From: Sphingopyxis sp. MSC1_008
Lineage (GTDB): Bacteria > Pseudomonadota > Alphaproteobacteria > Sphingomonadales > Sphingomonadaceae
Assembly (NCBI RefSeq): GCF_023197165.1
Contig: NZ_JALPRD010000012.1
Span: 62,001-126,000 of the forward strand
DNA length: 64,000 bases
Direction of reading: 5' to 3'
Shown: piece after piece, positions 1 to 64,000 of the stretch
How positions within the stretch are numbered: position 1 is the stretch's first letter
Layout: each line of letters begins with the position of its first letter
Made by a program: the position numbers and the translations under genes
Notes under the pieces: model-generated
Told to the model about the DNA's origin: nothing
The model's input: only the letters and a program-made list of their open reading frames with translations
The model's database searches: none

Positions 1-1
1 G

Positions 2-3000
2 ACCGACGCGGGCACGCTGGTCCTGACCGGGGCGAACAGCTACGCCGGTGGCACGACGATCAACGGCGGCACGATACGCATTTCGTCCGACGCCAACCTT
101 GGCGATGCGGCGGGCGGACTGTCGTTCGGGGATGGCACATTGCACACGACCGCCGCGATCGCTTCGACCCGCGCGGTCGACCTTGCCGGCGATGCGACCT
201 TCCTGACCGACGCGGGCCTGACGCTCGCGGGTGCGATTTCAGGCGCGGGTAGCTTGGCAAAGGACGGTGCGGGCACGCTTGTTCTGACGGCAAACAACAA
301 TTACACCGGCGGCACGGCGATCCGCGCCGGCCGGCTCGAACTCGGCGATGGCGGGACGAGCGGCGCGATTGCCGGCGACGTCGTCACCGACGGCCTTCTC
401 GCCTTCAACCGGTCGGACAGCACGACCTTTGCCGGATTGATCTCGGGCGGCGGCGCGATCGAGCAGATCGGCACGGGCACCACGATCCTTACCGGCAGCC
501 ATGTCTTCACCGGCGGCACGACCATCACGGCCGGTACGCTGCAACTCGGCAATGGCGGCACGTCGGGTTCGATCATCGGCGACGTCGTCAACAACGGCAC
601 GCTTGCCTTCAACCGCGCTGATGCGGTGACGTTCGCCGGCCTGATTTCGGGCAGCGGCGGGGTCGACCACATCGGATCGGGTACGACGATCCTGACCGGC
701 GGCAACAGCTATGCCGGTGCGACCAATGTCACGGCAGGTACCTTGCTCGTGAACGGGAACCAGTCGGCGGCGACGGGCCTCACCAGCGTCGCATCGGGTG
801 CGACGCTCGGCGGCACTGGCATTATCGGCGGCAATGTGGTGATTGCCGATGGCGCGACGCTTGCGCCGGGTGCGGGCGCGCCGGGTGCGCTGGCAATCAA
901 CGGCAACCTTTCGCTCGCGTCGGGTGCGACGCTCGGCTTCGAGTTCGGGCAAGCCAATGATGTTGGCGGGCCGCTCAACGATGTGGTCAACGTCGGCGGC
1001 AACCTCTTGCTCGACGGCACGCTCGACGTGGCGGTGCCCGTGGGCGGGGCGTTCGACATCGGGCTTTACCGCGTCATCAACTATGCAGGGTCGCTGACCG
1101 ACAACGGCCTCGCCCTCGGGACGATGCCCGCGGGCGCCAATGCGCAGGTGCAGACGTCGATCGCGGGCGAAGTGAACCTGATCAACACGGGATCGGCGAC
1201 GCTCAACTTCTGGGACGGCGCCGCCGGGCCGAAATTCGACGGCGCAGTGAACGGCGGCGACGGGGTGTGGCAGAACAGCCTCGGCAACGACAATTGGGCC
1301 GATATCGGCGGCGCGGTCAATGCGGGCTATGCCGACGGCGCGTTCGCGATCTTCTCGGGCACCGCAGGGACGGTGACGGTCGACAACAGCCTCGGCGCGG
1401 TCAGCGCATCGGGGATGCAGTTCGCGGCGGGCGGTTACCGGATCATCGGTGACGTGCTGACGCTGGACGGCGCGCAGGCGGTGATCCGCGTCGGCGACGG
1501 CACCGCGGCGGGAGCGGCTTATGTCGCGACGATCGATGCCGAGCTGACGGGTGCGGCCGAACTCGTCAAGACCGACGCCGGAACGCTCGTCCTGACGGGC
1601 GCGAACGGCTACACCGGCGGGACGTCGATCAACGGCGGCACGCTGCAGATCGGCGCCGACGCCAATCTGGGCGGCGGGGCGATCCGCTTCGACGGCGGCA
1701 CGCTGCAAACGACGGCGAGCTTTACCTTGGCGCGCGGCGTCGAACTGATCGGCACCGGCGGGTTCCGCACCGATGCGGGTACGACGCTGACGCTCGCGGG
1801 CGCGCTTTCGGGTGCGGGCAGCTTCACCAAGAGCGGCGACGGCACGCTGGTACTGGACGGCAGCGGGGCCTTTGGCGGCGCGACCGTCGGTGGCGGCACG
1901 ATGTTCGTCAATGGCGACTATGCCGCCGCGACGGGCACGACGAACGTCCTCGCCGGCGCGACGCTGGGCGGCACGGGCACGATCGGCGGCAATGTCGCGA
2001 TCGGCAACGGCGCGACGCTCGCGCCCGGCGCGGGCGCGGCGGGCACGCTGACGGTCGGCGGCAATCTGTCGCTCTCGGCAACGACGCAGCTCGATTTCGA
2101 TTTCGGCGCGGTCGGCGTCGTCGGCGGCGCGCTCAACGACCTCGTCAACGTCGGCGGCGATCTTGTCCTCGACGGCGTGCTCAACGTCGGCGTCCCGGCG
2201 GGCAGCGCGTTCGACATCGGCGTCTATCGCATGTTCAACTATGGCGGCGCGCTGACCGACAACGGCGTCACCCTTGGCACGATGCCGGCGGGTGCGAATG
2301 CGGTGGTGCAGACCGCGGTCGCCGGGCAGGTCAATCTCGTCAATTCGGCGGGGCTGGCGCTCAACTTCTGGGACGGCGCGGCCGGACCCAAGAATAATGG
2401 CACGATCAACGGTGGCAACGGCGTCTGGCAGGCGAGCGGCGGCAACGACAATTGGACGGACGAAGACGGCGCGGTGAACGCGGGTTATGCGGACGGTGCG
2501 TTCGCCATCTTTGGCGGCACCGGCGGAACGGTGACCGTCGACAACAGCCTCGGCGCCGTTTCGGTCGTCGGCATGCAGTTCGCGGCGAACAATTATGTGA
2601 TCACCGGCGGCGGTATCGAGCTCACCGATCCGACCGCGACGATCCGCGTCGGCGACGGCAGCGCCGCGGGCGCGGGCTTTACCGCCACGATCAATTCGGT
2701 GCTCGGCGGCGCAGCGCAGCTCGTCAAGTCCGATGCCGGGACGCTCGTCCTCGGCGGCACGAACAGCTATGCCGGCGGCACGCTGATCACCGGCGGCACG
2801 CTCCGCATTTCGAGCGACGCCAACCTCGGAGCGGCGGGCGGCGACGTGACGCTCGACGGCGGAACCTTGGAAACAAGCGCGAGCCTTGCCAGCGCGCGCG
2901 ACATCGTCGTCGCGAGCAGCGGGGCGATCAGCGCCGCTGCCGATACGGTCTTCACCTATAACGGCCTCTTCTCGGGTAGCGGCACTTTGACCAAAAATGG

Positions 3001-4522
3001 TGCGGGCACCTTGCTCGTCACCGCCGACAATGGCGGTTTCGGCGGCAGCACGGCGGTCGCGGGCGGCACGCTCGCGGTCCAGGGCAGCCTCGGCGGCGCG
3101 GCAAATATCGGTTCGGCGGGCCGGCTCGAAGGCGCCGGCCGCGTCGGCAGCCTTGTCAACGCGGGCGTCGTCGCACCGGGCAGCAGCATCGGATCGCTGA
3201 CCGTCTCGGGCGACTATGCCGGCAATGGCGGGGTGCTCGAGATCGAGGCGGAGCTTGGCGGCGATGCATCGCTCGCCGACCGTCTGATCGTGAACGGCGC
3301 CACGTCGGGCAATACGCGGGTCACGGTGATCAACCGCGGCGGCATCGGCGACCAGACGGTCGAGGGGATCAAGATCGTCGATGTCGCGGGCGCATCGAAC
3401 GGTAGCTTCACGCTCGAAGGCGACTATCTGTTCGACGGCGAGCAGGCGGTGGTCGTCGGCGCCTATGGCTATCGCCTCTACAAAAATGGCGTTTCGACGC
3501 CGCAGGACGGCGACTGGTATCTGCGCTCCGCGCTGCTCGCCGGCGAGAACCCGCAGGGCCCGCTCTATCAGCCGGGTGTCCCCGTCTACGAAGCCTATGT
3601 CGGGGCGCTACAGTCGCTCAATCGCCTGCCGACCTTGCAACAGCGCGTCGGCAACCGGTCGTGGGCCGCGTCGCCGATCGCCGGTGCGGGCCTCTGGGGC
3701 CGGTTCGAGTCCGAACGCCAGCGTCCCGACGCCTTGGTGTCGACCAGCGGCGCCGACCGCAAAGTCGACCAGTGGCAGGCGCAGCTCGGGCTCGATGCGG
3801 TGCTGGCAGAGCGCAGCGACGGCGCGGCGCTCGTCGGCGGGCTGACCGCGCATTATGGCAAGGCGGACAGCGCCGTGACGTCGATCTTCGGCGACGGCAC
3901 GATCGATACGCAGGGCTATGGCGTCGGCGCGACGATGACCTGGTACGGACCGAAGGGCTTTTACGTCGACGGGCAGGTCAAGCTCAGCTGGTTCGACAGC
4001 GACCTCGAATCGAACGTCCTCGGATCGCTTGTCCGCGGCAACAAGGGCGACGGACAGGCATTCAGCCTCGAACTCGGCAAGCAGACCCCGATCGGCCGCA
4101 ACCTCAGCATCACGCCGCAGGTCCAGATGAGCTATGCCAAGGTCGATTTCGACCGCTTCGCCGATCCCGCCGAAGCTGCGGTTTCGGTGGCGAAGGGCGA
4201 AAGCCTGAAGACGCGCTGGGGCCTGGCGATCGATCACCAAACGAGCTGGAAGGGCCGGTCGGGCGATACGCGCCGTACGCGCCTCTATAGCGTGGTAAAC
4301 CTCAGCTATGAATGGCTGGACGGCGCCGAGGCCGATGTATCGGGAACGCCGGTTGCCAACCGCGACCGCCGCCTGTCGGGCGAACTCGGTCTCGGCGGCA
4401 GCTATAGTTGGGGCGACGACCGCTTCACCCTCTATACCGAGGTATCGGGCGATACGGCGATCGCCGACTTCGGTGCGGGCTATAATCTGAAGGGGACAGC
4501 GGGTTTCCGGGTGCGGTTCTAA
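2..4522 (+). CDS. Autotransporter outer-membrane protein, 5' end outside window
   Basis: The reading frame is open from base 2, so the gene begins before the window; about 1506 residues are visible. The passenger is a low-complexity Gly/Ala/Thr-rich beta-helix with many copies of passenger-associated repeats of the form GAGTLVLTG...YTGGT. A module of about 386 residues centred on the motif LNFWDGAAGPK (near nt 1200 and nt 2360) is present twice. After a linker with the typical APGSSIGSLTV motif (near nt 3175) the last ~270 residues (from about nt 3690) form the C-terminal beta-barrel translocator with alternating hydrophobic strands and a terminal Phe (FRVRF). Expected to be type V secreted, surface exposed; probably adhesive, but the ligand cannot be read from the sequence. 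A hairpin follows the stop. Confidence 0.93.
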   Translation, partial: TDAGTLVLTGANSYAGGTTINGGTIRISSDANLGDAAGGLSFGDGTLHTTAAIASTRAVDLAGDATFLTDAGLTLAGAISGAGSLAKDGAGTLVLTANNNYTGGTAIRAGRLELGDGGTSGAIAGDVVTDGLLAFNRSDSTTFAGLISGGGAIEQIGTGTTILTGSHVFTGGTTITAGTLQLGNGGTSGSIIGDVVNNGTLAFNRADAVTFAGLISGSGGVDHIGSGTTILTGGNSYAGATNVTAGTLLVNGNQSAATGLTSVASGATLGGTGIIGGNVVIADGATLAPGAGAPGALAINGNLSLASGATLGFEFGQANDVGGPLNDVVNVGGNLLLDGTLDVAVPVGGAFDIGLYRVINYAGSLTDNGLALGTMPAGANAQVQTSIAGEVNLINTGSATLNFWDGAAGPKFDGAVNGGDGVWQNSLGNDNWADIGGAVNAGYADGAFAIFSGTAGTVTVDNSLGAVSASGMQFAAGGYRIIGDVLTLDGAQAVIRVGDGTAAGAAYVATIDAELTGAAELVKTDAGTLVLTGANGYTGGTSINGGTLQIGADANLGGGAIRFDGGTLQTTASFTLARGVELIGTGGFRTDAGTTLTLAGALSGAGSFTKSGDGTLVLDGSGAFGGATVGGGTMFVNGDYAAATGTTNVLAGATLGGTGTIGGNVAIGNGATLAPGAGAAGTLTVGGNLSLSATTQLDFDFGAVGVVGGALNDLVNVGGDLVLDGVLNVGVPAGSAFDIGVYRMFNYGGALTDNGVTLGTMPAGANAVVQTAVAGQVNLVNSAGLALNFWDGAAGPKNNGTINGGNGVWQASGGNDNWTDEDGAVNAGYADGAFAIFGGTGGTVTVDNSLGAVSVVGMQFAANNYVITGGGIELTDPTATIRVGDGSAAGAGFTATINSVLGGAAQLVKSDAGTLVLGGTNSYAGGTLITGGTLRISSDANLGAAGGDVTLDGGTLETSASLASARDIVVASSGAISAAADTVFTYNGLFSGSGTLTKNGAGTLLVTADNGGFGGSTAVAGGTLAVQGSLGGAANIGSAGRLEGAGRVGSLVNAGVVAPGSSIGSLTVSGDYAGNGGVLEIEAELGGDASLADRLIVNGATSGNTRVTVINRGGIGDQTVEGIKIVDVAGASNGSFTLEGDYLFDGEQAVVVGAYGYRLYKNGVSTPQDGDWYLRSALLAGENPQGPLYQPGVPVYEAYVGALQSLNRLPTLQQRVGNRSWAASPIAGAGLWGRFESERQRPDALVSTSGADRKVDQWQAQLGLDAVLAERSDGAALVGGLTAHYGKADSAVTSIFGDGTIDTQGYGVGATMTWYGPKGFYVDGQVKLSWFDSDLESNVLGSLVRGNKGDGQAFSLELGKQTPIGRNLSITPQVQMSYAKVDFDRFADPAEAAVSVAKGESLKTRWGLAIDHQTSWKGRSGDTRRTRLYSVVNLSYEWLDGAEADVSGTPVANRDRRLSGELGLGGSYSWGDDRFTLYTEVSGDTAIADFGAGYNLKGTAGFRVRF

Positions 4523-4536
4523 GCTGCGGCCGTTGT

Positions 4537-4566
4537 GCGAACGCTCCGGACCCACGGAGCGTTCGC
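4537..4566. terminator. Hairpin between convergent autotransporter and trmB
   Basis: A 12-bp perfect stem (GCGAACGCTCCG paired with CGGAGCGTTCGC) with a 6-nt loop lies 15 nt after the autotransporter stop and before the trmB stop on the opposite strand. The following T tract is poor, so it may be a weak or bidirectional terminator. Confidence 0.6.
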
Positions 4567-4630
4567 TCTTGACCGTTGGGGGGTCGGAAACGGACCGTCC
4601 TCAACCGGTCAAGCGTGACCATTTGGTGCG

Positions 4631-5344
4631 TTAACGGCGCCTATAGCGGAAATACCAGACCTCGTGCCCCTGCGCGCGCGCCTTGGCTTCGTAGCGCGTC
4701 TCGGGCCAGCCGCCGGGGCGAACCTCGAAATCCTGCGAATCCTGCGCCAGCCATTCGAACTGGTGGCGGTGGCGGCGCATCACCATCAGCGCGTGCTGCA
4801 GATAGATCGGATGGTCGGTGCCGAACCGGAACTCGCCGCCGGGTTTCAGCTTCGCCGCTATCAGGTCGAGCGGGCCGTCGTTCATCATCCGCCGTTTCGC
4901 ATGGCGCGCCTTGGGCCAGGGATCGGGGTGGAGCAGATAGGCGAAGCTCAGCGCGCCGTCGGGAATGCGCCGCAGCACCTCCAGTGCATCGCCGAAATGA
5001 ATGCGGACGTTGCCTAGCGGCAAGCGTTCGCCATGATCTCCCGAAACATGCACCAGCGCCTGCGCGACCCCGTTGAGAAAGGGTTCGGCGCCGATGAAGC
5101 CATGATCGGGCAGCATGTCGGCGCGCCCCGCCATATGCTCGCCGCCGCCAAAGCCGATCTCGAAATGGAGCGGGCGGTCGTATCCGAACAGGGCTTCGGC
5201 GGTGACGTCGCCCTCGGCGGGCACCGCGATCTGCGGGAGCAGCGTGTCGACCAGGTCTTGCTGGCCTGCGCGAAGGGGCTTGCCCTTCGAACGGCCATAG
5301 AGGCGGTTGATCGTCGTCGGATCGCCGGGTTTGTAAGCAGTCAT
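4631..5344 (-). CDS. trmB: tRNA (guanine-N7-)-methyltransferase TrmB
   Basis: 237 residues. SAM-dependent methylation of G46 in the variable loop of tRNA. The family signature is complete: the SAM-binding region (FEIGFGGGEH), the acidic pocket around IGAEPFLNG, and the PDPWPKARHAKRR motif with HxKRR. The ATG at 5344 (MTAYKPGD) gives the family's usual length; the frame stays open for 63 codons further upstream but that extension is Arg-rich and unlike TrmB. It lies 44 nt after the threonine synthase gene and is probably the last gene of the lnt-metK-thrC-trmB run; lnt, metK and trmB neighbour each other in many alphaproteobacteria. Confidence 0.96.
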   Translation of the reverse strand: MTAYKPGDPTTINRLYGRSKGKPLRAGQQDLVDTLLPQIAVPAEGDVTAEALFGYDRPLHFEIGFGGGEHMAGRADMLPDHGFIGAEPFLNGVAQALVHVSGDHGERLPLGNVRIHFGDALEVLRRIPDGALSFAYLLHPDPWPKARHAKRRMMNDGPLDLIAAKLKPGGEFRFGTDHPIYLQHALMVMRRHRHQFEWLAQDSQDFEVRPGGWPETRYEAKARAQGHEVWYFRYRRR

Positions 5345-5388
5345 GGCGCGCGCGTTAGCCCCAAGGCCGCGCGGCGGCAAGCCGCTCG

Positions 5389-6648
5389 TCAGAGGCGCGT
5401 GAAGTCGATGGCGGCGTGGCGGTCGAGCGTCTGCGAGGCGTCGGGCAGCGGATATTTGAGCCCGGTGGCGCAGTTGAAGAGCAAAGCGGTCTCGCCATCC
5501 TTCACCCAGCCCTCGGCGCGCGCCTGCCGCCAAGCCGCGAGCGTCGCGCCGCCTTCGGGACAGAGAAGCAGGCCGTCGGTGCGCGCGGCGTCGTTGACGG
5601 CTTGGCTGATGGCGGCGTCGCTGACCGCGATCGCGTGGCCGTTCGATTCGCGTACCGCGTCGAGGATCAGGAAATCACCCACCGCCTGCGGGACGCGGAT
5701 GCCGGCTGCGATCGTATGCGCGTCTTCCCAGCGCACCGCATGGCGTTCGCCCGCCTCCCACGCGCGGACCATCGGCGCGCAGCCCTCGGCCTGTACCGCG
5801 ACCATGCGTGGCAGCTTGCCGGTGAGCCAGCCGATCGCCTGCAGTTCGGCGAACGCCTTCCACATGCCGATCAGCCCGGTGCCGCCGCCGGTGGGGTAGA
5901 AGATGACGTCGGGCAGCTCCCAGCCGAATTGTTCGGCGAGCTCGAGCCCCATCGTCTTCTTGCCCTCGATCCGGTAGGGCTCTTTCAGCGTCGACAGGTC
6001 GAACCAGCCGTTCGCCGCCGCACCTTCGCGCACCAGTTTGCCGCAATCGTCGATCAACCCGTTGACGCGGTAGACGCGCGCGCCTTGAGCGGCGATCTCG
6101 CGGACATTGATCTCGGGCGTGTCGTCGGGGCAGAAGATGATCGCTTCGATCCCGGCCTGCGTCGCATACGCCGCCGCCGCGGCGCCGGCATTGCCGTTGG
6201 TCGGCATCGCAATGCTGGTAACGCCCAACTCCTTCGCCATGCTGATCGCCATGACGAGCCCGCGCGCCTTGAACGATCCGGTCGGCAGACGGCCCTCGTC
6301 CTTGACGAGCAGCGTGCCCGCATGCGCGCCCGCCGCCGCCGCAATCTTGTCGAGCGCGATGATCGGCGTGTCGGCTTCGCCGAGGCTGATGATATTCTCG
6401 GCGTGCCGCACCGGCAGCAGCTCGCGCCACCGCCACAGGTCGCGTGGCCGTGCGGCCATTTCCGCCTTGTCCAGCGCCGCCGCAACGCCGCTCAGGTCAT
6501 AGCGGACGAGCAGCGGGCGCCCGGCGTTCGAGAGGCCGTGCAGGACATCGGCCTCGACCCGCTCGCCGGTCAGCCCGCACTCAAGATGCGTGACGAAGGT
6601 CGGCCGCTTGGCCGTCAGATTGGCGCCCAGCGGCAGCGACGCGCTCAA
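5389..6648 (-). CDS. thrC: Threonine synthase (PLP-dependent)
   Basis: 419 residues from a proposed TTG start at 6648. Converts O-phosphohomoserine to threonine in the cytosol. Fold-type II PLP enzyme: PLP lysine in GSFKARG (K127), substrate-binding TNGNAG, phosphate loop GGGTGLIG. The N-terminus keeps the short CGLTGE motif and LLVRYDL of the plant/archaeal-type threonine synthases, with most zinc-ribbon cysteines lost. Start choice: the first ATG in frame (6696) would reach 52 nt into metK, whereas TTG at 6648 overlaps the metK stop as TTGA, has AAGG about 12 nt upstream and gives a protein that begins just before the conserved region. Translational coupling to metK is likely. A related PLP lyase remains a minor alternative. 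Confidence 0.87.
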
Positions 6649-7865
6649 TTTGCGAGCGCAGCCTTGAGCTTGTCGACGAGGTCGGTGCGTTCCCACGGGA
6701 AGCTGTCACCCTCCGACGTGCGGCCGAAATGGCCGTATGCCGCGGTCTGCTTGTAGATCGGCTTGTTGAGGCCGAGGTGGGTGCGGATGCCCTTCGGCGT
6801 CAGGCGCACGAGCTGCGGGATGACCGCCTCGATCTTGCCTTCGTCAACGGTACCGGTGCCGTGCAGGTCGACATAGATCGACAGCGGTTCGGCGACGCCG
6901 ATCGCGTAGCTCAGCTGGATCGTGCAGCGGCGCGCGAGGCCCGCGGCGACGATATTCTTCGCGAGATAGCGCGTGACATAGGCAGCCGAACGGTCGACCT
7001 TCGTCGGGTCCTTGCCGCTGAACGCACCGCCGCCGTGCGGGCTCGCGCCGCCATAGGTGTCGACGATGATCTTGCGGCCGGTCACGCCGGCGTCGCCGTC
7101 GGGGCCGCCGATCTCGAAACGCCCGGTCGGGTTGATGTGATAGACGGTGTTCGCGGTGAGCAGCTCGGCGGGCAGCACGTCGGCGATCACGCCGAGGACG
7201 TACTTGCGCAGCTCGGTGTATTTCGCTTCGTCGCCTTCGCCATTGTGGAAATAATAGCCCGGTGCGTGCTGGGTCGACACGACGATCGCGGTCGCCTCAA
7301 CCGGACGCTCGTTGGCGTAGCGCAGCGTGACCTGGCTCTTGGTGTCGGGTTCGAGGAAGGGTGCGGTGCCCGTCTTGCGGTCGGCCGCCATGCGCTCGAG
7401 GATCTTGTGGCTGTAATCGAGCGTCGCGGGCATCAGATCGGGGGTCTCGTCCGACGCATAGCCGAACATGATCCCCTGGTCGCCGGCGCCTTCGTCCTTG
7501 TCGCCGCTTTCGTCGACGCCCTGCGCGATATGCGCCGACTGGGCGTGGAGATTATTCTCGAAGCGAAAGCTTTCCCAGTGGAAGCCATCCTGCTCGTACC
7601 CGATGTCCTTCACCGTCTTGCGCACGGTGGCCTCGATCTCGTCGAGTGCGCCCGGCGCCCACTCGTCATTCTCGAACACGCCCTTGCAGCGGATTTCGCC
7701 CGCCAGCACGACGAGCTGGGTGGTGGTCAGCGTCTCGCACGCGATACGGGCTTCGGGATCCTTCGACAGGAACAGGTCGACGATCGAATCGCTGATCTGG
7801 TCGGCCACCTTATCGGGATGTCCTTCGGACACGCTTTCGGAGGTGAAGAGGAAGCTGTTGCGCAT
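6645..7865 (-). CDS. metK: S-adenosylmethionine synthetase MetK
   Basis: 406 residues, full length. Makes SAM from methionine and ATP. Signatures present: N-terminal [12 protein letters not shown], the DQGIMFGYA hexapeptide region, and the glycine-rich P-loop-like [19 protein letters not shown] block. Starts at ATG 7865 with GAAGG six nt upstream. It is preceded at 50 nt by lnt and followed by the TTGA-overlapping threonine synthase gene. Its short leader can form a hairpin whose loop is complementary to the ribosome-binding site (see separate entry), suggesting translational control. Confidence 0.97.
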
Positions 7866-7915
7866 GGAGAGCCTTCTATGAACGGATATAAAGGAAGCTT
7901 TATGTGGGGGTGCTG
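7866..7915 (-). promoter_or_regulatory. metK leader with RBS-complementary hairpin (candidate pseudoknot)
   Basis: In the 50-nt leader (minus strand) a perfect 6-bp stem ATAAAG/CTTTAT (7903-7898 with 7893-7888) closes a CTTC loop (7897-7894). The loop can pair with GAAG (7876-7873), which is part of the GAAGG ribosome-binding site six nt before the ATG. This would be a compact H-type pseudoknot that hides the RBS. It does not match the SAM-II or SAM/SAH riboswitch consensus as I remember them, although metK leaders are a common home of SAM-sensing RNAs. Structure is seen; regulation is inferred. Confidence 0.35.
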
Positions 7916-9505
7916 TTAGCGTCCGCGCCGACGAAAGGCAATGGCCAGCGCGAGCAGCAACAACGCAGATCCGACCGGCAGCATGTTCCCATAGCGCGCG
8001 AAGAGCGTGGGGGCATGTGCCTTCGGAATGAAGGTGTCGATGCGCCCCGCCGTATGCATCGGCAGCGATTCGACGATGCGGCCGTCGGCATCGATGACCG
8101 CGCTGATTCCCGTCGGCGTTGCGCGCACGACGGGCAGCCCTTCCTCGATCGCGCGCAGCCGCGCCTGCGCCAGATGTTGCGGCGGGCCCCAGCCGCCGAA
8201 CCAGGCATCGTTCGACGGGTTGAAGATGAAATCGGGGCGATGGGCGCGGTCGACGACCTGCCCCGAGAAGATGATCTCGTAACAGATTTGGAGGCCGGCC
8301 TGGCCGAAGCCGCCGAGGTCGAGGGTGCGGGCGCCGGGGCCGGGCCAGAAGTCGATATCGCCGGGGGCGAGTCGCGACAGGCCGATGGCGGACAGGATCG
8401 GCCGCATCGGCAGATATTCGCCATAGGGAACGAGGTGCGCCTTGTCGTAACGCGGGCCGAGCGTGCCGTTGGCATGGACCGTCATCACCGCATTGCGCGC
8501 GCCGACGACGTCGCCCGTCTTGTCGAGTTCGAGCTTGAGCGCACCGAGAAGCATCAGGTCTTGCGCGTTCATCAACTGGGTCAGCCGCAAGCGCGCCTCG
8601 ACGGGCGAGCGATCATAATAGGGGGCCGGATAGCCCGCTTCGAGATAATCGGGCACCGCCGCCTCGGGCCACAGGATCAGGCGCGGCGTGTCATCCTTGG
8701 GCGTCGTCAGCCGCGCGAGCTTGGCGAAATTGGCGTCGGCCTTGCTGCCCTCCCACTTGTCTTCCTGCCCGACATTGGGCTGGACGACGGTGATGGGGAT
8801 GCGCTGCGCACCTTTGGAGCGAACGGCCGCATCGACGCTGCCACCCGTTTGCGACAGGAATGCTCCGCCCCATATGGCGAGCAGGCTGCCGAATAGTGCC
8901 GCTGCGGCGACACGGCGGTGAAACCACACCAGTATCAGGACGGCCGCGAGCAGGCAGACGATCGCGCTCATGCCATATGTGCCAATCCAGCGGGCGGGTG
9001 CGGCGATGTGCGGGACGGCAATCACCCCCAGGGGGTTCCATGCAAAGCCGGTAAAAACCCAGCTACGGAGCCATTCGGTGAGCGCCCAAAGGCTGGCGAA
9101 GGCCAGCAGATAGGACGGCGCTGCAAAATGCGCGTCTGCCTTGGGCTTCATGATCCATGCCCCCCAAGCCGTGAGCGCCGGATAGACCGCCAGATACAGC
9201 GACAGCAGCACGACCGCGATCCAGCCGAGCCATGCGGGCATTGCCGCCTGATAGGTGAAGGCGGTCGCGATCCAGTTGAGGCCGACGACGAAATGGCCGA
9301 CGCCGAACGCCCAGCCGACACCGAGTGCGCGCGAACCCTTAGGGCTGCGCGCGACGAGCGCCATCCAGCCCGCGAGCGCGAGCAAGGTAAGCGGCCACAG
9401 GTGGAGCGGGGCGAAGCCGGTTGCCGAAACGGCACCGAGCAGGAGGGCGACAAGCTTTGGCCAGCGGTCGGCGAAAGCGGCGATGCGGGAGGATGTCGCG
9501 GTCAC
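7916..9505 (-). CDS. lnt: Apolipoprotein N-acyltransferase Lnt
   Basis: 529 residues. Adds the third acyl chain to the N-terminal Cys of outer-membrane lipoproteins at the periplasmic face of the inner membrane. About six N-terminal membrane segments (residues ~15-215) are followed by the carbon-nitrogen hydrolase domain. The Glu-Lys-Cys triad is visible in [10 protein letters not shown] (Glu), [14 protein letters not shown] (Lys) and [10 protein letters not shown] (Cys). A last membrane segment and an Arg-rich tail (FRRRGR) end the protein. First gene of the minus-strand run leading to metK; two lipoproteins that would use it are encoded at 33.8-35.0 kb. Confidence 0.96.
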
Positions 9506-9658
9506 GCGCGCTCTATTAGCCGCGCGGAGGGGCTACGACAATGAGGCTTGCACGCATCCCACGAGGAACGTCCCGGACCGATTTTAACCGCTTCTTACAG
9601 CATGGAGCCGATGTCGGCCCTCCACCCCCAAAGCCGCCTTCAACAATACCCTGTCATC

Positions 9659-10117
9659 TTAGAGCATATATTTCATCTTGATCGACTGGCGCATATCGCC
9701 CGCGACCGCAAAGCTTGCCGATTTGAAACTGGGCGGGCCGACGGTGATCGCCGGATTGCGCGAAAAGCCGAAGCCTTCTTTCGGCACGAAAATCGCGACA
9801 TCCATCTTGTTGTTGCTGTTCTCGTCATGAACGACCGCGATCGCATAGGTGCCCGTTGCGGGCGCGTGGACCGCGAAATCGCCGGCGTCGGCGGCTTTCA
9901 CCGCCATGCGCACCGACGTCTTGTCCTTGCTGCAGTCGGGAAACGCCTTCGGATTGGTGGTCAGGCAGACGAGAATCTGCCCCTTGGCGCTGCGCAGTCC
10001 GGTGACGCTGACCTCAACCGTCGGCGGTGGCGCGCTCGCGCCGATGAGCAGCGGCAAAATCGCCAAGGCCAAGATCGGTGCCGCACGCCTTGTCCCAGAA
10101 GCGGAAATAGAGTCCAT
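9659..10117 (-). CDS. DUF2141 family exported protein
   Basis: 152 residues. Signal peptide with paired Arg, a hydrophobic core and a cleavage site after IGASA (residue ~29); the mature part has the DUF2141 pattern (VTGLRSAKGQILVCL, a central Cys pair, YAIAVVHDENSNNKMD, FGFSRNP). Function unknown; the family often lies beside carotenoid or hydroxylase genes in sphingomonads and is probably periplasmic. The ATG at 10117 lies 104 nt inside the 3' end of the upstream hydroxylase gene in another frame. No later ATG would keep the signal peptide, so the overlap looks real unless a TTG inside the hydrophobic core is used. Confidence 0.85.
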   Translation of the reverse strand: MDSISASGTRRAAPILALAILPLLIGASAPPPTVEVSVTGLRSAKGQILVCLTTNPKAFPDCSKDKTSVRMAVKAADAGDFAVHAPATGTYAIAVVHDENSNNKMDVAIFVPKEGFGFSRNPAITVGPPSFKSASFAVAGDMRQSIKMKYML

Positions 10118-10769
10118 AATTTCCCCGGTAAGCGGCGTGATGCTGCTCGTGATGCGTCGCGGTTATCAGCCAGCGGCCTGCGGGTCCATGAACAAGCGCG
10201 CGCGGGAACATTTCCCACCCCATATGATTGCCGACCCCCATGATCGTCATGATCGCCAGAACGAGCCCGAGCATCGCGACATGAATCGGGATCAGGAAAA
10301 CGAGCGCGGGGATGACGATCGCGCCGGTAATGGCCTCCAAGGGATGGAAACTCATGGCCGCCCACGCGGTCGGCGGGCGGCTGTCGTGATGAACCGAGTG
10401 GGCGATTTTGAATAACGCGGGCCGGTGCATCCAGCGATGCGTCCAGTAAAACCATGTGTCGTGGATCAACAGGTAAGCGAACAGGCTGACGGGCAGATAC
10501 CAGAGCGGAAAGGCGGTGACGTCGGTATAGATGCGCGTCCAGCCATGCGCCTGCCACCCCCACGCGACGACGCCGGCGGGAATGCCGTAAATCGCGGCGC
10601 TCGCAAGGCTCCACCCGATCTCGCGGCGCATCTGCGGTTCGAGCCCGCGATAGAGTCCCGGGTGCCTCCACCGCGTCGCGAGCGCGAAGCCGCCGCTGGT
10701 GATCAGGTAGCGCACGCCGACGATCGCGGTCATCGCGAGCGCGGAGAAAAGGATCGGCCAGCCGGTCAT
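10014..10769 (-). CDS. Sterol desaturase / fatty-acid hydroxylase family membrane protein
   Basis: 251 residues, several membrane segments. The di-iron histidine clusters of the fatty acid hydroxylase superfamily are present: HDTWFYWTHRWMH (residues 103-115), HSVHH (124-128) and THHEQHH near the C-terminus, followed by the usual FWDKACGTD ending. It starts 74 nt from crtY on the opposite strand, so a role in modifying carotenoids or membrane lipids is possible, but it is longer than and different from CrtZ. Substrate unknown. The last 104 nt overlap the DUF2141 gene. Confidence 0.9.
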   Translation of the reverse strand: MTGWPILFSALAMTAIVGVRYLITSGGFALATRWRHPGLYRGLEPQMRREIGWSLASAAIYGIPAGVVAWGWQAHGWTRIYTDVTAFPLWYLPVSLFAYLLIHDTWFYWTHRWMHRPALFKIAHSVHHDSRPPTAWAAMSFHPLEAITGAIVIPALVFLIPIHVAMLGLVLAIMTIMGVGNHMGWEMFPRALVHGPAGRWLITATHHEQHHAAYRGNYGLYFRFWDKACGTDLGLGDFAAAHRRERATADG

Positions 10770-10843
10770 CGCACAAGGCTAGTCGCTCGCCGCCGCGTTG
10801 CAATGGCTTTGCGCCCGCGCGTTCGCGTGGCTAAGGCAGGGGA

Positions 10844-12001
10844 ATGGTGGGGCAGAGCAACGATAAATGCGACATCGCGATCGTCGGCGGCGGGCTCGCC
10901 GGCGGGCTCGCGGCGCTTGCTCTCGCGGCGAAGCGCCCCGATCTCGACGTCCGGCTGGTCGAGCCCGGCCCGATCGGTGGCAATCATGTCTGGTCCCTTT
11001 TCGACAGTGACATCGCAAAAAAGGACCGCTGGCTCGTCGCCCCGCTCGTCCGCCATCACTGGACGGCGTACGATGTCCGCTTCCCGTCGCACGAGCGCAG
11101 ACTGCGCATGGGATACAAGAGCATAACCGGCGAAGCGCTCGCCGATGCCGTCACGGCGGCGCTGCCCGCGGGGCATGTCATCGCCGACAAGGCGAAGCAT
11201 GTCGCGCCCGATCACCTGCTGCTGTCACGTGGCGGGCGGCTTTCGGCGAAACATGTGATCGACGCGCGCGGCGGGGGGAAATTCCCGACGCTTGAGTGCG
11301 GTTGGCAAAAGTTCGTAGGGCAGGCGCTGACGGTGAAGGGCGGGCACGGCGTCGAACAGCCCGTGGTGATGGACGCGACTGTCGAGCAACTGGACGGCTA
11401 TCGCTTCGTCTATCTGCTGCCCTTCGATGCCGAGACATTGTTCGTCGAGGACACTTATTATAGCGACGCCGCCGATCTCGACATGGCCACCGTGCGCGAA
11501 CGGATCGCGGCCTATGCGGCGGCGCAGGGCTGGGAGGTCGCGGCGACGACGCGCGAGGAAAGCGGCGTGCTGCCCGTCGTGATCGCGGGCGATTTCGACC
11601 GGCTGTGGCCCGCCTCCGACCGCACCGCGCGGATCGGGGTGCGTGCCGGCACCTTCCATGCGACGACCGGTTATTCGCTGCCCGACGCCGTTCGCACCGC
11701 ATCGGCGCTGCCCGGCCTCGTCGACCGCGCCGACCTTCCTGCCATCCTCCGCGACCGCGCGGCGGCGTCGTGGCGGCGCCGGCGCTTCTACCGCATGCTC
11801 GGCGCGATGCTCTTCCGCGCGGCCGATCCGGACGAGCGCTACCGCATCTTCGAGCGTTTCTATCGTCTGTCGCCGGGCCTGATCGCGCGCTTCTATGCTG
11901 GACGGTCGACGACGGCGGACAAGCTGCGCATCCTGTCGGGCAAGCCCCCCGTGCCGATCGGCCGCGCGATCGCGGCGTTGTGGAAACGCGACTGGCGATG
12001 A
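10844..12001 (+). CDS. crtY: Lycopene beta-cyclase CrtY
   Basis: 385 residues. Cyclises the ends of lycopene to beta-carotene. N-terminal dinucleotide-binding motif IAIVGGGLAGG (residues 11-21), the CrtY signatures PGPIGGNHVWSLF, YRFVYLLPF and the FHATTGYSLPDAV block. Has AGGGGA directly before the ATG; a GTG one codon later is an alternative start. First gene of a plus-strand operon; its stop overlaps the crtI start (ATGA). No crtZ, crtW or crtG is in the window. Confidence 0.96.
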   Translation: MVGQSNDKCDIAIVGGGLAGGLAALALAAKRPDLDVRLVEPGPIGGNHVWSLFDSDIAKKDRWLVAPLVRHHWTAYDVRFPSHERRLRMGYKSITGEALADAVTAALPAGHVIADKAKHVAPDHLLLSRGGRLSAKHVIDARGGGKFPTLECGWQKFVGQALTVKGGHGVEQPVVMDATVEQLDGYRFVYLLPFDAETLFVEDTYYSDAADLDMATVRERIAAYAAAQGWEVAATTREESGVLPVVIAGDFDRLWPASDRTARIGVRAGTFHATTGYSLPDAVRTASALPGLVDRADLPAILRDRAAASWRRRRFYRMLGAMLFRAADPDERYRIFERFYRLSPGLIARFYAGRSTTADKLRILSGKPPVPIGRAIAALWKRDWR

Positions 12002-13476
12002 CGCGCCGCGCGATCGTCGTCGGTGCAGGCTTCGGCGGGCTCGCGCTCGCGATCCGGCTCCAGTCGGCGGGAGTAGCGACGACGGTTGTCGAGGCGCGCG
12101 ACAAGCCAGGCGGGCGAGCGTATCACTGGCGAAAAGACGGCTTTACCTTCGACGCCGGGCCGACCGTGATCACCGATCCGCCATGCCTCGAAGAATTATG
12201 GGCGCTGAGCGGGCAGGAGATGGCAAAGGACGTCGCACTCATCCCCGTCATGCCCTTTTACCGCCTGAACTGGCCCGACGGCACGAACTTCGACTATTCG
12301 AACGACGAGGCCGCGTTGCGCGCCGAAATTGCGAAGCTCCACCCCGCCGATGTCGACGGTTACGACCATTTTCTCACCTATTCGAAGGGCGTGTACGAGC
12401 AGGGCTATGTGAAGCTCGGCGCGGTCGCCTTCCTCGACTTCGCCTCGATGATCAAGGCGGCGCCTGCGCTGATGAAATATCAGGCGTGGCGCAGCGTCTA
12501 TTCGATCGTTTCCTCCTATGTAGAGGACGAGCGGCTGCGGCAGGCCTTGTCGTTCCACACATTGCTCGTCGGCGGCAACCCGATGACGACGAGCGCGATC
12601 TATGCGCTGATCCACACGATCGAGAAGGAGGGCGGCGTCTGGTTTGCGCGCGGCGGGACCAACGCGCTGGTCGGCGGCATGGTGCGGCTGTTCGAGCGAT
12701 TGGGCGGAACGCTCCGCCTCGGCGATCCGGTGGCGAAGATCGACACCGCGGGCGACCGCGTGACTGGCGTGACGACGCAAAGCGGCTGGCATGCCGATGC
12801 CGATATGGTCGCAACCAATGGCGACCTGATGCACAGTTACAAGGCGCTGCTCGCTGGCCATCCGCGCGGGCAAAAGGTCGCAAAAAACCTCGCGCGCAAA
12901 CGCTGGTCGCCCTCGCTCTTCGTCGTCCATTTCGGCGTGAAGGGCGCCTATCCCGATGTGGCGCACCACAGCATCCTCTTCGGCCCGCGCTACAAGGGGC
13001 TGCTGGGCGACATCTACGGCGGCGTGATCCCCGACGACTTCTCGCTCTACCTCCACCATCCCAGCATCACCGACCCCGGCATGGCGCCGCCGGGTCACTC
13101 GACCTTCTACGCGCTCGCCCCCGTCGCGCATCTGGGCAAGGCGAAGGCCGACTGGGACGGCGCTTTCGGCGAGCGCTTCGCCAACGCGATCATCGAAGAG
13201 GTCGAGCGCCGCGTCGCTCCCGGCCTCCGCGCCAATCTCGTCACCCGCTTCCACTACACCCCCGCCGATTTCGGCCGCGACCTGTCGGCGCATCTCGGCA
13301 GCGCATTCAGCCTCGAACCCGTCCTCTGGCAAAGCGCCTGGTTCCGTGCGCACAACCGCGACGATGTGATTTCGAACCTTTACTTCGTCGGCGCGGGGAC
13401 GCATCCGGGCGCGGGTATCCCGGGGGTCGTCGGCAGCGCCAAGGCGACCGCCAATCTGATGTTGGAAGAAAAATGA
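11998..13476 (+). CDS. crtI: Phytoene desaturase CrtI
   Basis: 492 residues. FAD-dependent introduction of four double bases into phytoene to give lycopene, membrane associated. FAD-binding GAGFGG (residues 9-14), the DKPGGRAYHW and FTFDAGPTVITDP motifs, and the C-terminal bacterial phytoene dehydrogenase signature around YFVGAGTHPGAGIPGV. ATG overlaps the crtY stop as ATGA; the frame stays open upstream through crtY but that is out-of-frame shadow. Followed by a LOG-family gene with another ATGA overlap. Confidence 0.97.
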   Translation: MTRRAIVVGAGFGGLALAIRLQSAGVATTVVEARDKPGGRAYHWRKDGFTFDAGPTVITDPPCLEELWALSGQEMAKDVALIPVMPFYRLNWPDGTNFDYSNDEAALRAEIAKLHPADVDGYDHFLTYSKGVYEQGYVKLGAVAFLDFASMIKAAPALMKYQAWRSVYSIVSSYVEDERLRQALSFHTLLVGGNPMTTSAIYALIHTIEKEGGVWFARGGTNALVGGMVRLFERLGGTLRLGDPVAKIDTAGDRVTGVTTQSGWHADADMVATNGDLMHSYKALLAGHPRGQKVAKNLARKRWSPSLFVVHFGVKGAYPDVAHHSILFGPRYKGLLGDIYGGVIPDDFSLYLHHPSITDPGMAPPGHSTFYALAPVAHLGKAKADWDGAFGERFANAIIEEVERRVAPGLRANLVTRFHYTPADFGRDLSAHLGSAFSLEPVLWQSAWFRAHNRDDVISNLYFVGAGTHPGAGIPGVVGSAKATANLMLEEK

Positions 13477-14054
13477 AACGCCTTGCCGTCTATTGCGGGT
13501 CCGCAACCCCCGAAGATCCGATCTATCTCGAAACCGCGCGTCATGTCGGGCGCACGCTCGCGACACGCGGTATCGGCGTCGTCTATGGCGGCGGCCGATT
13601 GGGGCTGATGGGTGCGGTCGCCGACAGCGCCCTGGAGGCGGGGGGCGAAGTGATCGGGATCATCCCCGAGGCGCTCGTCGGCGCCGAGGTCGCGCACCGC
13701 GGCTGCACCGAGCTGCACGTCGTCAGCGGCATGCACGAACGCAAGAAGATGTTCACCGACCTTTCGGACGGTTTCCTCACCATCCCCGGCGGCGTCGGCA
13801 CGATGGACGAGCTGTGGGAAGCGATCAGCTGGGCGCAGCTTGGCTATCATACGAAACCCGTCGGGCTGCTCAACGCCGCGGGCTTCTACAACGACCTCAT
13901 CGCCTTTAACCGCAACATGGTCGAAGTCGGCTTCATCCGCCCCGCGCACGCCGGGATCATGATCGTCGATGCGGGGCTCGACGATCTACTCGACAAGATG
14001 GCGGCCTATGTGCCGCACAAGACGATCTTCGCGATGAAGGCCGAAAATCTGTAG
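13473..14054 (+). CDS. LOG family nucleotide phosphoribohydrolase
   Basis: 193 residues. Members of this family hydrolyse nucleoside 5'-monophosphates to base and ribose 5-phosphate (cytokinin riboside monophosphates in the classic case, AMP and other nucleotides in bacterial ones). Key motifs: VYGGGRLGLMG (residues 38-47), the catalytic HERKKMF (R90) and PGGVGTMDE (105-113). It is inserted between crtI and crtB and overlaps both (ATGA with crtI, one base with the crtB GTG), so it is co-translated with carotenoid enzymes. Nothing in the sequence tells which nucleotide it uses. Confidence 0.93.
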   Translation: MKRLAVYCGSATPEDPIYLETARHVGRTLATRGIGVVYGGGRLGLMGAVADSALEAGGEVIGIIPEALVGAEVAHRGCTELHVVSGMHERKKMFTDLSDGFLTIPGGVGTMDELWEAISWAQLGYHTKPVGLLNAAGFYNDLIAFNRNMVEVGFIRPAHAGIMIVDAGLDDLLDKMAAYVPHKTIFAMKAENL

Positions 14055-15013
14055 TGATCGAGGAGGGGGCCTATGATGCACATGCCCTCCACGGTTTCGC
14101 GCACGACAGCATCGCGCGCGGATCGAAAAGCTTTGCATTGGCCAGCCAGCTCTTCGACCGCGAAACGCGCGAGCGCGTCTGGCTGCTCTATGCCTGGTGC
14201 CGCGCCGCCGACGATTTGACCGACGGACAGGATCATGGCGGCGCGATGAAGCCGGACCATGATCCGGTCGCCGCGGTCGCCTATATCCGCGCGCAGACCG
14301 ACAAGGCGTTTGCCGGGCAACCGACGGGCGACATGGCGTTCGACGCGCTCGGCTTCCTGCTCACAGAAGTCGCGATCCAGCGCTGGGTCATCGATGACAT
14401 CGTCGCGGGCTTCGAACTCGACGCAAAGGACTGGCGTCCGCGCAGCGAAGCCGACCTGCTGCGCTATAGCTATCATGTCGCGGGCGCGGTCGGGGTCGCG
14501 ATGGCGCTGGTGATGGGCATCGACCCCGCCGACGAGACGACGCTCGACCGCGCCTCTGACCTCGGCATCGCGTTCCAGCTCGCCAATATCGCGCGCGATG
14601 TCGCCGAGGATGCCGCCGCCGACCGCTGTTACCTGCCCGTCGAATGGATGGTCGAACTCGACATTCCGCCCGGCCAGCATATGCACCCCGCCTTTCGCGG
14701 GCGCCTGTCGGTAATGGCCAAATGGCTGTCCGAAATGGCCGAGGAATATGAGGCATCGGCGCGCTGGGGCGCGCGCAAGCTGCCCCCGCGCAGCCGCTGG
14801 GCGGTGCTCGCCGCCGCGGGCATCTATGGCGACATCGCGCGCGAAGTGCGCGCGCGTGGCGATCATGCGTGGGACCACCGCGCGGGCACGTCGCTCTTCG
14901 CCAAACTGGGCTGGGTCGCGCGCGCGGGCTGGTCGGTGCTGCGCCGCCCGCCGCAGCGGCGGATCAGCCGCGACGGGCTATGGACGCGGCTGCGGCATGA
15001 GGCGGGCGAATGA
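14054..15013 (+). CDS. crtB: Phytoene synthase CrtB
   Basis: 319 residues from a GTG start. Condenses two geranylgeranyl diphosphates to phytoene. Both aspartate-rich metal sites are present: DDLTD (residues 53-57) and NIARDVAED (178-186); also the conserved GSKSFALAS near the start and the YLP after the second site. The start is the GTG whose first base is the last base of the LOG stop; the ATGs just downstream are out of frame. Followed by pnuC with an ATGA overlap. Confidence 0.96.
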   Translation: MIEEGAYDAHALHGFAHDSIARGSKSFALASQLFDRETRERVWLLYAWCRAADDLTDGQDHGGAMKPDHDPVAAVAYIRAQTDKAFAGQPTGDMAFDALGFLLTEVAIQRWVIDDIVAGFELDAKDWRPRSEADLLRYSYHVAGAVGVAMALVMGIDPADETTLDRASDLGIAFQLANIARDVAEDAAADRCYLPVEWMVELDIPPGQHMHPAFRGRLSVMAKWLSEMAEEYEASARWGARKLPPRSRWAVLAAAGIYGDIAREVRARGDHAWDHRAGTSLFAKLGWVARAGWSVLRRPPQRRISRDGLWTRLRHEAGE

Positions 15014-15579
15014 GCTATCTCGAGTGGATCGCGGCGGCGTTCGTGCTCACCAACGTCGCGCTCGTCGCGCTGCGCAGCGTGTGGAACTATCCCTTCGCAC
15101 TCGTCGCGGTAACACTCTACGCCTTCGTCTTTTTCGAGGCGAAGCTCTACAGCGACATGCTGCTGCAGGGCTTTTTCTTCGCGCTCAACCTGTACGGCTG
15201 GGCCGCGTGGATGCGCGCGCGCGACGATAGCGGAGTGCCGGTGCGCTGGATGACCGAGCGTGCGCGGCGTGGCTGGGCGCTTACGACGATCGCCGCGTGG
15301 ATCGGGTGGAGCTTTGCGATGGACCGCTACACCGACGCGGTCGCGCCGTGGATCGACGGGGCGATCGCGATGCTCAGCATCACCGCGCAATGGCTGCTCG
15401 CGCGCCGCCGCGTCGAAAGCTGGTTCCTCTGGATCCTCGTCGACCTGATCGCGGTGCCGCTGTTCGCGTCGCGCGGCCTCTACGCGACCAGCGCGGTCTA
15501 TGTCGTGCTGCTCGGCCTGTCGATCGACGGCCTGCTTCAGTGGCGGCGTGCGGCGGCGACGGGCGAGGTTCCGGCATGA
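15010..15579 (+). CDS. pnuC: Nicotinamide riboside transporter PnuC
   Basis: 189 residues with about seven predicted membrane helices. Facilitated uptake of nicotinamide riboside across the inner membrane. PnuC features: the aromatic-rich YSDMLLQGFFFALNLYGWAAW helix and the C-terminal WFLWILVDLIAVPLF helix typical of the family. ATGA overlaps upstream with crtB and downstream with the kinase gene; pairing with that kinase supports nicotinamide riboside rather than thiamine as the substrate. Confidence 0.93.
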   Translation: MSYLEWIAAAFVLTNVALVALRSVWNYPFALVAVTLYAFVFFEAKLYSDMLLQGFFFALNLYGWAAWMRARDDSGVPVRWMTERARRGWALTTIAAWIGWSFAMDRYTDAVAPWIDGAIAMLSITAQWLLARRRVESWFLWILVDLIAVPLFASRGLYATSAVYVVLLGLSIDGLLQWRRAAATGEVPA

Positions 15580-16094
15580 CGCACCATATCTGCCTCCACG
15601 GCGCCGAAAGCACCGGCAAGTCGACGCTCGCCCCGCGCTTGGCGCTCCAGCTCGGCGGGCTCGTCGTCCCCGAATATGGCCGCACCTATGCCGAGGCGAA
15701 CGGCACCAATCTCGACGAGGTCGACCTGCTCGCGATCTTCGACGGCCATCGCGCCGCGACCCGCGAAGCACTCGCGCAGCGTCCTGAATGGCTGATTTCG
15801 GACACCGATCCGCTGATGACGCAGGCGTGGGCGATCATGCTGCTCGGCCGCCGCTTGCCCGAAATCGACCTGTGGGATGAGCTCGCCGACCTTTATCTCG
15901 TCCCCGCGATGGACCTGCTGTGGGAGGAGGATGGCACCCGCCTATTCGGCAGCGAATTGGCGCGCGATCAGTTCATGGAGATCGCGATCGGCGAGCTCGA
16001 CCGGCGCAAGCTCAAATGGGCATGGGTCGAGGGCGAAGGCGATGTGCGGCTGCAAAGCGCGCTGGCGGCGATCGCGGCGGCTGATTTGGCCTGA
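15576..16094 (+). CDS. NadR-like ribosylnicotinamide kinase (AAA/P-loop)
   Basis: 172 residues. Walker A GAESTGKST (residues 9-17), VVPEYGRTYAE motif and DTDPL as in the C-terminal kinase domain of NadR; the nucleotidyltransferase and DNA-binding domains of NadR are absent. Expected to phosphorylate nicotinamide riboside to NMN, trapping what PnuC imports. ATGA overlap with pnuC. Last gene of the crt-linked operon; a palindromic repeat element follows. Confidence 0.88.
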   Translation: MTHHICLHGAESTGKSTLAPRLALQLGGLVVPEYGRTYAEANGTNLDEVDLLAIFDGHRAATREALAQRPEWLISDTDPLMTQAWAIMLLGRRLPEIDLWDELADLYLVPAMDLLWEEDGTRLFGSELARDQFMEIAIGELDRRKLKWAWVEGEGDVRLQSALAAIAAADLA

Positions 16095-16117
16095 CTTGAA
16101 CTGCGCTTGCCCGCGAA

Positions 16118-16250
16118 GGGCGGCTTTGGGGTGGAGAGCTGTCCCTTTGTGAACCCCGGCGAACGCCGGGGCCCAGTGCGGAAAAGCGCAAGGTTAGCGT
16201 TGGAATTCTGGGCCCCGGCGTTCGCCGGGGTTCACATCTCTATCGGCAGC
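16118..16250 (+). repeat. 133-bp dispersed palindromic element, copy 1
   Basis: Contains a perfect 28-bp inverted repeat (16149-16176 and 16208-16235) around a 31-nt spacer, plus conserved flanks of 31 nt and 15 nt. A second copy is at 62261-62393 with the same spacer sequence; where the arms differ between copies the change is matched on the other arm. It lies between convergent gene ends. Could be a non-autonomous miniature element or a folded RNA/terminator module. Confidence 0.9.
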
Positions 16251-16278
16251 TTTCGGTCGTTAGCCGACCGCCCGGCCG

Positions 16279-17817
16279 CTACCGCGCGTACGCATCGCGC
16301 AGTTCGCGCTTCAGCACCTTGCCGATCGGGCTGCGCGGAAGTTCGTCCACCACGGTAATCGCGCTCAACCGCTGCGTCTTGCCGACCTTGGCGTTACAGT
16401 CGGCGCGCACGCTCTCGGCGTCGGCACCGGGCTTCAGCACGACGAACGCCACCGGCGTCTCGCCCCATTCCTCGCTCGGCATGCCGACCACCGCCGCCTC
16501 GACGACGCGCTCGTCGGCGATCAATATCGCCTCCAGATCGCTCGGGAAGATGTTGAAGCCGCCCGAGATGATCATGTCCTTGGCGCGGTCCATCAGCGTC
16601 AGGAAGCCGTCCTCGTCGATCCGCCCGATGTCGCCGTGGCGATAGAAGAGATTTCCCTCGGCATCGTACCAGTGCATCGCCTTGGTCGCGTCGGGGCGGT
16701 TGTTGTATCCCGTCATCATCGCGGGGCTGCGCCCGACGACTTCGCCGACCGATCCCTGCGGCAGCTCGTTGCCGTCCTCGTCGATCACTTTCGCGATATG
16801 TCCCGGCGCGGGCTTGCCGACGGTGTGCAGTTTGTCGGGGAATTGATGCGCTTCGAGGATGAATGCCGCGCCGCCCTCGGTCATGCCGTAAATCTCGACG
16901 AGCCCGCCGGGCCAGCGTTGCAGCACATCGGCCTTCAGCGCCGCGGGGAAGGGCGCCGAGGTGCAATATTTGACGACGAAGCTCGACAGGTCGAAGTCGC
17001 CGAAATCCTCGAGCGCCATGATGCGGCGATACTGCACCGGCACGAGCATCGTGTTCGTCGCGCGCTCGCGCGCCGCGAGCTCGAGGAAGCCGCGAGCGTC
17101 GAATTTCTTCATCAGTACGGACTGCCCGCCCGATCCGACGGTCGGCATGAAACTCGCCATCGTCGTGTTCGAATAGAGCGGGGTCGACAGGATCGTCACC
17201 GCATTGGGGCCATAGGCAGGGGCGCCGCGGATGATATGTTGCCAGCGCATCGCATGGCTGTGGATAATGCCCTTGGGCGTGCCGGTGGTGCCCGACGAAT
17301 AGATGATATTGAAACCGTCGTCGGGCAGGATTTCGACCGGCGTCGGCTTGGCGCCCGCCAGCGACAGCCAAGCATCGAGCGGCGTTCCCGCGGCGCTGCC
17401 GTCGATCGCGATCAGGTCGCTCGCGGTGATGACATGGCCTTCGAGGCTCGCTTTTGCTGCGCTGTCGAGGAACAGATGGCGCGCGCCGGTATCGGCGATC
17501 ATCGCCGCCATCTGCTCGCCCGTCGCGCTGTTGGTGACCAGCCCTGCGACCCCGCCAGCGCGCAGCGTGCCGAGGATGACCGCCATTTGCTCGACGCTGT
17601 TGAGGCCGGCGATCGCGGTGCGGTCGCCTTTTCCGAATCCGTCCTGCTGCAATCGCGCGGCGATTCGGTCGGTCAATTGATCCAGTTCGGACCAGCTCAG
17701 CCGCCGCTCGGCGTCGGCAGCCGCTACGGCATCGGGACGCTCCGCGGCATGGGCACGGACGAGGTCGGGCAGGGTGGCGAAGTCGCCGTCAAGCATTTCG
17801 ATACTGGTCATAACCAT
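16279..17817 (-). CDS. AMP-dependent acyl-CoA synthetase/ligase
   Basis: 512 residues. Activates a carboxylic acid with ATP to the acyl-AMP and then the CoA thioester. ANL-superfamily motifs: P-loop YSSGTTGTPKG (173-183), YGMTEGGA, GDIGRIDEDGFLTLMDR and the C-terminal catalytic Lys in SPIGKVLKREL. Substrate class (fatty or aromatic acid) cannot be fixed. Its ATG at 17817 has no strong ribosome-binding site; a second ATG is two codons on. It diverges from the OmpR-like regulator gene only 71 nt away, which may control it. Confidence 0.92.
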   Translation of the reverse strand: MVMTSIEMLDGDFATLPDLVRAHAAERPDAVAAADAERRLSWSELDQLTDRIAARLQQDGFGKGDRTAIAGLNSVEQMAVILGTLRAGGVAGLVTNSATGEQMAAMIADTGARHLFLDSAAKASLEGHVITASDLIAIDGSAAGTPLDAWLSLAGAKPTPVEILPDDGFNIIYSSGTTGTPKGIIHSHAMRWQHIIRGAPAYGPNAVTILSTPLYSNTTMASFMPTVGSGGQSVLMKKFDARGFLELAARERATNTMLVPVQYRRIMALEDFGDFDLSSFVVKYCTSAPFPAALKADVLQRWPGGLVEIYGMTEGGAAFILEAHQFPDKLHTVGKPAPGHIAKVIDEDGNELPQGSVGEVVGRSPAMMTGYNNRPDATKAMHWYDAEGNLFYRHGDIGRIDEDGFLTLMDRAKDMIISGGFNIFPSDLEAILIADERVVEAAVVGMPSEEWGETPVAFVVLKPGADAESVRADCNAKVGKTQRLSAITVVDELPRSPIGKVLKRELRDAYAR

Positions 17818-17888
17818 GGGTTAGCACAGCCGAAAGACGGTGCAATGGCGCGGGCGACAAGATGTTACGTCGACGACGGGGAATGCGG

Positions 17889-18602
17889 ATGGCATCATCG
17901 GACAGGGGAGGAGAAAGCGACAGGAAGTTGCTCGTCGCCATTTATCATCCCGTGCCCGCGCGGGCCGATGTGCTCGGTGCGGCGGTTGACGCGGCGGGTA
18001 TGCGAGTGCGATTCCTGCCACCGCATGTGAACGGCCTTCGCCCCTGGATCGATAGCTGTTTCGACCTGCTGATCGTCAACCCGTTCCTCGATTGGCAGGA
18101 GCCGTTCGAATTTGTCCGGCTGGCGCGATCGGCCGTCGGCCGTCGGCCGCTGATTGCGCTTTCGGACCGCGATTCGCTCGACGACCGGATGGTCGCGCTC
18201 GGCGCAGGGGCCGACGATGCGGTCGGCTGGACCGACAATCTCCCCGAAGTGCTCGCGCGGATCGCCGGCCTGCTGCGCCGCAGCCGCATTGCCGCCGGGC
18301 AACTCGGCGAGGGCGAATTGCGCATCGACCTGATCGACCGGCGCGTCGAACGCGCGGGGCAACTCATCCGTTTGCCGCTGCGCGAATTCGACCTGCTCGC
18401 GAACCTGGCGCGCGTGCCCGACCGGCCGCTGTCGCGCGGCGCGCTGCTCCGCGCGGTGTGGCGGCTCGATTTCGATCCCGGCACCAACCGGGTCGAAGTG
18501 CATATGTCGCGGCTGCGCGCCAAGGTCGATCGCGGGTTCGACTGGCCGATGCTGCGCACGGTGAAGGGCATGGGCTACACGCTGCGCTCGCGGCCGGACT
18601 AA
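17889..18602 (+). CDS. OmpR/PhoB-type winged-helix regulator with degenerate receiver
   Basis: 237 residues from ATG 17889, chosen because GGGGA lies six nt before it; ATGs at 17862 and 17883 are also in frame. The C-terminal ~100 residues are a clear OmpR-type winged helix (LPLREFDLL, LLRAVW, NRVEVHMSRLRAKV, TVKGMGYTL). The N-terminal half has the receiver fold but lacks the acidic pair after strand 1 and has Asn (N64, in DLLIVNPFLDW) where the phosphorylated Asp belongs. It is likely phosphorylation independent. It lies between two acyl-CoA ligase genes; no partner kinase is adjacent. Confidence 0.88.
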   Translation: MASSDRGGESDRKLLVAIYHPVPARADVLGAAVDAAGMRVRFLPPHVNGLRPWIDSCFDLLIVNPFLDWQEPFEFVRLARSAVGRRPLIALSDRDSLDDRMVALGAGADDAVGWTDNLPEVLARIAGLLRRSRIAAGQLGEGELRIDLIDRRVERAGQLIRLPLREFDLLANLARVPDRPLSRGALLRAVWRLDFDPGTNRVEVHMSRLRAKVDRGFDWPMLRTVKGMGYTLRSRPD

Positions 18603-18621
18603 GGTCTGTCTCTCCTAATTT

Positions 18622-18698
18622 CGTCATTCCCGCGAAAGCGGGAACCCAGTTGCGACGTCAGTTTGCTCAGCTGGGTTCCCGCTTTCGCGGGAATGACG
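18622..18698. repeat. Palindromic repeat (28-bp inverted repeat)
   Basis: Perfect 28-bp arms (18622-18649 and 18671-18698) around a 21-nt spacer, made of the unit CGTCATTCCCGCGAAAGCGG. Related units occur at 60224-60300. It lies in the 255-bp gap between the regulator and the next ligase gene; the rest of that gap shows nothing else I can name. Typical alphaproteobacterial extragenic palindrome; may also end transcription. Confidence 0.85.
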
Positions 18699-18857
18699 AG
18701 GGGGAACTTCGGCAGTAGAATTTCACCGATCTTTTGCTGCAATTTGCCGCTTCTTGATCGCGAACCTGTCACCGGTCCCACCTCGCTTGACCAAAAGTTT
18801 CAGGTTGCTACTCATCTTCGACATAAAGAAAGCAACGATTCCCGGAGATGATGCCCG

Positions 18858-20390
18858 ATGCACCCCTCAGTCCACGCCCGTGCCAATCCCGACAAGGCCG
18901 CGATCATCGTCGCCGAGACCGGCGAGGCGATCAGCTATGGCGAACTCGACGCCGCCTCGAACCGCGCGGCGCAGCTCTTCCGGTCGCACGGGCTGGGGCA
19001 TGAGGATGTCGTCGCCTTCATGCTCGACAACACCCCGCATTATTACGGCCTGACTTGGGGGGCGCAGCGCGCGGGGCTGCGCTATGTCTGCATTTCGTCG
19101 CGGCTGACGCAGGACGAAACCGACTATATCCTCGAAAATTCGGGCGCACAGATTCTGATCGTGTCGGCAAGCCTTGCCGGCGCCGCGCAGCAACTGACGA
19201 CCGGGATCAAACGCTTCGCGATGGGCGGCGTGATCCCCGGCTATGAAAGCTGGGAGGACGCCGTCGCCGCGATGCCCGCGACGCCCGTCGCCGACGAGCG
19301 CGCGGGGGTCGACATGCTCTATTCGTCGGGCACCACCGGCCGGCCCAAGGGTGTGCGCGTGCCGCTGCCCGAGGATCCCGCGATCGACGCGACGAACAGC
19401 CTCGTCATGCTCGCCTCGGCGATATTCCAGATCAACGCCGACAGCGTCTATCTGTCGCCGGCGCCACTCTATCACGCCGCGCCGCTGCGCTGGTCGATGA
19501 CCGTGCACCGGCTGGGCGGCACCGTCGTCCTGATGAAGAAATTCGATCCCGAGGCGGCGCTTTCGCACATCGAAACCTATCGCGTGAACGCCAGCCAATG
19601 GGTGCCGACGCATTTCGTGCGCATGCTCAAGCTGCCCGATGACGTTCGGACGCGCTACGACACCGCGTCACTGAAGGTCGCGATCCACGCCGCGGCGCCG
19701 TGCCCGGTCCCGGTGAAGCAGGCGATGATCGACTGGTGGGGCCCGGTCCTCTTCGAATATTATGCCGGGTCCGAAGGCAATGGCATGACTTTCGTCTCCA
19801 GCGCCGACTGGCTGACGCACAAGGGCAGCGTCGGCCGCCCGATCCTCGGCGCGATCCACATCATGGGCGAAGACAATGAAACCGAGCTTGCCGCGAACGA
19901 AGAAGGCGCGGTTTTCTTCGAAAGCGAAAATGTCTTCGAATATCATGGAGATAACGAAAAAACGGCGTCGAGCCGCAACTCGAAGGGCTGGTCGACCCTC
20001 GGCGATGTGGGCAAAGTTGATGAAGATGGCTTCCTCTACCTCACCGACCGCAAGAGCTTCATGATCATCTCGGGCGGGGTGAACATCTATCCGCAGGAGA
20101 TCGAGAACCATCTCGTCACGCACCCGAAAGTCGCCGACGTCGCTGTCGTTGGCGGGCCGCACGACGAAATGGGCGAGGAGGTGATCGCGGTGATCCAGCC
20201 CGCCGACATGGCCGACGCGACCGATGCCTTCCGCGCCGAGCTGCTGACTTATGCGCGCGAGAAACTGTCGGGAGTGAAAATCCCGCGCCGAATCGACTTC
20301 CTCGAAGCCCTGCCGCGCCACGATACGGGCAAGCTCTACAAGCGCCTGCTCCGCGACCAATATTGGGAAAAGGCGAAGGCGGAGGCCTGA
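18858..20390 (+). CDS. AMP-dependent acyl-CoA synthetase/ligase
   Basis: 510 residues. Second ANL-family ligase in this cluster, with P-loop YSSGTTGRPKG (155-165), YYAGSEGNGMTF, GDVGKVDEDGFLYLTDR and the catalytic Lys in DTGKLYKRLL. Start at ATG 18858 with GGAGA upstream. It is followed closely by an isomerase-like and a crotonase gene (5-nt gap, then ATGA), so this ligase probably feeds a CoA-bound degradation pathway. It is closer to long-chain or aromatic-acid ligases of sphingomonads than to acetyl-CoA synthetase; the substrate is not determinable here. Confidence 0.92.
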   Translation: MHPSVHARANPDKAAIIVAETGEAISYGELDAASNRAAQLFRSHGLGHEDVVAFMLDNTPHYYGLTWGAQRAGLRYVCISSRLTQDETDYILENSGAQILIVSASLAGAAQQLTTGIKRFAMGGVIPGYESWEDAVAAMPATPVADERAGVDMLYSSGTTGRPKGVRVPLPEDPAIDATNSLVMLASAIFQINADSVYLSPAPLYHAAPLRWSMTVHRLGGTVVLMKKFDPEAALSHIETYRVNASQWVPTHFVRMLKLPDDVRTRYDTASLKVAIHAAAPCPVPVKQAMIDWWGPVLFEYYAGSEGNGMTFVSSADWLTHKGSVGRPILGAIHIMGEDNETELAANEEGAVFFESENVFEYHGDNEKTASSRNSKGWSTLGDVGKVDEDGFLYLTDRKSFMIISGGVNIYPQEIENHLVTHPKVADVAVVGGPHDEMGEEVIAVIQPADMADATDAFRAELLTYAREKLSGVKIPRRIDFLEALPRHDTGKLYKRLLRDQYWEKAKAEA

Positions 20391-20394
20391 TCCG

Positions 20395-21012
20395 ATGACC
20401 GCGCGCGTGGAATTCTTCTTCGATCTGTCCTCGCCCTGGACCTGCCTCGCGTTCCACAATCTGCCGGGCGTGCTCGAACGCACCGGCGCGACGGCCACCT
20501 ATCGGCCGATCCTCGTCGGCGGAGTGTTCAACGCGGTGAACCCGGCGGTCTATGCGGCGCGTGAGCAGGCCGATAACCGGCGGCTGCAGCATAGCTGGAA
20601 GGTGCTGAAGGACTGGGCGCGGCTAGCGGACGTACCGATGAATTTCCCATCAGAGTGGCATCCGGCAAAAAGCATCACCGCGATGCGTTTCTGCTGCGCG
20701 CTCGAAGAGGATCAGGCCGCGCTTGTCCGTTTCGCGCGCGGCGCATTTGCCAGCTATTTCGACCGGCAGGAGAATCTCGACGACCCCGCCGTGCTCGCGG
20801 CGGTCGCGGATGCTGAAGGGCTCGATGGCGCCGCGCTGGCTTCTGCGGCGGGCAGCGATCCGGTGAAGGCGCGGCTGCGCACGAATACCGATGAAGTCAT
20901 CGCGCGCGGCGGCTATGGTTCGCCGACGATCTTCGTCGACGGCGACGATATGTATTTTGGAAACGACCAACTGCCGCTCGTCGAGGCAGCGCTTGCAAGG
21001 ACTCTCCCATGA
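20395..21012 (+). CDS. 2-hydroxychromene-2-carboxylate isomerase-like DsbA-family protein
   Basis: 205 residues. Thioredoxin-fold kappa-class GST-like protein with the N-terminal EFFFDLSSPW motif, where a Ser (S12/S13) replaces the Cys of DsbA, and the cis-Pro region GSPTIFVDGDDMYFGND. In naphthalene-type pathways this family isomerises 2-hydroxychromene-2-carboxylate using glutathione, but many relatives sit in other catabolic operons. GGAGG lies nine nt before the ATG. Its stop overlaps the crotonase start (ATGA). Confidence 0.88.
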   Translation: MTARVEFFFDLSSPWTCLAFHNLPGVLERTGATATYRPILVGGVFNAVNPAVYAAREQADNRRLQHSWKVLKDWARLADVPMNFPSEWHPAKSITAMRFCCALEEDQAALVRFARGAFASYFDRQENLDDPAVLAAVADAEGLDGAALASAAGSDPVKARLRTNTDEVIARGGYGSPTIFVDGDDMYFGNDQLPLVEAALARTLP

Positions 21013-21812
21013 AGGACCGTATTTCGATCACCATGCTCGAAGGCGGGATCGCCGACGTCCGGCTGATCCGCGCCGACAAGATGAACGCGCTCGATCCTGC
21101 GATGTGGGAAGCGCTCGCCGAGGCGATCGATCAATTGAAGGCGACCGCGGGCCTCCGTGTCGTCGTCCTGTCGGGCGAAGGCCGTGCCTTCTGCGCGGGG
21201 CTCGACCTCTCCAGCCTCAGCAACGATCGCGATCCGGGCGCGAGCAGCGCGGGCGGCAGCCTGTCCGACCGCACGCGCGGGATCGCGAACAATGCCCAAT
21301 ATGCCGCGTGGGGCTGGCGTGAGATTCCGGTGCCGGTGATCGCGGCGGTCCACGGCGTCGCGTTCGGCGCGGGCAGCCAGATCATGGCAGCCGCCGACAT
21401 CCGTATCGTCCATCCCGATACGCGCATCGCGATCATGGAAATGCGCTGGGGTCTCGTTCCCGATGTTGCGGGCATGGCGCTGTGGCGGACGCAGGTTGCC
21501 GACGATGTGTTGCGCGAGATGATCTACACCAACCGTGAATTCAACGGCTCGGAGGCGAAGCTGCTCGGCTTTGCGACGCATGTGTCGGACGAGCCGCTGG
21601 CGCGGGCGATGGAGCTGGCGGAGGTTATCGCCGACAAGAATCCGCACGCGATCCGTGGGGCGAAGCGGCTCTGCAACATGCTCGCCGATGCCAGCGACGC
21701 CGAAATCTTGCAGGCGGAGAGCGACGAGCAGGTGAAGGTCATCCGTACCCCGAACCAGATGGAAGCGGTGATGGCTGGGATGCAGAAACGGAAGCCGAAT
21801 TTCGCCGACTAA
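21009..21812 (+). CDS. Enoyl-CoA hydratase/isomerase (crotonase family)
   Basis: 267 residues. Crotonase fold with the oxyanion-hole segments AFCAGLDLSSL and GVAFGAGSQIMAAADIRI and an acidic residue in MEMRWGLVPD. Likely hydrates or isomerises an enoyl-CoA made from the product of the adjacent ligase. ATGA overlap with the isomerase-like gene. The stop TAA overlaps the stop of ATP12 on the other strand: the two genes share CTAA at 21809-21812. Confidence 0.92.
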   Translation: MKDRISITMLEGGIADVRLIRADKMNALDPAMWEALAEAIDQLKATAGLRVVVLSGEGRAFCAGLDLSSLSNDRDPGASSAGGSLSDRTRGIANNAQYAAWGWREIPVPVIAAVHGVAFGAGSQIMAAADIRIVHPDTRIAIMEMRWGLVPDVAGMALWRTQVADDVLREMIYTNREFNGSEAKLLGFATHVSDEPLARAMELAEVIADKNPHAIRGAKRLCNMLADASDAEILQAESDEQVKVIRTPNQMEAVMAGMQKRKPNFAD

Positions 21813-22498
21813 AGCAGCGCCAAAAACCGCGCCGCATTGTCCCAGTCGCGTTTGTGGGTGGCGCGCGCTTTTTGCGCTTCGCTGTCAGCGCCCCAGCGGC
21901 GTTCCTGATAGAGGTCGTCGAGGCTGACGGCTTCCCATAATGCGTCGGCGTCGAATGCGTTTTCGAGCAAGGCGAGGCCGGCGACGAGCGATCCGCCGAT
22001 GGTGACGAGCGGGGTCAGCGGCGCCATCCACCACGGATCAACCGCGAATATGGCATCGCGCAACGCCGCAACCGTTGCCGGCGGCTGATCGACAGGCAGG
22101 ATGCCTTGCGTGAGGACGAACTCGACCCCGAAGCGCGACTCCGCCCACGCGAGTGGCGGGTTCCATGCCGCCGCCTGCTCGGCCTGCAGCACCGCGTCGC
22201 GGTCATCGCGATAACAGAAGAGGTCGGTCGCGGCATAAGCGGCGATGGTTTCGGCAAAGGCGGCCGGGTCGGGGAAGGCGAGGTCGATGGCCGCATTGGC
22301 GATGCCGGTCATCGGCATATGGACGGGGTCGATTGTCTCGCCCTGCTCGCGCCATTCGGCAGCGATGGCTTCGACTAGCGCCGCGCTGGCGACGGCAAGC
22401 GGCGCGCGCTGCGGCGTACGCACCGGCCGGCCATCGAGCGCGATGCCCCAGCCGCCGTCCTCTGCGACGACGGCAACCTCTTTCCAGAAGCGCTTCAC
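21809..22498 (-). CDS. ATP12 family F1-ATPase assembly chaperone
   Basis: 229 residues from GTG 22498. Chaperone for the alpha subunit during F1 assembly, shared by mitochondria and alphaproteobacteria. Typical N-terminus (KRFWKEV, GWGIALDGRPVRTPQRAPLAV), AAEWREQGETIDP, and DLFCYRD followed by WNPPLAWAESRFGV. The GTG overlaps the stop of the upstream small membrane protein gene (GTGA); the ORF could run upstream but only over that gene. Last gene of a six-gene minus-strand run. Confidence 0.94.
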   Translation of the reverse strand: MKRFWKEVAVVAEDGGWGIALDGRPVRTPQRAPLAVASAALVEAIAAEWREQGETIDPVHMPMTGIANAAIDLAFPDPAAFAETIAAYAATDLFCYRDDRDAVLQAEQAAAWNPPLAWAESRFGVEFVLTQGILPVDQPPATVAALRDAIFAVDPWWMAPLTPLVTIGGSLVAGLALLENAFDADALWEAVSLDDLYQERRWGADSEAQKARATHKRDWDNAARFLALL

Positions 22499-22731
22499 GG
22501 GTTTTTGGGCGAACGCCAGCGGCGCGCGAGCAGCAGCGGCATGACGGCGAAATCGAACGCGCCGATCAGCACGATCGCGGCGCCGATCCAGCGGTCGGTT
22601 GGCTGGCCTGCGAGCGAAAAACCGCCGCTGATCAGGATGAAACCGATCATCGCGAAGCCGGCGCCCATCAGGCGCATGATCGAGAGGGCGAAGAAACGTT
22701 TCTTGGCGAGGGTGTCGTCGGCTTGGGTCAT
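22495..22731 (-). CDS. Small membrane protein, two predicted TM helices
   Basis: 78 residues. Polar N-terminus, then two hydrophobic helices (about residues 17-40 and 47-70) with a short loop and a basic C-terminus. Not a named family I can identify, but such a gene directly before ATP12 fits sphingomonad genomes. Overlaps both neighbours (ATGA with the PaiB-like gene, GTGA with ATP12), good evidence that it is translated. Confidence 0.82.
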   Translation of the reverse strand: MTQADDTLAKKRFFALSIMRLMGAGFAMIGFILISGGFSLAGQPTDRWIGAAIVLIGAFDFAVMPLLLARRWRSPKNP

Positions 22732-23348
22732 GCGCCCTCCCTATCGCCGCCAAGGTGGCGCATCAACTGCGCGAGTGCGCCATGGCCCGTCGCCTCGACG
22801 CCGTCGATCACGCGCCCGCGTTCGTTGGCGGACTTGTTCTGCGACAGCTTGATCGTCGGGCGCCACGCAGCGATTCGCATTTCGAACCCGACGATAGCGC
22901 CCGTCATCTTGCTGAACAGCGCCGGGTTCATCTTGTCGCGAGTCCATGGCGGGTTCGCGCCGACGCGGGCTTCGTGCTGGGCCGACAGCGTGTCGAGCTG
23001 CGCCACCAGTTGGGCGTCGTCGAGCTTGCGCGCCACGCCTTCCATCTCGATCGCGACATAGTTCCACGTCGGCACTTGGTCGGCGTCGGCGTACCAGCTC
23101 GCGCTGACATAGGCGTCGGGGCCCTGCACAACGGCAAGCGCGTTCGCGCCGGCGAGATGGCGGGTAAGCGCGTTGCCGCGCGCGAGATGGAATTGCAGCG
23201 TCGTCCGGTCGCCGCTCAACACCACCGGCGCATGGGCAACGCGGGGCCCGTCGGGGGTGCTTGCAAAGATCGCGGCAAAACCGATCTCGCGCACGAGCAA
23301 TTCGGCGAGATCGTCCTGCCGCGGGCGGAAGGCGGAGTTCGGGTGCAT
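22728..23348 (-). CDS. PaiB-like FMN-binding protein
   Basis: 206 residues. PaiB/FMN-binding split-barrel family (N-terminal MHPNSAFRP, HLARGN, PDAYVSASWY, VPTWNYVAIE, and the C-terminal KLSQNKSANERGRVIDG signature). The family was named a negative regulator of sporulation and protease genes in Bacillus, but most members are probably flavin- or haem-binding oxidoreductase-like proteins. Its ATG overlaps the stop of the pseudouridine synthase gene (TGATG). Confidence 0.92.
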   Translation of the reverse strand: MHPNSAFRPRQDDLAELLVREIGFAAIFASTPDGPRVAHAPVVLSGDRTTLQFHLARGNALTRHLAGANALAVVQGPDAYVSASWYADADQVPTWNYVAIEMEGVARKLDDAQLVAQLDTLSAQHEARVGANPPWTRDKMNPALFSKMTGAIVGFEMRIAAWRPTIKLSQNKSANERGRVIDGVEATGHGALAQLMRHLGGDREGA

Positions 23349-24580
23349 CAGCCCGCTTTAGGTGGGCGCGCCGGATGCTTCTTCGCGCTTGGTTTTTTGC
23401 CCGCGGGCTTCCCCGTTGCCGGCTTGCCGGGCTTGCCCGCTTTCGCTTTCGCCTTGGGCTTCGGCTTGCCGACGAAATCGGTCGGCTTGCTCTCGGCGGT
23501 GCGGCCACGCCGCTCGCCGCGCCGCGCCTTGCGGATCTGCTTGCTATGCGCCTTCGCCTGCGCCTTCAGCGCCGATTTGGGCGGCGGGCCTTTTTCGGCC
23601 GGGTCGATCCCGACCTCGCCGAGCAGCAGGTCGAAGCCGAGCGCGTCGAGGCTCGCGGCGAAATGGTCGGGCACCTCGGCGCTGATATCGATCGCGCCGC
23701 CGTCGGGATGGTCGATGCGCAGGCGGCGGCTGTGCAGGTGCATCTTGCGGCTGATCGTCCCGGTCAGGAATGCGCCCTTGCCGCCATATTTTCCGTCGCC
23801 GACGATCGGATGACCGATCGCCGCCATATGGACGCGCAGCTGGTGGGTGCGGCCGGTCAGCGGCTGCAGCTCGACCCAAGCCGCGCTGTTGCCCGCGCGT
23901 TCGATCACGCGATAGCGCGTCTTCGATGCGAGACCGCTGTCGTGGACGTGCATCTTTTCGCCGCCCGATCCCGGCTGCTTGGCGAGCGGCAGGTCGATTT
24001 CGCCCTGCTGGATGTCGGGAACGCCGACGATCAACGCCCAATAGGTCTTTTTCGCGCTGCGGTTCGAAAAGCTCTTGGCGAAATAGGCTGCGGCCTTCGG
24101 CGTCCGTGCAACGAGGAGGGCGCCCGACGTGTCCTTGTCGAGCCGGTGGACAAGCTTGGGCCGCGTCGGACCATCGAATTTCAGCGCGTCGAGCAGGCCG
24201 TCGACATGCTGCTCGGTCTTGGTGCCGCCCTGCGTTGCAAGCCCCGGAAGCTTATTGAGCACGATCGCGCTGGCATCGCGGTGGATGAGCATCCCGGTCG
24301 CCAGCTCGACATCGGCGTCGGTCAGCGGGCGGCCCTTGCGCGCCGGGCGCGCCGCGGTTTCGACCGGCGGAGATGGCATCACCAGTTTCTGCCCCGTGGC
24401 GATGCGGTCCGACACATCGGCCTTCTTGCCGTCGAGTGTCAGCTGTCCCGATCGCGCCCAGCGCGCGAGCAGCGCGTGCGGCGTTCCTTCGCGGTGGCGT
24501 TTGAACCAGCGGTCGAGTCGGATGCCGTCGTCTTCCTCGGCGATGGTCGCGCCATCGAGATTGGTCTTGGCGTCGTTCAT
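23348..24580 (-). CDS. RluA-family pseudouridine synthase with long basic tail
   Basis: 410 residues. S4 RNA-binding domain (about residues 18-65) then the RluA/RluC catalytic domain with HRLDKDTSG (145-153, catalytic D148) and LTGRTHQLRVHMA. Probably modifies 23S rRNA (RluC-like). The last ~80 residues are an unusual low-complexity tail rich in Lys, Pro, Ala and Gly. Start at ATG 24580, overlapping the crcB stop (ATGA); the open frame upstream is shadow of crcB. Confidence 0.94.
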   Translation of the reverse strand: MNDAKTNLDGATIAEEDDGIRLDRWFKRHREGTPHALLARWARSGQLTLDGKKADVSDRIATGQKLVMPSPPVETAARPARKGRPLTDADVELATGMLIHRDASAIVLNKLPGLATQGGTKTEQHVDGLLDALKFDGPTRPKLVHRLDKDTSGALLVARTPKAAAYFAKSFSNRSAKKTYWALIVGVPDIQQGEIDLPLAKQPGSGGEKMHVHDSGLASKTRYRVIERAGNSAAWVELQPLTGRTHQLRVHMAAIGHPIVGDGKYGGKGAFLTGTISRKMHLHSRRLRIDHPDGGAIDISAEVPDHFAASLDALGFDLLLGEVGIDPAEKGPPPKSALKAQAKAHSKQIRKARRGERRGRTAESKPTDFVGKPKPKAKAKAGKPGKPATGKPAGKKPSAKKHPARPPKAG

Positions 24581-24954
24581 GCTGGCACCTGCCGCACAAG
24601 GAACAGGCCGAGCCCGCATGCTGCGATCGCGCCGATGACCGACGCGAGGACATAGGCGGCTGCCTGCGCATTTTGGCCGCGTTCGAAAAGCATCCAATAT
24701 TCCATGCTGAAAGAGGAGAAGGTGGTGAAACCGCCGAGAATCCCGACGCCGACGAACAGCCGTGTCGTGTCGCTGCCACCGCTGCGCACCAGCCAGCCGA
24801 CGAGCAGGCCCATCAACAGGCTGCCGACGATATTGATCGACAGCGTCCCCCACGGGAAGGCCGGGCCGAACCGCGCGAGCATCGCCTGGCCGACCAGATG
24901 GCGGGCCCCGGCGCCGATCGCGCCGCCGATCATGACGGGAAACAGGCTGTTCAT
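24577..24954 (-). CDS. crcB: Fluoride channel CrcB/Fluc
   Basis: 125 residues, four membrane helices. Dual-topology fluoride exporter. Signatures: GGAIGAGARH near the N-terminus, INIVGSLLMG (N41) and GGFTTFSSF (74-82), the helix-break region lining the pore. It lies 48 nt after the nuclease gene and overlaps the pseudouridine synthase start. I see no fluoride riboswitch in the short upstream gap. Confidence 0.96.
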   Translation of the reverse strand: MNSLFPVMIGGAIGAGARHLVGQAMLARFGPAFPWGTLSINIVGSLLMGLLVGWLVRSGGSDTTRLFVGVGILGGFTTFSSFSMEYWMLFERGQNAQAAAYVLASVIGAIAACGLGLFLVRQVPA

Positions 24955-25002
24955 ATGGCTCGCCCTAGCCGGAAAGTGCGGCGAGGCATAGCGGGTGCGT
25001 GG

Positions 25003-25581
25003 TTACGCGTCGGGCGGCGTCATCGCGGTGTTCGGACGCTCGTGCGTTGCGCGCCAGTTTTCGGGACGGACGAAGTCGCCCTGCCAGATGCCGCGCCGCT
25101 TCGCCTGTGCTTCGGCTTCCTCGACCATATAGGCGTCGCTCGTCGCGACGGCCCATCCGAGCCGCGTCATTTCGGCGCCGAGGTCCATGCCGTCGGGAAA
25201 GGGCGCGGTGCGGCACGCGGCGAGCGTGCGGTCGTACCGATCCTTTGCCGCGACCTCGCAATGGAGCGGCCCGCGGCCCGCGAGCTTTTCGAGCGCGGCG
25301 CGCACGTCGCGCCCGCATGGCCATCGCGTTGCGCCGCGCACGCAATCTTGCCGATATTCGACCGCGTCGATGCCGGTCAGGCGGATCGTCAGCGGAGCAT
25401 CATCCTGCCGCACCGTCAGGCTGTCGCCGTCGATGACATGAACGAGCGGCACGGTGAGGGCAGGTGCGGGCAACCACAGCCAAGCCACAAAGGCGAGCCC
25501 GGCGAGCAGCAGCAGCGCGAGCAGCGACCGGAAGCGCCGCCGCCAGCGCAACCGCGCGAGCGAGGAGGAGCCTGAAACCAT
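25003..25581 (-). CDS. Membrane-anchored SNase-like nuclease
   Basis: 192 residues. Basic N-terminus, one membrane segment (about 18-36), then a staphylococcal nuclease (OB-fold) domain. Candidate catalytic residues R67 (IRLTGID), E75 (AVEYRQ) and R118 (DRYDRTLA) and the calcium-site Asp in IDGDS are all present. Probably a periplasm-facing thermonuclease. First gene of the minus-strand run down to ATP12. Confidence 0.92.
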   Translation of the reverse strand: MVSGSSSLARLRWRRRFRSLLALLLLAGLAFVAWLWLPAPALTVPLVHVIDGDSLTVRQDDAPLTIRLTGIDAVEYRQDCVRGATRWPCGRDVRAALEKLAGRGPLHCEVAAKDRYDRTLAACRTAPFPDGMDLGAEMTRLGWAVATSDAYMVEEAEAQAKRRGIWQGDFVRPENWRATHERPNTAMTPPDA

Positions 25582-25813
25582 CGGTCCCGCCTACTCAATG
25601 GCGATGGCTTGGCAAGGGGTGAATTAGTGATTGACGATGAGAACAAATCATGTCCAAAATGGACCTATTCCATAATGGCCGACATGCGCCGACTCATGCC
25701 GACATCAAGCTTGGGTCCGGATTGGCGGCAAATGGGAACGAACAAAAGGTGAATATCACCGAAATGACGGCATGGTTACGCCAGGGTGGAGCGATGGAAA
25801 TGGGGACGACAGC

Positions 25814-26851
25814 ATGATGGACCTACAGTCATTGGACACATCGGTATTTCAACCGAACGGTTTCGGTGCTGCGCAAGATGGGCCTCCCGAAACGCTTCGC
25901 GGGCCGCTCCCCCAAGCCGTTGCGTCGCCACTGTTGTTCGTGGGGTCGCCGGGCGATTGTCCCGACCTGGCTTCGCTTGCAGATGTGCGCTTGGCCAAGA
26001 CAATATCGGCCGCCTCGGCGGCGGATTATATCCGGAAAACCGCCACGCTCGACATCGTCTTGCTGGCCGCGGCGGACGCGGTCGAAAGCGAAACGCTGGC
26101 GGACATATGCGCCGCGGCGGAAATGCAGGGTTGTAACCTTGTTTTCGAAACCGAGCTGCCTGCGCTCGACCGGATCGTTGCAGTTGTCCCCATCGCGCTT
26201 AACGCGCAGTTTCTGGTCGACGCCGATCCGACTGACCGGCTCATCGCCCTGGCGGCGGCGCGACGTTCTCGGCACGGCGTATTGCACGACATCGCACGAG
26301 ACGATGCGATGGAGCGTATCGACCGGTTGCAGGAAGAAGTCGCGCGCATTTCGCGCTTGCTCGGCGATCTCGCCGGCCAGAGGGGCGGCCTTCCCGGCAC
26401 GCCCACGGGTTTTGCAACGCGGGCCGAGGACCTGACCGACTATGCGGGACAGGTACGCGCGCCGACGCGCGACTTTGCCGCGATGCCGCGGAGTTTCATT
26501 CCCGAAGAGCGCACGCTCGACCGGCAGCGCGCCAAGGCGGTACGGCGAATGCTGCGTCAGCGGCGGATGCGCGAGCAATATTTCCCCGCGGACCTGTTCG
26601 CCGATCCGGCATGGGACATGCTGCTCGATCTCTATGCCGCACGGCTCGAACGCCAGCCGGTGTCGGTGTCGAGCCTGTGCATCGCCGCGGCGGTTCCCGC
26701 GACGACGGCGCTGCGCTGGATCAAGACGATGACCGATGCCGGCCTGTTCCTGCGCGAAGACGACCCGCACGATGGCCGCCGCATCTTCATCGCGCTTGCC
26801 GAAGGCGCCTCTGACGCGCTCGCCCGTTATTTCGAGGCGCTTGAGGAATAG
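25814..26851 (+). CDS. MarR-like winged-helix transcriptional regulator
   Basis: 345 residues from ATG 25814, chosen for GGGGA seven nt upstream (the frame is open from 25772). The C-terminal ~90 residues form a winged helix with SVSSLCIAAAVPATTALRWI and a DPHDGRRIFIAL wing, as in MarR proteins. The N-terminal ~160 residues resemble a degenerate receiver-like alpha/beta domain without phosphorylation site; a short coiled coil (MERIDRLQEEVARISRLLGDL region, nt ~26310-26370) joins the two. The 232-bp upstream gap holds no gene. Target unknown. Confidence 0.82.
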   Translation: MMDLQSLDTSVFQPNGFGAAQDGPPETLRGPLPQAVASPLLFVGSPGDCPDLASLADVRLAKTISAASAADYIRKTATLDIVLLAAADAVESETLADICAAAEMQGCNLVFETELPALDRIVAVVPIALNAQFLVDADPTDRLIALAAARRSRHGVLHDIARDDAMERIDRLQEEVARISRLLGDLAGQRGGLPGTPTGFATRAEDLTDYAGQVRAPTRDFAAMPRSFIPEERTLDRQRAKAVRRMLRQRRMREQYFPADLFADPAWDMLLDLYAARLERQPVSVSSLCIAAAVPATTALRWIKTMTDAGLFLREDDPHDGRRIFIALAEGASDALARYFEALEE

Positions 26852-26900
26852 GCGAAGAATAGGCATGGCCCGCGCCGACCGGCCCGGCTAGCTTCCCGCC

Positions 26901-27413
26901 ATGAACGATGCCGTCGAAGTGGTCGTGAACGATCGGATGCAGCAGGGCTATCGCTATGTGCGTACGGCCCCGATGGGGAAGGCGTTCGATCCCGGTTTCG
27001 AACCCGAACTCACGCCAGCCGAGATGCTGGAACTCGGGGTGTTCTGCGGCAAATATATGACCGACTGCACCGCCGAATTCCCGGCGAGCTGGTTCAGGGA
27101 GGCGAAGCTTTCGCCCGAAAAAGCGGACTGTTCGCTCAACTACTTCGGCATAAGAGCGAGCGTTCCCCTGCGCGTCTGGGTCCAGAAAGGATGGATCCAT
27201 CCCGACGACCCGCGCGGCTGGTTCCAATGGTATTGCCGCTATTATTCGGGGCGGCGGATGCCGGGGGAGGACCATCGCCAGGTGGCGCGGTGGCGCGCAT
27301 TCCGGCGCCACGCCGCGCAAGTGCGAAAGCATTGCGAACCCGGCGATCCTTTTTGCCGGCCGAAACAGCGGCAGGCGCTGCTGCAATGGGCGTACGACAG
27401 CCGGGACATCTAG
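26901..27413 (+). CDS. Conserved hypothetical protein, Trp/Cys-rich
   Basis: 170 residues, no signal peptide or membrane segment. Rich in aromatic residues and with six Cys; the block WVQKGWIHPDDPRGWFQWYC, then YYSGRRMP and HRQVARWRAFRRH looks like a conserved core. I recognise the pattern as a widespread hypothetical family but not a function. Starts 49 nt after the MarR-like gene and ends 75 nt before corA on the same strand. Confidence 0.8.
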   Translation: MNDAVEVVVNDRMQQGYRYVRTAPMGKAFDPGFEPELTPAEMLELGVFCGKYMTDCTAEFPASWFREAKLSPEKADCSLNYFGIRASVPLRVWVQKGWIHPDDPRGWFQWYCRYYSGRRMPGEDHRQVARWRAFRRHAAQVRKHCEPGDPFCRPKQRQALLQWAYDSRDI

Positions 27414-27488
27414 CCCCGAATCCGGAGCCATTTCCCTTCATCGCGGGGCGCACTATGTAAGCGCCCACTTCAACGGAGTTTTCTGTCG

Positions 27489-28460
27489 ATGCCGATTATG
27501 GCCGCCCGCGTTTATCATGACGGCAAGCTTGTCCGCGACATCGGTCCGGACGAGGAACTTCCCGAAGATTGCGCCGACGGCGATTTCTTCTGGCTTGGCC
27601 TCTATGAACCCACGCCGGGGGAGTTGGAGGGGATCGCCAAGCGGTTCGGCCTTCATCCGCTCGCGGTCGAGGACGCGCTGAAGGCGAACCAGTTGCCGAA
27701 GGTCGAGGCCTACGGCGACCAGCTCTTCATTATCACCCGTACCGCGAACCTCGATTCCGACACGATTCATCCCGGCGAAACGGCGTTTTTTCTTGGCCCC
27801 CATTTCTTCGTCAGCGTCCGCCACGGGTCGGCGCGGACGCACACCGACATCCGGGCACGGCTCGAAACGCTGCCCGCCAAGCTCGCGCACGGTCCCGACT
27901 ATGTCCTCTATGCGGTGCTCGATTTCATCGTCGACGGCTATTTCCCCGTCGTCGACGCGATCGAGGACCGGATGCTGCTGGTCGAGGAAAGCGTGATGGA
28001 CACCCCGCTCGATGCTGCCGAGATTCGCCACCTTTACGCCCAGCGGCACGAAATCATCCGCTTCCAGCGCCTCGTGGGCATGATGAAGGAGGTTGCGGGG
28101 CGCCTCGCGAACGAAGACGACCTGCCCAATATCGATCCCGCCGTGCGCCCCTTTTTCCGCGACATCTGGGATCATGTGCAGCGCGCCGAATTTCGCCTTG
28201 TCGGCCTCCGCGACATTGCCGCGTCAGTGATCGAAACCAATGGCATGCTCGAACAGCAACGCCAGGGCGTGATCACGCGCCAGCTCGCCGCCTGGGCCGC
28301 AATCCTCGCCGTGCCGACCGCGATTGCCGGCATTTATGGCATGAATTTCGAATTCATGCCCGAACTCGATTGGGCTTTTGGTTATCCGTTCGCCCTAGCG
28401 CTGATCTTTGGGGGATCGGGACTCGTCTTCTGGCGCTTCAAGCATATCGGCTGGCTCTGA
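27489..28460 (+). CDS. corA: CorA family divalent metal ion transporter
   Basis: 323 residues. Pentameric Mg2+/Co2+ channel of the inner membrane. Large cytoplasmic N-terminal domain, long helix, then two C-terminal membrane helices with the YGMNF motif (283-287) at the end of the first. The outer-loop acidic motif after it is PELD, and the C-terminus is basic/aromatic (WRFKHIGWL). GGAG lies 10 nt before the ATG; a second ATG is three codons on. Confidence 0.95.
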   Translation: MPIMAARVYHDGKLVRDIGPDEELPEDCADGDFFWLGLYEPTPGELEGIAKRFGLHPLAVEDALKANQLPKVEAYGDQLFIITRTANLDSDTIHPGETAFFLGPHFFVSVRHGSARTHTDIRARLETLPAKLAHGPDYVLYAVLDFIVDGYFPVVDAIEDRMLLVEESVMDTPLDAAEIRHLYAQRHEIIRFQRLVGMMKEVAGRLANEDDLPNIDPAVRPFFRDIWDHVQRAEFRLVGLRDIAASVIETNGMLEQQRQGVITRQLAAWAAILAVPTAIAGIYGMNFEFMPELDWAFGYPFALALIFGGSGLVFWRFKHIGWL

Positions 28461-28533
28461 CGCGCGCGACCCGCTTGCCAGCGGCGGCGGCTTATGGCAG
28501 GGCGCACCTCCCGCCGATGGCGACATCTTGGGG

Positions 28534-28609
28534 GGGCGATTAGCTCAGTTGGTAGAGCATCTCGTTTACACCGAGAGGGTCGGCGGTTCGAGCCCGTCAT
28601 CGCCCACCA
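28534..28609 (+). tRNA. tRNA-Val (anticodon UAC)
   Basis: 76-nt cloverleaf with encoded CCA. Acceptor GGGCGAU pairs with AUCGCCC, D-arm GCUC...GAGC, anticodon stem UCUCG/CGAGA with loop UUUACAC (anticodon UAC), T-arm with GGUUCGA. Reads GUA and other GUN codons. Lies in the gap between corA and the GFA-family gene. Confidence 0.97.
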
Positions 28610-28672
28610 CGAACCTTCCTCGTCATCGTGCGTTGCGCCTTTGCAGCCGATGATGGCTTGAAAGGAAATCCG

Positions 28673-29170
28673 ATGCCGTGCGAACTCAAAGGCTCGTGCC
28701 GGTGCGGCGCGATACGCTTTTCCACGCAGAGCCACACGCCGGTGCCGTACCAGCTTTGCTATTGTTCGATTTGCCGGAAGCAGCAGGGCGGCGGGGGCTA
28801 TGCGATCAACCTCGGCGCGGACGCGCGGTTGCTGAAGGTCGAGGGCGAGGAGAATCTCGGCCTCTATCGTGCGCAGATCGAGGATGACGAGCATGGCCGG
28901 TGCGAAGTTTCGCGCGGCGAACGACGCTTCTGCCGCTTATGCGGGTCGGCACTGTGGCTCTATGATCCGACGTGGCCCGACCTCATCCATCCCTTTGCAA
29001 GCGCGATCGATTCGCCGTTGCCGGCGCCGCCTTCGCGCTTCCACCTGATGCTCAAATATAAGGCCGATTGGGTTGAGCCCGACATCGGGCCGGACGATGC
29101 GGCGTTCGATCTCTATCCCGAAAAATCGATCGAGGAATGGCATAAGGACGCGGGCGTCTGGGTCGCTTGA
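28673..29170 (+). CDS. GFA-family (Gfa/CENP-V) zinc-binding protein
   Basis: 165 residues from ATG 28673 with AAAGGAAA upstream. Zinc ligands of the glutathione-dependent formaldehyde-activating-like fold are all visible: CRC at 9-11, CYCSICRK at 29-36 and FCRLCGS at 86-92. Founding member adds glutathione to formaldehyde, but most relatives are of unknown function. No formaldehyde dehydrogenase is nearby, so no substrate is claimed. Confidence 0.93.
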   Translation: MPCELKGSCRCGAIRFSTQSHTPVPYQLCYCSICRKQQGGGGYAINLGADARLLKVEGEENLGLYRAQIEDDEHGRCEVSRGERRFCRLCGSALWLYDPTWPDLIHPFASAIDSPLPAPPSRFHLMLKYKADWVEPDIGPDDAAFDLYPEKSIEEWHKDAGVWVA

Positions 29171-29221
29171 TCTCGTCGCCGATGGGATTAAGGGACGGCT
29201 ATTCGAAAAAAGGTCGCCTCC

Positions 29222-30679
29222 ATGAAATATCTGCTTGCCGCTCTTGCTCCCGCCCTGTTCGCCTTTGCCTCGCCGGCGCTTGCCGCGCCGAAACAGGGCG
29301 ACGTCGTCATCCGCCATGTGACGATCGTCGACGTCGAGGCGGCGAAGACGGTCGCCGGGCAGGCGGTGGTGCTGAAGGGCGACGATATCGTTGCGGTCGG
29401 CGCTGATGCCGTGATCGCGCGAGATTGGCGCGCGGCGCGAACGGTCGAGGGCAAGGGGCGCTATCTGATCCCCGGCCTCTGGGACATGCATGTCCATTTC
29501 GGCGGCGGGCCCGAACTGATCGAAGAGAATGAGGCGCTGCTGCCGCTCTATGTTGCGAACGGCATCACGACGATCCGCGACTGTTCGGGGGATCTGCCCG
29601 AGCAGGTTCTCGCCTGGCGCGGCGAGATTGCGGCGGGCAGCCTGTTCGGCCCGCGCCTGCTGACATCGGGCGCCAAGATCGAAGGAATCGCGCCGGTGTG
29701 GAAAGGGACGATCGAAGTGGGCAGCACCGCCGACGTCGACGCCGCGCTCGATCGGCTCAAGACGCGCGACAAGGTCGATTTCGTCAAGATCACCGACAGC
29801 ACGCTGAAACCCGAACTGTTCCTCTATGCGCTGCGGCAGGCGAAGGCGCTTGGGCTGCGCACGTCGGGGCATATTCCGATGGCGCTGACGGTCGATCAGG
29901 CGGTCGATGCCGGGATCAGTTCGATCGAGCATCTCGACTATGCCTATAACGCCGGGGCGAAGGACGAGGCCGCGATCGCCGCCGATTTCGCCGCGAAGCG
30001 TATCGACCGCGCCGAAGCGAACCGCCGGCTTGGCACGAGCTTCGACCGCGATACCGCGATGGCGGCCTATCGCCGCTTCGCCGCGAAGGGCGTGTTTGTC
30101 ACTCCGACGCTCAATGGCAGTCGTATCATCACCTATCTTGACCGCGACGATCACTCGAAGGATGAGGGTCTCGCTTATATCGGGCCGAAGCTGCGCAAGA
30201 CCTATGACTGGCGTATCGAGCGCGCCGCAAAGGCCGATGCCGCGGCGATCGGGGCGCGTCATGCGCATATCGAAGCGGTGGGATCGATCCTGCCGATGCT
30301 TACCGAAGCGGGCGTGCCGATCATCGCGGGGACCGACGCGGGTTTCCTCAACAGCTTCAACTATCCGGGCTTCGGACTGCACGACGAGGTCGAGCTGTTC
30401 CAGCAGAAGGGGCTGACTCCGGCGCAGGCGCTGGTTTCGGCAACGCGTGCGGGTCCGGCGTGGTTCGGCCAGCTCGATCGTTATGGCGCGGTGAAGCCCG
30501 GCATGGCGGCAGACTTGGTGCTGCTTACAAAGAACCCGCTCGACGATATTGCTGCGACGCGCGCGATCGACACAGTGGTGGTGGCGGGGGCGGTGCAGGA
30601 TCGCGCGGCGCTCGACAAGATGCTGGCCGATACGCGCGCCAAGGTCGCGGCGTGGAATGCCGAGGCGGCCAAGCCCTAA
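29222..30679 (+). CDS. Exported amidohydrolase
   Basis: 485 residues. Signal peptide cleaved after ALA (about residue 21). Metal-dependent hydrolase of the imidazolonepropionase/dipeptidase-like type: HVH at 90-92, later ligand histidines in TSGHIP and SSIEHLDY, and Asp in AGTDAGF. Ends with the usual KPGMAADLVLL module. Periplasmic hydrolase of a cyclic amide or an N-acyl/dipeptide substrate; not resolvable. Convergent with the next gene, sharing CTAA at the stops (30676-30679). Confidence 0.9.
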   Translation: MKYLLAALAPALFAFASPALAAPKQGDVVIRHVTIVDVEAAKTVAGQAVVLKGDDIVAVGADAVIARDWRAARTVEGKGRYLIPGLWDMHVHFGGGPELIEENEALLPLYVANGITTIRDCSGDLPEQVLAWRGEIAAGSLFGPRLLTSGAKIEGIAPVWKGTIEVGSTADVDAALDRLKTRDKVDFVKITDSTLKPELFLYALRQAKALGLRTSGHIPMALTVDQAVDAGISSIEHLDYAYNAGAKDEAAIAADFAAKRIDRAEANRRLGTSFDRDTAMAAYRRFAAKGVFVTPTLNGSRIITYLDRDDHSKDEGLAYIGPKLRKTYDWRIERAAKADAAAIGARHAHIEAVGSILPMLTEAGVPIIAGTDAGFLNSFNYPGFGLHDEVELFQQKGLTPAQALVSATRAGPAWFGQLDRYGAVKPGMAADLVLLTKNPLDDIAATRAIDTVVVAGAVQDRAALDKMLADTRAKVAAWNAEAAKP

Positions 30680-30951
30680 GGGATGATGGCGCGTGCCGCT
30701 TGCCGGGCGCGCCACACGCTCCAAAGGGTGAACAGCCCCATCGCGGCCCAGATGACGTTGAGGACCGCCGACGGGATCGCGCCGTTATAGCCCGAATTGA
30801 CGATGAAGCCGCCGGCGCCGACGACGTTCATCCACTGATAGAGATAGCTGCGCCCCTCGAGCCTGCCGAGCGACAGCAGGATATAGGCGGCGAGGATGAT
30901 TGCGGCGGCCGCCCAGCCGATGGCCTCGATGACGATGACTTCCGCGCTCAT
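30676..30951 (-). CDS. CBU_0592-like small membrane protein
   Basis: 91 residues from ATG 30951 (GGAGAGGAAG directly upstream). Three predicted membrane helices with WAAAAIILAAYILLSLG, SYLYQWMNVVGAGGF and the PSAVLNVIWAAMGLFTLW segment, typical of a short family of unknown function related to SemiSWEET/PQ-loop-like proteins. Lies between the amidohydrolase (opposite strand) and the aconitase terminator. Confidence 0.82.
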   Translation of the reverse strand: MSAEVIVIEAIGWAAAAIILAAYILLSLGRLEGRSYLYQWMNVVGAGGFIVNSGYNGAIPSAVLNVIWAAMGLFTLWSVWRARQAARAIIP

Positions 30952-30968
30952 GCGCTTCCTCTCCAAAT

Positions 30969-31004
30969 AAAAGCGCCCGCCCCGGTGAGGGGGCGGGCGC
31001 TTTT
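30969..31004 (-). terminator. Rho-independent terminator of acnA
   Basis: Stem AAAAGCGCCCGCCCC with its complement (30969-30983 and 30990-31004; one extra G in the loop), followed on the minus strand by TTTTATTT. It lies 20 nt past the acnA stop. The symmetric A/T ends could allow some function in the other direction too. Confidence 0.9.
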
Positions 31005-31024
31005 AGCATCAGGCGTTTCCCGCG

Positions 31025-33697
<2,673 letters not shown>

Positions 33698-33843
33698 AGG
33701 ATTGCAGTCCCCATGTTGGCGCGGCGGGGAATGACTGTCCGATGGCAAAGCGGGAGAGCGGGGCCAACGGGAGTCGCACGCGCGGGTTTATGTTGGCGCC
33801 GCCTTACGCCCAGGCCATGGAAATGCAAGGGGGTGGGGGACGG

Positions 33844-34464
33844 CTATCGCGGCAGGACCACCTCGACACGGCGATTCCGGGCGCGGCCGGCGGCGTCATC
33901 CTTCCCTTCGGCGGTTTGGTTTGGCGCGATCGGGGTGGTCTCGCCCTTGCCCGACACGCGGAATGCGCGCTGTCGCACACCGATCTGGCTCGCGAACCAG
34001 TCGGCAACGGTGCGCGCCCGCTTTTCGGACAGCCGCAGGTTATAGGCGTCGTCGCCCTTGGCGTCGCTATGGCCGATCACCTCGATGGCGCCCGGCGGCG
34101 CCTTGCGGATCAGTTCGCTTGCCTTGCGCAACTCGGCCTCGGCACCGGGGGTCAGATCGGCCTTGTCGAATTCGAACAGCGCATCGGCGGGCAGGTCGAC
34201 GATCGTGGTGGTATCGGTGACGCGAATGTTGAGTCCGCTGACGTCGCCTTTCAGGTCGCTGACCGTTCCCGTCATCGTGCTTCCCGCCGTCGCGTTTCCT
34301 GGCCTGCCAGCGGCGGCGGGCGGTGTGTCGGCGGCGGCTGCGCCGGGGCCGGAGGTCCCCCCGGCCCCCGTGGCGGCATCGCCGGCAGGGGCATCTTCAC
34401 CCCCGCCCGGCGAACAGGCGGCGAGCAGCGCGGCGCCGATCGACAGCGATGCAAACCGCATCAT
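33844..34464 (-). CDS. OmpA-family lipoprotein
   Basis: 206 residues. Lipobox LLAAC near residue 20, a Gly/Ala/Pro linker, then an OmpA C-terminal peptidoglycan-binding domain (ALFEFDKADL, VIGHSDAKGDDAYNLRLSEKRARTV). Anchors outer membrane to peptidoglycan. ATG at 34464 overlaps the upstream lipoprotein stop (ATGA), so the two are co-expressed. Confidence 0.93.
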   Translation of the reverse strand: MMRFASLSIGAALLAACSPGGGEDAPAGDAATGAGGTSGPGAAAADTPPAAAGRPGNATAGSTMTGTVSDLKGDVSGLNIRVTDTTTIVDLPADALFEFDKADLTPGAEAELRKASELIRKAPPGAIEVIGHSDAKGDDAYNLRLSEKRARTVADWFASQIGVRQRAFRVSGKGETTPIAPNQTAEGKDDAAGRARNRRVEVVLPR

Positions 34465-35000
34465 CGCGTGACCGGTATCCCGTCGAACGGGCCGACTTCG
34501 GGGAGGTTGATCGACACGGTCTTGCTGGTTGCGGGCGGCGCGGGGAATTTCGCCCAGATCACGCCGGGCTTGATTTCGCAGGACGTATTCAGGCGCGTTC
34601 CGCCGACGTTCGATGCCATCCACTCGCCGGCATTGTCCTTGAGCACGCCAAGCCGCTGCGACGTCGCGTCGTCGATCACGCTGATCTTTTGCACATCGAA
34701 CGATTCGCTGTTGATCTTCTCGTCGCTCGAGCAGCGCAGCGTCACGGTCAATATGTCACCGGTGACCGCAACCTTCATCAGGTCGACCTGCGACCCGTCG
34801 GGTCCCGGCTGGCTTTGGATCGCGACCTGCGCGGGCATGCGCGCGACGGGTGCTTCGTCCTGCGGTGCGGTGACCGTTTCGCGCATGACGCCCGATTCTG
34901 GCGCGGCGGCCGTGTCCGGGGTCGACGGCGTCTCGCTGACGTCGCAGCCTGCAAGCGCAATTCCGGTCACCGCCAGGAAAGTAACATGCCGAATATTCAC
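34461..35000 (-). CDS. Hypothetical lipoprotein
   Basis: 179 residues. Signal peptide ending in lipobox ALAGC, a Thr/Pro/Ala-rich linker, then a domain with two Cys (CSSDEK and TSCEIKPGVIW) that may form a disulfide. No named domain recognised. Followed by the OmpA-family lipoprotein gene with ATGA overlap; the pair may act together in the envelope. Confidence 0.85.
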   Translation of the reverse strand: MNIRHVTFLAVTGIALAGCDVSETPSTPDTAAAPESGVMRETVTAPQDEAPVARMPAQVAIQSQPGPDGSQVDLMKVAVTGDILTVTLRCSSDEKINSESFDVQKISVIDDATSQRLGVLKDNAGEWMASNVGGTRLNTSCEIKPGVIWAKFPAPPATSKTVSINLPEVGPFDGIPVTR

Positions 35001-35090
35001 CGATAAATCTCCGTCCCTATCTGAATAGGGGACTTACGTTTTACCGGGGCGAGGGTTCCCGGCGGGGCTCTGCATGCCTGCCCGCCGTGA

Positions 35091-35258
35091 TCAGTTCAGC
35101 GCGTCGTTGATCGTGTTGAAGATAGTCTCGAGGTTGAGTCCGAGCGTCTGGAAGGCGATGATGCACGCGAGTGCGATCAGCGCGGCGATCAGGCCATATT
35201 CGATCGCCGTCGCGGCCTGTTCGTCGCAGAGGAGGTTCGGTGTTCCCTTGGTCCGCAT
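35091..35258 (-). CDS. Flp-type pilin (type IVb), lone
   Basis: 55 residues from ATG 35258 (another in-frame ATG at 35279). Short N-terminal leader, then the prepilin pattern ATAIEYGLIAALIALACIIAF with the Glu/Tyr pair at +5/+6, and a short polar C-terminus. The residue before the predicted cleavage is Ala (EQAATAIEYG) where Gly is usual. No cpaA peptidase or tad secretion genes are in the window, so assembly depends on genes elsewhere. Confidence 0.87.
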   Translation of the reverse strand: MRTKGTPNLLCDEQAATAIEYGLIAALIALACIIAFQTLGLNLETIFNTINDALN

Positions 35259-35476
35259 GATCCTGATCCCTTGTCCCATGTTCCGTTCTGGCCCCGGGGC
35301 GGGAATAGCGCAGCGGGGCTGGGGCTATTCCTGCGGAAGAGGATTAATGCGCTGATAAGCGAAGATAAATGTTCGTGGTTTGGTGGCGTTGATTTGGGCC
35401 CGGTGGTGAGGGGCTGGCCATAGCGCCCGCCCGCTGTCAGGCTCGCGGCGTCAGAGGCTGGAAATGGGGGATGCGG

Positions 35477-35938
35477 ATGATGCGAAGGATGATGATGATG
35501 GCGATGGCGGCGGGACTGATCGCCGCGCCCGCGGCGGCGCGCGAAGCGGACAGGGTGCTGATGTCCGAGCACCCGCAGGGGCGCGCCTTTCAGGAAGCGG
35601 TGGGCTATGCCGATGCGGTGATCGCGGGCGACACGATTTACCTGTCGGGCGTGGTCGCGGGCATGGCGAAGGGCGAGACCGACCTTGCGCCCGGATATGA
35701 CCGCGCGTTCAAAGCGATCGCCGCGACGCTGGCGCGCGCAGGAGCGAGCTGGGACGATGTCGTCGACATCACGACCTTTCACACCGACCTCGCGGCGCAT
35801 ATCGACGGCTTTGCGGCGGTAAAGAACCGCTATGTAAAGGCGCCTTTTCCGGCGTGGACCGCGATCGGCGTGTCGCGGCTGTACGAGCCGACCGCAGTGG
35901 TCGAGATCAAGGTGGTGGCGGTGAAGCCGCGGACATAA
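35477..35938 (+). CDS. Exported RidA-family protein
   Basis: 153 residues from ATG 35477 (GGGGG six nt upstream; ATGs at 35471 and 35480 also in frame). Met-rich start followed by a signal peptide (AAGLIAAPAAA). The mature part is a RidA/YjgF trimer subunit (DTIYLSGVVAG, AGASWDDVVDITTF, PFPAWTAIGVSRLYEP). Cytoplasmic RidA deaminates reactive enamines; the conserved Arg of that site aligns with residues in the GVSRLY strand region only approximately, so activity is not certain. Export is unusual for the family's best known members. Confidence 0.87.
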   Translation: MMRRMMMMAMAAGLIAAPAAAREADRVLMSEHPQGRAFQEAVGYADAVIAGDTIYLSGVVAGMAKGETDLAPGYDRAFKAIAATLARAGASWDDVVDITTFHTDLAAHIDGFAAVKNRYVKAPFPAWTAIGVSRLYEPTAVVEIKVVAVKPRT

Positions 35939-35947
35939 CGCGGCGGC

Positions 35948-37129
35948 TTAGCTGCCGCCCGCGGCGAGGCGCACCGACTTGGGGGTGAAGGTGCGGACGC
36001 GGTTGCGGCCGGTGCGCTTGGCTTCGTAGAGCGCCTGGTCGGCCTCCTGCATCAGCGCCGAGAGCGTCGTGCCGGGGGCGCCGATCGCGAGGCCGATGCT
36101 GGTCGTCGGGCAGAGCTTGGCCGGGATGCGGTCGGCGCACGCGGCCTGCAGCCCGGTTCGGACCGCCTCGGCGAGTTGGCGCGCCGCCTCGATCCCCGCG
36201 CCGGGGATGAGCAGCGCGAATTCCTCGCCGCCGATCCGCCCCGCGACCATCTCGGCGGGGCCGATGCGGCGGACATGCGCGCCGAACGCGGCGATGATCG
36301 CGTCGCCGACCGCGTGGCCGTGATTGTCGTTGACTCGTTTGAAATGGTCGAGGTCGGCGATCATCAGCGCGACGGGGGTGTTTGCATCGATGCAACGGCG
36401 GAGCGCGGCGCCCGCCTGCGCCTCGAACCCGCGGCGGTTGAGCAGGCCCGAGAGATTGTCGTCGTCGACCTGGCGGCGGAGTTCGGCGATCTGGTCGATC
36501 GCGACCGCGACCATCAGGCTGATCGCCGCGACGATCGACACCATCGCCTGGCTGAACTGGACCGTGGTCCAGTAAACCGACTGCTGGAACCCGACATAAT
36601 TGTCGAAGCCGCCGACGAGCGAGAGCAGCACGATCGGGCGGATGATGAGGTTGAGCGCCGAGATCGCCGCGACCCAGAACAGCACGCGGTCGATGAGGTA
36701 GGGCTTTTCGATCGGCCAGAGCGACTTGACGACCATCGCGGCGATGAGGCCGGCGCCGATGCTGATCGACAGGATGCGCGCGGCGATGCTCGGCTGGACG
36801 AGCAGAAACCAGGTGAAGACGGCGATCGAGATCGCGGTCGTCACCGCCATCGCGCGCCAGGGGATCGGCAGGCTGTAGCGCTTGATGATCGCCGCCGCGA
36901 ACAGGACGCCGGTGGCGAGGAAGCCGAGATTGGCGGGCAGGCGCTGCAATTCCATCGGCAGCACCGGGCCGACGTCCTGGATCAGGAAGGCGATCGCCGA
37001 CGCGGTATAGGCGCCCGCCGCATAGGCGACATAGTGTTCGCGGCGGTTCAGCCAGAGCAGGAAAAAGGCGATCGCGAACAGCAGGCCGATGCCCGGATTG
37101 AGCAACGAGATGAAAAATTGTCCGTTCAC
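35948..37129 (-). CDS. Membrane-bound diguanylate cyclase (GGDEF)
   Basis: 393 residues. Seven or so membrane helices in the first ~210 residues (sensor of unknown ligand), then a GGDEF domain with active-site GGEEF (300-304), substrate site DLDHFKRVND and the C-terminal ADQALYEAKRTGRN. Should make c-di-GMP. The RxxD inhibitory site expected just before GGEEF is absent (sequence there is PAEMVAGRI), so product inhibition by that route is unlikely. A PilZ effector is encoded at 47 kb. Confidence 0.94.
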   Translation of the reverse strand: MNGQFFISLLNPGIGLLFAIAFFLLWLNRREHYVAYAAGAYTASAIAFLIQDVGPVLPMELQRLPANLGFLATGVLFAAAIIKRYSLPIPWRAMAVTTAISIAVFTWFLLVQPSIAARILSISIGAGLIAAMVVKSLWPIEKPYLIDRVLFWVAAISALNLIIRPIVLLSLVGGFDNYVGFQQSVYWTTVQFSQAMVSIVAAISLMVAVAIDQIAELRRQVDDDNLSGLLNRRGFEAQAGAALRRCIDANTPVALMIADLDHFKRVNDNHGHAVGDAIIAAFGAHVRRIGPAEMVAGRIGGEEFALLIPGAGIEAARQLAEAVRTGLQAACADRIPAKLCPTTSIGLAIGAPGTTLSALMQEADQALYEAKRTGRNRVRTFTPKSVRLAAGGS

Positions 37130-37230
37130 ACTACCGCTTTCTGCCCCCGCCCCCCGGGGTAGCAGCGCCTTGGATAACGAATTGTTACTTTTCTGGGAGT
37201 TAAGTCACGGTAACGCGGCGAGAGTCATGG

Positions 37231-38247
37231 TCAAGCGGTCCCGCGCACGACGAGATGGACGGGGATGCGCGTGCCGCTCCGCGTGCGTTCGTCATCCTCG
37301 AGCGCCATCGCGACGAGCGCCTCGCCCGCGGCGTCGAGATCGGGCTCGAGCGTCGTGAGCGCCGGATCGGCGAGGGTGCCGGCGCGGATGCCGTCGAAGC
37401 CGATCAGCGCGACATCCTCGGGAACGCGGCGCCCGGCATCCTTCAAGCCCTGCAAGACGCCGAGCGCGAGCATGTCCGAGGCCGCGAAGATCGCGTCGGT
37501 TTCGGGGTGCGCTTCGAGGAGGGCGTGGACCGCGGCGACGCCCTGCGCGTGGCGGTCGGCGGCGGCGGGCGGTTCCGCGACGATTGCGGTCAGGCCGTGC
37601 GCGGCGAGCGCGGCCGAGAAACCGTCGCGGCGTTCGTCGAACTGGCGCTGCGGCGACTGCTGCGGCCCAACGAAGGCGATGTGGCGGCGGCCGTCCCGCA
37701 CGAAATGTTCGGCGGCGAGCTGGCCGCCGTGGTCATTCTCGCTGCGCATCCAGTGGAACGGGCTGCCGGGGCTGCCCCAGCAGACGAAGTCGAGCCCCGA
37801 TGCCTGTGCAGCCGCGAAATAGTCCCACGCCGGGCGGTTGCTGGTCGTGCCGATGACGATCATCGCGTCGGCGAGTCCCGAGGCGACGAAATCGGCGCGG
37901 AAATTGTCGGGATTTTCCTGAAACGAGACGAGCAGGTTGAACCCGCGCGCCGACGTCGCGGCGGCGATGCTGCCGAGCAGCGCGAAATAAAAGGGGTTGA
38001 TCGCGCTGCGATCCTCGCCGGGGCGGCAGATGGTGACGAGCGCGATCGTCTCGCTGCTTTTCAGGCGCAGCGACGAGGCGTGGCGGTCGACGACATAGCC
38101 GAGCTCGCGCGCCGCGGCGGACACGCGCGCGCGGGTTTCGGCGTTGACGCCGGGGCTGTTGCGCAAGGCACGCGAAACGGTCGATTGCGACACGCCGGCG
38201 CGCTCGGCAACGTCGAACGATGTGGGACGCAGCATCTTTCCGTTCAC
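37231..38247 (-). CDS. LacI-family transcriptional regulator
   Basis: 338 residues from GTG 38247, preferred because AGAGAGG lies just upstream; ATG 38235 is the alternative. N-terminal LacI helix-turn-helix (DVAERAGVSQSTVSRAL) with hinge, then a periplasmic-binding-protein-like effector domain (LLGSIAAATSARGFNLL, AIFAASDMLALGVLQGL, DVALIGFDGI). It follows the DUF2891 gene by 88 nt on the same strand and probably controls the 5-oxoprolinase/DUF969/DUF979/DUF2891 genes. Confidence 0.92.
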   Translation of the reverse strand: MNGKMLRPTSFDVAERAGVSQSTVSRALRNSPGVNAETRARVSAAARELGYVVDRHASSLRLKSSETIALVTICRPGEDRSAINPFYFALLGSIAAATSARGFNLLVSFQENPDNFRADFVASGLADAMIVIGTTSNRPAWDYFAAAQASGLDFVCWGSPGSPFHWMRSENDHGGQLAAEHFVRDGRRHIAFVGPQQSPQRQFDERRDGFSAALAAHGLTAIVAEPPAAADRHAQGVAAVHALLEAHPETDAIFAASDMLALGVLQGLKDAGRRVPEDVALIGFDGIRAGTLADPALTTLEPDLDAAGEALVAMALEDDERTRSGTRIPVHLVVRGTA

Positions 38248-38335
38248 CTTGGCCTCTCTCCCCCTTGCGCCGTCTCTCGCCGCGAGGGGATGGCTTGTCA
38301 ATTGGCGAGACCGTCCGCTTCTCCAGAACGACGGC

Positions 38336-39328
38336 CTAAAGGCCGTCGAGCGCGAGGAGTGCGAAGCTCGCGAGCCAATGTTCGCCCATATAATCGCCGG
38401 TGACGTGCGGGAGGGCGGCGGCGAGATGGCGCTGCGCCGCGGCTTCGGCGACAGGCGTGACGGGGTGGGCCGGGCCGAGCGCAGCGGCGATCGCGCGCCA
38501 ACTCCACGCGCGGCTGAGACCCAGCCCGTCGAGGTGCGCGATCTTGCCGTCGCTGCGGTCGGAGACGGTGGCGGGGGTGAAGAGCGTGGCGGGCTGTTTC
38601 TGCGCCGCGCGCGGCAGGAAGGCGTCGAACCAGCCGGCGAAATCGTCGCCGAGGAGGGCGGCCATCAGATGCGCCTCGGTGAGCGCCGAGGACAGGAATT
38701 CGTCGCCGCCCGGCTCCCATGCCTGACAGTCGCGGTCGCCGGCAAACCAGTCGCGGGCACGCGCGTCGATGAGGGTGATCAGCGCGGGATCGTGGGTTTC
38801 GGACCAGTGGCGCGCGAGGAGCAGCGCGAAGCTGATGTTGAAGTGGGTGCCGACGCGCAAGGGGTAAGTGAGCTTGGGCAGAAAGATGTGGAAGCGGGCG
38901 GCGAAAGCGGCGGCGAGCGGTTCAAGCGCCACGGCCCACGGCGCGTCGTGGCGTGCCGCTTCGGCATGGAGCGCGAGGAGCCACGCCCAGCCATAGGGAC
39001 GTTCGAACCCTGCGGACATCGGACGATCGAGGAAAGCGAGCTCGCCAGCGACCTTTTCGGGGACGAGCATTTCGTCGGCTCGAGCGCGGATGTCGACGGC
39101 GATGGGAAGGTCGGGGAAACGGCGCGCGAGGCGGAGGATCTGCCACCAGCCGTGGACGCAGCTGTGCCAGTCGAAGCTGCCGTGAAAGATCGGGTGATGC
39201 TCGCGTGGTGGTCTGGCGTCCTCGGGGCCATTGAGGACGAGGTCCATCTTGTACGGATATTCGCGGCCGAGGTGCGACAGGGTCGCGGTGGCGAAGCGGG
39301 TGGCGTGGTCGGGGGTGAGGTGGGTCAT
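38336..39328 (-). CDS. DUF2891 family protein
   Basis: 330 residues, cytosolic. Conserved N-terminal YPYKMDLVLNGPED and GSFDWHSCVHGWW with His/Cys, an alpha/alpha barrel-like helical pattern, and a C-terminal HVTGDYMGEHWLASFALL. ATG 39328 follows the DUF979 stop after one base (TGACATG), so it is translationally coupled to the transporter-like pair. Function unknown; the fold pattern recalls glycoside-processing or epimerase-like alpha/alpha proteins. Confidence 0.9.
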   Translation of the reverse strand: MTHLTPDHATRFATATLSHLGREYPYKMDLVLNGPEDARPPREHHPIFHGSFDWHSCVHGWWQILRLARRFPDLPIAVDIRARADEMLVPEKVAGELAFLDRPMSAGFERPYGWAWLLALHAEAARHDAPWAVALEPLAAAFAARFHIFLPKLTYPLRVGTHFNISFALLLARHWSETHDPALITLIDARARDWFAGDRDCQAWEPGGDEFLSSALTEAHLMAALLGDDFAGWFDAFLPRAAQKQPATLFTPATVSDRSDGKIAHLDGLGLSRAWSWRAIAAALGPAHPVTPVAEAAAQRHLAAALPHVTGDYMGEHWLASFALLALDGL

Positions 39329-39329
39329 G

Positions 39330-40268
39330 TCAGAATGCAAATAGCCAGATGAAGACGATGTTCACCGCGAGCAGGGGCAGCGCGGTGCCGATCTGCGCCT
39401 TGATCACGCCATAGGGATTTTTGAGTTCGAGCAAGGCCGCGGGCACCAGATTGAAGTTCGCCGCCATCGGGGTCATCAGCGTGCCGCAGAAGCCCGCGAG
39501 CATGCCGATCGCCGCGACGACCGCGGGGTCGCCGTCATATTGCTTGATGAGGAGCGGCATGCCGACCGCGGCGAGCATCACCGGGAAGGCGGCGAAGGCA
39601 TTGCCCATCACCATCGTGAACAGCGCCATGCCGAGCCCGAAGGCGAGCGTCGCGCCGAACAGGCTGCCCTCGGGGATCGCCCCGCCGATGAGGTCGCCGA
39701 CGACCTCGCCGACGCCCGCGAGCGCGAAGACCGCGCCGAGGCTCGCGAGCATCTGCGGCAGGATCGCCGCCCAGCCGACCGCGTCGAGCAGGCGGCGGCC
39801 CTGTTGCAGCGGCAGTAGCGGCGGCGGCTTCAATCGTGCCATACCGACAGCGAGCGCGATCAGCACGCCTAGCGCGAGTGAGATCAAGGTCGCCTGCTTG
39901 GGGTCGGCGAGGCCGGGGAGCCATTTGAAAAGAAAGGTGCCCGCGAGTGCGACCGCGGGGATGATGAGCGCGACGAGGAGCAGGAAGGGGCCATGGCGTT
40001 CGGCACGTTCTGCTTGAACATCGGCGGGGACGTCGCCGCCGGGGGCACGGCCGATCTGGCCGGTGCCAGCGATCGCGACGAGCGCGAGGACGAGCAGGCC
40101 GTTGCCGAAATCGCTGAGCCGGTCGCCTGCCAGCATCGAGACCGCTAGCAGGCCCCAGAAGGCCGCGTTGCCGAAGCGTTTGGGATTGCTGCCGTCCCGG
40201 AGTCCAAGGAAGGCGAAAGCCGCGAAGGTCAGTCCTGCGAGCACATAAACGAAGCCGAGCGTGATCAT
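39330..40268 (-). CDS. DUF979 family membrane protein (transporter-like)
   Basis: 312 residues with about nine membrane helices. Family motifs include the MVMGNAFAAFPVMLAAVGMPLL helix region and GFCGTLMTPMAANFNLVPAALLELKNPYGVIKAQ. Always paired with DUF969; ATGA overlap with that gene here. The pair resembles a two-subunit carboxylate permease, and its position next to 5-oxoprolinase suggests 5-oxoproline uptake. Inference only. Confidence 0.9.
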   Translation of the reverse strand: MITLGFVYVLAGLTFAAFAFLGLRDGSNPKRFGNAAFWGLLAVSMLAGDRLSDFGNGLLVLALVAIAGTGQIGRAPGGDVPADVQAERAERHGPFLLLVALIIPAVALAGTFLFKWLPGLADPKQATLISLALGVLIALAVGMARLKPPPLLPLQQGRRLLDAVGWAAILPQMLASLGAVFALAGVGEVVGDLIGGAIPEGSLFGATLAFGLGMALFTMVMGNAFAAFPVMLAAVGMPLLIKQYDGDPAVVAAIGMLAGFCGTLMTPMAANFNLVPAALLELKNPYGVIKAQIGTALPLLAVNIVFIWLFAF

Positions 40269-40936
40269 GCGCCCGCCTCCTTCTTCATCATCCGCTTTTC
40301 GAGACGGCGGAGGCGCAGGCCGTGGATCAGGAAGGCGGCAATCGCGGTCGGGATCGCCCAGAGCGAGAAGTGCAGCGGCTCGATGACATAGCCATAGCCT
40401 TCGAGCACGCCCTTCATCAGCAGGATCGAGCCGATCGCGAGGAAGATATCCTCACCGAAGAAGAGGCCGACATTGTCGGTCGCGGCGGAGAAGGCTTTCA
40501 CTTCCTCGCGCTGGTCGTCGGTGAGCGCGTCGTTCTTCGCCTCGGCGGCGGCTTCGGCCATCGGGGCGACGAGCGGGCGGACGGTCTGCGGATGCCCCGC
40601 GACCGAAGTCAGGCCGACCGCGGCCATCGCTTGGCGGAGCAGGAGGTAGGAGGTGAGCAGGCGGCCGAGCGTCGCGCCTTTCATTCGGCCGATCAGGCTG
40701 CGGGCGTGTTGCTGGAGGCCGTAAGCTTCGAGCAGGCCGATGACGGGGAGGACGATCCAGACGATCGAAACATAGCGCGTGTCGTTGAACGCCTTGCCGA
40801 AGGCGGCGATGATCGCGGCGATGTCGAGCCCGGCGGCGAGGCCAGTCGCGAGCGCCGAGGCCATGATCACGAGCAGCGGATTGAAACGGAGCAGGAAGCC
40901 CGCGATGATGATCAGAATGCCGATCAGCACGAGCAT
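40265..40936 (-). CDS. DUF969 family membrane protein (transporter-like)
   Basis: 223 residues with five to six membrane helices. Family block GLTSVAGHPQTVRPLVAPMAEAAAE and the DNVGLFFGEDIFLAIGSILLMKGVLEGYGY segment are clear. Starts 57 nt after the 5-oxoprolinase stop; its stop overlaps the DUF979 ATG. Proposed partner of DUF979 in one transporter. Confidence 0.9.
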   Translation of the reverse strand: MLVLIGILIIIAGFLLRFNPLLVIMASALATGLAAGLDIAAIIAAFGKAFNDTRYVSIVWIVLPVIGLLEAYGLQQHARSLIGRMKGATLGRLLTSYLLLRQAMAAVGLTSVAGHPQTVRPLVAPMAEAAAEAKNDALTDDQREEVKAFSAATDNVGLFFGEDIFLAIGSILLMKGVLEGYGYVIEPLHFSLWAIPTAIAAFLIHGLRLRRLEKRMMKKEAGA

Positions 40937-40993
40937 GGTTGGTATCCCTTCATCCCGTCATCCCCGCGTGGGGTAGACCGCGCTGTCGCCAAA

Positions 40994-43900
40994 TTATCTC
41001 TCCCCTGGTTTCCCGTAGCCGGCGCCGCCGGGCGTTTCGATCACGAAGGCGTCGCCCGCGGCGAGGTCGGCGCTGCCCGTCGCGGCGAGGGTTTCGATGC
41101 GGCCGTCGGCGCGCTCGACCCAGTTGCGGCCCGGTGCGGCGTCTTCGCCGCCCGCGAGACCCTTCGGCGCGATCTGGCGGCGGTTGGCGAGGATGTTCGC
41201 GGCCATCGGCTTGCGAAAGCGGATGCGGCGGGTGGCGCCATCGCCGCCGCGCCACTGGCCCGCACCACCCGAGCCTTTGCGGATCGAAAATTCCTCGACG
41301 ATCACGGGGAAGCGCGTTTCCATCACTTCGGGGTCGGTCATGCGGCTGTTGGTCATATGCGTTTGGATGACGCTGGTGCCGTTAAAGCCGGGGCCGGCGC
41401 CCGATCCACCGGCGATTGTCTCATAATATTGATAGGCTTCGTTGCCGAAGGTGAAATTGTTCATCGTTCCCTGCGCGGGCGCCATCGCATTGAAAGCGGC
41501 GAACAGCGCGTCGGTGATGACCTGGCTCGTCTCGACATTGCCCGCGACGACCGCGGCGGGATAGGTCGGCGACAGCATCGAATCCGGCGGGACGATCAGT
41601 GTGACGGGGGCAAGGCAGCCCTCGTTCATCGGGATCGGATCGTCGAGCATCGTGCGCAGGACATAGAGGACCGCGGCGCGGACGACGGGGGCTGGCGCGT
41701 TGAAATTGTCGGGGAGGGTGGCGGAGGATCCGGTGAAGTCGATGGTCACGTGGCGCGCCGTCCGGTCGACTTGGACGGCGACGGCAACCTCGGCGCCATT
41801 GTCCATTGCGTAACGGAAGGCGCCGTCGCCCAAGCCCGCGATGAGCTGGCGGACGGCGGCTTCGGCCTGTGCCTGTCCGTGTGCCATATAGGCGGTGACG
41901 GTCTGGACGCCGTGCGCGGCTGAGAGGTCGACGAGCGCGCTGGCGCCGCGCTGGCAGGCGGCGACCTGCGCCTTGAGGTCGGCGATGTTGAGCGCGGGGT
42001 TGCGTGCCGGCCATGCGCTGTCGACGAGGTGCGACGCGACGGCGGCGTCGCGGAAATTTCCGTCGTCGACGATCAGCATATTGTCGAAGAGGATGCCCTC
42101 GTCGGCGATGCTCTTGCTGTCGGGGGGCATCGATCCGGGAGCGATGCCGCCGAGGTCGGCGTGGTGGCCGCGTGCGGCGACGAAGAAGCTTGGTTCGTCG
42201 CCCTCGACGAACACGGGCATGATGACGGTGATGTCGGGCAGGTGGGTGCCGCCGTCGTAGGGGGCGTTGAGGGCGTAGGCGTCGCCGCGCCGGATGCCGC
42301 GGCCGTCAGCAGGTCGGTCGTCCGCCCCGGACCGTTGGCGGAGGATGGTGCGGACGCTTTCGCCCATCGAACCGAGATGGACGGGCATGTGCGGCGCGTT
42401 GGCGACGAGGCGGCCGTCGCCGTCGAAGATTGCGCACGAAAAGTCGAGCCGCTCGCGAATGTTGATCGACGAGGCGCTGTGCTGGAGCGCGCCGCCCATT
42501 TCCTCGGCGATCGCCATGAACAGGCTGTTGAAGATTTCGAGGCGGATCGGGTCGGGAGTGGTCAGGTCGTCGCTCGCGACGATTTGTGTTCCGGCCGCGC
42601 GCGTGCGGACGAGGAGCAATGTGCCCTCGCTTTGGACCTCGGCGCGCCAGCCGGGCTCGACGATAGTCGTCGAAAGCGCGTCGATAATGATCGCGGGGCC
42701 GGCGATGGTGCGGCCGGGGGCGAGGGCGCTGCGTTGGTGAAGCGGGGCCCGATGCTCGGCGCCCGCGAGCCATGCAGTGACGATTTCGGGTTCGGGTTCG
42801 GTGGTCGGTGCGGGCAAGGACAGTGCTGCGGGAGCATCGCCCGTCTCGGTCAGTTCGACGCGGATGCGGTCGACGACGAGATTGTCGTGCGGGGCGTAGC
42901 CGAAGCGCTGGCGGAAGGCGGCGGCGAAGGATTGGGCGACCTCAGCGGGCGCGGCGAGCGGGAGTTCGATCGCGTTGTCGCTGTCGGCGAGGCGAACGAA
43001 AATCAAGGTTTCGCGCATCGTCGCTGCATCGGGGGCGAGATCGGTGCGGGCTTGATCCGACAGCTCGGTTTCGGTCGCGGCGAGGGTAGCGCTGCAATGC
43101 GCGTCGAGTTTGAGCGCCAGCGTGCGCTCGCGGATCGCCGATGGCTTGGCGAGACCCATGCCAAAGGCCGAGAGTACGCCCGCGAGCGGATGGAGGAGGA
43201 TTTCGTCGACTCCGAGCGCATCGGCGACGAGGCAGACATGCTGGCCCGCCGCGCCGCCGAAACCGACGAGGCTGTAGCCTTGCGTGACGTCGTGGCCGCG
43301 CGCGATGGTGATGCGTTTGATCGCGTTTGCCATTTGCTGGACCGCGATGGCGAGTAGACCTTCGGCGAGGGCTTCGGGGGTTATATTCCCGACTTCGGCG
43401 GCCATGGCGGCAAATTTTTCAACCACCACCGCACGGTCGAGCGGCTGGTCGCCGTTCGGGCCGAAGAGCTTGGGGAAATGGCCGGGCTGGATCTTGCCGA
43501 GCAGGACGTTGCAGTCGGTCACCGTCAGCGGACCGCCACGGCCATAGGCGGCGGGGCCGGGGTTCGCGCCCGCGCTTTCGGGGCCGACGAGCAGGCGCGC
43601 GCCGTCCCAGCGGCAGATCGAGCCACCGCCAGCCGCCACCGTGTGGATGCGCAGCATCGGGGCGCGGATGCGCGTGCCCGCGACGATCGTCTCGTTATCG
43701 CGCTCGAGTCGGCCGGCATAGTGGCTGACGTCGGTCGAGGTGCCGCCCATGTCGAAGCCGATGAGGCGGGTTTTGCCCAAGGGTGCGGCGCTGCCGACCA
43801 TGCCGACGATCCCGCCCGCGGGCCCCGAAAGGATCGCGTCGCGGCCGTGGAAGGCCGATGCCGCGGCGAGGCCGCCCGAGCTTTTCATGAACTGCGGATC

Positions 43901-44602
43901 GACGCCTTCTCCGAGCTGCGCGACGAATTGCCGGACATAATGGTGGAGGACGGGCGAAAGATAGGCGTCGGCAAGCGTCGTGTCGCCGCGGCCGATGAGC
44001 TTGATCAGCGCGCTGACGTCGTGGCTCGTCGAGATTTGGGTGAAGCCGGTTTCGTGGGCGATTTCGGCGAGGCGCTGCTCGTGCGCGGGGTAGCGGTAAC
44101 CGTGCATCAGCACGATCGCGATGCTGGCGAGGCCCCGCTCGCGCGCGGCTTGCAGCGCGGCGCGGGCATGCTCCTCGTCGAGCGGGGTCAGGATGTCGCC
44201 GCCCGGACCGAGGCGTTCGATGATTTCGGCGACTGCTGCGTGGGGCGGCGGAATGCGGTCGAGCCGCCGCGCGAAAAGTTCGGGGCGGTCCTGATAGCCG
44301 ATCGTCAGCGCGTCACCGAAGCCCCGCGTGATCGCGAGCAAGGTCGGTTCGCCCTTGCGTTCGAGGAGCGCGTTGGTCGCGACCGTGCTTCCCATGCGGA
44401 TCGCCAGCGGCGGGAGCGCGCCTGCGCCGGCGCCGGTCAGGTCGCGGATCGCATTGACCGCGGCGTCGCCGGGGCGCGCGGGGTCTTCGCTGAGATATTT
44501 GGTGGTGACGACGGCGCCGTCGGGGCTGCGCGCGACGACATCGGTAAAGGTGCCGCCGCGGTCGATCCAGATGTGCCAGCGATCGTCAGTTGGTAGGGGC
44601 AT
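40994..44602 (-). CDS. ATP-dependent 5-oxoprolinase (HyuA-HyuB fusion)
   Basis: 1202 residues from ATG 44602, 17 nt inside the kinase gene (an upstream ATG at 44641 would overlap more). Opens 5-oxo-L-proline to glutamate with ATP. The N-terminal half is hydantoinase A-like with actin-type nucleotide-binding motifs (WIDRGGTFTDVV, GFDMGGTSTDVSHY, GGAAGQHVC); the C-terminal half (from ~residue 700) is hydantoinase B-like (EEMGGALQHSASSINIRERLDFS, RGHHADLGG, ETPGGAGYG). Length and domain order match the eukaryotic OPLAH-type single chain, not PxpABC. Hydantoinase is the alternative, but the single-chain fusion and neighbours favour 5-oxoproline. Confidence 0.9.
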   Translation of the reverse strand: MPLPTDDRWHIWIDRGGTFTDVVARSPDGAVVTTKYLSEDPARPGDAAVNAIRDLTGAGAGALPPLAIRMGSTVATNALLERKGEPTLLAITRGFGDALTIGYQDRPELFARRLDRIPPPHAAVAEIIERLGPGGDILTPLDEEHARAALQAARERGLASIAIVLMHGYRYPAHEQRLAEIAHETGFTQISTSHDVSALIKLIGRGDTTLADAYLSPVLHHYVRQFVAQLGEGVDPQFMKSSGGLAAASAFHGRDAILSGPAGGIVGMVGSAAPLGKTRLIGFDMGGTSTDVSHYAGRLERDNETIVAGTRIRAPMLRIHTVAAGGGSICRWDGARLLVGPESAGANPGPAAYGRGGPLTVTDCNVLLGKIQPGHFPKLFGPNGDQPLDRAVVVEKFAAMAAEVGNITPEALAEGLLAIAVQQMANAIKRITIARGHDVTQGYSLVGFGGAAGQHVCLVADALGVDEILLHPLAGVLSAFGMGLAKPSAIRERTLALKLDAHCSATLAATETELSDQARTDLAPDAATMRETLIFVRLADSDNAIELPLAAPAEVAQSFAAAFRQRFGYAPHDNLVVDRIRVELTETGDAPAALSLPAPTTEPEPEIVTAWLAGAEHRAPLHQRSALAPGRTIAGPAIIIDALSTTIVEPGWRAEVQSEGTLLLVRTRAAGTQIVASDDLTTPDPIRLEIFNSLFMAIAEEMGGALQHSASSINIRERLDFSCAIFDGDGRLVANAPHMPVHLGSMGESVRTILRQRSGADDRPADGRGIRRGDAYALNAPYDGGTHLPDITVIMPVFVEGDEPSFFVAARGHHADLGGIAPGSMPPDSKSIADEGILFDNMLIVDDGNFRDAAVASHLVDSAWPARNPALNIADLKAQVAACQRGASALVDLSAAHGVQTVTAYMAHGQAQAEAAVRQLIAGLGDGAFRYAMDNGAEVAVAVQVDRTARHVTIDFTGSSATLPDNFNAPAPVVRAAVLYVLRTMLDDPIPMNEGCLAPVTLIVPPDSMLSPTYPAAVVAGNVETSQVITDALFAAFNAMAPAQGTMNNFTFGNEAYQYYETIAGGSGAGPGFNGTSVIQTHMTNSRMTDPEVMETRFPVIVEEFSIRKGSGGAGQWRGGDGATRRIRFRKPMAANILANRRQIAPKGLAGGEDAAPGRNWVERADGRIETLAATGSADLAAGDAFVIETPGGAGYGKPGER

Positions 44603-46205
44603 TGTCCGGCCAGCGAATGACGATGGCGAGGCGGTTGTCAACCGCGGCGCGCTGCCAACTGCCCTTAAGCTGCCGTTCGATCAGCGTGCGGATGAATTGC
44701 GTGCCGAAGCTTTCGGTGTCGATGTGCGGGGTTTCGGCAAGGTCGCTTTCGACCCAGTCGAGCTGGATGTCGCCCCCGTCGCGGTGCCAGCCGACGGCGA
44801 GGTGACCCTGGCCCGTCAGCGCACCATATTTGATGCTGTTGGTGACGAATTCGTGGACCGCGAGCGATAGTGCCTGCGCGCCCTCGTCGTCGAGCCGGAC
44901 CTCGGGGCCGGCGATGCCCGCGAGTTGCTCCGCCGAAACGCCCGCGAGTTCGAGTTCGCGATGGACGATCCGCCCCAAGTCGACGCTGTCGACCGCGCCG
45001 GTCACGAGCATCTGCTTGGCGTCGGACAATGCACGCATGCGGCCGTCGAACTTCGCCTCGAATTCGTCGAGGCTGGTGGATTCGCGCAGCGTGATCCGCG
45101 CGAGCGCGCCGATGCGTGCGAAGGCGTTTTTCATCCGGTGCGCCATCTCGCCGATCATCAATTCGCGGTCTTCGGCGTGGCGCGCTCTTTGCGCGGCGAG
45201 CGCCTGAAACGCGTTGATGCGGCGTCGCTGGACGCGGTGAAGCTGGGTCGCGAGCAGCGCCAGCGCGACGCCGAAGATGAAGATGCCGAGCGGGCGACCC
45301 AGCCGCTCGAGGAAGCGGCCGTAGGAGATTCGCATCGTCCATTGCCGGTCGGCGATGCGCAGCACCTGCTCCTGCGCGTCCCAGCCCATCTTGCCGTGGC
45401 GGAAAATGACCGGTGCCGAGGGGCCGGCGCCGGCGCGAATTTCGAGCCCGTCGATTTTGCCCAGCTGCGATCCGAGCACCGTCTTCATCATGTCGTTGAT
45501 ACGAAAGGGGGCGTAGACGAACGCTTCGACGGGCCGGGTGCCGGGCGCTTTCGCCGCATCGTCCATCACCCCCGGCTGCGACCCGCGAGTATAGACGGGG
45601 AGGTAGATGAGAAAGCCCTGCTGCTTGACCTTTGCAGCGCGTTCCTGCGCAAGCTGGACGATGCCGCTCGCGGCCGGGCGCCCGGTCTGCCAGGCGCGGC
45701 GCATCGCCGCGCGCCGCACCGGCTCGCTATACATGTCGAAGCCCAGCGCGACTTGGCGGCGCGGCGTATAGGGCTCGATGAGGATGACGGGAAAGCCGAC
45801 GGGCTGGTCGGTCGCCGGCCACACCTTGATATCCTCGCCGTAATTTTCGTGCAGCCGCGTCTCGATCGCCGCCGGAGTGCCGGCGCGCATCGCGGCGGCG
45901 ATGCCGATGCCCTCCATCCCCGGGGCATGGACCTGTGGCTGGAGCGCACCAAGATAGGCGCGGATGCCGGGGCCGCTCGCGGCGGCGTCGGACTGGTAGA
46001 GCGCACGCACGCCTTCGAGGATCGCGACATGGTCGCGCAGCCGCATGTTGAACTGCGCCGCGACGCGTTCGGCCTGATCGGCTTCTTCGGCCTGATTATA
46101 GAGGAAGCTGGCGCTGGCCGCGACGATGGTCGCGAGCAGGATAACCAGCCCGACGAAGCGGACCAGCAGCGCCAACAGCCGATCTGCCCAGGTTGAAGGG
46201 CGCAT
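44586..46205 (-). CDS. CHASE-domain HWE-family sensor histidine kinase
   Basis: 539 residues from ATG 46205 (AGGA upstream). Membrane helix 11-37, periplasmic CHASE-like sensor (~60-290), second helix ~305-322, then an HWE kinase domain: phospho-acceptor H356 in AHRMKN, H451 in the N-box HEFVTNSIKYGAL, and W484/E486 in LDWVES, the residues that name the family. No response regulator is adjacent. HWE kinases in sphingomonads often serve the general stress response through PhyR. Its 3' end overlaps the 5-oxoprolinase start by 17 nt. Confidence 0.93.
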   Translation of the reverse strand: MRPSTWADRLLALLVRFVGLVILLATIVAASASFLYNQAEEADQAERVAAQFNMRLRDHVAILEGVRALYQSDAAASGPGIRAYLGALQPQVHAPGMEGIGIAAAMRAGTPAAIETRLHENYGEDIKVWPATDQPVGFPVILIEPYTPRRQVALGFDMYSEPVRRAAMRRAWQTGRPAASGIVQLAQERAAKVKQQGFLIYLPVYTRGSQPGVMDDAAKAPGTRPVEAFVYAPFRINDMMKTVLGSQLGKIDGLEIRAGAGPSAPVIFRHGKMGWDAQEQVLRIADRQWTMRISYGRFLERLGRPLGIFIFGVALALLATQLHRVQRRRINAFQALAAQRARHAEDRELMIGEMAHRMKNAFARIGALARITLRESTSLDEFEAKFDGRMRALSDAKQMLVTGAVDSVDLGRIVHRELELAGVSAEQLAGIAGPEVRLDDEGAQALSLAVHEFVTNSIKYGALTGQGHLAVGWHRDGGDIQLDWVESDLAETPHIDTESFGTQFIRTLIERQLKGSWQRAAVDNRLAIVIRWPDNAPTN

Positions 46206-46374
46206 TATCTTGTCCTGCCTGATGGCTGCCGTAGCAGCGCCCCCCTCCGTCACCGATGTTTCACGCGAAAGGGCTGATAGCAAGTTAATTTCATGCCGGT
46301 TCGGCCATATCGCTGGCCGGTTGCAAGAGAAAACCTGTTGCCTATGATGCCGCCTACCGGATGGGAGAAGCGGA

Positions 46375-47025
46375 ATGATTATCTACGGGTCGGTGGTGTC
46401 GCCGTTCGTGCGCAAATTGCTGGCATATCTTGGCGAAAAGGGGATCGATTTCGAGCTGAAGGGCGTCGGGATCGGCGACCCCGATCCGGGATTTCGCGCC
46501 GCGTCGCCGCTCGGCAAGATGCCCGCGATGGACGATGACGGCTTCCTCCTCGCCGATTCGAGCGCGATCATCCAATATGTCGAGGCGAAATATCCCGAAC
46601 CCGCGCTGATCCCGACCGATCCGCAGGAGCGCGGCCGCGTGATCTGGTGGGAAGAATTCGGCGATACGGTGTTCGCCGCATGCAGCGGAAAGATGTTCTT
46701 CAACCGCATCGTCGCGCCGAAATTCCTCGGGCGCGAAGGCGATCTGGCGGCAGCGGCGCAGGCGGAGGGCGAGGAGTTGCCCAAGCTGCTCGCCTACCTC
46801 GAAAGCGCGATCCCGGCGTCGGGATTTCTCGTCGGCGGCCGGCTGACGCTCGCCGACCTTGCGGTGGCATCGCCGCTGATGAACTTCCGGCACTGCGGTG
46901 CGAGCATCGATCCGGCGACGCATCCCAAAATCGCGGCGTGGAGCGAGGCGATCCTGTCGCGGCCGAGCATGGCGACATGGATTGCAAAGGAAGAACGGCT
47001 GATGGCACGAGTGCTTGCGGCCTAG
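46375..47025 (+). CDS. Glutathione S-transferase family protein
   Basis: 216 residues. Thioredoxin-fold N-terminal domain (YGSVVSPFVRKLLAYL, PLGKMPAMDDDGFLLADSSAIIQY) and an all-helical C-terminal domain (GGRLTLADLAVASPL N-capping box). The catalytic Ser of bacterial GSTs is probably S9 of SPF. GGGAGAAG precedes the ATG. Detoxification or maleylacetoacetate-type roles are both possible. Converges with the PilZ gene. Confidence 0.92.
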   Translation: MIIYGSVVSPFVRKLLAYLGEKGIDFELKGVGIGDPDPGFRAASPLGKMPAMDDDGFLLADSSAIIQYVEAKYPEPALIPTDPQERGRVIWWEEFGDTVFAACSGKMFFNRIVAPKFLGREGDLAAAAQAEGEELPKLLAYLESAIPASGFLVGGRLTLADLAVASPLMNFRHCGASIDPATHPKIAAWSEAILSRPSMATWIAKEERLMARVLAA

Positions 47026-47034
47026 GTTTCTATC

Positions 47035-47559
47035 CTAGAATTCGACGATGATCCGGACCCGGTCGACACTGATGCCGGCGGCGAGCGCGATTTGTTCGCG
47101 GCTGCGATCGATCAGATCGCGCAACGGCTCGGGCTCCGCGCCAACCGGCGGTTCCGCGTCAATCGAAGGTGCCGCGTGATCTTCATCGACGTCGGGCACA
47201 GGGTCCGCAATGTCGGTCGGTTCGGGCATGGAGCCGACGGCGCTCTTGAGTTCCACGGCGCTCAGCGTTGCCGGCGACACCGGGCCTTCGAACTGGCATC
47301 CGAAGAGCCGTCCGCTCGCCCAGATGACGACAGCCGTTATGTCGCCGGCATGCGGAAGCTCGATTTCTATCCGGTCGCCGTTCGCCAGTTTGACGTCGCT
47401 TTCGAGCAGCAGGCCCGTTCCCGAGATATTGTGGATCTGGACTTCGATGCCGGTGCCATCATGCCGCAAGCCCGAAGCGAGAAGGCTTAGTTTTCGGCGC
47501 GCGTCGAGGCGTTTGTCGGCGCCAAGCGCCGATGGAAGAAAATGTCCGAAAATTGGCAT
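47035..47559 (-). CDS. PilZ domain protein
   Basis: 174 residues from ATG 47559. PilZ (c-di-GMP-binding) domain at about residues 12-100: the basic RLDARRKLS segment and IHNISGTGLLLES correspond to the RxxxR and D/NxSxxG signatures. The C-terminal third is acidic and Pro-rich, ending in a short helix. Likely output for the diguanylate cyclase made at 36-37 kb. An open frame reaches 47637, but that extension is not PilZ-like. Confidence 0.88.
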   Translation of the reverse strand: MPIFGHFLPSALGADKRLDARRKLSLLASGLRHDGTGIEVQIHNISGTGLLLESDVKLANGDRIEIELPHAGDITAVVIWASGRLFGCQFEGPVSPATLSAVELKSAVGSMPEPTDIADPVPDVDEDHAAPSIDAEPPVGAEPEPLRDLIDRSREQIALAAGISVDRVRIIVEF

Positions 47560-47582
47560 AGGCGGTTGTTGGAGTTCGCTGG

Positions 47583-47597
47583 TTAAAAGAAGGTTAG
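47583..47597 (-). promoter_or_regulatory. Possible CtrA box upstream of the PilZ gene
   Basis: Reads CTAA-N7-TTAA on the minus strand, seven of eight bases of the CtrA consensus TTAA-N7-TTAA, 24 nt before the PilZ ATG. CtrA controls motility and c-di-GMP genes in alphaproteobacteria. The position so close to the start is a weakness. The rest of the 287-bp gap (47560-47846) shows no gene. Confidence 0.3.
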
Positions 47598-47846
47598 CGA
47601 GACGTCGAAAGATGTCGCGCCGACGCAAAAAATGCACGGGTCCAGACGGCGTAATTTAGTCCGACCGGGTTAACCTATGTTGCTGGTGAAGCCGCGCGAG
47701 GCCGTTAATCATCCACAGACTGACGCCAGACTCGCGACCAGGATGGCGGAGGGGGTTCCTCTTGCGTAGCCATATTCAAGAGGACGGAAGGGTTCTGCCG
47801 CAAGGTGGAGCCCTTCTTGCCATGGTCGCGGACATTTTTCGCCAGC

Positions 47847-49451
47847 CTATCGGCGTTCGGTCACCGCCAGTTCGATCGTTCGCGTCATTCCGATCGTCTC
47901 CAGAAACGTCGCGTCATGGCTGACGACGAGCAACGCGCCGTCATAGGCGGCGAGCCCGGTTTCGACCGCCGACAGCGATTCGATGTCGAGATGGTTGCCC
48001 GGCTCGTCGAGGATTAGCAGTTGCGGCGGCTCCGGCGCGCCAAGGACGCAGGCGAGGCCGGCGCGGAGCATCTGGCCGCCGCTCAAGGTTCCGGCGGTGC
48101 GGTCGGCGGCACCGGCACGGAAGCGGAAGCGCGCGAGGGCGGCGCGGCACTGGTTGTTCGTCGTTCCGGGATTGAGGCGGAGGAAGTTGTCGGTGATCGA
48201 GCGCGCGGGATCGAGCAGGCTGACGCGTTGGTCGAAGAGCGCGAAGGGGACACCGACCCGCACATGGCCTGACCAGGGGGCGAGCGTGCCCGCGACGAGC
48301 GCGAGGAGTGTCGACTTGCCCGAACCATTGGGGCCGGTGATCGCGACGCGTTCGGGGCCGGTGAGGGTCAGCGACAGATTTTCGATGACCGGCCGGCCGG
48401 GGGCGTAGCCGGCGCTCACCCTGTCGAGTTCGAGGACCGTGCGCGATGCGGGTAGGCCGGTCGAAGGCAGCGCGACGGCGAGCGGATCGACGACCTCGAT
48501 CTTGCCGCGCGCGGCTTCGCGCGCCTGTTCGGCTTCGGTGCGCTGGCGTTCGGCGAGGCGCCGGTTCGCGCCGCCGCTTTCCTCGGCGCGCCGTTTCAGC
48601 GTCCCGAGCAGGATGGCGGGCTCGTCACCGCGCGCCGCCTTGCGCCGGCCGCCCGCGTCGCGGCGGGCCTGCCGTTCGGCGGTCGCTTGCGCTTGACGCC
48701 TCACGCGGCCGAGCTCCTTTTCGGCCCCCGCGAACTCGGCCTCGATCGCTGCCTGCTCGATCTCCTTGCGCGCGTGATAGGCGCTCCAGCCGCCGCCATA
48801 GCGCGCGCCGTCGAGGCTGGTCAGCTCGACGATCGCGTCCATTTCCTCGAGCAGTTCGCGGTCGTGGCTGACGACGATCGCGCCGCCGCGCCAGCGGGCG
48901 AGCAGATCGCCCACGGCTTCGCGGCCTTCGCGGTCGAGATTGTTGGTGGGCTCGTCGAGGAGGAGGAAATCGGGCGCGGCGAACATCGCGCCGGCGAGCG
49001 CCGCGCGCGTGCGCTGTCCCCCCGACAGCTGCGCGAGCGGAGTGTCCGCAGGCAGCGGCAGGCCGACGCCGGCAAGCGCCTCGTCGATCCGCGCTTCGAG
49101 CGTCCAGTCAGCCTCGCCGATCTCCTCGACGCTCGCTTCGCCCGCTTCGGCCTTGCGCAGCAGGGCGAGGCCACCCCGCGCGCCGAACAGGTCGGCGATG
49201 CTTTCATGCGCGGCGACCTGCACGGTCTGGCGGAGCATCGCGATGCTGCCGTCGATCGCGATGTTGCCCGACGCGGGCATGAGTTCGCCGGTCAGCAGGC
49301 GCAGCAGCGTCGACTTGCCGACGCCGTTGCGCCCAACGATGCCGGCGCGTTCAGACTGGAAATTAAGGTCGAGGCCCGAAAGGACGGCGCGGCCGTCAGG
49401 CGTGGACCAGCTGAGATTGGAGATCGTAATGGCTGGAGAGACGGGGGGCAT
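47847..49451 (-). CDS. ABC-F family ATPase
   Basis: 534 residues from ATG 49451 (AGGAAAG nine nt upstream; ATGs at 49457 and 49475 are in frame). Two ABC domains in one chain without membrane part: Walker A GRNGVGKST and GPNGSGKST, signatures LSGGQRTRAALAG and LSGGQMLRAGLAC, Walker B LLLDEPTNNLD and LLILDEPGNHLD. The charged linker between them (QRTEAEQAREAARG region) is the ribosome-contacting P-site motif region. ABC-F proteins act on ribosomes, either as translation factors or antibiotic protectors; which one is not clear. Confidence 0.93.
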   Translation of the reverse strand: MPPVSPAITISNLSWSTPDGRAVLSGLDLNFQSERAGIVGRNGVGKSTLLRLLTGELMPASGNIAIDGSIAMLRQTVQVAAHESIADLFGARGGLALLRKAEAGEASVEEIGEADWTLEARIDEALAGVGLPLPADTPLAQLSGGQRTRAALAGAMFAAPDFLLLDEPTNNLDREGREAVGDLLARWRGGAIVVSHDRELLEEMDAIVELTSLDGARYGGGWSAYHARKEIEQAAIEAEFAGAEKELGRVRRQAQATAERQARRDAGGRRKAARGDEPAILLGTLKRRAEESGGANRRLAERQRTEAEQAREAARGKIEVVDPLAVALPSTGLPASRTVLELDRVSAGYAPGRPVIENLSLTLTGPERVAITGPNGSGKSTLLALVAGTLAPWSGHVRVGVPFALFDQRVSLLDPARSITDNFLRLNPGTTNNQCRAALARFRFRAGAADRTAGTLSGGQMLRAGLACVLGAPEPPQLLILDEPGNHLDIESLSAVETGLAAYDGALLVVSHDATFLETIGMTRTIELAVTERR

Positions 49452-49700
49452 GAACATGAACTTTCCTGGCGGCAAGGCGGGGCTGCGTTGCGGTCAGGTT
49501 GCGGTCCATGGCGAGAATCTCCGATTGGTTGAACTGGGAATGTAGGGGCCGCGGTTGCGGCATGCAACGGTTGTGGGCTGGGCGGCGGGTCGGAGGGTGA
49601 TCCGAAAACGACCGTTAGACGACATTGCGCTGAAGGTCTGGTAATATCATCGCGGACTGTCGGCATCAGTCGCGCGAAAATCGTGAGGGGGCAGGGCGAG

Positions 49701-49940
49701 ATGGTGGAGAGTTTTGGAGCACTGGTCGGCTGGACACACCATGATGCGGGAGACCGTATAATGCTTCGGCTCGAAAGCGTACAGTCTTCCGAAGCGGCCA
49801 AGAAGCACGACCCCGATTTGTTTCGGTTCCTGATGACCAAGCAGCAAGCGGCTATCTTGGGCGATTATCTGGTGCGGCTGTCCGGTCAACCGCCAGTCGT
49901 TCCCAAAAAGCGGGGCTGGTTTCGTCGTCATTTCGGCTGA
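49701..49940 (+). CDS. Small hypothetical protein
   Basis: 79 residues from ATG 49701 (GGGGCAGGGCGAG directly upstream). Charged, no signal peptide, with a helical HDPDLFRFLMTKQQAAILGDYLVRL segment and a basic C-terminus ending KKRGWFRRHFG. Resembles small sphingomonad hypothetical proteins; no function assigned. The 249 nt before it, upstream of the ABC-F gene, show nothing else. Confidence 0.65.
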   Translation: MVESFGALVGWTHHDAGDRIMLRLESVQSSEAAKKHDPDLFRFLMTKQQAAILGDYLVRLSGQPPVVPKKRGWFRRHFG

Positions 49941-50107
49941 CGGGGCTGCTGGCGATTGAATTGAGCTGCTGGGGGTCCGTCCGGTCCCGTCATCGAATGT
50001 CGCCGGGGGCAGCAAGGTCAATTGGCTCAACGGCAGCGAATCACCGCAAAGCGGCCGCTATCCGGCGCCGCGTGTGTTATCCGAATAAAACCCCTTGCCA
50101 AGCATGC

Positions 50108-50137
50108 GCTACAAATGTAGCACGCTACAAATGTAGC
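50108..50137. promoter_or_regulatory. Twin BlaI/MecI-type operators
   Basis: Two identical 14-bp near-palindromes GCTACAAATGTAGC at 50108-50121 and 50124-50137 (16 bp repeat period), carrying the TACA...TGTA core known for BlaI/MecI/CopY repressors. They lie 17 bp before the blaI-like ATG, next to a TTGCCA that could be a -35 box (50095-50100). Strongly suggests autoregulation of the operon. Confidence 0.8.
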
Positions 50138-50153
50138 GCATGAGGTGAGTCGC

Positions 50154-50528
50154 ATGTTGTCCAGTTTACCCCCGCGGGAACGCGAGATCGTCGATATTCT
50201 TTATGAGCGCGGTGCGTCGACTGTGACCGAGATCGGCGAGGCGCTGGCCGACGAATTGTCAGGTTCGGCGATCCGCGCCATGCTGAAGCGGCTCGAGACC
50301 AAGGGCTTTGTCGCCCGCGAACAGTCGGACCGCGGTTTCGTCTATGCGCCCAGCGTGTCGGACAAGACGGCGCGTAAGTCGGCGCTGAGCCAAGTCGTGC
50401 GCGTCTTTTTCAACGGATCGGCGACGAGCGCCGCCGCCGCCTTGCTCGGCATGCAGGACGAGATGAGCAATAGCGAACTCGACGAACTCGAACAGATGAT
50501 CGCCAAAGCGCGCGAAGGGAGAGCGTGA
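50154..50528 (+). CDS. BlaI/MecI/CopY family repressor
   Basis: 124 residues from ATG 50154 (GAGG eight nt upstream; GTG 50145 lacks an RBS). Winged-helix domain with LPPREREIVDILYERGASTVTEI, then a dimerisation helix and the conserved SALSQVVRVFFNGSATSAAAALL part. In this family the repressor is cut by a BlaR1-type protease or released from DNA by inducer. Stop overlaps the M56 start region. Twin operators lie just upstream. Confidence 0.94.
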   Translation: MLSSLPPREREIVDILYERGASTVTEIGEALADELSGSAIRAMLKRLETKGFVAREQSDRGFVYAPSVSDKTARKSALSQVVRVFFNGSATSAAAALLGMQDEMSNSELDELEQMIAKAREGRA

Positions 50529-52252
50529 TGTTGACCACTGCCATGTTGCTTGGCCTTGCCTGGAAATCCGTCATTGTCGCGGCGCTGACGCTGGGGCTGT
50601 TGCGGCTCGCGCGGTGGCGTTCGGCCGGCGAGCGGTCGATGATCGCGCACGCCGGGCTGATGGCGCTGCTCGCGCTGCCCGCGGCGATCCTGCTGCTGCC
50701 GCAATGGGCTCCGCTTCCCGCGAGTTGGTCCTTCGAACCCGCCGCGCCGATCGTGCAAACGGCAACAACGGGGGGATCGGCGATCGATCCGGCACCCGCC
50801 GCGACGTCAGTCCCTGTCGTGGTGGATAGTGCCGGATCGACGCCGATCGTCTTTTCGTGGAGCGACCTTGCCCCCTTTCTCTATCTTGTCCCGCTCCTGC
50901 TATTATCTGGAGTGATGGCGCTCGCGGTGGTGCGGCTGTTCGCGATGCGTGGGCGCGCCGAGATCCTTGTCGAGCGGTCGTGGTTGTCGGCGCTCGCCGA
51001 GGCGCAGCGGCGCATGGGCTTCAAGCATGGCACCGCGTTGCTGGTCAGCAACGAGCTGCGTTCGCCGATCAGCTGGGGCGTGCTGCGCCCGACGATCGTG
51101 CTGAGCCCGAAGGCGGTCGCGGCGTCGGGTGAGGCCGAGGCAATCATCGCGCACGAGCTGGCGCATGTCGCGCGGCTCGACTGGGCGAAATTGCTCGGGG
51201 CGCGGGTCGCGTGCGCGGTATTTTGGTTCAATCCGCTGGTATGGGTGCTGGCGCGTGAAAGCCATCAATTGCGTGAGGAAGCCGCCGACGACGCGGTGCT
51301 GATGGCCGATATCAACGGGCCCGACTACGCGACCTTGCTGGTCGGCGCGGCGCGGCACGACAATCAGGGCGCGCTGCTTGCCGCGCATGGTGTCGCGCCG
51401 GGCAAGGACAGCCTGAAGCGCCGTATCACCCGCGTCCTCGACGGCAGCCTGAAGCGCGGCCCGGCGAGCGCGAGCTGGATGTTGATGAGCCTGGTCGTGC
51501 TCGCGGGGATCACCGTGCCGCTCGCCGCCTTCTCGGCGACGGCCAAGCCGGAGGCGACGGCGGACGTCCACTCCGTCGTCGCCTCGACGACCAAGGAGAC
51601 GACGACCGTGACATCGCGGTCCGCCGCAGCCGCAAAAGCCGTTGCGGCCGATGATGCGGCTACCGCCGCGGCGACATCGAAGACGCTCTCCGCCGAACAG
51701 CTGGTGAGCATGCGCGCGGTCGGCGTGACCCCCGAATATGTCGCCAAGATGCGCGAGCATGGCGGATCGCTCGACGCCGATGAGATTATTTCGGCGAAGG
51801 CGAGCGGGATCGATCCAGCCTATATCCGCCAGATGCGTGACATCATTCCCGGCGCCGATTTCGACGAACTGGTCGGCGCGCGACATGTCGGCGTCAACGC
51901 CGCCTTTGCCCGCGACATGAAGTCGCATTTCCCCGACATTGGGATCGACGACCTCGTCGCGCTGAAGGCAATGGGGATCGACTGCGACTTCGTTACCGAC
52001 ATGCAGAAGTCGGGGGTGAAGATGCGCGATGCCGACGACGCGATCAAGCTTCGCGCGACGAGCGGGTTTCGGCCGGTGAAGCCCCGCCCGGCGGCGAAGC
52101 CACGCCCGGTGACGAAGGCCGTGCGCGGCGACAATGTTGCGGTCGTCGATATGGAGCGCGGCGTGATCGAGGCGCGCGGCGGGGATGGCCGGACCGCGCG
52201 GATCGAATTCCCCGCATCGCCGGAACCGCCCGAGCCGCCCGTCCGCGACTGA
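50528..52252 (+). CDS. BlaR1-like M56 membrane metallopeptidase with repeat C-terminus
   Basis: 574 residues from ATG 50528 (TGATG overlap with the BlaI stop; GTG 50525 also possible). Membrane helices at about 8-28, 38-58, 115-140 and 317-338 surround the M56 domain with zinc motif HELAH (209-213) and the downstream REEAADDAVL. After the last helix comes a Thr/Ala-rich linker, then four or five ~30-residue repeats (about 388-510) of the form LDADEIISAKASGIDPAYIRQM, and a Pro/Lys-rich tail. BlaR1's penicillin-binding sensor domain is missing; the repeats replace it. Confidence 0.9.
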   Translation: MLTTAMLLGLAWKSVIVAALTLGLLRLARWRSAGERSMIAHAGLMALLALPAAILLLPQWAPLPASWSFEPAAPIVQTATTGGSAIDPAPAATSVPVVVDSAGSTPIVFSWSDLAPFLYLVPLLLLSGVMALAVVRLFAMRGRAEILVERSWLSALAEAQRRMGFKHGTALLVSNELRSPISWGVLRPTIVLSPKAVAASGEAEAIIAHELAHVARLDWAKLLGARVACAVFWFNPLVWVLARESHQLREEAADDAVLMADINGPDYATLLVGAARHDNQGALLAAHGVAPGKDSLKRRITRVLDGSLKRGPASASWMLMSLVVLAGITVPLAAFSATAKPEATADVHSVVASTTKETTTVTSRSAAAAKAVAADDAATAAATSKTLSAEQLVSMRAVGVTPEYVAKMREHGGSLDADEIISAKASGIDPAYIRQMRDIIPGADFDELVGARHVGVNAAFARDMKSHFPDIGIDDLVALKAMGIDCDFVTDMQKSGVKMRDADDAIKLRATSGFRPVKPRPAAKPRPVTKAVRGDNVAVVDMERGVIEARGGDGRTARIEFPASPEPPEPPVRD

Positions 52253-52365
52253 CGCCCGGACATTCGTCCGTAGCGACCGACGATTAATCGAAACCTGATT
52301 CAAAATTGCCGCTGCGGCGGCGAGCGATGACGCTCGCCCGGCGCACGGAGGGAGGAGTGCACCAA

Positions 52366-53112
52366 ATGAAAGCCCTGTATTTTGCCGGCGGCGCCGCGCT
52401 GCTGTCGATCCTCGCCTGTTCGGCACCGACGGCGGCCGCCGACCCGCTCGTCCTGAGCGACGTCAGTTGGGTCGCCGAACCCGCGAGCGGAAAGAAGGGC
52501 GCGCCGCGCGTCCGCATCCAGCACAAACAGTCGAGCAGCGATCATAGCTTCGACGGCTCGCGCCCCTATTTTGCCGCGGCGGAAGCCTCACTCGGCCGGA
52601 CGACGCCGGGGCCTGTCAGCTTTACCGTGACGCATGATGCGGGGACGCTGGCGTGCACCGGCACGTTAACGCGTGCGTTTGAGGGGAAGGGCGACTGCCG
52701 CTTCACCTCCGACCCCGCTTTCGAGCGCGCGCTCGGCGAGCGCGGGCTGGCGCCCGGCCGGCGTTCGGCCTTGCTTGCGATGCTGCTCGTCGATGCGACG
52801 ATTGAGCTTGCCGACGGGCTCACGCGCGAGGGGGTGCGGCCGAAGGATGCCGACGACCTGATCGCGGCGGCGGCGCTCGAGGTGCGGCCCGAATATATCC
52901 GCGATCTGAAGTCCGAGGCGCTGGTCCTGACCGACGTCGAAGACGCGATCGCGTGCAAGGCGCTCGGCGTCGACGGCGCCTATGTGCGCGGGCTGGCTGC
53001 AGCGGGATACAGGAAACTGAGCGCCGACCAAGTCGTCGGAATGAAGGCGATGGGCGTCACGGGCGAATATGCGCAGGCGATGAACCGCGCGGCGAGGGGA
53101 CCTTCCAAGTGA
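52366..53112 (+). CDS. Exported protein sharing the repeats of the M56 protein
   Basis: 248 residues from ATG 52366 (GGAGGAG about 10 nt upstream). Signal peptide, perhaps a lipobox (ILAC). Middle part (27-115) is a beta-rich domain with a Cys pair. From ~155 to the end there are three repeats like those at the C-terminus of the preceding protein (VRPEYIRDLK, LGVDGAYVRGL, MGVTGEYAQAM). Its stop overlaps the GTG of the receptor gene. Likely a periplasmic partner of the M56 protein. No known family recognised. Confidence 0.87.
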   Translation: MKALYFAGGAALLSILACSAPTAAADPLVLSDVSWVAEPASGKKGAPRVRIQHKQSSSDHSFDGSRPYFAAAEASLGRTTPGPVSFTVTHDAGTLACTGTLTRAFEGKGDCRFTSDPAFERALGERGLAPGRRSALLAMLLVDATIELADGLTREGVRPKDADDLIAAAALEVRPEYIRDLKSEALVLTDVEDAIACKALGVDGAYVRGLAAAGYRKLSADQVVGMKAMGVTGEYAQAMNRAARGPSK

Positions 53113-55205
53113 AGCGATGGACAAGCCTGATTGCGGTTGCGGCCGCGCTCTCCACGCCTGTGCTGGCGCAGGAGACGGCGGCGCCGACGGGTGACACCCC
53201 GCCGCCCGCGCCGGCCGAGATCGCGCCGACCGCGACGAGCACTGCGCGGCAGGTCTATACGCCCGCCGACTTTGCGCGCTACGCGCCGAAAAATGCCTAT
53301 GACATGCTGATCCAGGTGCCGGGCTTCCAGATTCGCGACAATGAACTGCTGCGCGGGCTGGGGCAGGCGACGGGCAACGTCCTGTTCAACGGCGAGCGGC
53401 CGTCGAACAAGGCCGACGATATGTATACGCAGCTGTCGCGCATCCCCGGCGGCAATGTCGAACGGATCGAGGTCGTCGACGGCTCTACGCTCGATATTCC
53501 GGGGCTGTCGGGGCAGGTCGCCAATATCGTCTACCGCGCCGATGCCTTTTCAGGGCAGTTTTCGTGGAAGCCCGAATTTCGCGCGCATTACACCGATCCG
53601 CTTTTCACTCGCGCCGACGTGTCGGTGCGTGGCCGCACGGGGGCGGTCGAATATGAGGTCGCGCTCAACAACGACGATTCGGCGCGCAGCGGCGCGGGCG
53701 GGCCAACTTTGATCTATGACGGTGCGCGCAATATCACCGAACAGCGCAAGGACATCTGGAACACGCACTACGACACGCCGAAGCTGTCGGGGCGGATCAC
53801 CTGGGATCCGGCGGGCGACACCGTTGCCAATCTCGGTGGGCATTATCAGCGCAAATATGACCGCTATTACGAGGATGGCGTGCGCACCGGCCCCGGCCTG
53901 CCCGACCGCATCCGCACGGTGTATGAAAATGCCGATAGCTGGAATTACGAGGTCAGCGGCGATTACCAGTTCGGGCTGGGGCCCGGGAAGCTGAAGCTGA
54001 TCGGGCTTCGCCGCTTCAGCCACGAGCCTTACCGCCAGGAAATCGTCACGACTCCCGAGGGTGGCATTGCCACGGGCGACCGCTTTGCGCAGACCGGCGA
54101 TATCGGCGAGACGATCGGACGCGGCGAATATCAGTGGAAGATGTTCGGCGGTGACTGGCAATTGTCGGGCGAGGCCGCGTTCAATACGCTCGATAATGTG
54201 GCATCGATCGCAGTGCTCGATCCTGCGGGGGCGTGGGTCGACCAGCCGTTCGAGGGCGGCACCGGCGGGGTCAGCGAGGACCGTTATGAAGGTTTGCTGA
54301 GCTTCGGGCGCAAGCTGACCGACAAGCTCAATTTCCAGATCATCGCGGGCGCCGAACATTCGACGATCACGCAGACAGGCATGAACGGCCTGACGCGCAG
54401 CTTCTTTCGTCCCAAGGGCTCGATTTCGCTCGCGTGGACCCCGTCGCCCGATTTCGACATTTCGGTGAAGCTGCGGCGGCGCGTGCTGCAATTGAGCTTC
54501 TATGATTTCCTCGCGCGCGCGTTCCTCAACGACGGCAACCAGAATGAGAGCAACAACGACCTGAGGCCGCAGCAGGACTGGACGTATGAGGCCGAGATCA
54601 ACAAGAAATTCGGCGCGTGGGGTTCGACCAAGATCATCCTGATCTATCGCGACGTCGAGGACCGCGTCGATGTGATCCCGATCGGGACCGATGGCGAGGC
54701 GGTCGGGAATATCGCGAAGGCGAAGGCGGGCGCGATCGACTGGACGGCGACGATCAATCTCGACCCCGCCGGGATCAAGGGGATGAAGCTCGAACCCCGG
54801 ATGCTGCTGCAGAAGAGTTCATTGCGCGATCCCTTCACCGGCGAGAAAAGGCAGTGGAACGGCTTTACCGATACGGTGATCAGCCTGGGCCTGCGCCACG
54901 ACATTCCGGCCAGTGATTGGGCGTGGGGCGGTGACGTCGAATATTCGCATTATCAGCCCAATTATCGCCGCAACCAGACCGACAAGGTGTGGGAAGGGCC
55001 GGTCTGGGCGTCGGTCTTTGTCGAGCACAAGGATGTGCTGGGCCTGACCGTGCGAGCGTCGATCCGCAACATCGCCAACGCCCGCTCGAAGCGCGACCGG
55101 ACCGCCTATACGGGGGTGCGCGGCGAAAGCCCGGTGAGCTTTATAGAGGAGCGCGACCGGCTGATCGGGCCGATCTTTTCCTTTTCGGTGCGCGGAAAGT
55201 TCTGA
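53109..55205 (+). CDS. TonB-dependent receptor-like outer-membrane protein
   Basis: 698 residues from GTG 53109 (GGGGA upstream, overlapping the previous stop as GTGA). Signal peptide cleaved after VLA. Plug domain with AYDMLIQVPGFQI, NVLFNGERPSNKADD and NVERIEVVDGS, then a large beta-barrel ending in Phe (FSFSVRGKF). No clear TonB box is visible. Ligand unknown. Its place at the end of the BlaI/M56 operon suggests it is the output of, or the signal source for, that system. Confidence 0.88.
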   Translation: MKRWTSLIAVAAALSTPVLAQETAAPTGDTPPPAPAEIAPTATSTARQVYTPADFARYAPKNAYDMLIQVPGFQIRDNELLRGLGQATGNVLFNGERPSNKADDMYTQLSRIPGGNVERIEVVDGSTLDIPGLSGQVANIVYRADAFSGQFSWKPEFRAHYTDPLFTRADVSVRGRTGAVEYEVALNNDDSARSGAGGPTLIYDGARNITEQRKDIWNTHYDTPKLSGRITWDPAGDTVANLGGHYQRKYDRYYEDGVRTGPGLPDRIRTVYENADSWNYEVSGDYQFGLGPGKLKLIGLRRFSHEPYRQEIVTTPEGGIATGDRFAQTGDIGETIGRGEYQWKMFGGDWQLSGEAAFNTLDNVASIAVLDPAGAWVDQPFEGGTGGVSEDRYEGLLSFGRKLTDKLNFQIIAGAEHSTITQTGMNGLTRSFFRPKGSISLAWTPSPDFDISVKLRRRVLQLSFYDFLARAFLNDGNQNESNNDLRPQQDWTYEAEINKKFGAWGSTKIILIYRDVEDRVDVIPIGTDGEAVGNIAKAKAGAIDWTATINLDPAGIKGMKLEPRMLLQKSSLRDPFTGEKRQWNGFTDTVISLGLRHDIPASDWAWGGDVEYSHYQPNYRRNQTDKVWEGPVWASVFVEHKDVLGLTVRASIRNIANARSKRDRTAYTGVRGESPVSFIEERDRLIGPIFSFSVRGKF

Positions 55206-55222
55206 CCGGCTAAGGGAATCCG

Positions 55223-55600
55223 ATGGTGGCGCGCCGCATCAAGATCTATTTCGACGGCGGGTGCCGGCCCAATCCGGGGAAGATGGAAACCGCCGTGGTG
55301 ACCGGCGGCGCCGCGACGGTCGTGCGCGACGCGGGGATCGGCAGCAGCATGGATGCCGAGTGGTTGGCGCTGATCGCGGCACTGCGGCTGGCACAGGATC
55401 TGGGGCTGACGAATTTTGTCCTGCTCGGCGACGCGGCGGCGGTGGTGGAGCAGGCGAATGATGTGGTGCGGGCGCGCGGCGATGCCGCGTCACACCTCGC
55501 CACTTTCCGTGCGCTCGTTGGTGAAGGCCCGTTGCCGAACATACGCCATATCAAGCGGACGCAGAATCTTGCGGGGATCGCGCTGGCACGCGGGCGATAA
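55223..55600 (+). CDS. RNase HI-like protein, one catalytic Asp missing
   Basis: 125 residues. RNase H fold with YFDGGCRPNPG (D11), DAEWLALIAAL (E46) and VLLGDAAAVV (D70), but the fourth metal ligand is Gly in the final NLAGIALAR (normally N..AD.LA). Short compared with RNase HI. Could be a plant-type RNase H-like protein with altered activity. Ends 80 nt before the PAS gene. Confidence 0.85.
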   Translation: MVARRIKIYFDGGCRPNPGKMETAVVTGGAATVVRDAGIGSSMDAEWLALIAALRLAQDLGLTNFVLLGDAAAVVEQANDVVRARGDAASHLATFRALVGEGPLPNIRHIKRTQNLAGIALARGR

Positions 55601-55680
55601 GGTGCCGAAGGGCTGTCCATCGGGATCACCAGTTGTTAAGCGACACGTGCCTATCCTTGGCGGCCCAATGGAAGACCAGC

Positions 55681-56172
55681 GTGTTGAAGCCGACGCATCC
55701 CTTGCCTGTTCATCATAGCTGGCCGCTTTACGAGCGTGATCGCTTTTTCGAGCTTGGGCAGCTTCATCACGGCGATACGCTCGACCCGATCCCCGACGTC
55801 GTCGATGTCGCGGCGCGGCTGTTGCCGACGCCTGCGCGGATTGGCCAATGGGAATGCGACCTTACCGACAACAACCGGCTGAGCTGGTCGGACGAGGTCT
55901 ATGATATTTTCGGCATTCCGCGAGGTGCCGCCATCACGCGCGACGAGACGGTCGCGCTTTATGCCGAGGGGTCGCGCGCGGCGATGGAGAAGCTGCGCGC
56001 CTATGCGATCAGGCACCGGCGCGGCTTCACGCTCGATGTCGAAATCAGGCCCGCGCAGGCGCCGCGACGATGGATGCGGTTGATCGCAGCGCCGCTCTGC
56101 GTGGACGACCGCATCGTCCGGCTTCAGGGGGTGAAATTCCTTGTTTCGGGCTCGGGTGGTCCCGAATTTTGA
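55681..56172 (+). CDS. PAS-domain protein
   Basis: 163 residues from GTG 55681 (GGAAG six nt upstream; a TTG at 55633 is in frame). PAS_3-type fold: IGQWECDLTDNNRLSWSDEVYDIFGI, the helical middle and a C-terminal RRWMRLIAAPL strand. No kinase or GGDEF part, so a sensor or adaptor alone. The N-terminal ~45 residues are not PAS-like. Followed by a 171-nt gap and mreB. Confidence 0.82.
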   Translation: MLKPTHPLPVHHSWPLYERDRFFELGQLHHGDTLDPIPDVVDVAARLLPTPARIGQWECDLTDNNRLSWSDEVYDIFGIPRGAAITRDETVALYAEGSRAAMEKLRAYAIRHRRGFTLDVEIRPAQAPRRWMRLIAAPLCVDDRIVRLQGVKFLVSGSGGPEF

Positions 56173-57384
<1,212 letters not shown>

Positions 57385-57394
57385 GCCGCCCGCA

Positions 57395-58282
57395 CTATTT
57401 CAGCGGCAGGAACAGTTCAACGACGACGTCTTGCACAGCAGGGTCCGGGAAGAAATTGAGGTGTCGCCGGCAATAGATCGGGAAGTCGCGTGCTTCCTCG
57501 CCGCTTGCGGGCAGCCATTCACCGTAAAGAAAGAGCGCGGCAGGCTCCAGATTGTGGGTGTCATGGACGACGCGCAGGACCGCGCAGCGCCCGCCGGGGA
57601 TCGCGCCGGGCTTCATGACTTCGTCATCAGGCGCAATCGGACGGTCGGTTCCGACGCAAAGGTCCATACTGTAGTCGGCGGGGTTCACCGGCGTCCGTTC
57701 GGACCTGAAGATATTGAAGGTCGGGCTCGTTGCGGGCGAAAGCCCCGCGGCCTTGCGCCATGCGATGAATCGCTCGATCGTCGTCGGCAGCATGGCGCGG
57801 TCGCCCCGATGTTCGAGGATCGCCACCGGCGTCGGAGCTGTTTCACGGATCGTCACGTCGTCATATTCGTAATTTATCTGCATGAGCTTGCTCCTCGCAT
57901 TGTTGAGAGGCCCGAAGGCCGCAAGCCACGGCGCCCAGTCGGGCGATTTCCGAAACGACGACGGCGATTGGCCGAACCGCTGCCGGAAGGCGCGGGCGAA
58001 AGCATCGGGCGCGTCGTAACCGGCATCCATCGCGATCTCCGTAATGCTCTGCTCCTCTTGCGAGGCCAGTCGGTGCGAAGCCCGCTTCATGCGGGCCAGC
58101 TGGATATAGCGATGCACGGACAGCCCGAAGGTCGCCGTGAACTGCCGGTGGAAATGAAATTTCGAGAAGGCGGCGACCCGGCTCGCCGTTTCCAGGTCCA
58201 GATCGTCATCGAGATGCTGGTCGATATAGTCCAGCACCCGCTGCATCCGCGCCTGATATTTTTGGTGCGCCGCCTTCATCAT
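57395..58282 (-). CDS. AraC-family regulator with GyrI-like effector domain
   Basis: 295 residues. N-terminal AraC/XylS DNA-binding pair of helix-turn-helices (LDYIDQHLDDDLDLETASRVAA, then ITEIAMDAGYDAPDAFARAFRQRFGQSPSSFR), followed by a GyrI-like small-molecule-binding domain (from ~135), as in MarA/Rob-type and SbmC-like proteins. Likely a drug- or stress-responsive regulator. Stop is 10 nt from the mreB stop on the other strand. Confidence 0.92.
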   Translation of the reverse strand: MMKAAHQKYQARMQRVLDYIDQHLDDDLDLETASRVAAFSKFHFHRQFTATFGLSVHRYIQLARMKRASHRLASQEEQSITEIAMDAGYDAPDAFARAFRQRFGQSPSSFRKSPDWAPWLAAFGPLNNARSKLMQINYEYDDVTIRETAPTPVAILEHRGDRAMLPTTIERFIAWRKAAGLSPATSPTFNIFRSERTPVNPADYSMDLCVGTDRPIAPDDEVMKPGAIPGGRCAVLRVVHDTHNLEPAALFLYGEWLPASGEEARDFPIYCRRHLNFFPDPAVQDVVVELFLPLK

Positions 58283-58426
58283 TCACTCCTGCGTGGCGGC
58301 ACCAACTAGACGCAATGGCACGCGCACCGCTCGACCGATCTTGCGCTTTTTGCATGGATCAATTCGGCCGAATCCGACACGAAACGGCTGCAACCGGCCG
58401 CCAGCTGGCGCCTCTGAAGTTGCCGG

Positions 58427-60020
<1,594 letters not shown>

Positions 60021-60090
60021 GGGCGTGGATTAAGCGTGCGCGAGGAGCGGGGCAAGGTGGGTATCGACCGGAAGCGGACTTATCATTCAC

Positions 60091-60182
60091 CGTCACCCCG
60101 GACTTGATCCGGGGTCCCGCTTGAGGTCGAAGCCGGTGCGTGGGGCAAAAAAGCGGGATCCCGGGTCAAGCCCGGGATGACG
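60091..60182. repeat. Extragenic palindromic repeat, imperfect inverted pair
   Basis: Left unit 60091-60122 and right unit 60151-60182 are imperfect inverted copies of a CGTCA-CCCGG-ACTTGATCCGGG-type palindrome; each also folds on itself. First half of the 332-bp gap 60021-60352, which has no gene. Confidence 0.85.
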
Positions 60183-60223
60183 GAAGGATGGATTTCGACT
60201 GGAGGCTGCCGCACTCTCCCTTT

Positions 60224-60300
60224 GTCATTCCCGCGAAAGCGGGAACCAAGCGATGGGCCAGCCGACGGACGCTCTGGGTCCCCGCTTTCGCGGGGATGAC
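60224..60300. repeat. Extragenic palindromic repeat, second type
   Basis: Left arm GTCATTCCCGCGAAAGCGGG (60224-) and right arm ending CGCGGGGATGAC (-60300), each with the same unit as the repeat at 18622-18698. Same intergenic gap as the previous repeat, upstream of nothing and downstream of the DUF885 gene's stop. Confidence 0.85.
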
Positions 60301-60352
60301 GAAGGTTAAGATGGTCGCTCCCCATCCCCAAACCGACGTCAGCGGCGCCGCA

Positions 60353-62170
60353 TCACTTCTTCTTCGCCGCGATGTAGCGCGTCACCTGCTCTTCGAGGAT
60401 GTCGAGCGGCAGCGCGCCTTCGCTGAGGACCGCTTCGTGGAAGTCGCGGATGTCGAAGCGCGGGCCAAGCTCGCTTTCGGCGCGTTTGCGGAGCTCGGCG
60501 ATCTTGAGCTGGCCGACCATGTAGCTCGTCGCCTGACCCGGCCAGTTGAAATAGCGGTCGACTTCGCGGGCTATGTCGGTGTCCGACACCGAGCTGTTCG
60601 CCTTGAAGTAAGCGATCGCCTGTTCGCGCGTCCAGCGCTTCGAATGGATGCCGGTGTCGAGCACGAGGCGGATCGCGCGCCACACCTGCAGCGATAGCAT
60701 GCCGAAGCGGTCATAGGGGGTCTTGTACACGCCCATCTCGTTCGCGAGCCGTTCGGAATAGAGCCCCCAGCCCTCCATATAGGCGCCATAGCCGCCGAAC
60801 TTCCGGAACTTGGGAATACCGGTGAGTTCCTGCTGGCGCGCGATCTGGAAATGGTGGCCCGGCGCGCCTTCGTGCGCGGCGATCCCGGCGACCTGCACCT
60901 TCTGCGTCTGGTTCATGTCGACGAGGTTGACGTAATAGATGCCGGGGCGCGTGCCGTCGGCCGAGGGCGGGTTGTAGAAGGCGGTCGACGCCGTCCCCTC
61001 GCGCCATTTCTCGACCGCGCGCACTTCGAGCGGCGCCTTGGGCAGGACGCGGAAATAGCGCGGCGCGGCGGTCATCACCGATGCGATGACCGCGCGCGCA
61101 TCGGCGAGATAGGTTTCGCGGCCCGCCTCGGTATTCGGATATTTGAACTGCGGGTCGGTGCGGATGTGGTCGAAGAACTGTTCGAGCGTGCCGGTGAAAC
61201 CGACCTCGTTTTTGATCGCCTCCATCTCGCCGCGGATCGCCGCGACCTGCGCGAGGCCGAGGTCGTGGATCTGGTCGGCGGTGAGGCTGGTGGTGGTCGA
61301 GCTCTTCAGCCGGTCGGCATAATAGGCCGCGCCGTCGGGGAGGCTCCACGCTCCGAAATTGCCCTTCGATTTGGGCTCGATTTCGTCGATCGCGGCGATC
61401 AGCGCGGTGTAACCCTGCTTGAACGGGCCGGTCAGCGCGGCGCTTGCGTCGGCGAGCAGCTTGGCCTTGGTCGCCGCTGGGGCATCGAGCGCATCGACCT
61501 TTTTGCGAAAGTCGGCCAGAAGGGTCGAATCGGCGCCACTGCCGAAGGGCGCGCCCGTGATGACTTTCAGCGCATCGGCACGCGCAGGGGCGAAATTGAC
61601 CTTGTTGGGGATGATCCCTGCCGCCGCCTGTTCGCGCATCGTCGCCGCGACTTCGCGCATCACGCGGTCGGTGTCGCGCAGGCGGGCGATATAGGCCTCG
61701 GCATCGGCGACGCTGTCGATCTTGTGGTTGTTGATCAGCAGGACGGGGATCGCGCCGGCGGGGCTGCCGTTGGTCGAGACGGGGAAGCGCAGCTTGCGGA
61801 AACGGAGCGATTCGCGGCCGCGCTCGACTTCATATTCGAACAGGCGGTAGCTGACGCGCGCGCTTTCGCCGAGCTGGCCCGGCTTGAAGCGCGCGTGCAT
61901 GGCCTTCAGCTGGCGTTCGGCCAGTTCCTGATCGCGGACCGATGCGGCGTCGGTGTAATCGTCGAGCTTGGCGTAATTGGTCTTGAGGCCAAGCTGGGTC
62001 TGCGATTCAGGGCTGAGGCCGAGCCGCTCTTCGAACGCCTGATCGAGGAAGTCGAGCAGGGCCTCGTCCTGCGCACCGGCTTGCGGTGCCGTCTGTGCGA
62101 AGGCGGGCGCGGTCATCGGCGCGAAGGGCAGGACGGGGAGCAGCATCAGGGCAACGGCAAAGCGCATCAC
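60353..62170 (-). CDS. Exported DUF885 family metalloprotease-like protein
   Basis: 605 residues (a second ATG is one codon on). Signal peptide ending APAFA (about residue 25). Zinc-type motif HEGAPGHHFQ (433-442) followed by YMEGWGLYSE about 30 residues on, which carries the third ligand Glu as in the family. Mostly alpha-helical. Function unproven; probably a periplasmic carboxypeptidase-like enzyme. Palindromic elements flank it on both sides. Confidence 0.92.
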   Translation of the reverse strand: MMRFAVALMLLPVLPFAPMTAPAFAQTAPQAGAQDEALLDFLDQAFEERLGLSPESQTQLGLKTNYAKLDDYTDAASVRDQELAERQLKAMHARFKPGQLGESARVSYRLFEYEVERGRESLRFRKLRFPVSTNGSPAGAIPVLLINNHKIDSVADAEAYIARLRDTDRVMREVAATMREQAAAGIIPNKVNFAPARADALKVITGAPFGSGADSTLLADFRKKVDALDAPAATKAKLLADASAALTGPFKQGYTALIAAIDEIEPKSKGNFGAWSLPDGAAYYADRLKSSTTTSLTADQIHDLGLAQVAAIRGEMEAIKNEVGFTGTLEQFFDHIRTDPQFKYPNTEAGRETYLADARAVIASVMTAAPRYFRVLPKAPLEVRAVEKWREGTASTAFYNPPSADGTRPGIYYVNLVDMNQTQKVQVAGIAAHEGAPGHHFQIARQQELTGIPKFRKFGGYGAYMEGWGLYSERLANEMGVYKTPYDRFGMLSLQVWRAIRLVLDTGIHSKRWTREQAIAYFKANSSVSDTDIAREVDRYFNWPGQATSYMVGQLKIAELRKRAESELGPRFDIRDFHEAVLSEGALPLDILEEQVTRYIAAKKK

Positions 62171-62260
62171 ATTCTCCTATTCGAATGAGGCGCTTGTTGC
62201 GCAGTGCTGGGCCGGGCGCAATAATATTTCAGCGCCTGTAATGTCTTCGTGCTGCATGGA

Positions 62261-62393
62261 GGGCGGTTTTGGGGTGGTGAGCTATCCCTTTGTGCACTCC
62301 GGCGAAAGCCGGGGCCCAGTGCGGAAAAGCGCAAGGTTAGCGTTGGAATTCTGGGCCCCGGCTTTCGCCGGGGTGCACATCTCTATCGGCAGC
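62261..62393 (+). repeat. 133-bp dispersed palindromic element, copy 2
   Basis: Same layout as 16118-16250: 28-nt arms at 62292-62319 and 62351-62378 (one T/G mismatch that would wobble in RNA), an identical 31-nt spacer, and similar flanks. Lies between the M28 stop and the DUF885 start, both minus strand. Confidence 0.9.
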
Positions 62394-62424
62394 AACCCGT
62401 CGAAACCTGTCATCGCCGCGCCGC

Positions 62425-64000
62425 TCATTTCCGCGACGCGGCGCTTTTGTCGCGGATCGCCTTGAATTCGCTGCCGTCCTTCCAGCCCGGCCATTTCGCC
62501 GAGCGGGCGAGTTCGTCGCCGATCGTGTAGAAGATCGCGATATCCTGCACCGCGCCGTCGAGGTTCCAGCTTGTGTCCCATGCGTCGCACGCCTGATGAT
62601 AGCATTTGCCGGTATAGGCATCGACCCACGCCTGTCCGGCGGGCTTGCCGCCTTCGATGAGGTCGGAGGCGCCCGCGATGCCCATCATGAGGAGGACGGG
62701 GACGCCGCGCTTGGCGAGGCTGAAATGATCGGCGCGGTAGAAGAGGCCGCGTTCGGGGAGGCTTTCGACGCTGACGGTGCGGCCCTGCGTCGCGGCGACA
62801 CGCGCGAGATCGTCCTCGAGCGTGCCCTGCCCCTTGCCAACGAGGACGACGTCTTTTGCGCGGCCTGCCGTCTGGAGGATGTCGAGGCCGAAGTTGGCGA
62901 CGGTCTTTTCGGCGGGGAAGATCGGGTTTTGCGCATAGGCTTCGGAGCCCAAGAGCCCGCGTTCCTCGGCGGTCCAGAAGGCAAAGGCGATCGTGCGGTC
63001 GGGGGCGGGCGCCGCCTTGAACAGCCGCGCGATCTCGAACAGGCCCGCGACGCCGAGCGCGTCGTCGTTGGCGCCGGCGCGGTAGATGCGGCCCTTCTCG
63101 TCGGGCGGACCCTCGCCATAGGCATCCCAGTGCGCGCCGTACATCACGACCTCGTCTGGGCGCTTGGCGCCGGGGATTTTGGCGAGGACATTCTGGCTCT
63201 GCACGACTGCCTGCGTCACCGGGATCGCGGCGTTGAAGCTGGTGCCGAGGTCGATGGGCTTGAAATCCTTGCGGCGCGCGGCGGTGCGCAGCTTGGCGAG
63301 GTCCTGTCCGGCGTTCGCGAACAGGGTAGTTGCGGTTTCGCCCGAAATCCAGCCTTGGAGCGCGAGGCTCGTGACCTTTTCGGGCGGGACGACGAGGCCG
63401 TAATTTTCGCCGCCGGCGCTTTTGACGACGTTCCAGCCATAGCCGACGCCGTCGGTGTCGTGGACGATCAGAGCGCCGATCGCGCCGCGGCGCGCGGCCT
63501 CCTCGAACTTGTAGGTCCAGCGGCCATAATAGGTCATCGTCCGGCCGCCGAACTTACCGAAACTGTCCTCGCCCTTCGCCGCGACGAAATCGGGGTCGTT
63601 GATCAGGAAGACCGCGACCTTGCCCTTGAGGTCCTGTCCCTTGAAATCATCCCAGCCGCGCTCGGGGGCCGAGACGCCGTAGCCGACGAAGACGAGCGGG
63701 GCGTTCTGGACGACCGCCTGGTCTTTCGGTTGGAGCGTCGAGACATAGATGTCGGTGCCGAAGGTAAGCGGCGTCGCGGTGCCCTTGCGGTCGAACGCCA
63801 GCGTCGTCGGCGTGCCGAGGCGGGTGTGGAGCAAGGGCACGGGCTGGGTCCAGCCGCCGTCGGTGCCCGCGGGTTCGAGGCCCAAAGCCTGCAGCCAGCC
63901 GATCAGGTAGCCGATCGTGCGCTCTTCGCCCACCGTGCCGGGCGCGCGGCCCTGAAACTGGTCGGAGGCGAGGGTGCGAACGGTCTGGGTGAGGTTCGCG
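62425..64000 (-). CDS. M28 family aminopeptidase, 5' end outside window
   Basis: 525 codons visible; the frame is open to the window edge and the conserved LASDQFQGRAPGT motif is next to it, so only the signal peptide and a short N-terminal part are missing. Includes a PA insert domain (APLVFVGYGV to GALIVHDTDGVGYG) and a zinc peptidase domain with ligands in YGAHWDAYG, AGANDDALG and AEERGLLGSEAY. Likely a periplasmic or secreted di-zinc aminopeptidase. Confidence 0.93.
   Translation of the reverse strand, partial: ANLTQTVRTLASDQFQGRAPGTVGEERTIGYLIGWLQALGLEPAGTDGGWTQPVPLLHTRLGTPTTLAFDRKGTATPLTFGTDIYVSTLQPKDQAVVQNAPLVFVGYGVSAPERGWDDFKGQDLKGKVAVFLINDPDFVAAKGEDSFGKFGGRTMTYYGRWTYKFEEAARRGAIGALIVHDTDGVGYGWNVVKSAGGENYGLVVPPEKVTSLALQGWISGETATTLFANAGQDLAKLRTAARRKDFKPIDLGTSFNAAIPVTQAVVQSQNVLAKIPGAKRPDEVVMYGAHWDAYGEGPPDEKGRIYRAGANDDALGVAGLFEIARLFKAAPAPDRTIAFAFWTAEERGLLGSEAYAQNPIFPAEKTVANFGLDILQTAGRAKDVVLVGKGQGTLEDDLARVAATQGRTVSVESLPERGLFYRADHFSLAKRGVPVLLMMGIAGASDLIEGGKPAGQAWVDAYTGKCYHQACDAWDTSWNLDGAVQDIAIFYTIGDELARSAKWPGWKDGSEFKAIRDKSAASRK

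Follow-up and report, generated by a model that had tools for sequence, protein, structure and literature searches.

Results

The window, the 64,000-nucleotide stretch of Sphingopyxis DNA that was analysed, holds at positions 50108-55205 an operon in which two BlaI-type operators are followed by blaI, a gene for an M56 membrane protease, a gene for a secreted repeat protein (RP) and a gene for a TonB-receptor-like barrel (Table 1). All four genes were confirmed as the original prediction had described them, the repeat tail of M56 included. The prediction of a single overlapping operon held in part. The blaI and M56 genes overlap by one base and the RP and barrel genes by four, and no other gene pair overlaps; the M56 stop (52252) is separated from the RP start (52366) by a 113-bp gap. 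Consensus and site scans found no promoter-like site and no operator in this gap, and no terminator-like site on its + strand (one lies on the - strand); the consensus scan returned no promoter upstream of blaI either. Because the gap has no promoter-, + strand terminator- or operator-like site, we infer that the four genes form one transcript. As also predicted, Pfam and NCBIfam searches showed no beta-lactamase or penicillin-binding domain in any of the four genes.

Table 1. Features of the operon, in window coordinates
Feature	Position	Strand	Basis or remark
BlaI-type operator 1, GCTACAAATGTAGC	50108..50121	.	exact form in own genome: here and operator 2 only
BlaI-type operator 2, GCTACAAATGTAGC	50124..50137	.	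site scan
blaI repressor gene (ATG start), 124 aa	50154..50528	+	PF03965 E 1e-23
M56 membrane protease gene, 574 aa	50528..52252	+	PF05569 E 2e-28; alternative GTG start 50525
HELAH zinc motif of M56, residues 209-213	51152..51166	+	aligns with BlaR1 HEXXH
M56 tail repeats, five units (fifth weak)	51686..52063	+	repeat model; putatively periplasmic
RP, secreted repeat protein, 248 aa	52366..53112	+	signal peptide, beta domain, repeats
Three RP repeats homologous to M56 tail	52846..53091	+	hhalign and repeat models
TonB-receptor-like outer-membrane protein, 698 aa	53109..55205	+	PF07715 Plug E 4e-8; GTG start overlaps RP stop

Three other identities for the locus were rejected: Rfam gave no match at gathering score for an RNA element in 49500-56000, PADLOC gave weak matches to known defence systems for BlaI alone (best E 6.4e-5), and for a plasmid-borne system, tblastn against a plasmid collection matched neither RP (E 1e-3) nor M56 (1e-10).

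TACA/TGTA is the consensus of BlaI/MecI operators. The twin operators had been predicted, and they are the sole TACANNTGTA sites of the window, at 50110 and 50126. The exact GCTACAAATGTAGC operator is unique to this promoter within the 4.75-Mb genome, and 71 of 73 related loci carry one or more TACANNTGTA sites in the 150 bp ahead of blaI. Extra operator sites lie about 100 bp before a PF00144 gene in genome G591 and before a Lumazine_bd_2 gene in genome G609.

BlaI matched PF03965 (Penicillinase_R) at 84.3 bits (cut-off 22.6) and M56 matched PF05569 at 99.9 bits (cut-off 31). The best Foldseek match of M56 was S. aureus BlaR1 (8exq, E 1.6e-5), its HEXXH and EXXXD residues line up with those of BlaR1 in an alignment with 8exs, and all 33 aligned sequences share H209, E210, H213, D218, E250 and D254. 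Judged from these residues, M56 is a protease with the BlaR1 catalytic motif. PMC9834060 places the BlaR1 self-cleavage bond at Ser283-Phe284, with which Gly288-Val289 of M56 aligns, inside the conserved segment AHGVAP; the same paper describes the BlaR1 loop EL1 (residues 56-96) as displaced by ligand, and the M56 loop between helices 2 and 3, of low confidence in the model, sits at the EL1 position. The NCBIfam BlaR1 model scored M56 at 62.4 bits (cut-off 400). No C-terminal penicillin-binding sensor domain was found in M56 by Pfam at E up to 1, and its tail consists of repeats.

In the predicted structure, M56 residues 389-511 form helix pairs at high pLDDT. The units are spaced 28-29 residues apart in the window and mostly 25-34 in relatives. 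Similar repeats may occur in other phyla. The start of RP resembles a signal peptide by eye, and Pfam matched no domain in RP up to E 1. The repeats of the M56 tail and of RP were homologous in an hhalign profile comparison (E 2.8e-50), as the original prediction required. Among the 565 ORFs of the window, the unit model of the M56 tail found RP at E 9.7e-24 and that of RP found M56 at E 3.3e-33, the next-best ORFs having E 0.83 and 0.86; both models had been built from related loci, of which some are near-identical to the window. In a tblastn search of the full genome, which involves no trained model, the M56 tail matched only itself and RP (E 1.6e-8). Chance or composition as the source of the likeness is ruled out by tblastn, hhalign and the unit models together. 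For the predicted model of RP, the best Foldseek match had E 7.7e-3 and the best VIA-align match Z 4.1; with no confident fold among them, these searches are evidence neither for nor against a new fold. In 21 chosen loci, tail and RP repeats of one locus were more alike (0.384) than those of different loci (0.348), and none of 20,000 permutations was as high, a resemblance of which shared ancestry can be the cause; in four of the 21, the RP of the same locus was among the least similar to its tail (ranks 13 to 19).

Conservation of the gene order had been named in the original prediction as a check; of 78 related loci, 52 have this order. Among 31 loci picked regardless of tail kind, RP is present in 12 of the 16 with a repeat tail versus none of the 15 without one (Fisher 1.6e-5, ignoring relatedness); the loci share descent, so these counts are not independent. 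The repeat-tail label needs eight changes on the tree. Repeat-tail loci lacking RP exist (L145, L159, L160 and L161 of the 16, three of them from one genus, and also L082), indicating that some loci do without RP. Three genes resembling RP stand alone (two in G081, one in G149), and the 13 kb around each contain no blaI, no TACANNTGTA site and no relative of M56 or of the barrel. The tail-less clade L149-151 keeps the operator and has neither RP nor barrel; a gene downstream belongs to the beta-lactamase family in L149 (PF13354, E 6.4e-21) and, by eye, in L151. More widely, an M56 match was present in 288 of 397 genomes of the family of the window organism. A phylum-level search with the RP alignment gave matches in at least three of 398 genomes, the own genome included, with up to six candidates scored per genome, so relatives may be missed.

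In three loci a DUF2807/GIN domain (PF10988) replaces the repeats as the M56 tail. Two of the three have a separate GIN protein alongside, and the third (L097) has none; in the family of the L097 genome, a similar M56 was found in one of 198 genomes, the L097 genome itself (up to seven candidates scored). L103, a GIN-tail locus from a metagenome bin in which the M56 frame is interrupted, is nested among repeat tails on the tree; the GIN tail could be ancestral. The broader GIN model also showed GIN genes in L178 and L179, and the set of M56 loci with GIN was the same under the narrower and broader models. In two of 14 genomes (G549 and G553) a GIN gene lies directly behind the exact operator, and no exact site was found in any of 10 other genomes of the G549 genus; the GIN pair of the own genome (G000:C8) has no TACANNTGTA site nearby. 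Across 15 genomes, the exact operator was not commoner away from blaI than its reversed control (3 sites versus 14), and only its placement before GIN genes is informative. The co-occurrence of RP with repeat tails, the pairing of GIN tails with GIN proteins and the operator before GIN genes suggest that the protease tail tends to match in kind the secreted protein regulated with it. The co-occurrence and the GIN exchange also lend indirect support to the proposal, made in the original prediction, that the exported protein and the M56 tail bind one another or share a ligand.

The barrel matched PF07715 (Plug) at 34.2 bits (cut-off 23.9). PF00593 (TonB_dep_Rec) gave no match in the window barrel, and the relative in L097 passes it (32.3 versus 27 bits). 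Pfam at E up to 1 showed Plug alone and no N-terminal signalling (STN) domain, and direct signal transduction by the barrel is unsupported on this result; no sequence of a solved structure matched at E up to 1. A scan of 128 loci, several of which are one place counted twice, gave a relative (E 1e-20) in 74. Many relatives carry ahead of the plug a segment like VYTPADFARYAP, a candidate TonB box. The barrel gene directly follows M56 in L097 and L145. In seven loci that combine a repeat tail with RP and extend 4 kb or more downstream (L070, L072, L074, L075, L077, L078 and L092), no related barrel scores above 60 bits; L072 gives a weak 44-bit match. By eye, a different TonB-receptor-like ORF lies farther along in L074, L077, L078 and L092. 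Nothing supports the barrel as reporter of the signal: it is itself a product of the operon, shows only Plug by Pfam and has no relative above 60 bits in these seven loci.

Discussion

The BlaR1 sensor resembles a beta-lactamase, and the operon shares this arrangement with BlaR1-BlaI and MecR1-MecI: a BlaI-family repressor with TACA/TGTA operators, an M56 gluzincin with conserved catalytic and self-cleavage segments, and a sensor behind the last membrane helix that is homologous to a co-regulated secreted protein. Unlike in those systems, the tail consists of repeats (GIN in a few relatives) rather than a class-D-beta-lactamase-like sensor, and the operon has no beta-lactamase or PBP gene, its other products being a repeat protein and a TonB-type barrel. 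DUF2807/head-GIN (PF10988), which stands in for the repeats in those few relatives, is absent from the window operon. TonB-dependent receptors of the FecA type have an N-terminal signalling domain and work with sigma and anti-sigma factors. A Plug-domain outer-membrane receptor inside the regulated operon is common to both, whereas the window has a BlaI/M56 pair in place of sigma/anti-sigma and no signalling domain by Pfam. The repeat profile matched TAL effector chains (E 3.1e-12; RP profile 5.6e-14) and IcmE/DotG (E 1.6e-7). TAL-effector repeats are 33-35-residue units with paired specificity residues; in contrast to these and other two-helix solenoids, the window repeats are spaced 28-29 residues apart on proteins that are probably exported, and the likeness may be merely general. 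To our knowledge, no signal has been described for M56 proteases beside no known resistance gene. None of the titles listed in searches of open-licence papers describes a blaI-M56-RP-barrel operon of this sort; passages of PMC10470040 do no more than name an M56 gene and a BlaI gene of Porphyromonas in tables.

By analogy, the operon is most likely a self-contained switch that works like BlaR1/BlaI with another sensor. BlaI would sit on the twin operators and silence the operon, until a signal at the periplasmic tail led the cytoplasmic protease domain to cut BlaI and the operon was made. The signal would most likely be something that RP also recognises, a proposal drawn from BlaR1, whose sensor and the beta-lactamase both recognise beta-lactams. 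RP may then act on the ligand or terminate the response, while the barrel may carry the ligand through the outer membrane or protect the cell from it. We lean slightly towards this scheme of derepression by proteolysis as in BlaR1, in which the exchanged sensor either has its ligand in common with its secreted homologue or binds that homologue.

Direct binding of RP to the tail is the close second reading. In a feedback form of it, which we regard as rather unlikely, RP would bind the tail repeat-to-repeat and hold the protease off; M56 would fire once RP is drawn off, for example by a ligand or an unassembled barrel, and new RP would reset it. The repeats common to both proteins, the encoding of RP in the very operon to be controlled and the higher tail-RP likeness within loci, though ancestry can cause it, speak for such feedback, but repeat-tail loci without RP, RP-like genes without M56 and the four loci with a poorly matching RP speak against it. 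Less probable still is an envelope-stress-like sensor of barrel assembly, in which RP would assist the TonB-type receptor and misassembled receptor or free RP would be what the tail watches for. This would fit the four-base overlap of the RP and barrel genes, their adjacency in most loci and the barrel gene directly after M56 in L097 and L145, but the tail-less clade has the operator and no barrel, and the seven RP loci have no related barrel above 60 bits. We think it very improbable that the operon is still a beta-lactam or cell-wall-damage system in which the tail detects fragments of the cell wall and the former target gene has been replaced: the beta-lactamase-family genes downstream in L149 and L151 and the extra operator in G591 are in its favour, but the protease has no penicillin-binding domain, the operon no such gene and the genome no other exact operator.

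A general rule for M56/BlaI switches, which we put forward tentatively and hold to be somewhat doubtful, would be that the periplasmic M56 tail copies a secreted protein controlled by the switch and that the pair is exchanged together in evolution. If true, this mirror rule would span the repeats, GIN and the classical beta-lactamase fold, and the homology between the BlaR1 sensor and beta-lactamase would be a single case within a wider design. The window would then hold one of several undescribed signal types, and an exchangeable tail/partner pair would let the ligand be guessed from the partner, the secreted twin telling what the switch senses. A repeat sensor matched by a secreted repeat homologue hints at undescribed envelope sensing, and the operon offers a compact, single-promoter system for trying tail/partner matching.

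A BlaI/M56 operon with related repeats in its protease and its secreted protein

The window carries blaI together with genes for a BlaR1-like M56 membrane protease (PF05569), a secreted repeat protein (RP) and a TonB-receptor-like outer-membrane protein, the barrel (table). The twin operators anticipated ahead of blaI are present as two exact GCTACAAATGTAGC dyads of the BlaI-type TACA/TGTA form. The original prediction of a single overlapping operon held for the blaI/M56 and RP/barrel gene pairs, which do overlap, but not for M56 and RP, which are 113 bp apart. Since neither a promoter-like site, nor a + strand terminator-like site, nor an operator lies in this gap, one transcript for all four genes is likely.

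Positions of features in the window and in fetched loci
Stretch	Feature	Position	Remark
Window	Operator dyads	50108-50121, 50124-50137	ahead of blaI
Window	blaI	50154-50528	
Window	M56 protease gene	50528-52252	
Window	RP gene	52366-53112	
Window	Barrel gene	53109-55205	
Window	RNase H-like gene	55223-55600	directly 3' of barrel; PF13456 RVT_3, E 1.1e-9
G000:C21 (L115, own genome)	Second, distant BlaI/M56 pair	60444-61244	
L083	RP gene remnant (start only)	7782-7910	between repeat-tail M56 and barrel
L215	Stand-alone RP-like gene	6233-7132	4 to 6 repeats in L215-L217
L216	Stand-alone RP-like gene	5828-6904	
L217	Stand-alone RP-like gene	5902-7011	
L149	Tail-less M56 relative	3352-4680	then beta-lactamase-family gene
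L151	Tail-less M56 relative	3579-4952	then beta-lactamase-family gene
L182 (G591)	Second operator before PF00144 gene	around 3649	next to apparent start of another blaI
L100	M56 relative, HEAT-repeat tail	5902-7431	by eye, stop-interrupted
L101	M56 relative, HEAT-repeat tail	4265-5800	PF13646, E 1.1e-19
L197 (G549)	Operator before GIN gene	1331	TACA 35 bp before gene start
L199 (G553)	Operator before GIN gene	1343	TACA 38 bp before gene start
L180 (G609)	Operator before Lumazine_bd_2-family gene	3494	single exact site

The M56 tail, which replaces the beta-lactam sensor of BlaR1, contains five repeat units (the fifth weak) and RP contains three, spaced 28-29 residues apart. That the two proteins share these repeats was borne out by profile-against-profile comparison (E 2.8e-50, 160 columns) and by whole-genome tblastn, in which the tail matched only itself and RP (E 1.6e-8). 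Structure models predicted short helix pairs for the repeats of both proteins. The RP model (mean pLDDT 91.2) has strands and one helix at 29-115 and then helices to 243; in the M56 model (pLDDT 78.3) the tail helices at 389-511 are mostly above 90 and the linker at 342-383 is below 50. Two RP cysteines, C97 and C111, are invariant in 31/31 aligned sequences. The repeat profiles also matched TAL effector chains and IcmE/DotG, which we read as a common two-helix solenoid, not a common function.

Alignment showed that the M56 domain retains the catalytic residues of BlaR1, and the first six chains found by Foldseek were all S. aureus BlaR1 (E 1.6e-5 to 1.9e-3). PMC9834060 describes spontaneous cleavage of BlaR1 at Ser283-Phe284 and cleavage of BlaI at Asn101-Phe102, and also that ligand displaces the EL1 loop of BlaR1; the Ser283-Phe284 site given there aligns with Gly288-Val289 of the window protein, within a conserved AHGVAP segment. 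In contrast to BlaR1, the window protease lacks the sensor domain, and the operon lacks a BlaR1-type target gene, in line with the predicted absence of a beta-lactamase or PBP gene. Strictly speaking, the system is therefore no BlaR1, though it most likely operates like one.

Conservation of gene order and of the tail-partner pairing

The expected order of blaI, repeat-bearing M56, RP and barrel, on the same strand, recurred in 52 of 78 loci, a sample drawn from the best 80 of 266 relatives with an M56 query that includes the tail and thus favours repeat types. At least 11 of the other 26 meet a contig end (L045, L050, L052, L059, L073, L087, L093, L094, L096, L099, L101), L068 has M56 split over two ORFs, and the rest include real absences. 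The RNase H-like gene has a relative in 33/78 loci, all labelled Sphingopyxis or sphingomonad/proteobacterium.

For a tail-independent sample, 397 family genomes were queried with M56 stripped of its tail (E <=1e-25, up to 5 candidates scored per genome), which gave at least 33 places in at least 31 genomes. All 32 non-window places were fetched; 11 of them are also in the 78-locus sample, so the two overlap. RP was present at 12/16 repeat-tail loci vs 0/15 others (Fisher 1.6e-5) and a related barrel at 11/16 vs 1/15 (6.4e-4), counts that ignore relatedness and leave out L148, where the M56 frame is interrupted and RP and barrel are present. Repeat tails without RP occur at L145, L159, L160 and L161. 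A class-wide sample yielded M56 at E 1e-10 in 13/289 genomes, own included, and the 14 stretches fetched from it showed no repeats. Within the 6.6 kb fetched for the second BlaI/M56 pair of the own genome, there were no repeats and no related barrel.

Searched from its own side, RP matched in 12 of 199 family genomes. The match was an M56 tail in three (G101, G155, G163) and lay beside operon parts in seven (own, G010, G012, G042, G080, G160 and G191, where RP is at a contig end with only the barrel beside it). G081 carries two stand-alone RP-like genes and G149 carries one (28-36% identity); the 13 kb around each contains no TACANNTGTA site and no relative of blaI, M56 or the barrel. A repeat tail thus usually comes with its RP, and RP-like proteins can occur independently of the switch.

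Operator sites and a candidate second target

A TACANNTGTA site lies within 150 bp upstream of blaI in 71 of 73 loci with detected blaI; only L097 and L086 deviate, and at L086 the site stands before a GIN-domain (DUF2807, PF10988) gene preceding blaI. In the own genome, the two copies at the blaI promoter are the only instances of the exact operator GCTACANNTGTAGC. It was found in 14 of 15 chosen genomes, with 22 of 25 sites at the blaI promoter and one other site each in G609, G549 and G591. Reversing the pattern as a control gave 14 sites in the same genomes, so extra exact operators per se are no more than chance. The G609 site, in another genome of the genus, precedes a secreted-looking gene. 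In G591, one of the tail-less-M56 genomes, a second operator precedes a PF00144 gene, adjoining the apparent start of another blaI.

Exact operators precede a GIN gene in G549 (Tsuneonella rigui) and in G553, which is outside the 15-genome count, in both cases on another contig than the operon. These are 2 of the 14 genomes with GIN genes listed, the own genome being among the 12 without such a site, and the reversed control was absent from all 29 stretches around their GIN genes. In G609, a GIN gene is preceded by a looser form, GTTACATGTGTAAC. Of 11 genomes in the genus of G549, only G549 has the exact site, and it is the genus's only match, among the matches listed, to the tail-less M56 query; 9 of the 10 others are in the M56 domain survey sample and presumably also in the 397-genome search. 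The GIN gene thus appears to be a BlaI target in some operon-bearing genomes, a further link between GIN and the repeat system.

Other tail kinds

GIN forms the M56 tail at L086, L097 and L103, and a separate protein at L086 and L103. PF10988 was confirmed in both separate proteins and in the L086 and L097 tails; the L103 tail is visible only via an interrupted frame. Beyond these three (two of them present in duplicate), a broader GIN model picked out among 128 loci only L176, L178 and L179, whose GIN matches were the reason for fetching them. The starred branches of a 49-protein M56 tree require the GIN label to have changed at least twice, and L103 falls in a 100/99 clade that also contains 12 repeat tails and three tail-less proteins. 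The simplest reading of these sequences is that repeat tail and partner were swapped together for GIN; alternatively, the GIN tail could be ancestral. The tail-less clade L149-151, inside the same 100/99 clade, retains a single operator and lacks both RP and barrel; a PF13354 gene is next at L149 and, by eye, at L151. HEAT repeats are a third tail kind. L097, from Alkalisalibacterium limincola, is an isolated gammaproteobacterial copy, and a search of 197 other genomes of its family yielded no similar M56, which suggests acquisition by transfer.

Proposed mechanism

Our search of open-licence literature found no description of a blaI-M56-RP-barrel operon. By analogy with BlaR1, BlaI would repress the operon, the M56 tail would sit outside the cytoplasm, and proteolysis would release repression. 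Tail and RP repeats are more alike within a locus than between loci (0.384 vs 0.348 in 21 chosen loci; 0/20000 permutations as high), which is compatible both with binding of tail and secreted partner to each other and with recognition of the same ligand; ancestry alone may also be the cause. Direct binding is the less preferred proposal, because some tails lack RP, because some RP-like proteins occur without M56, and because the BlaR1 sensor and beta-lactamase provide a precedent for a shared ligand. We therefore favour the reading in which the tail and its secreted partner would recognise one ligand, as the BlaR1 sensor and beta-lactamase do.
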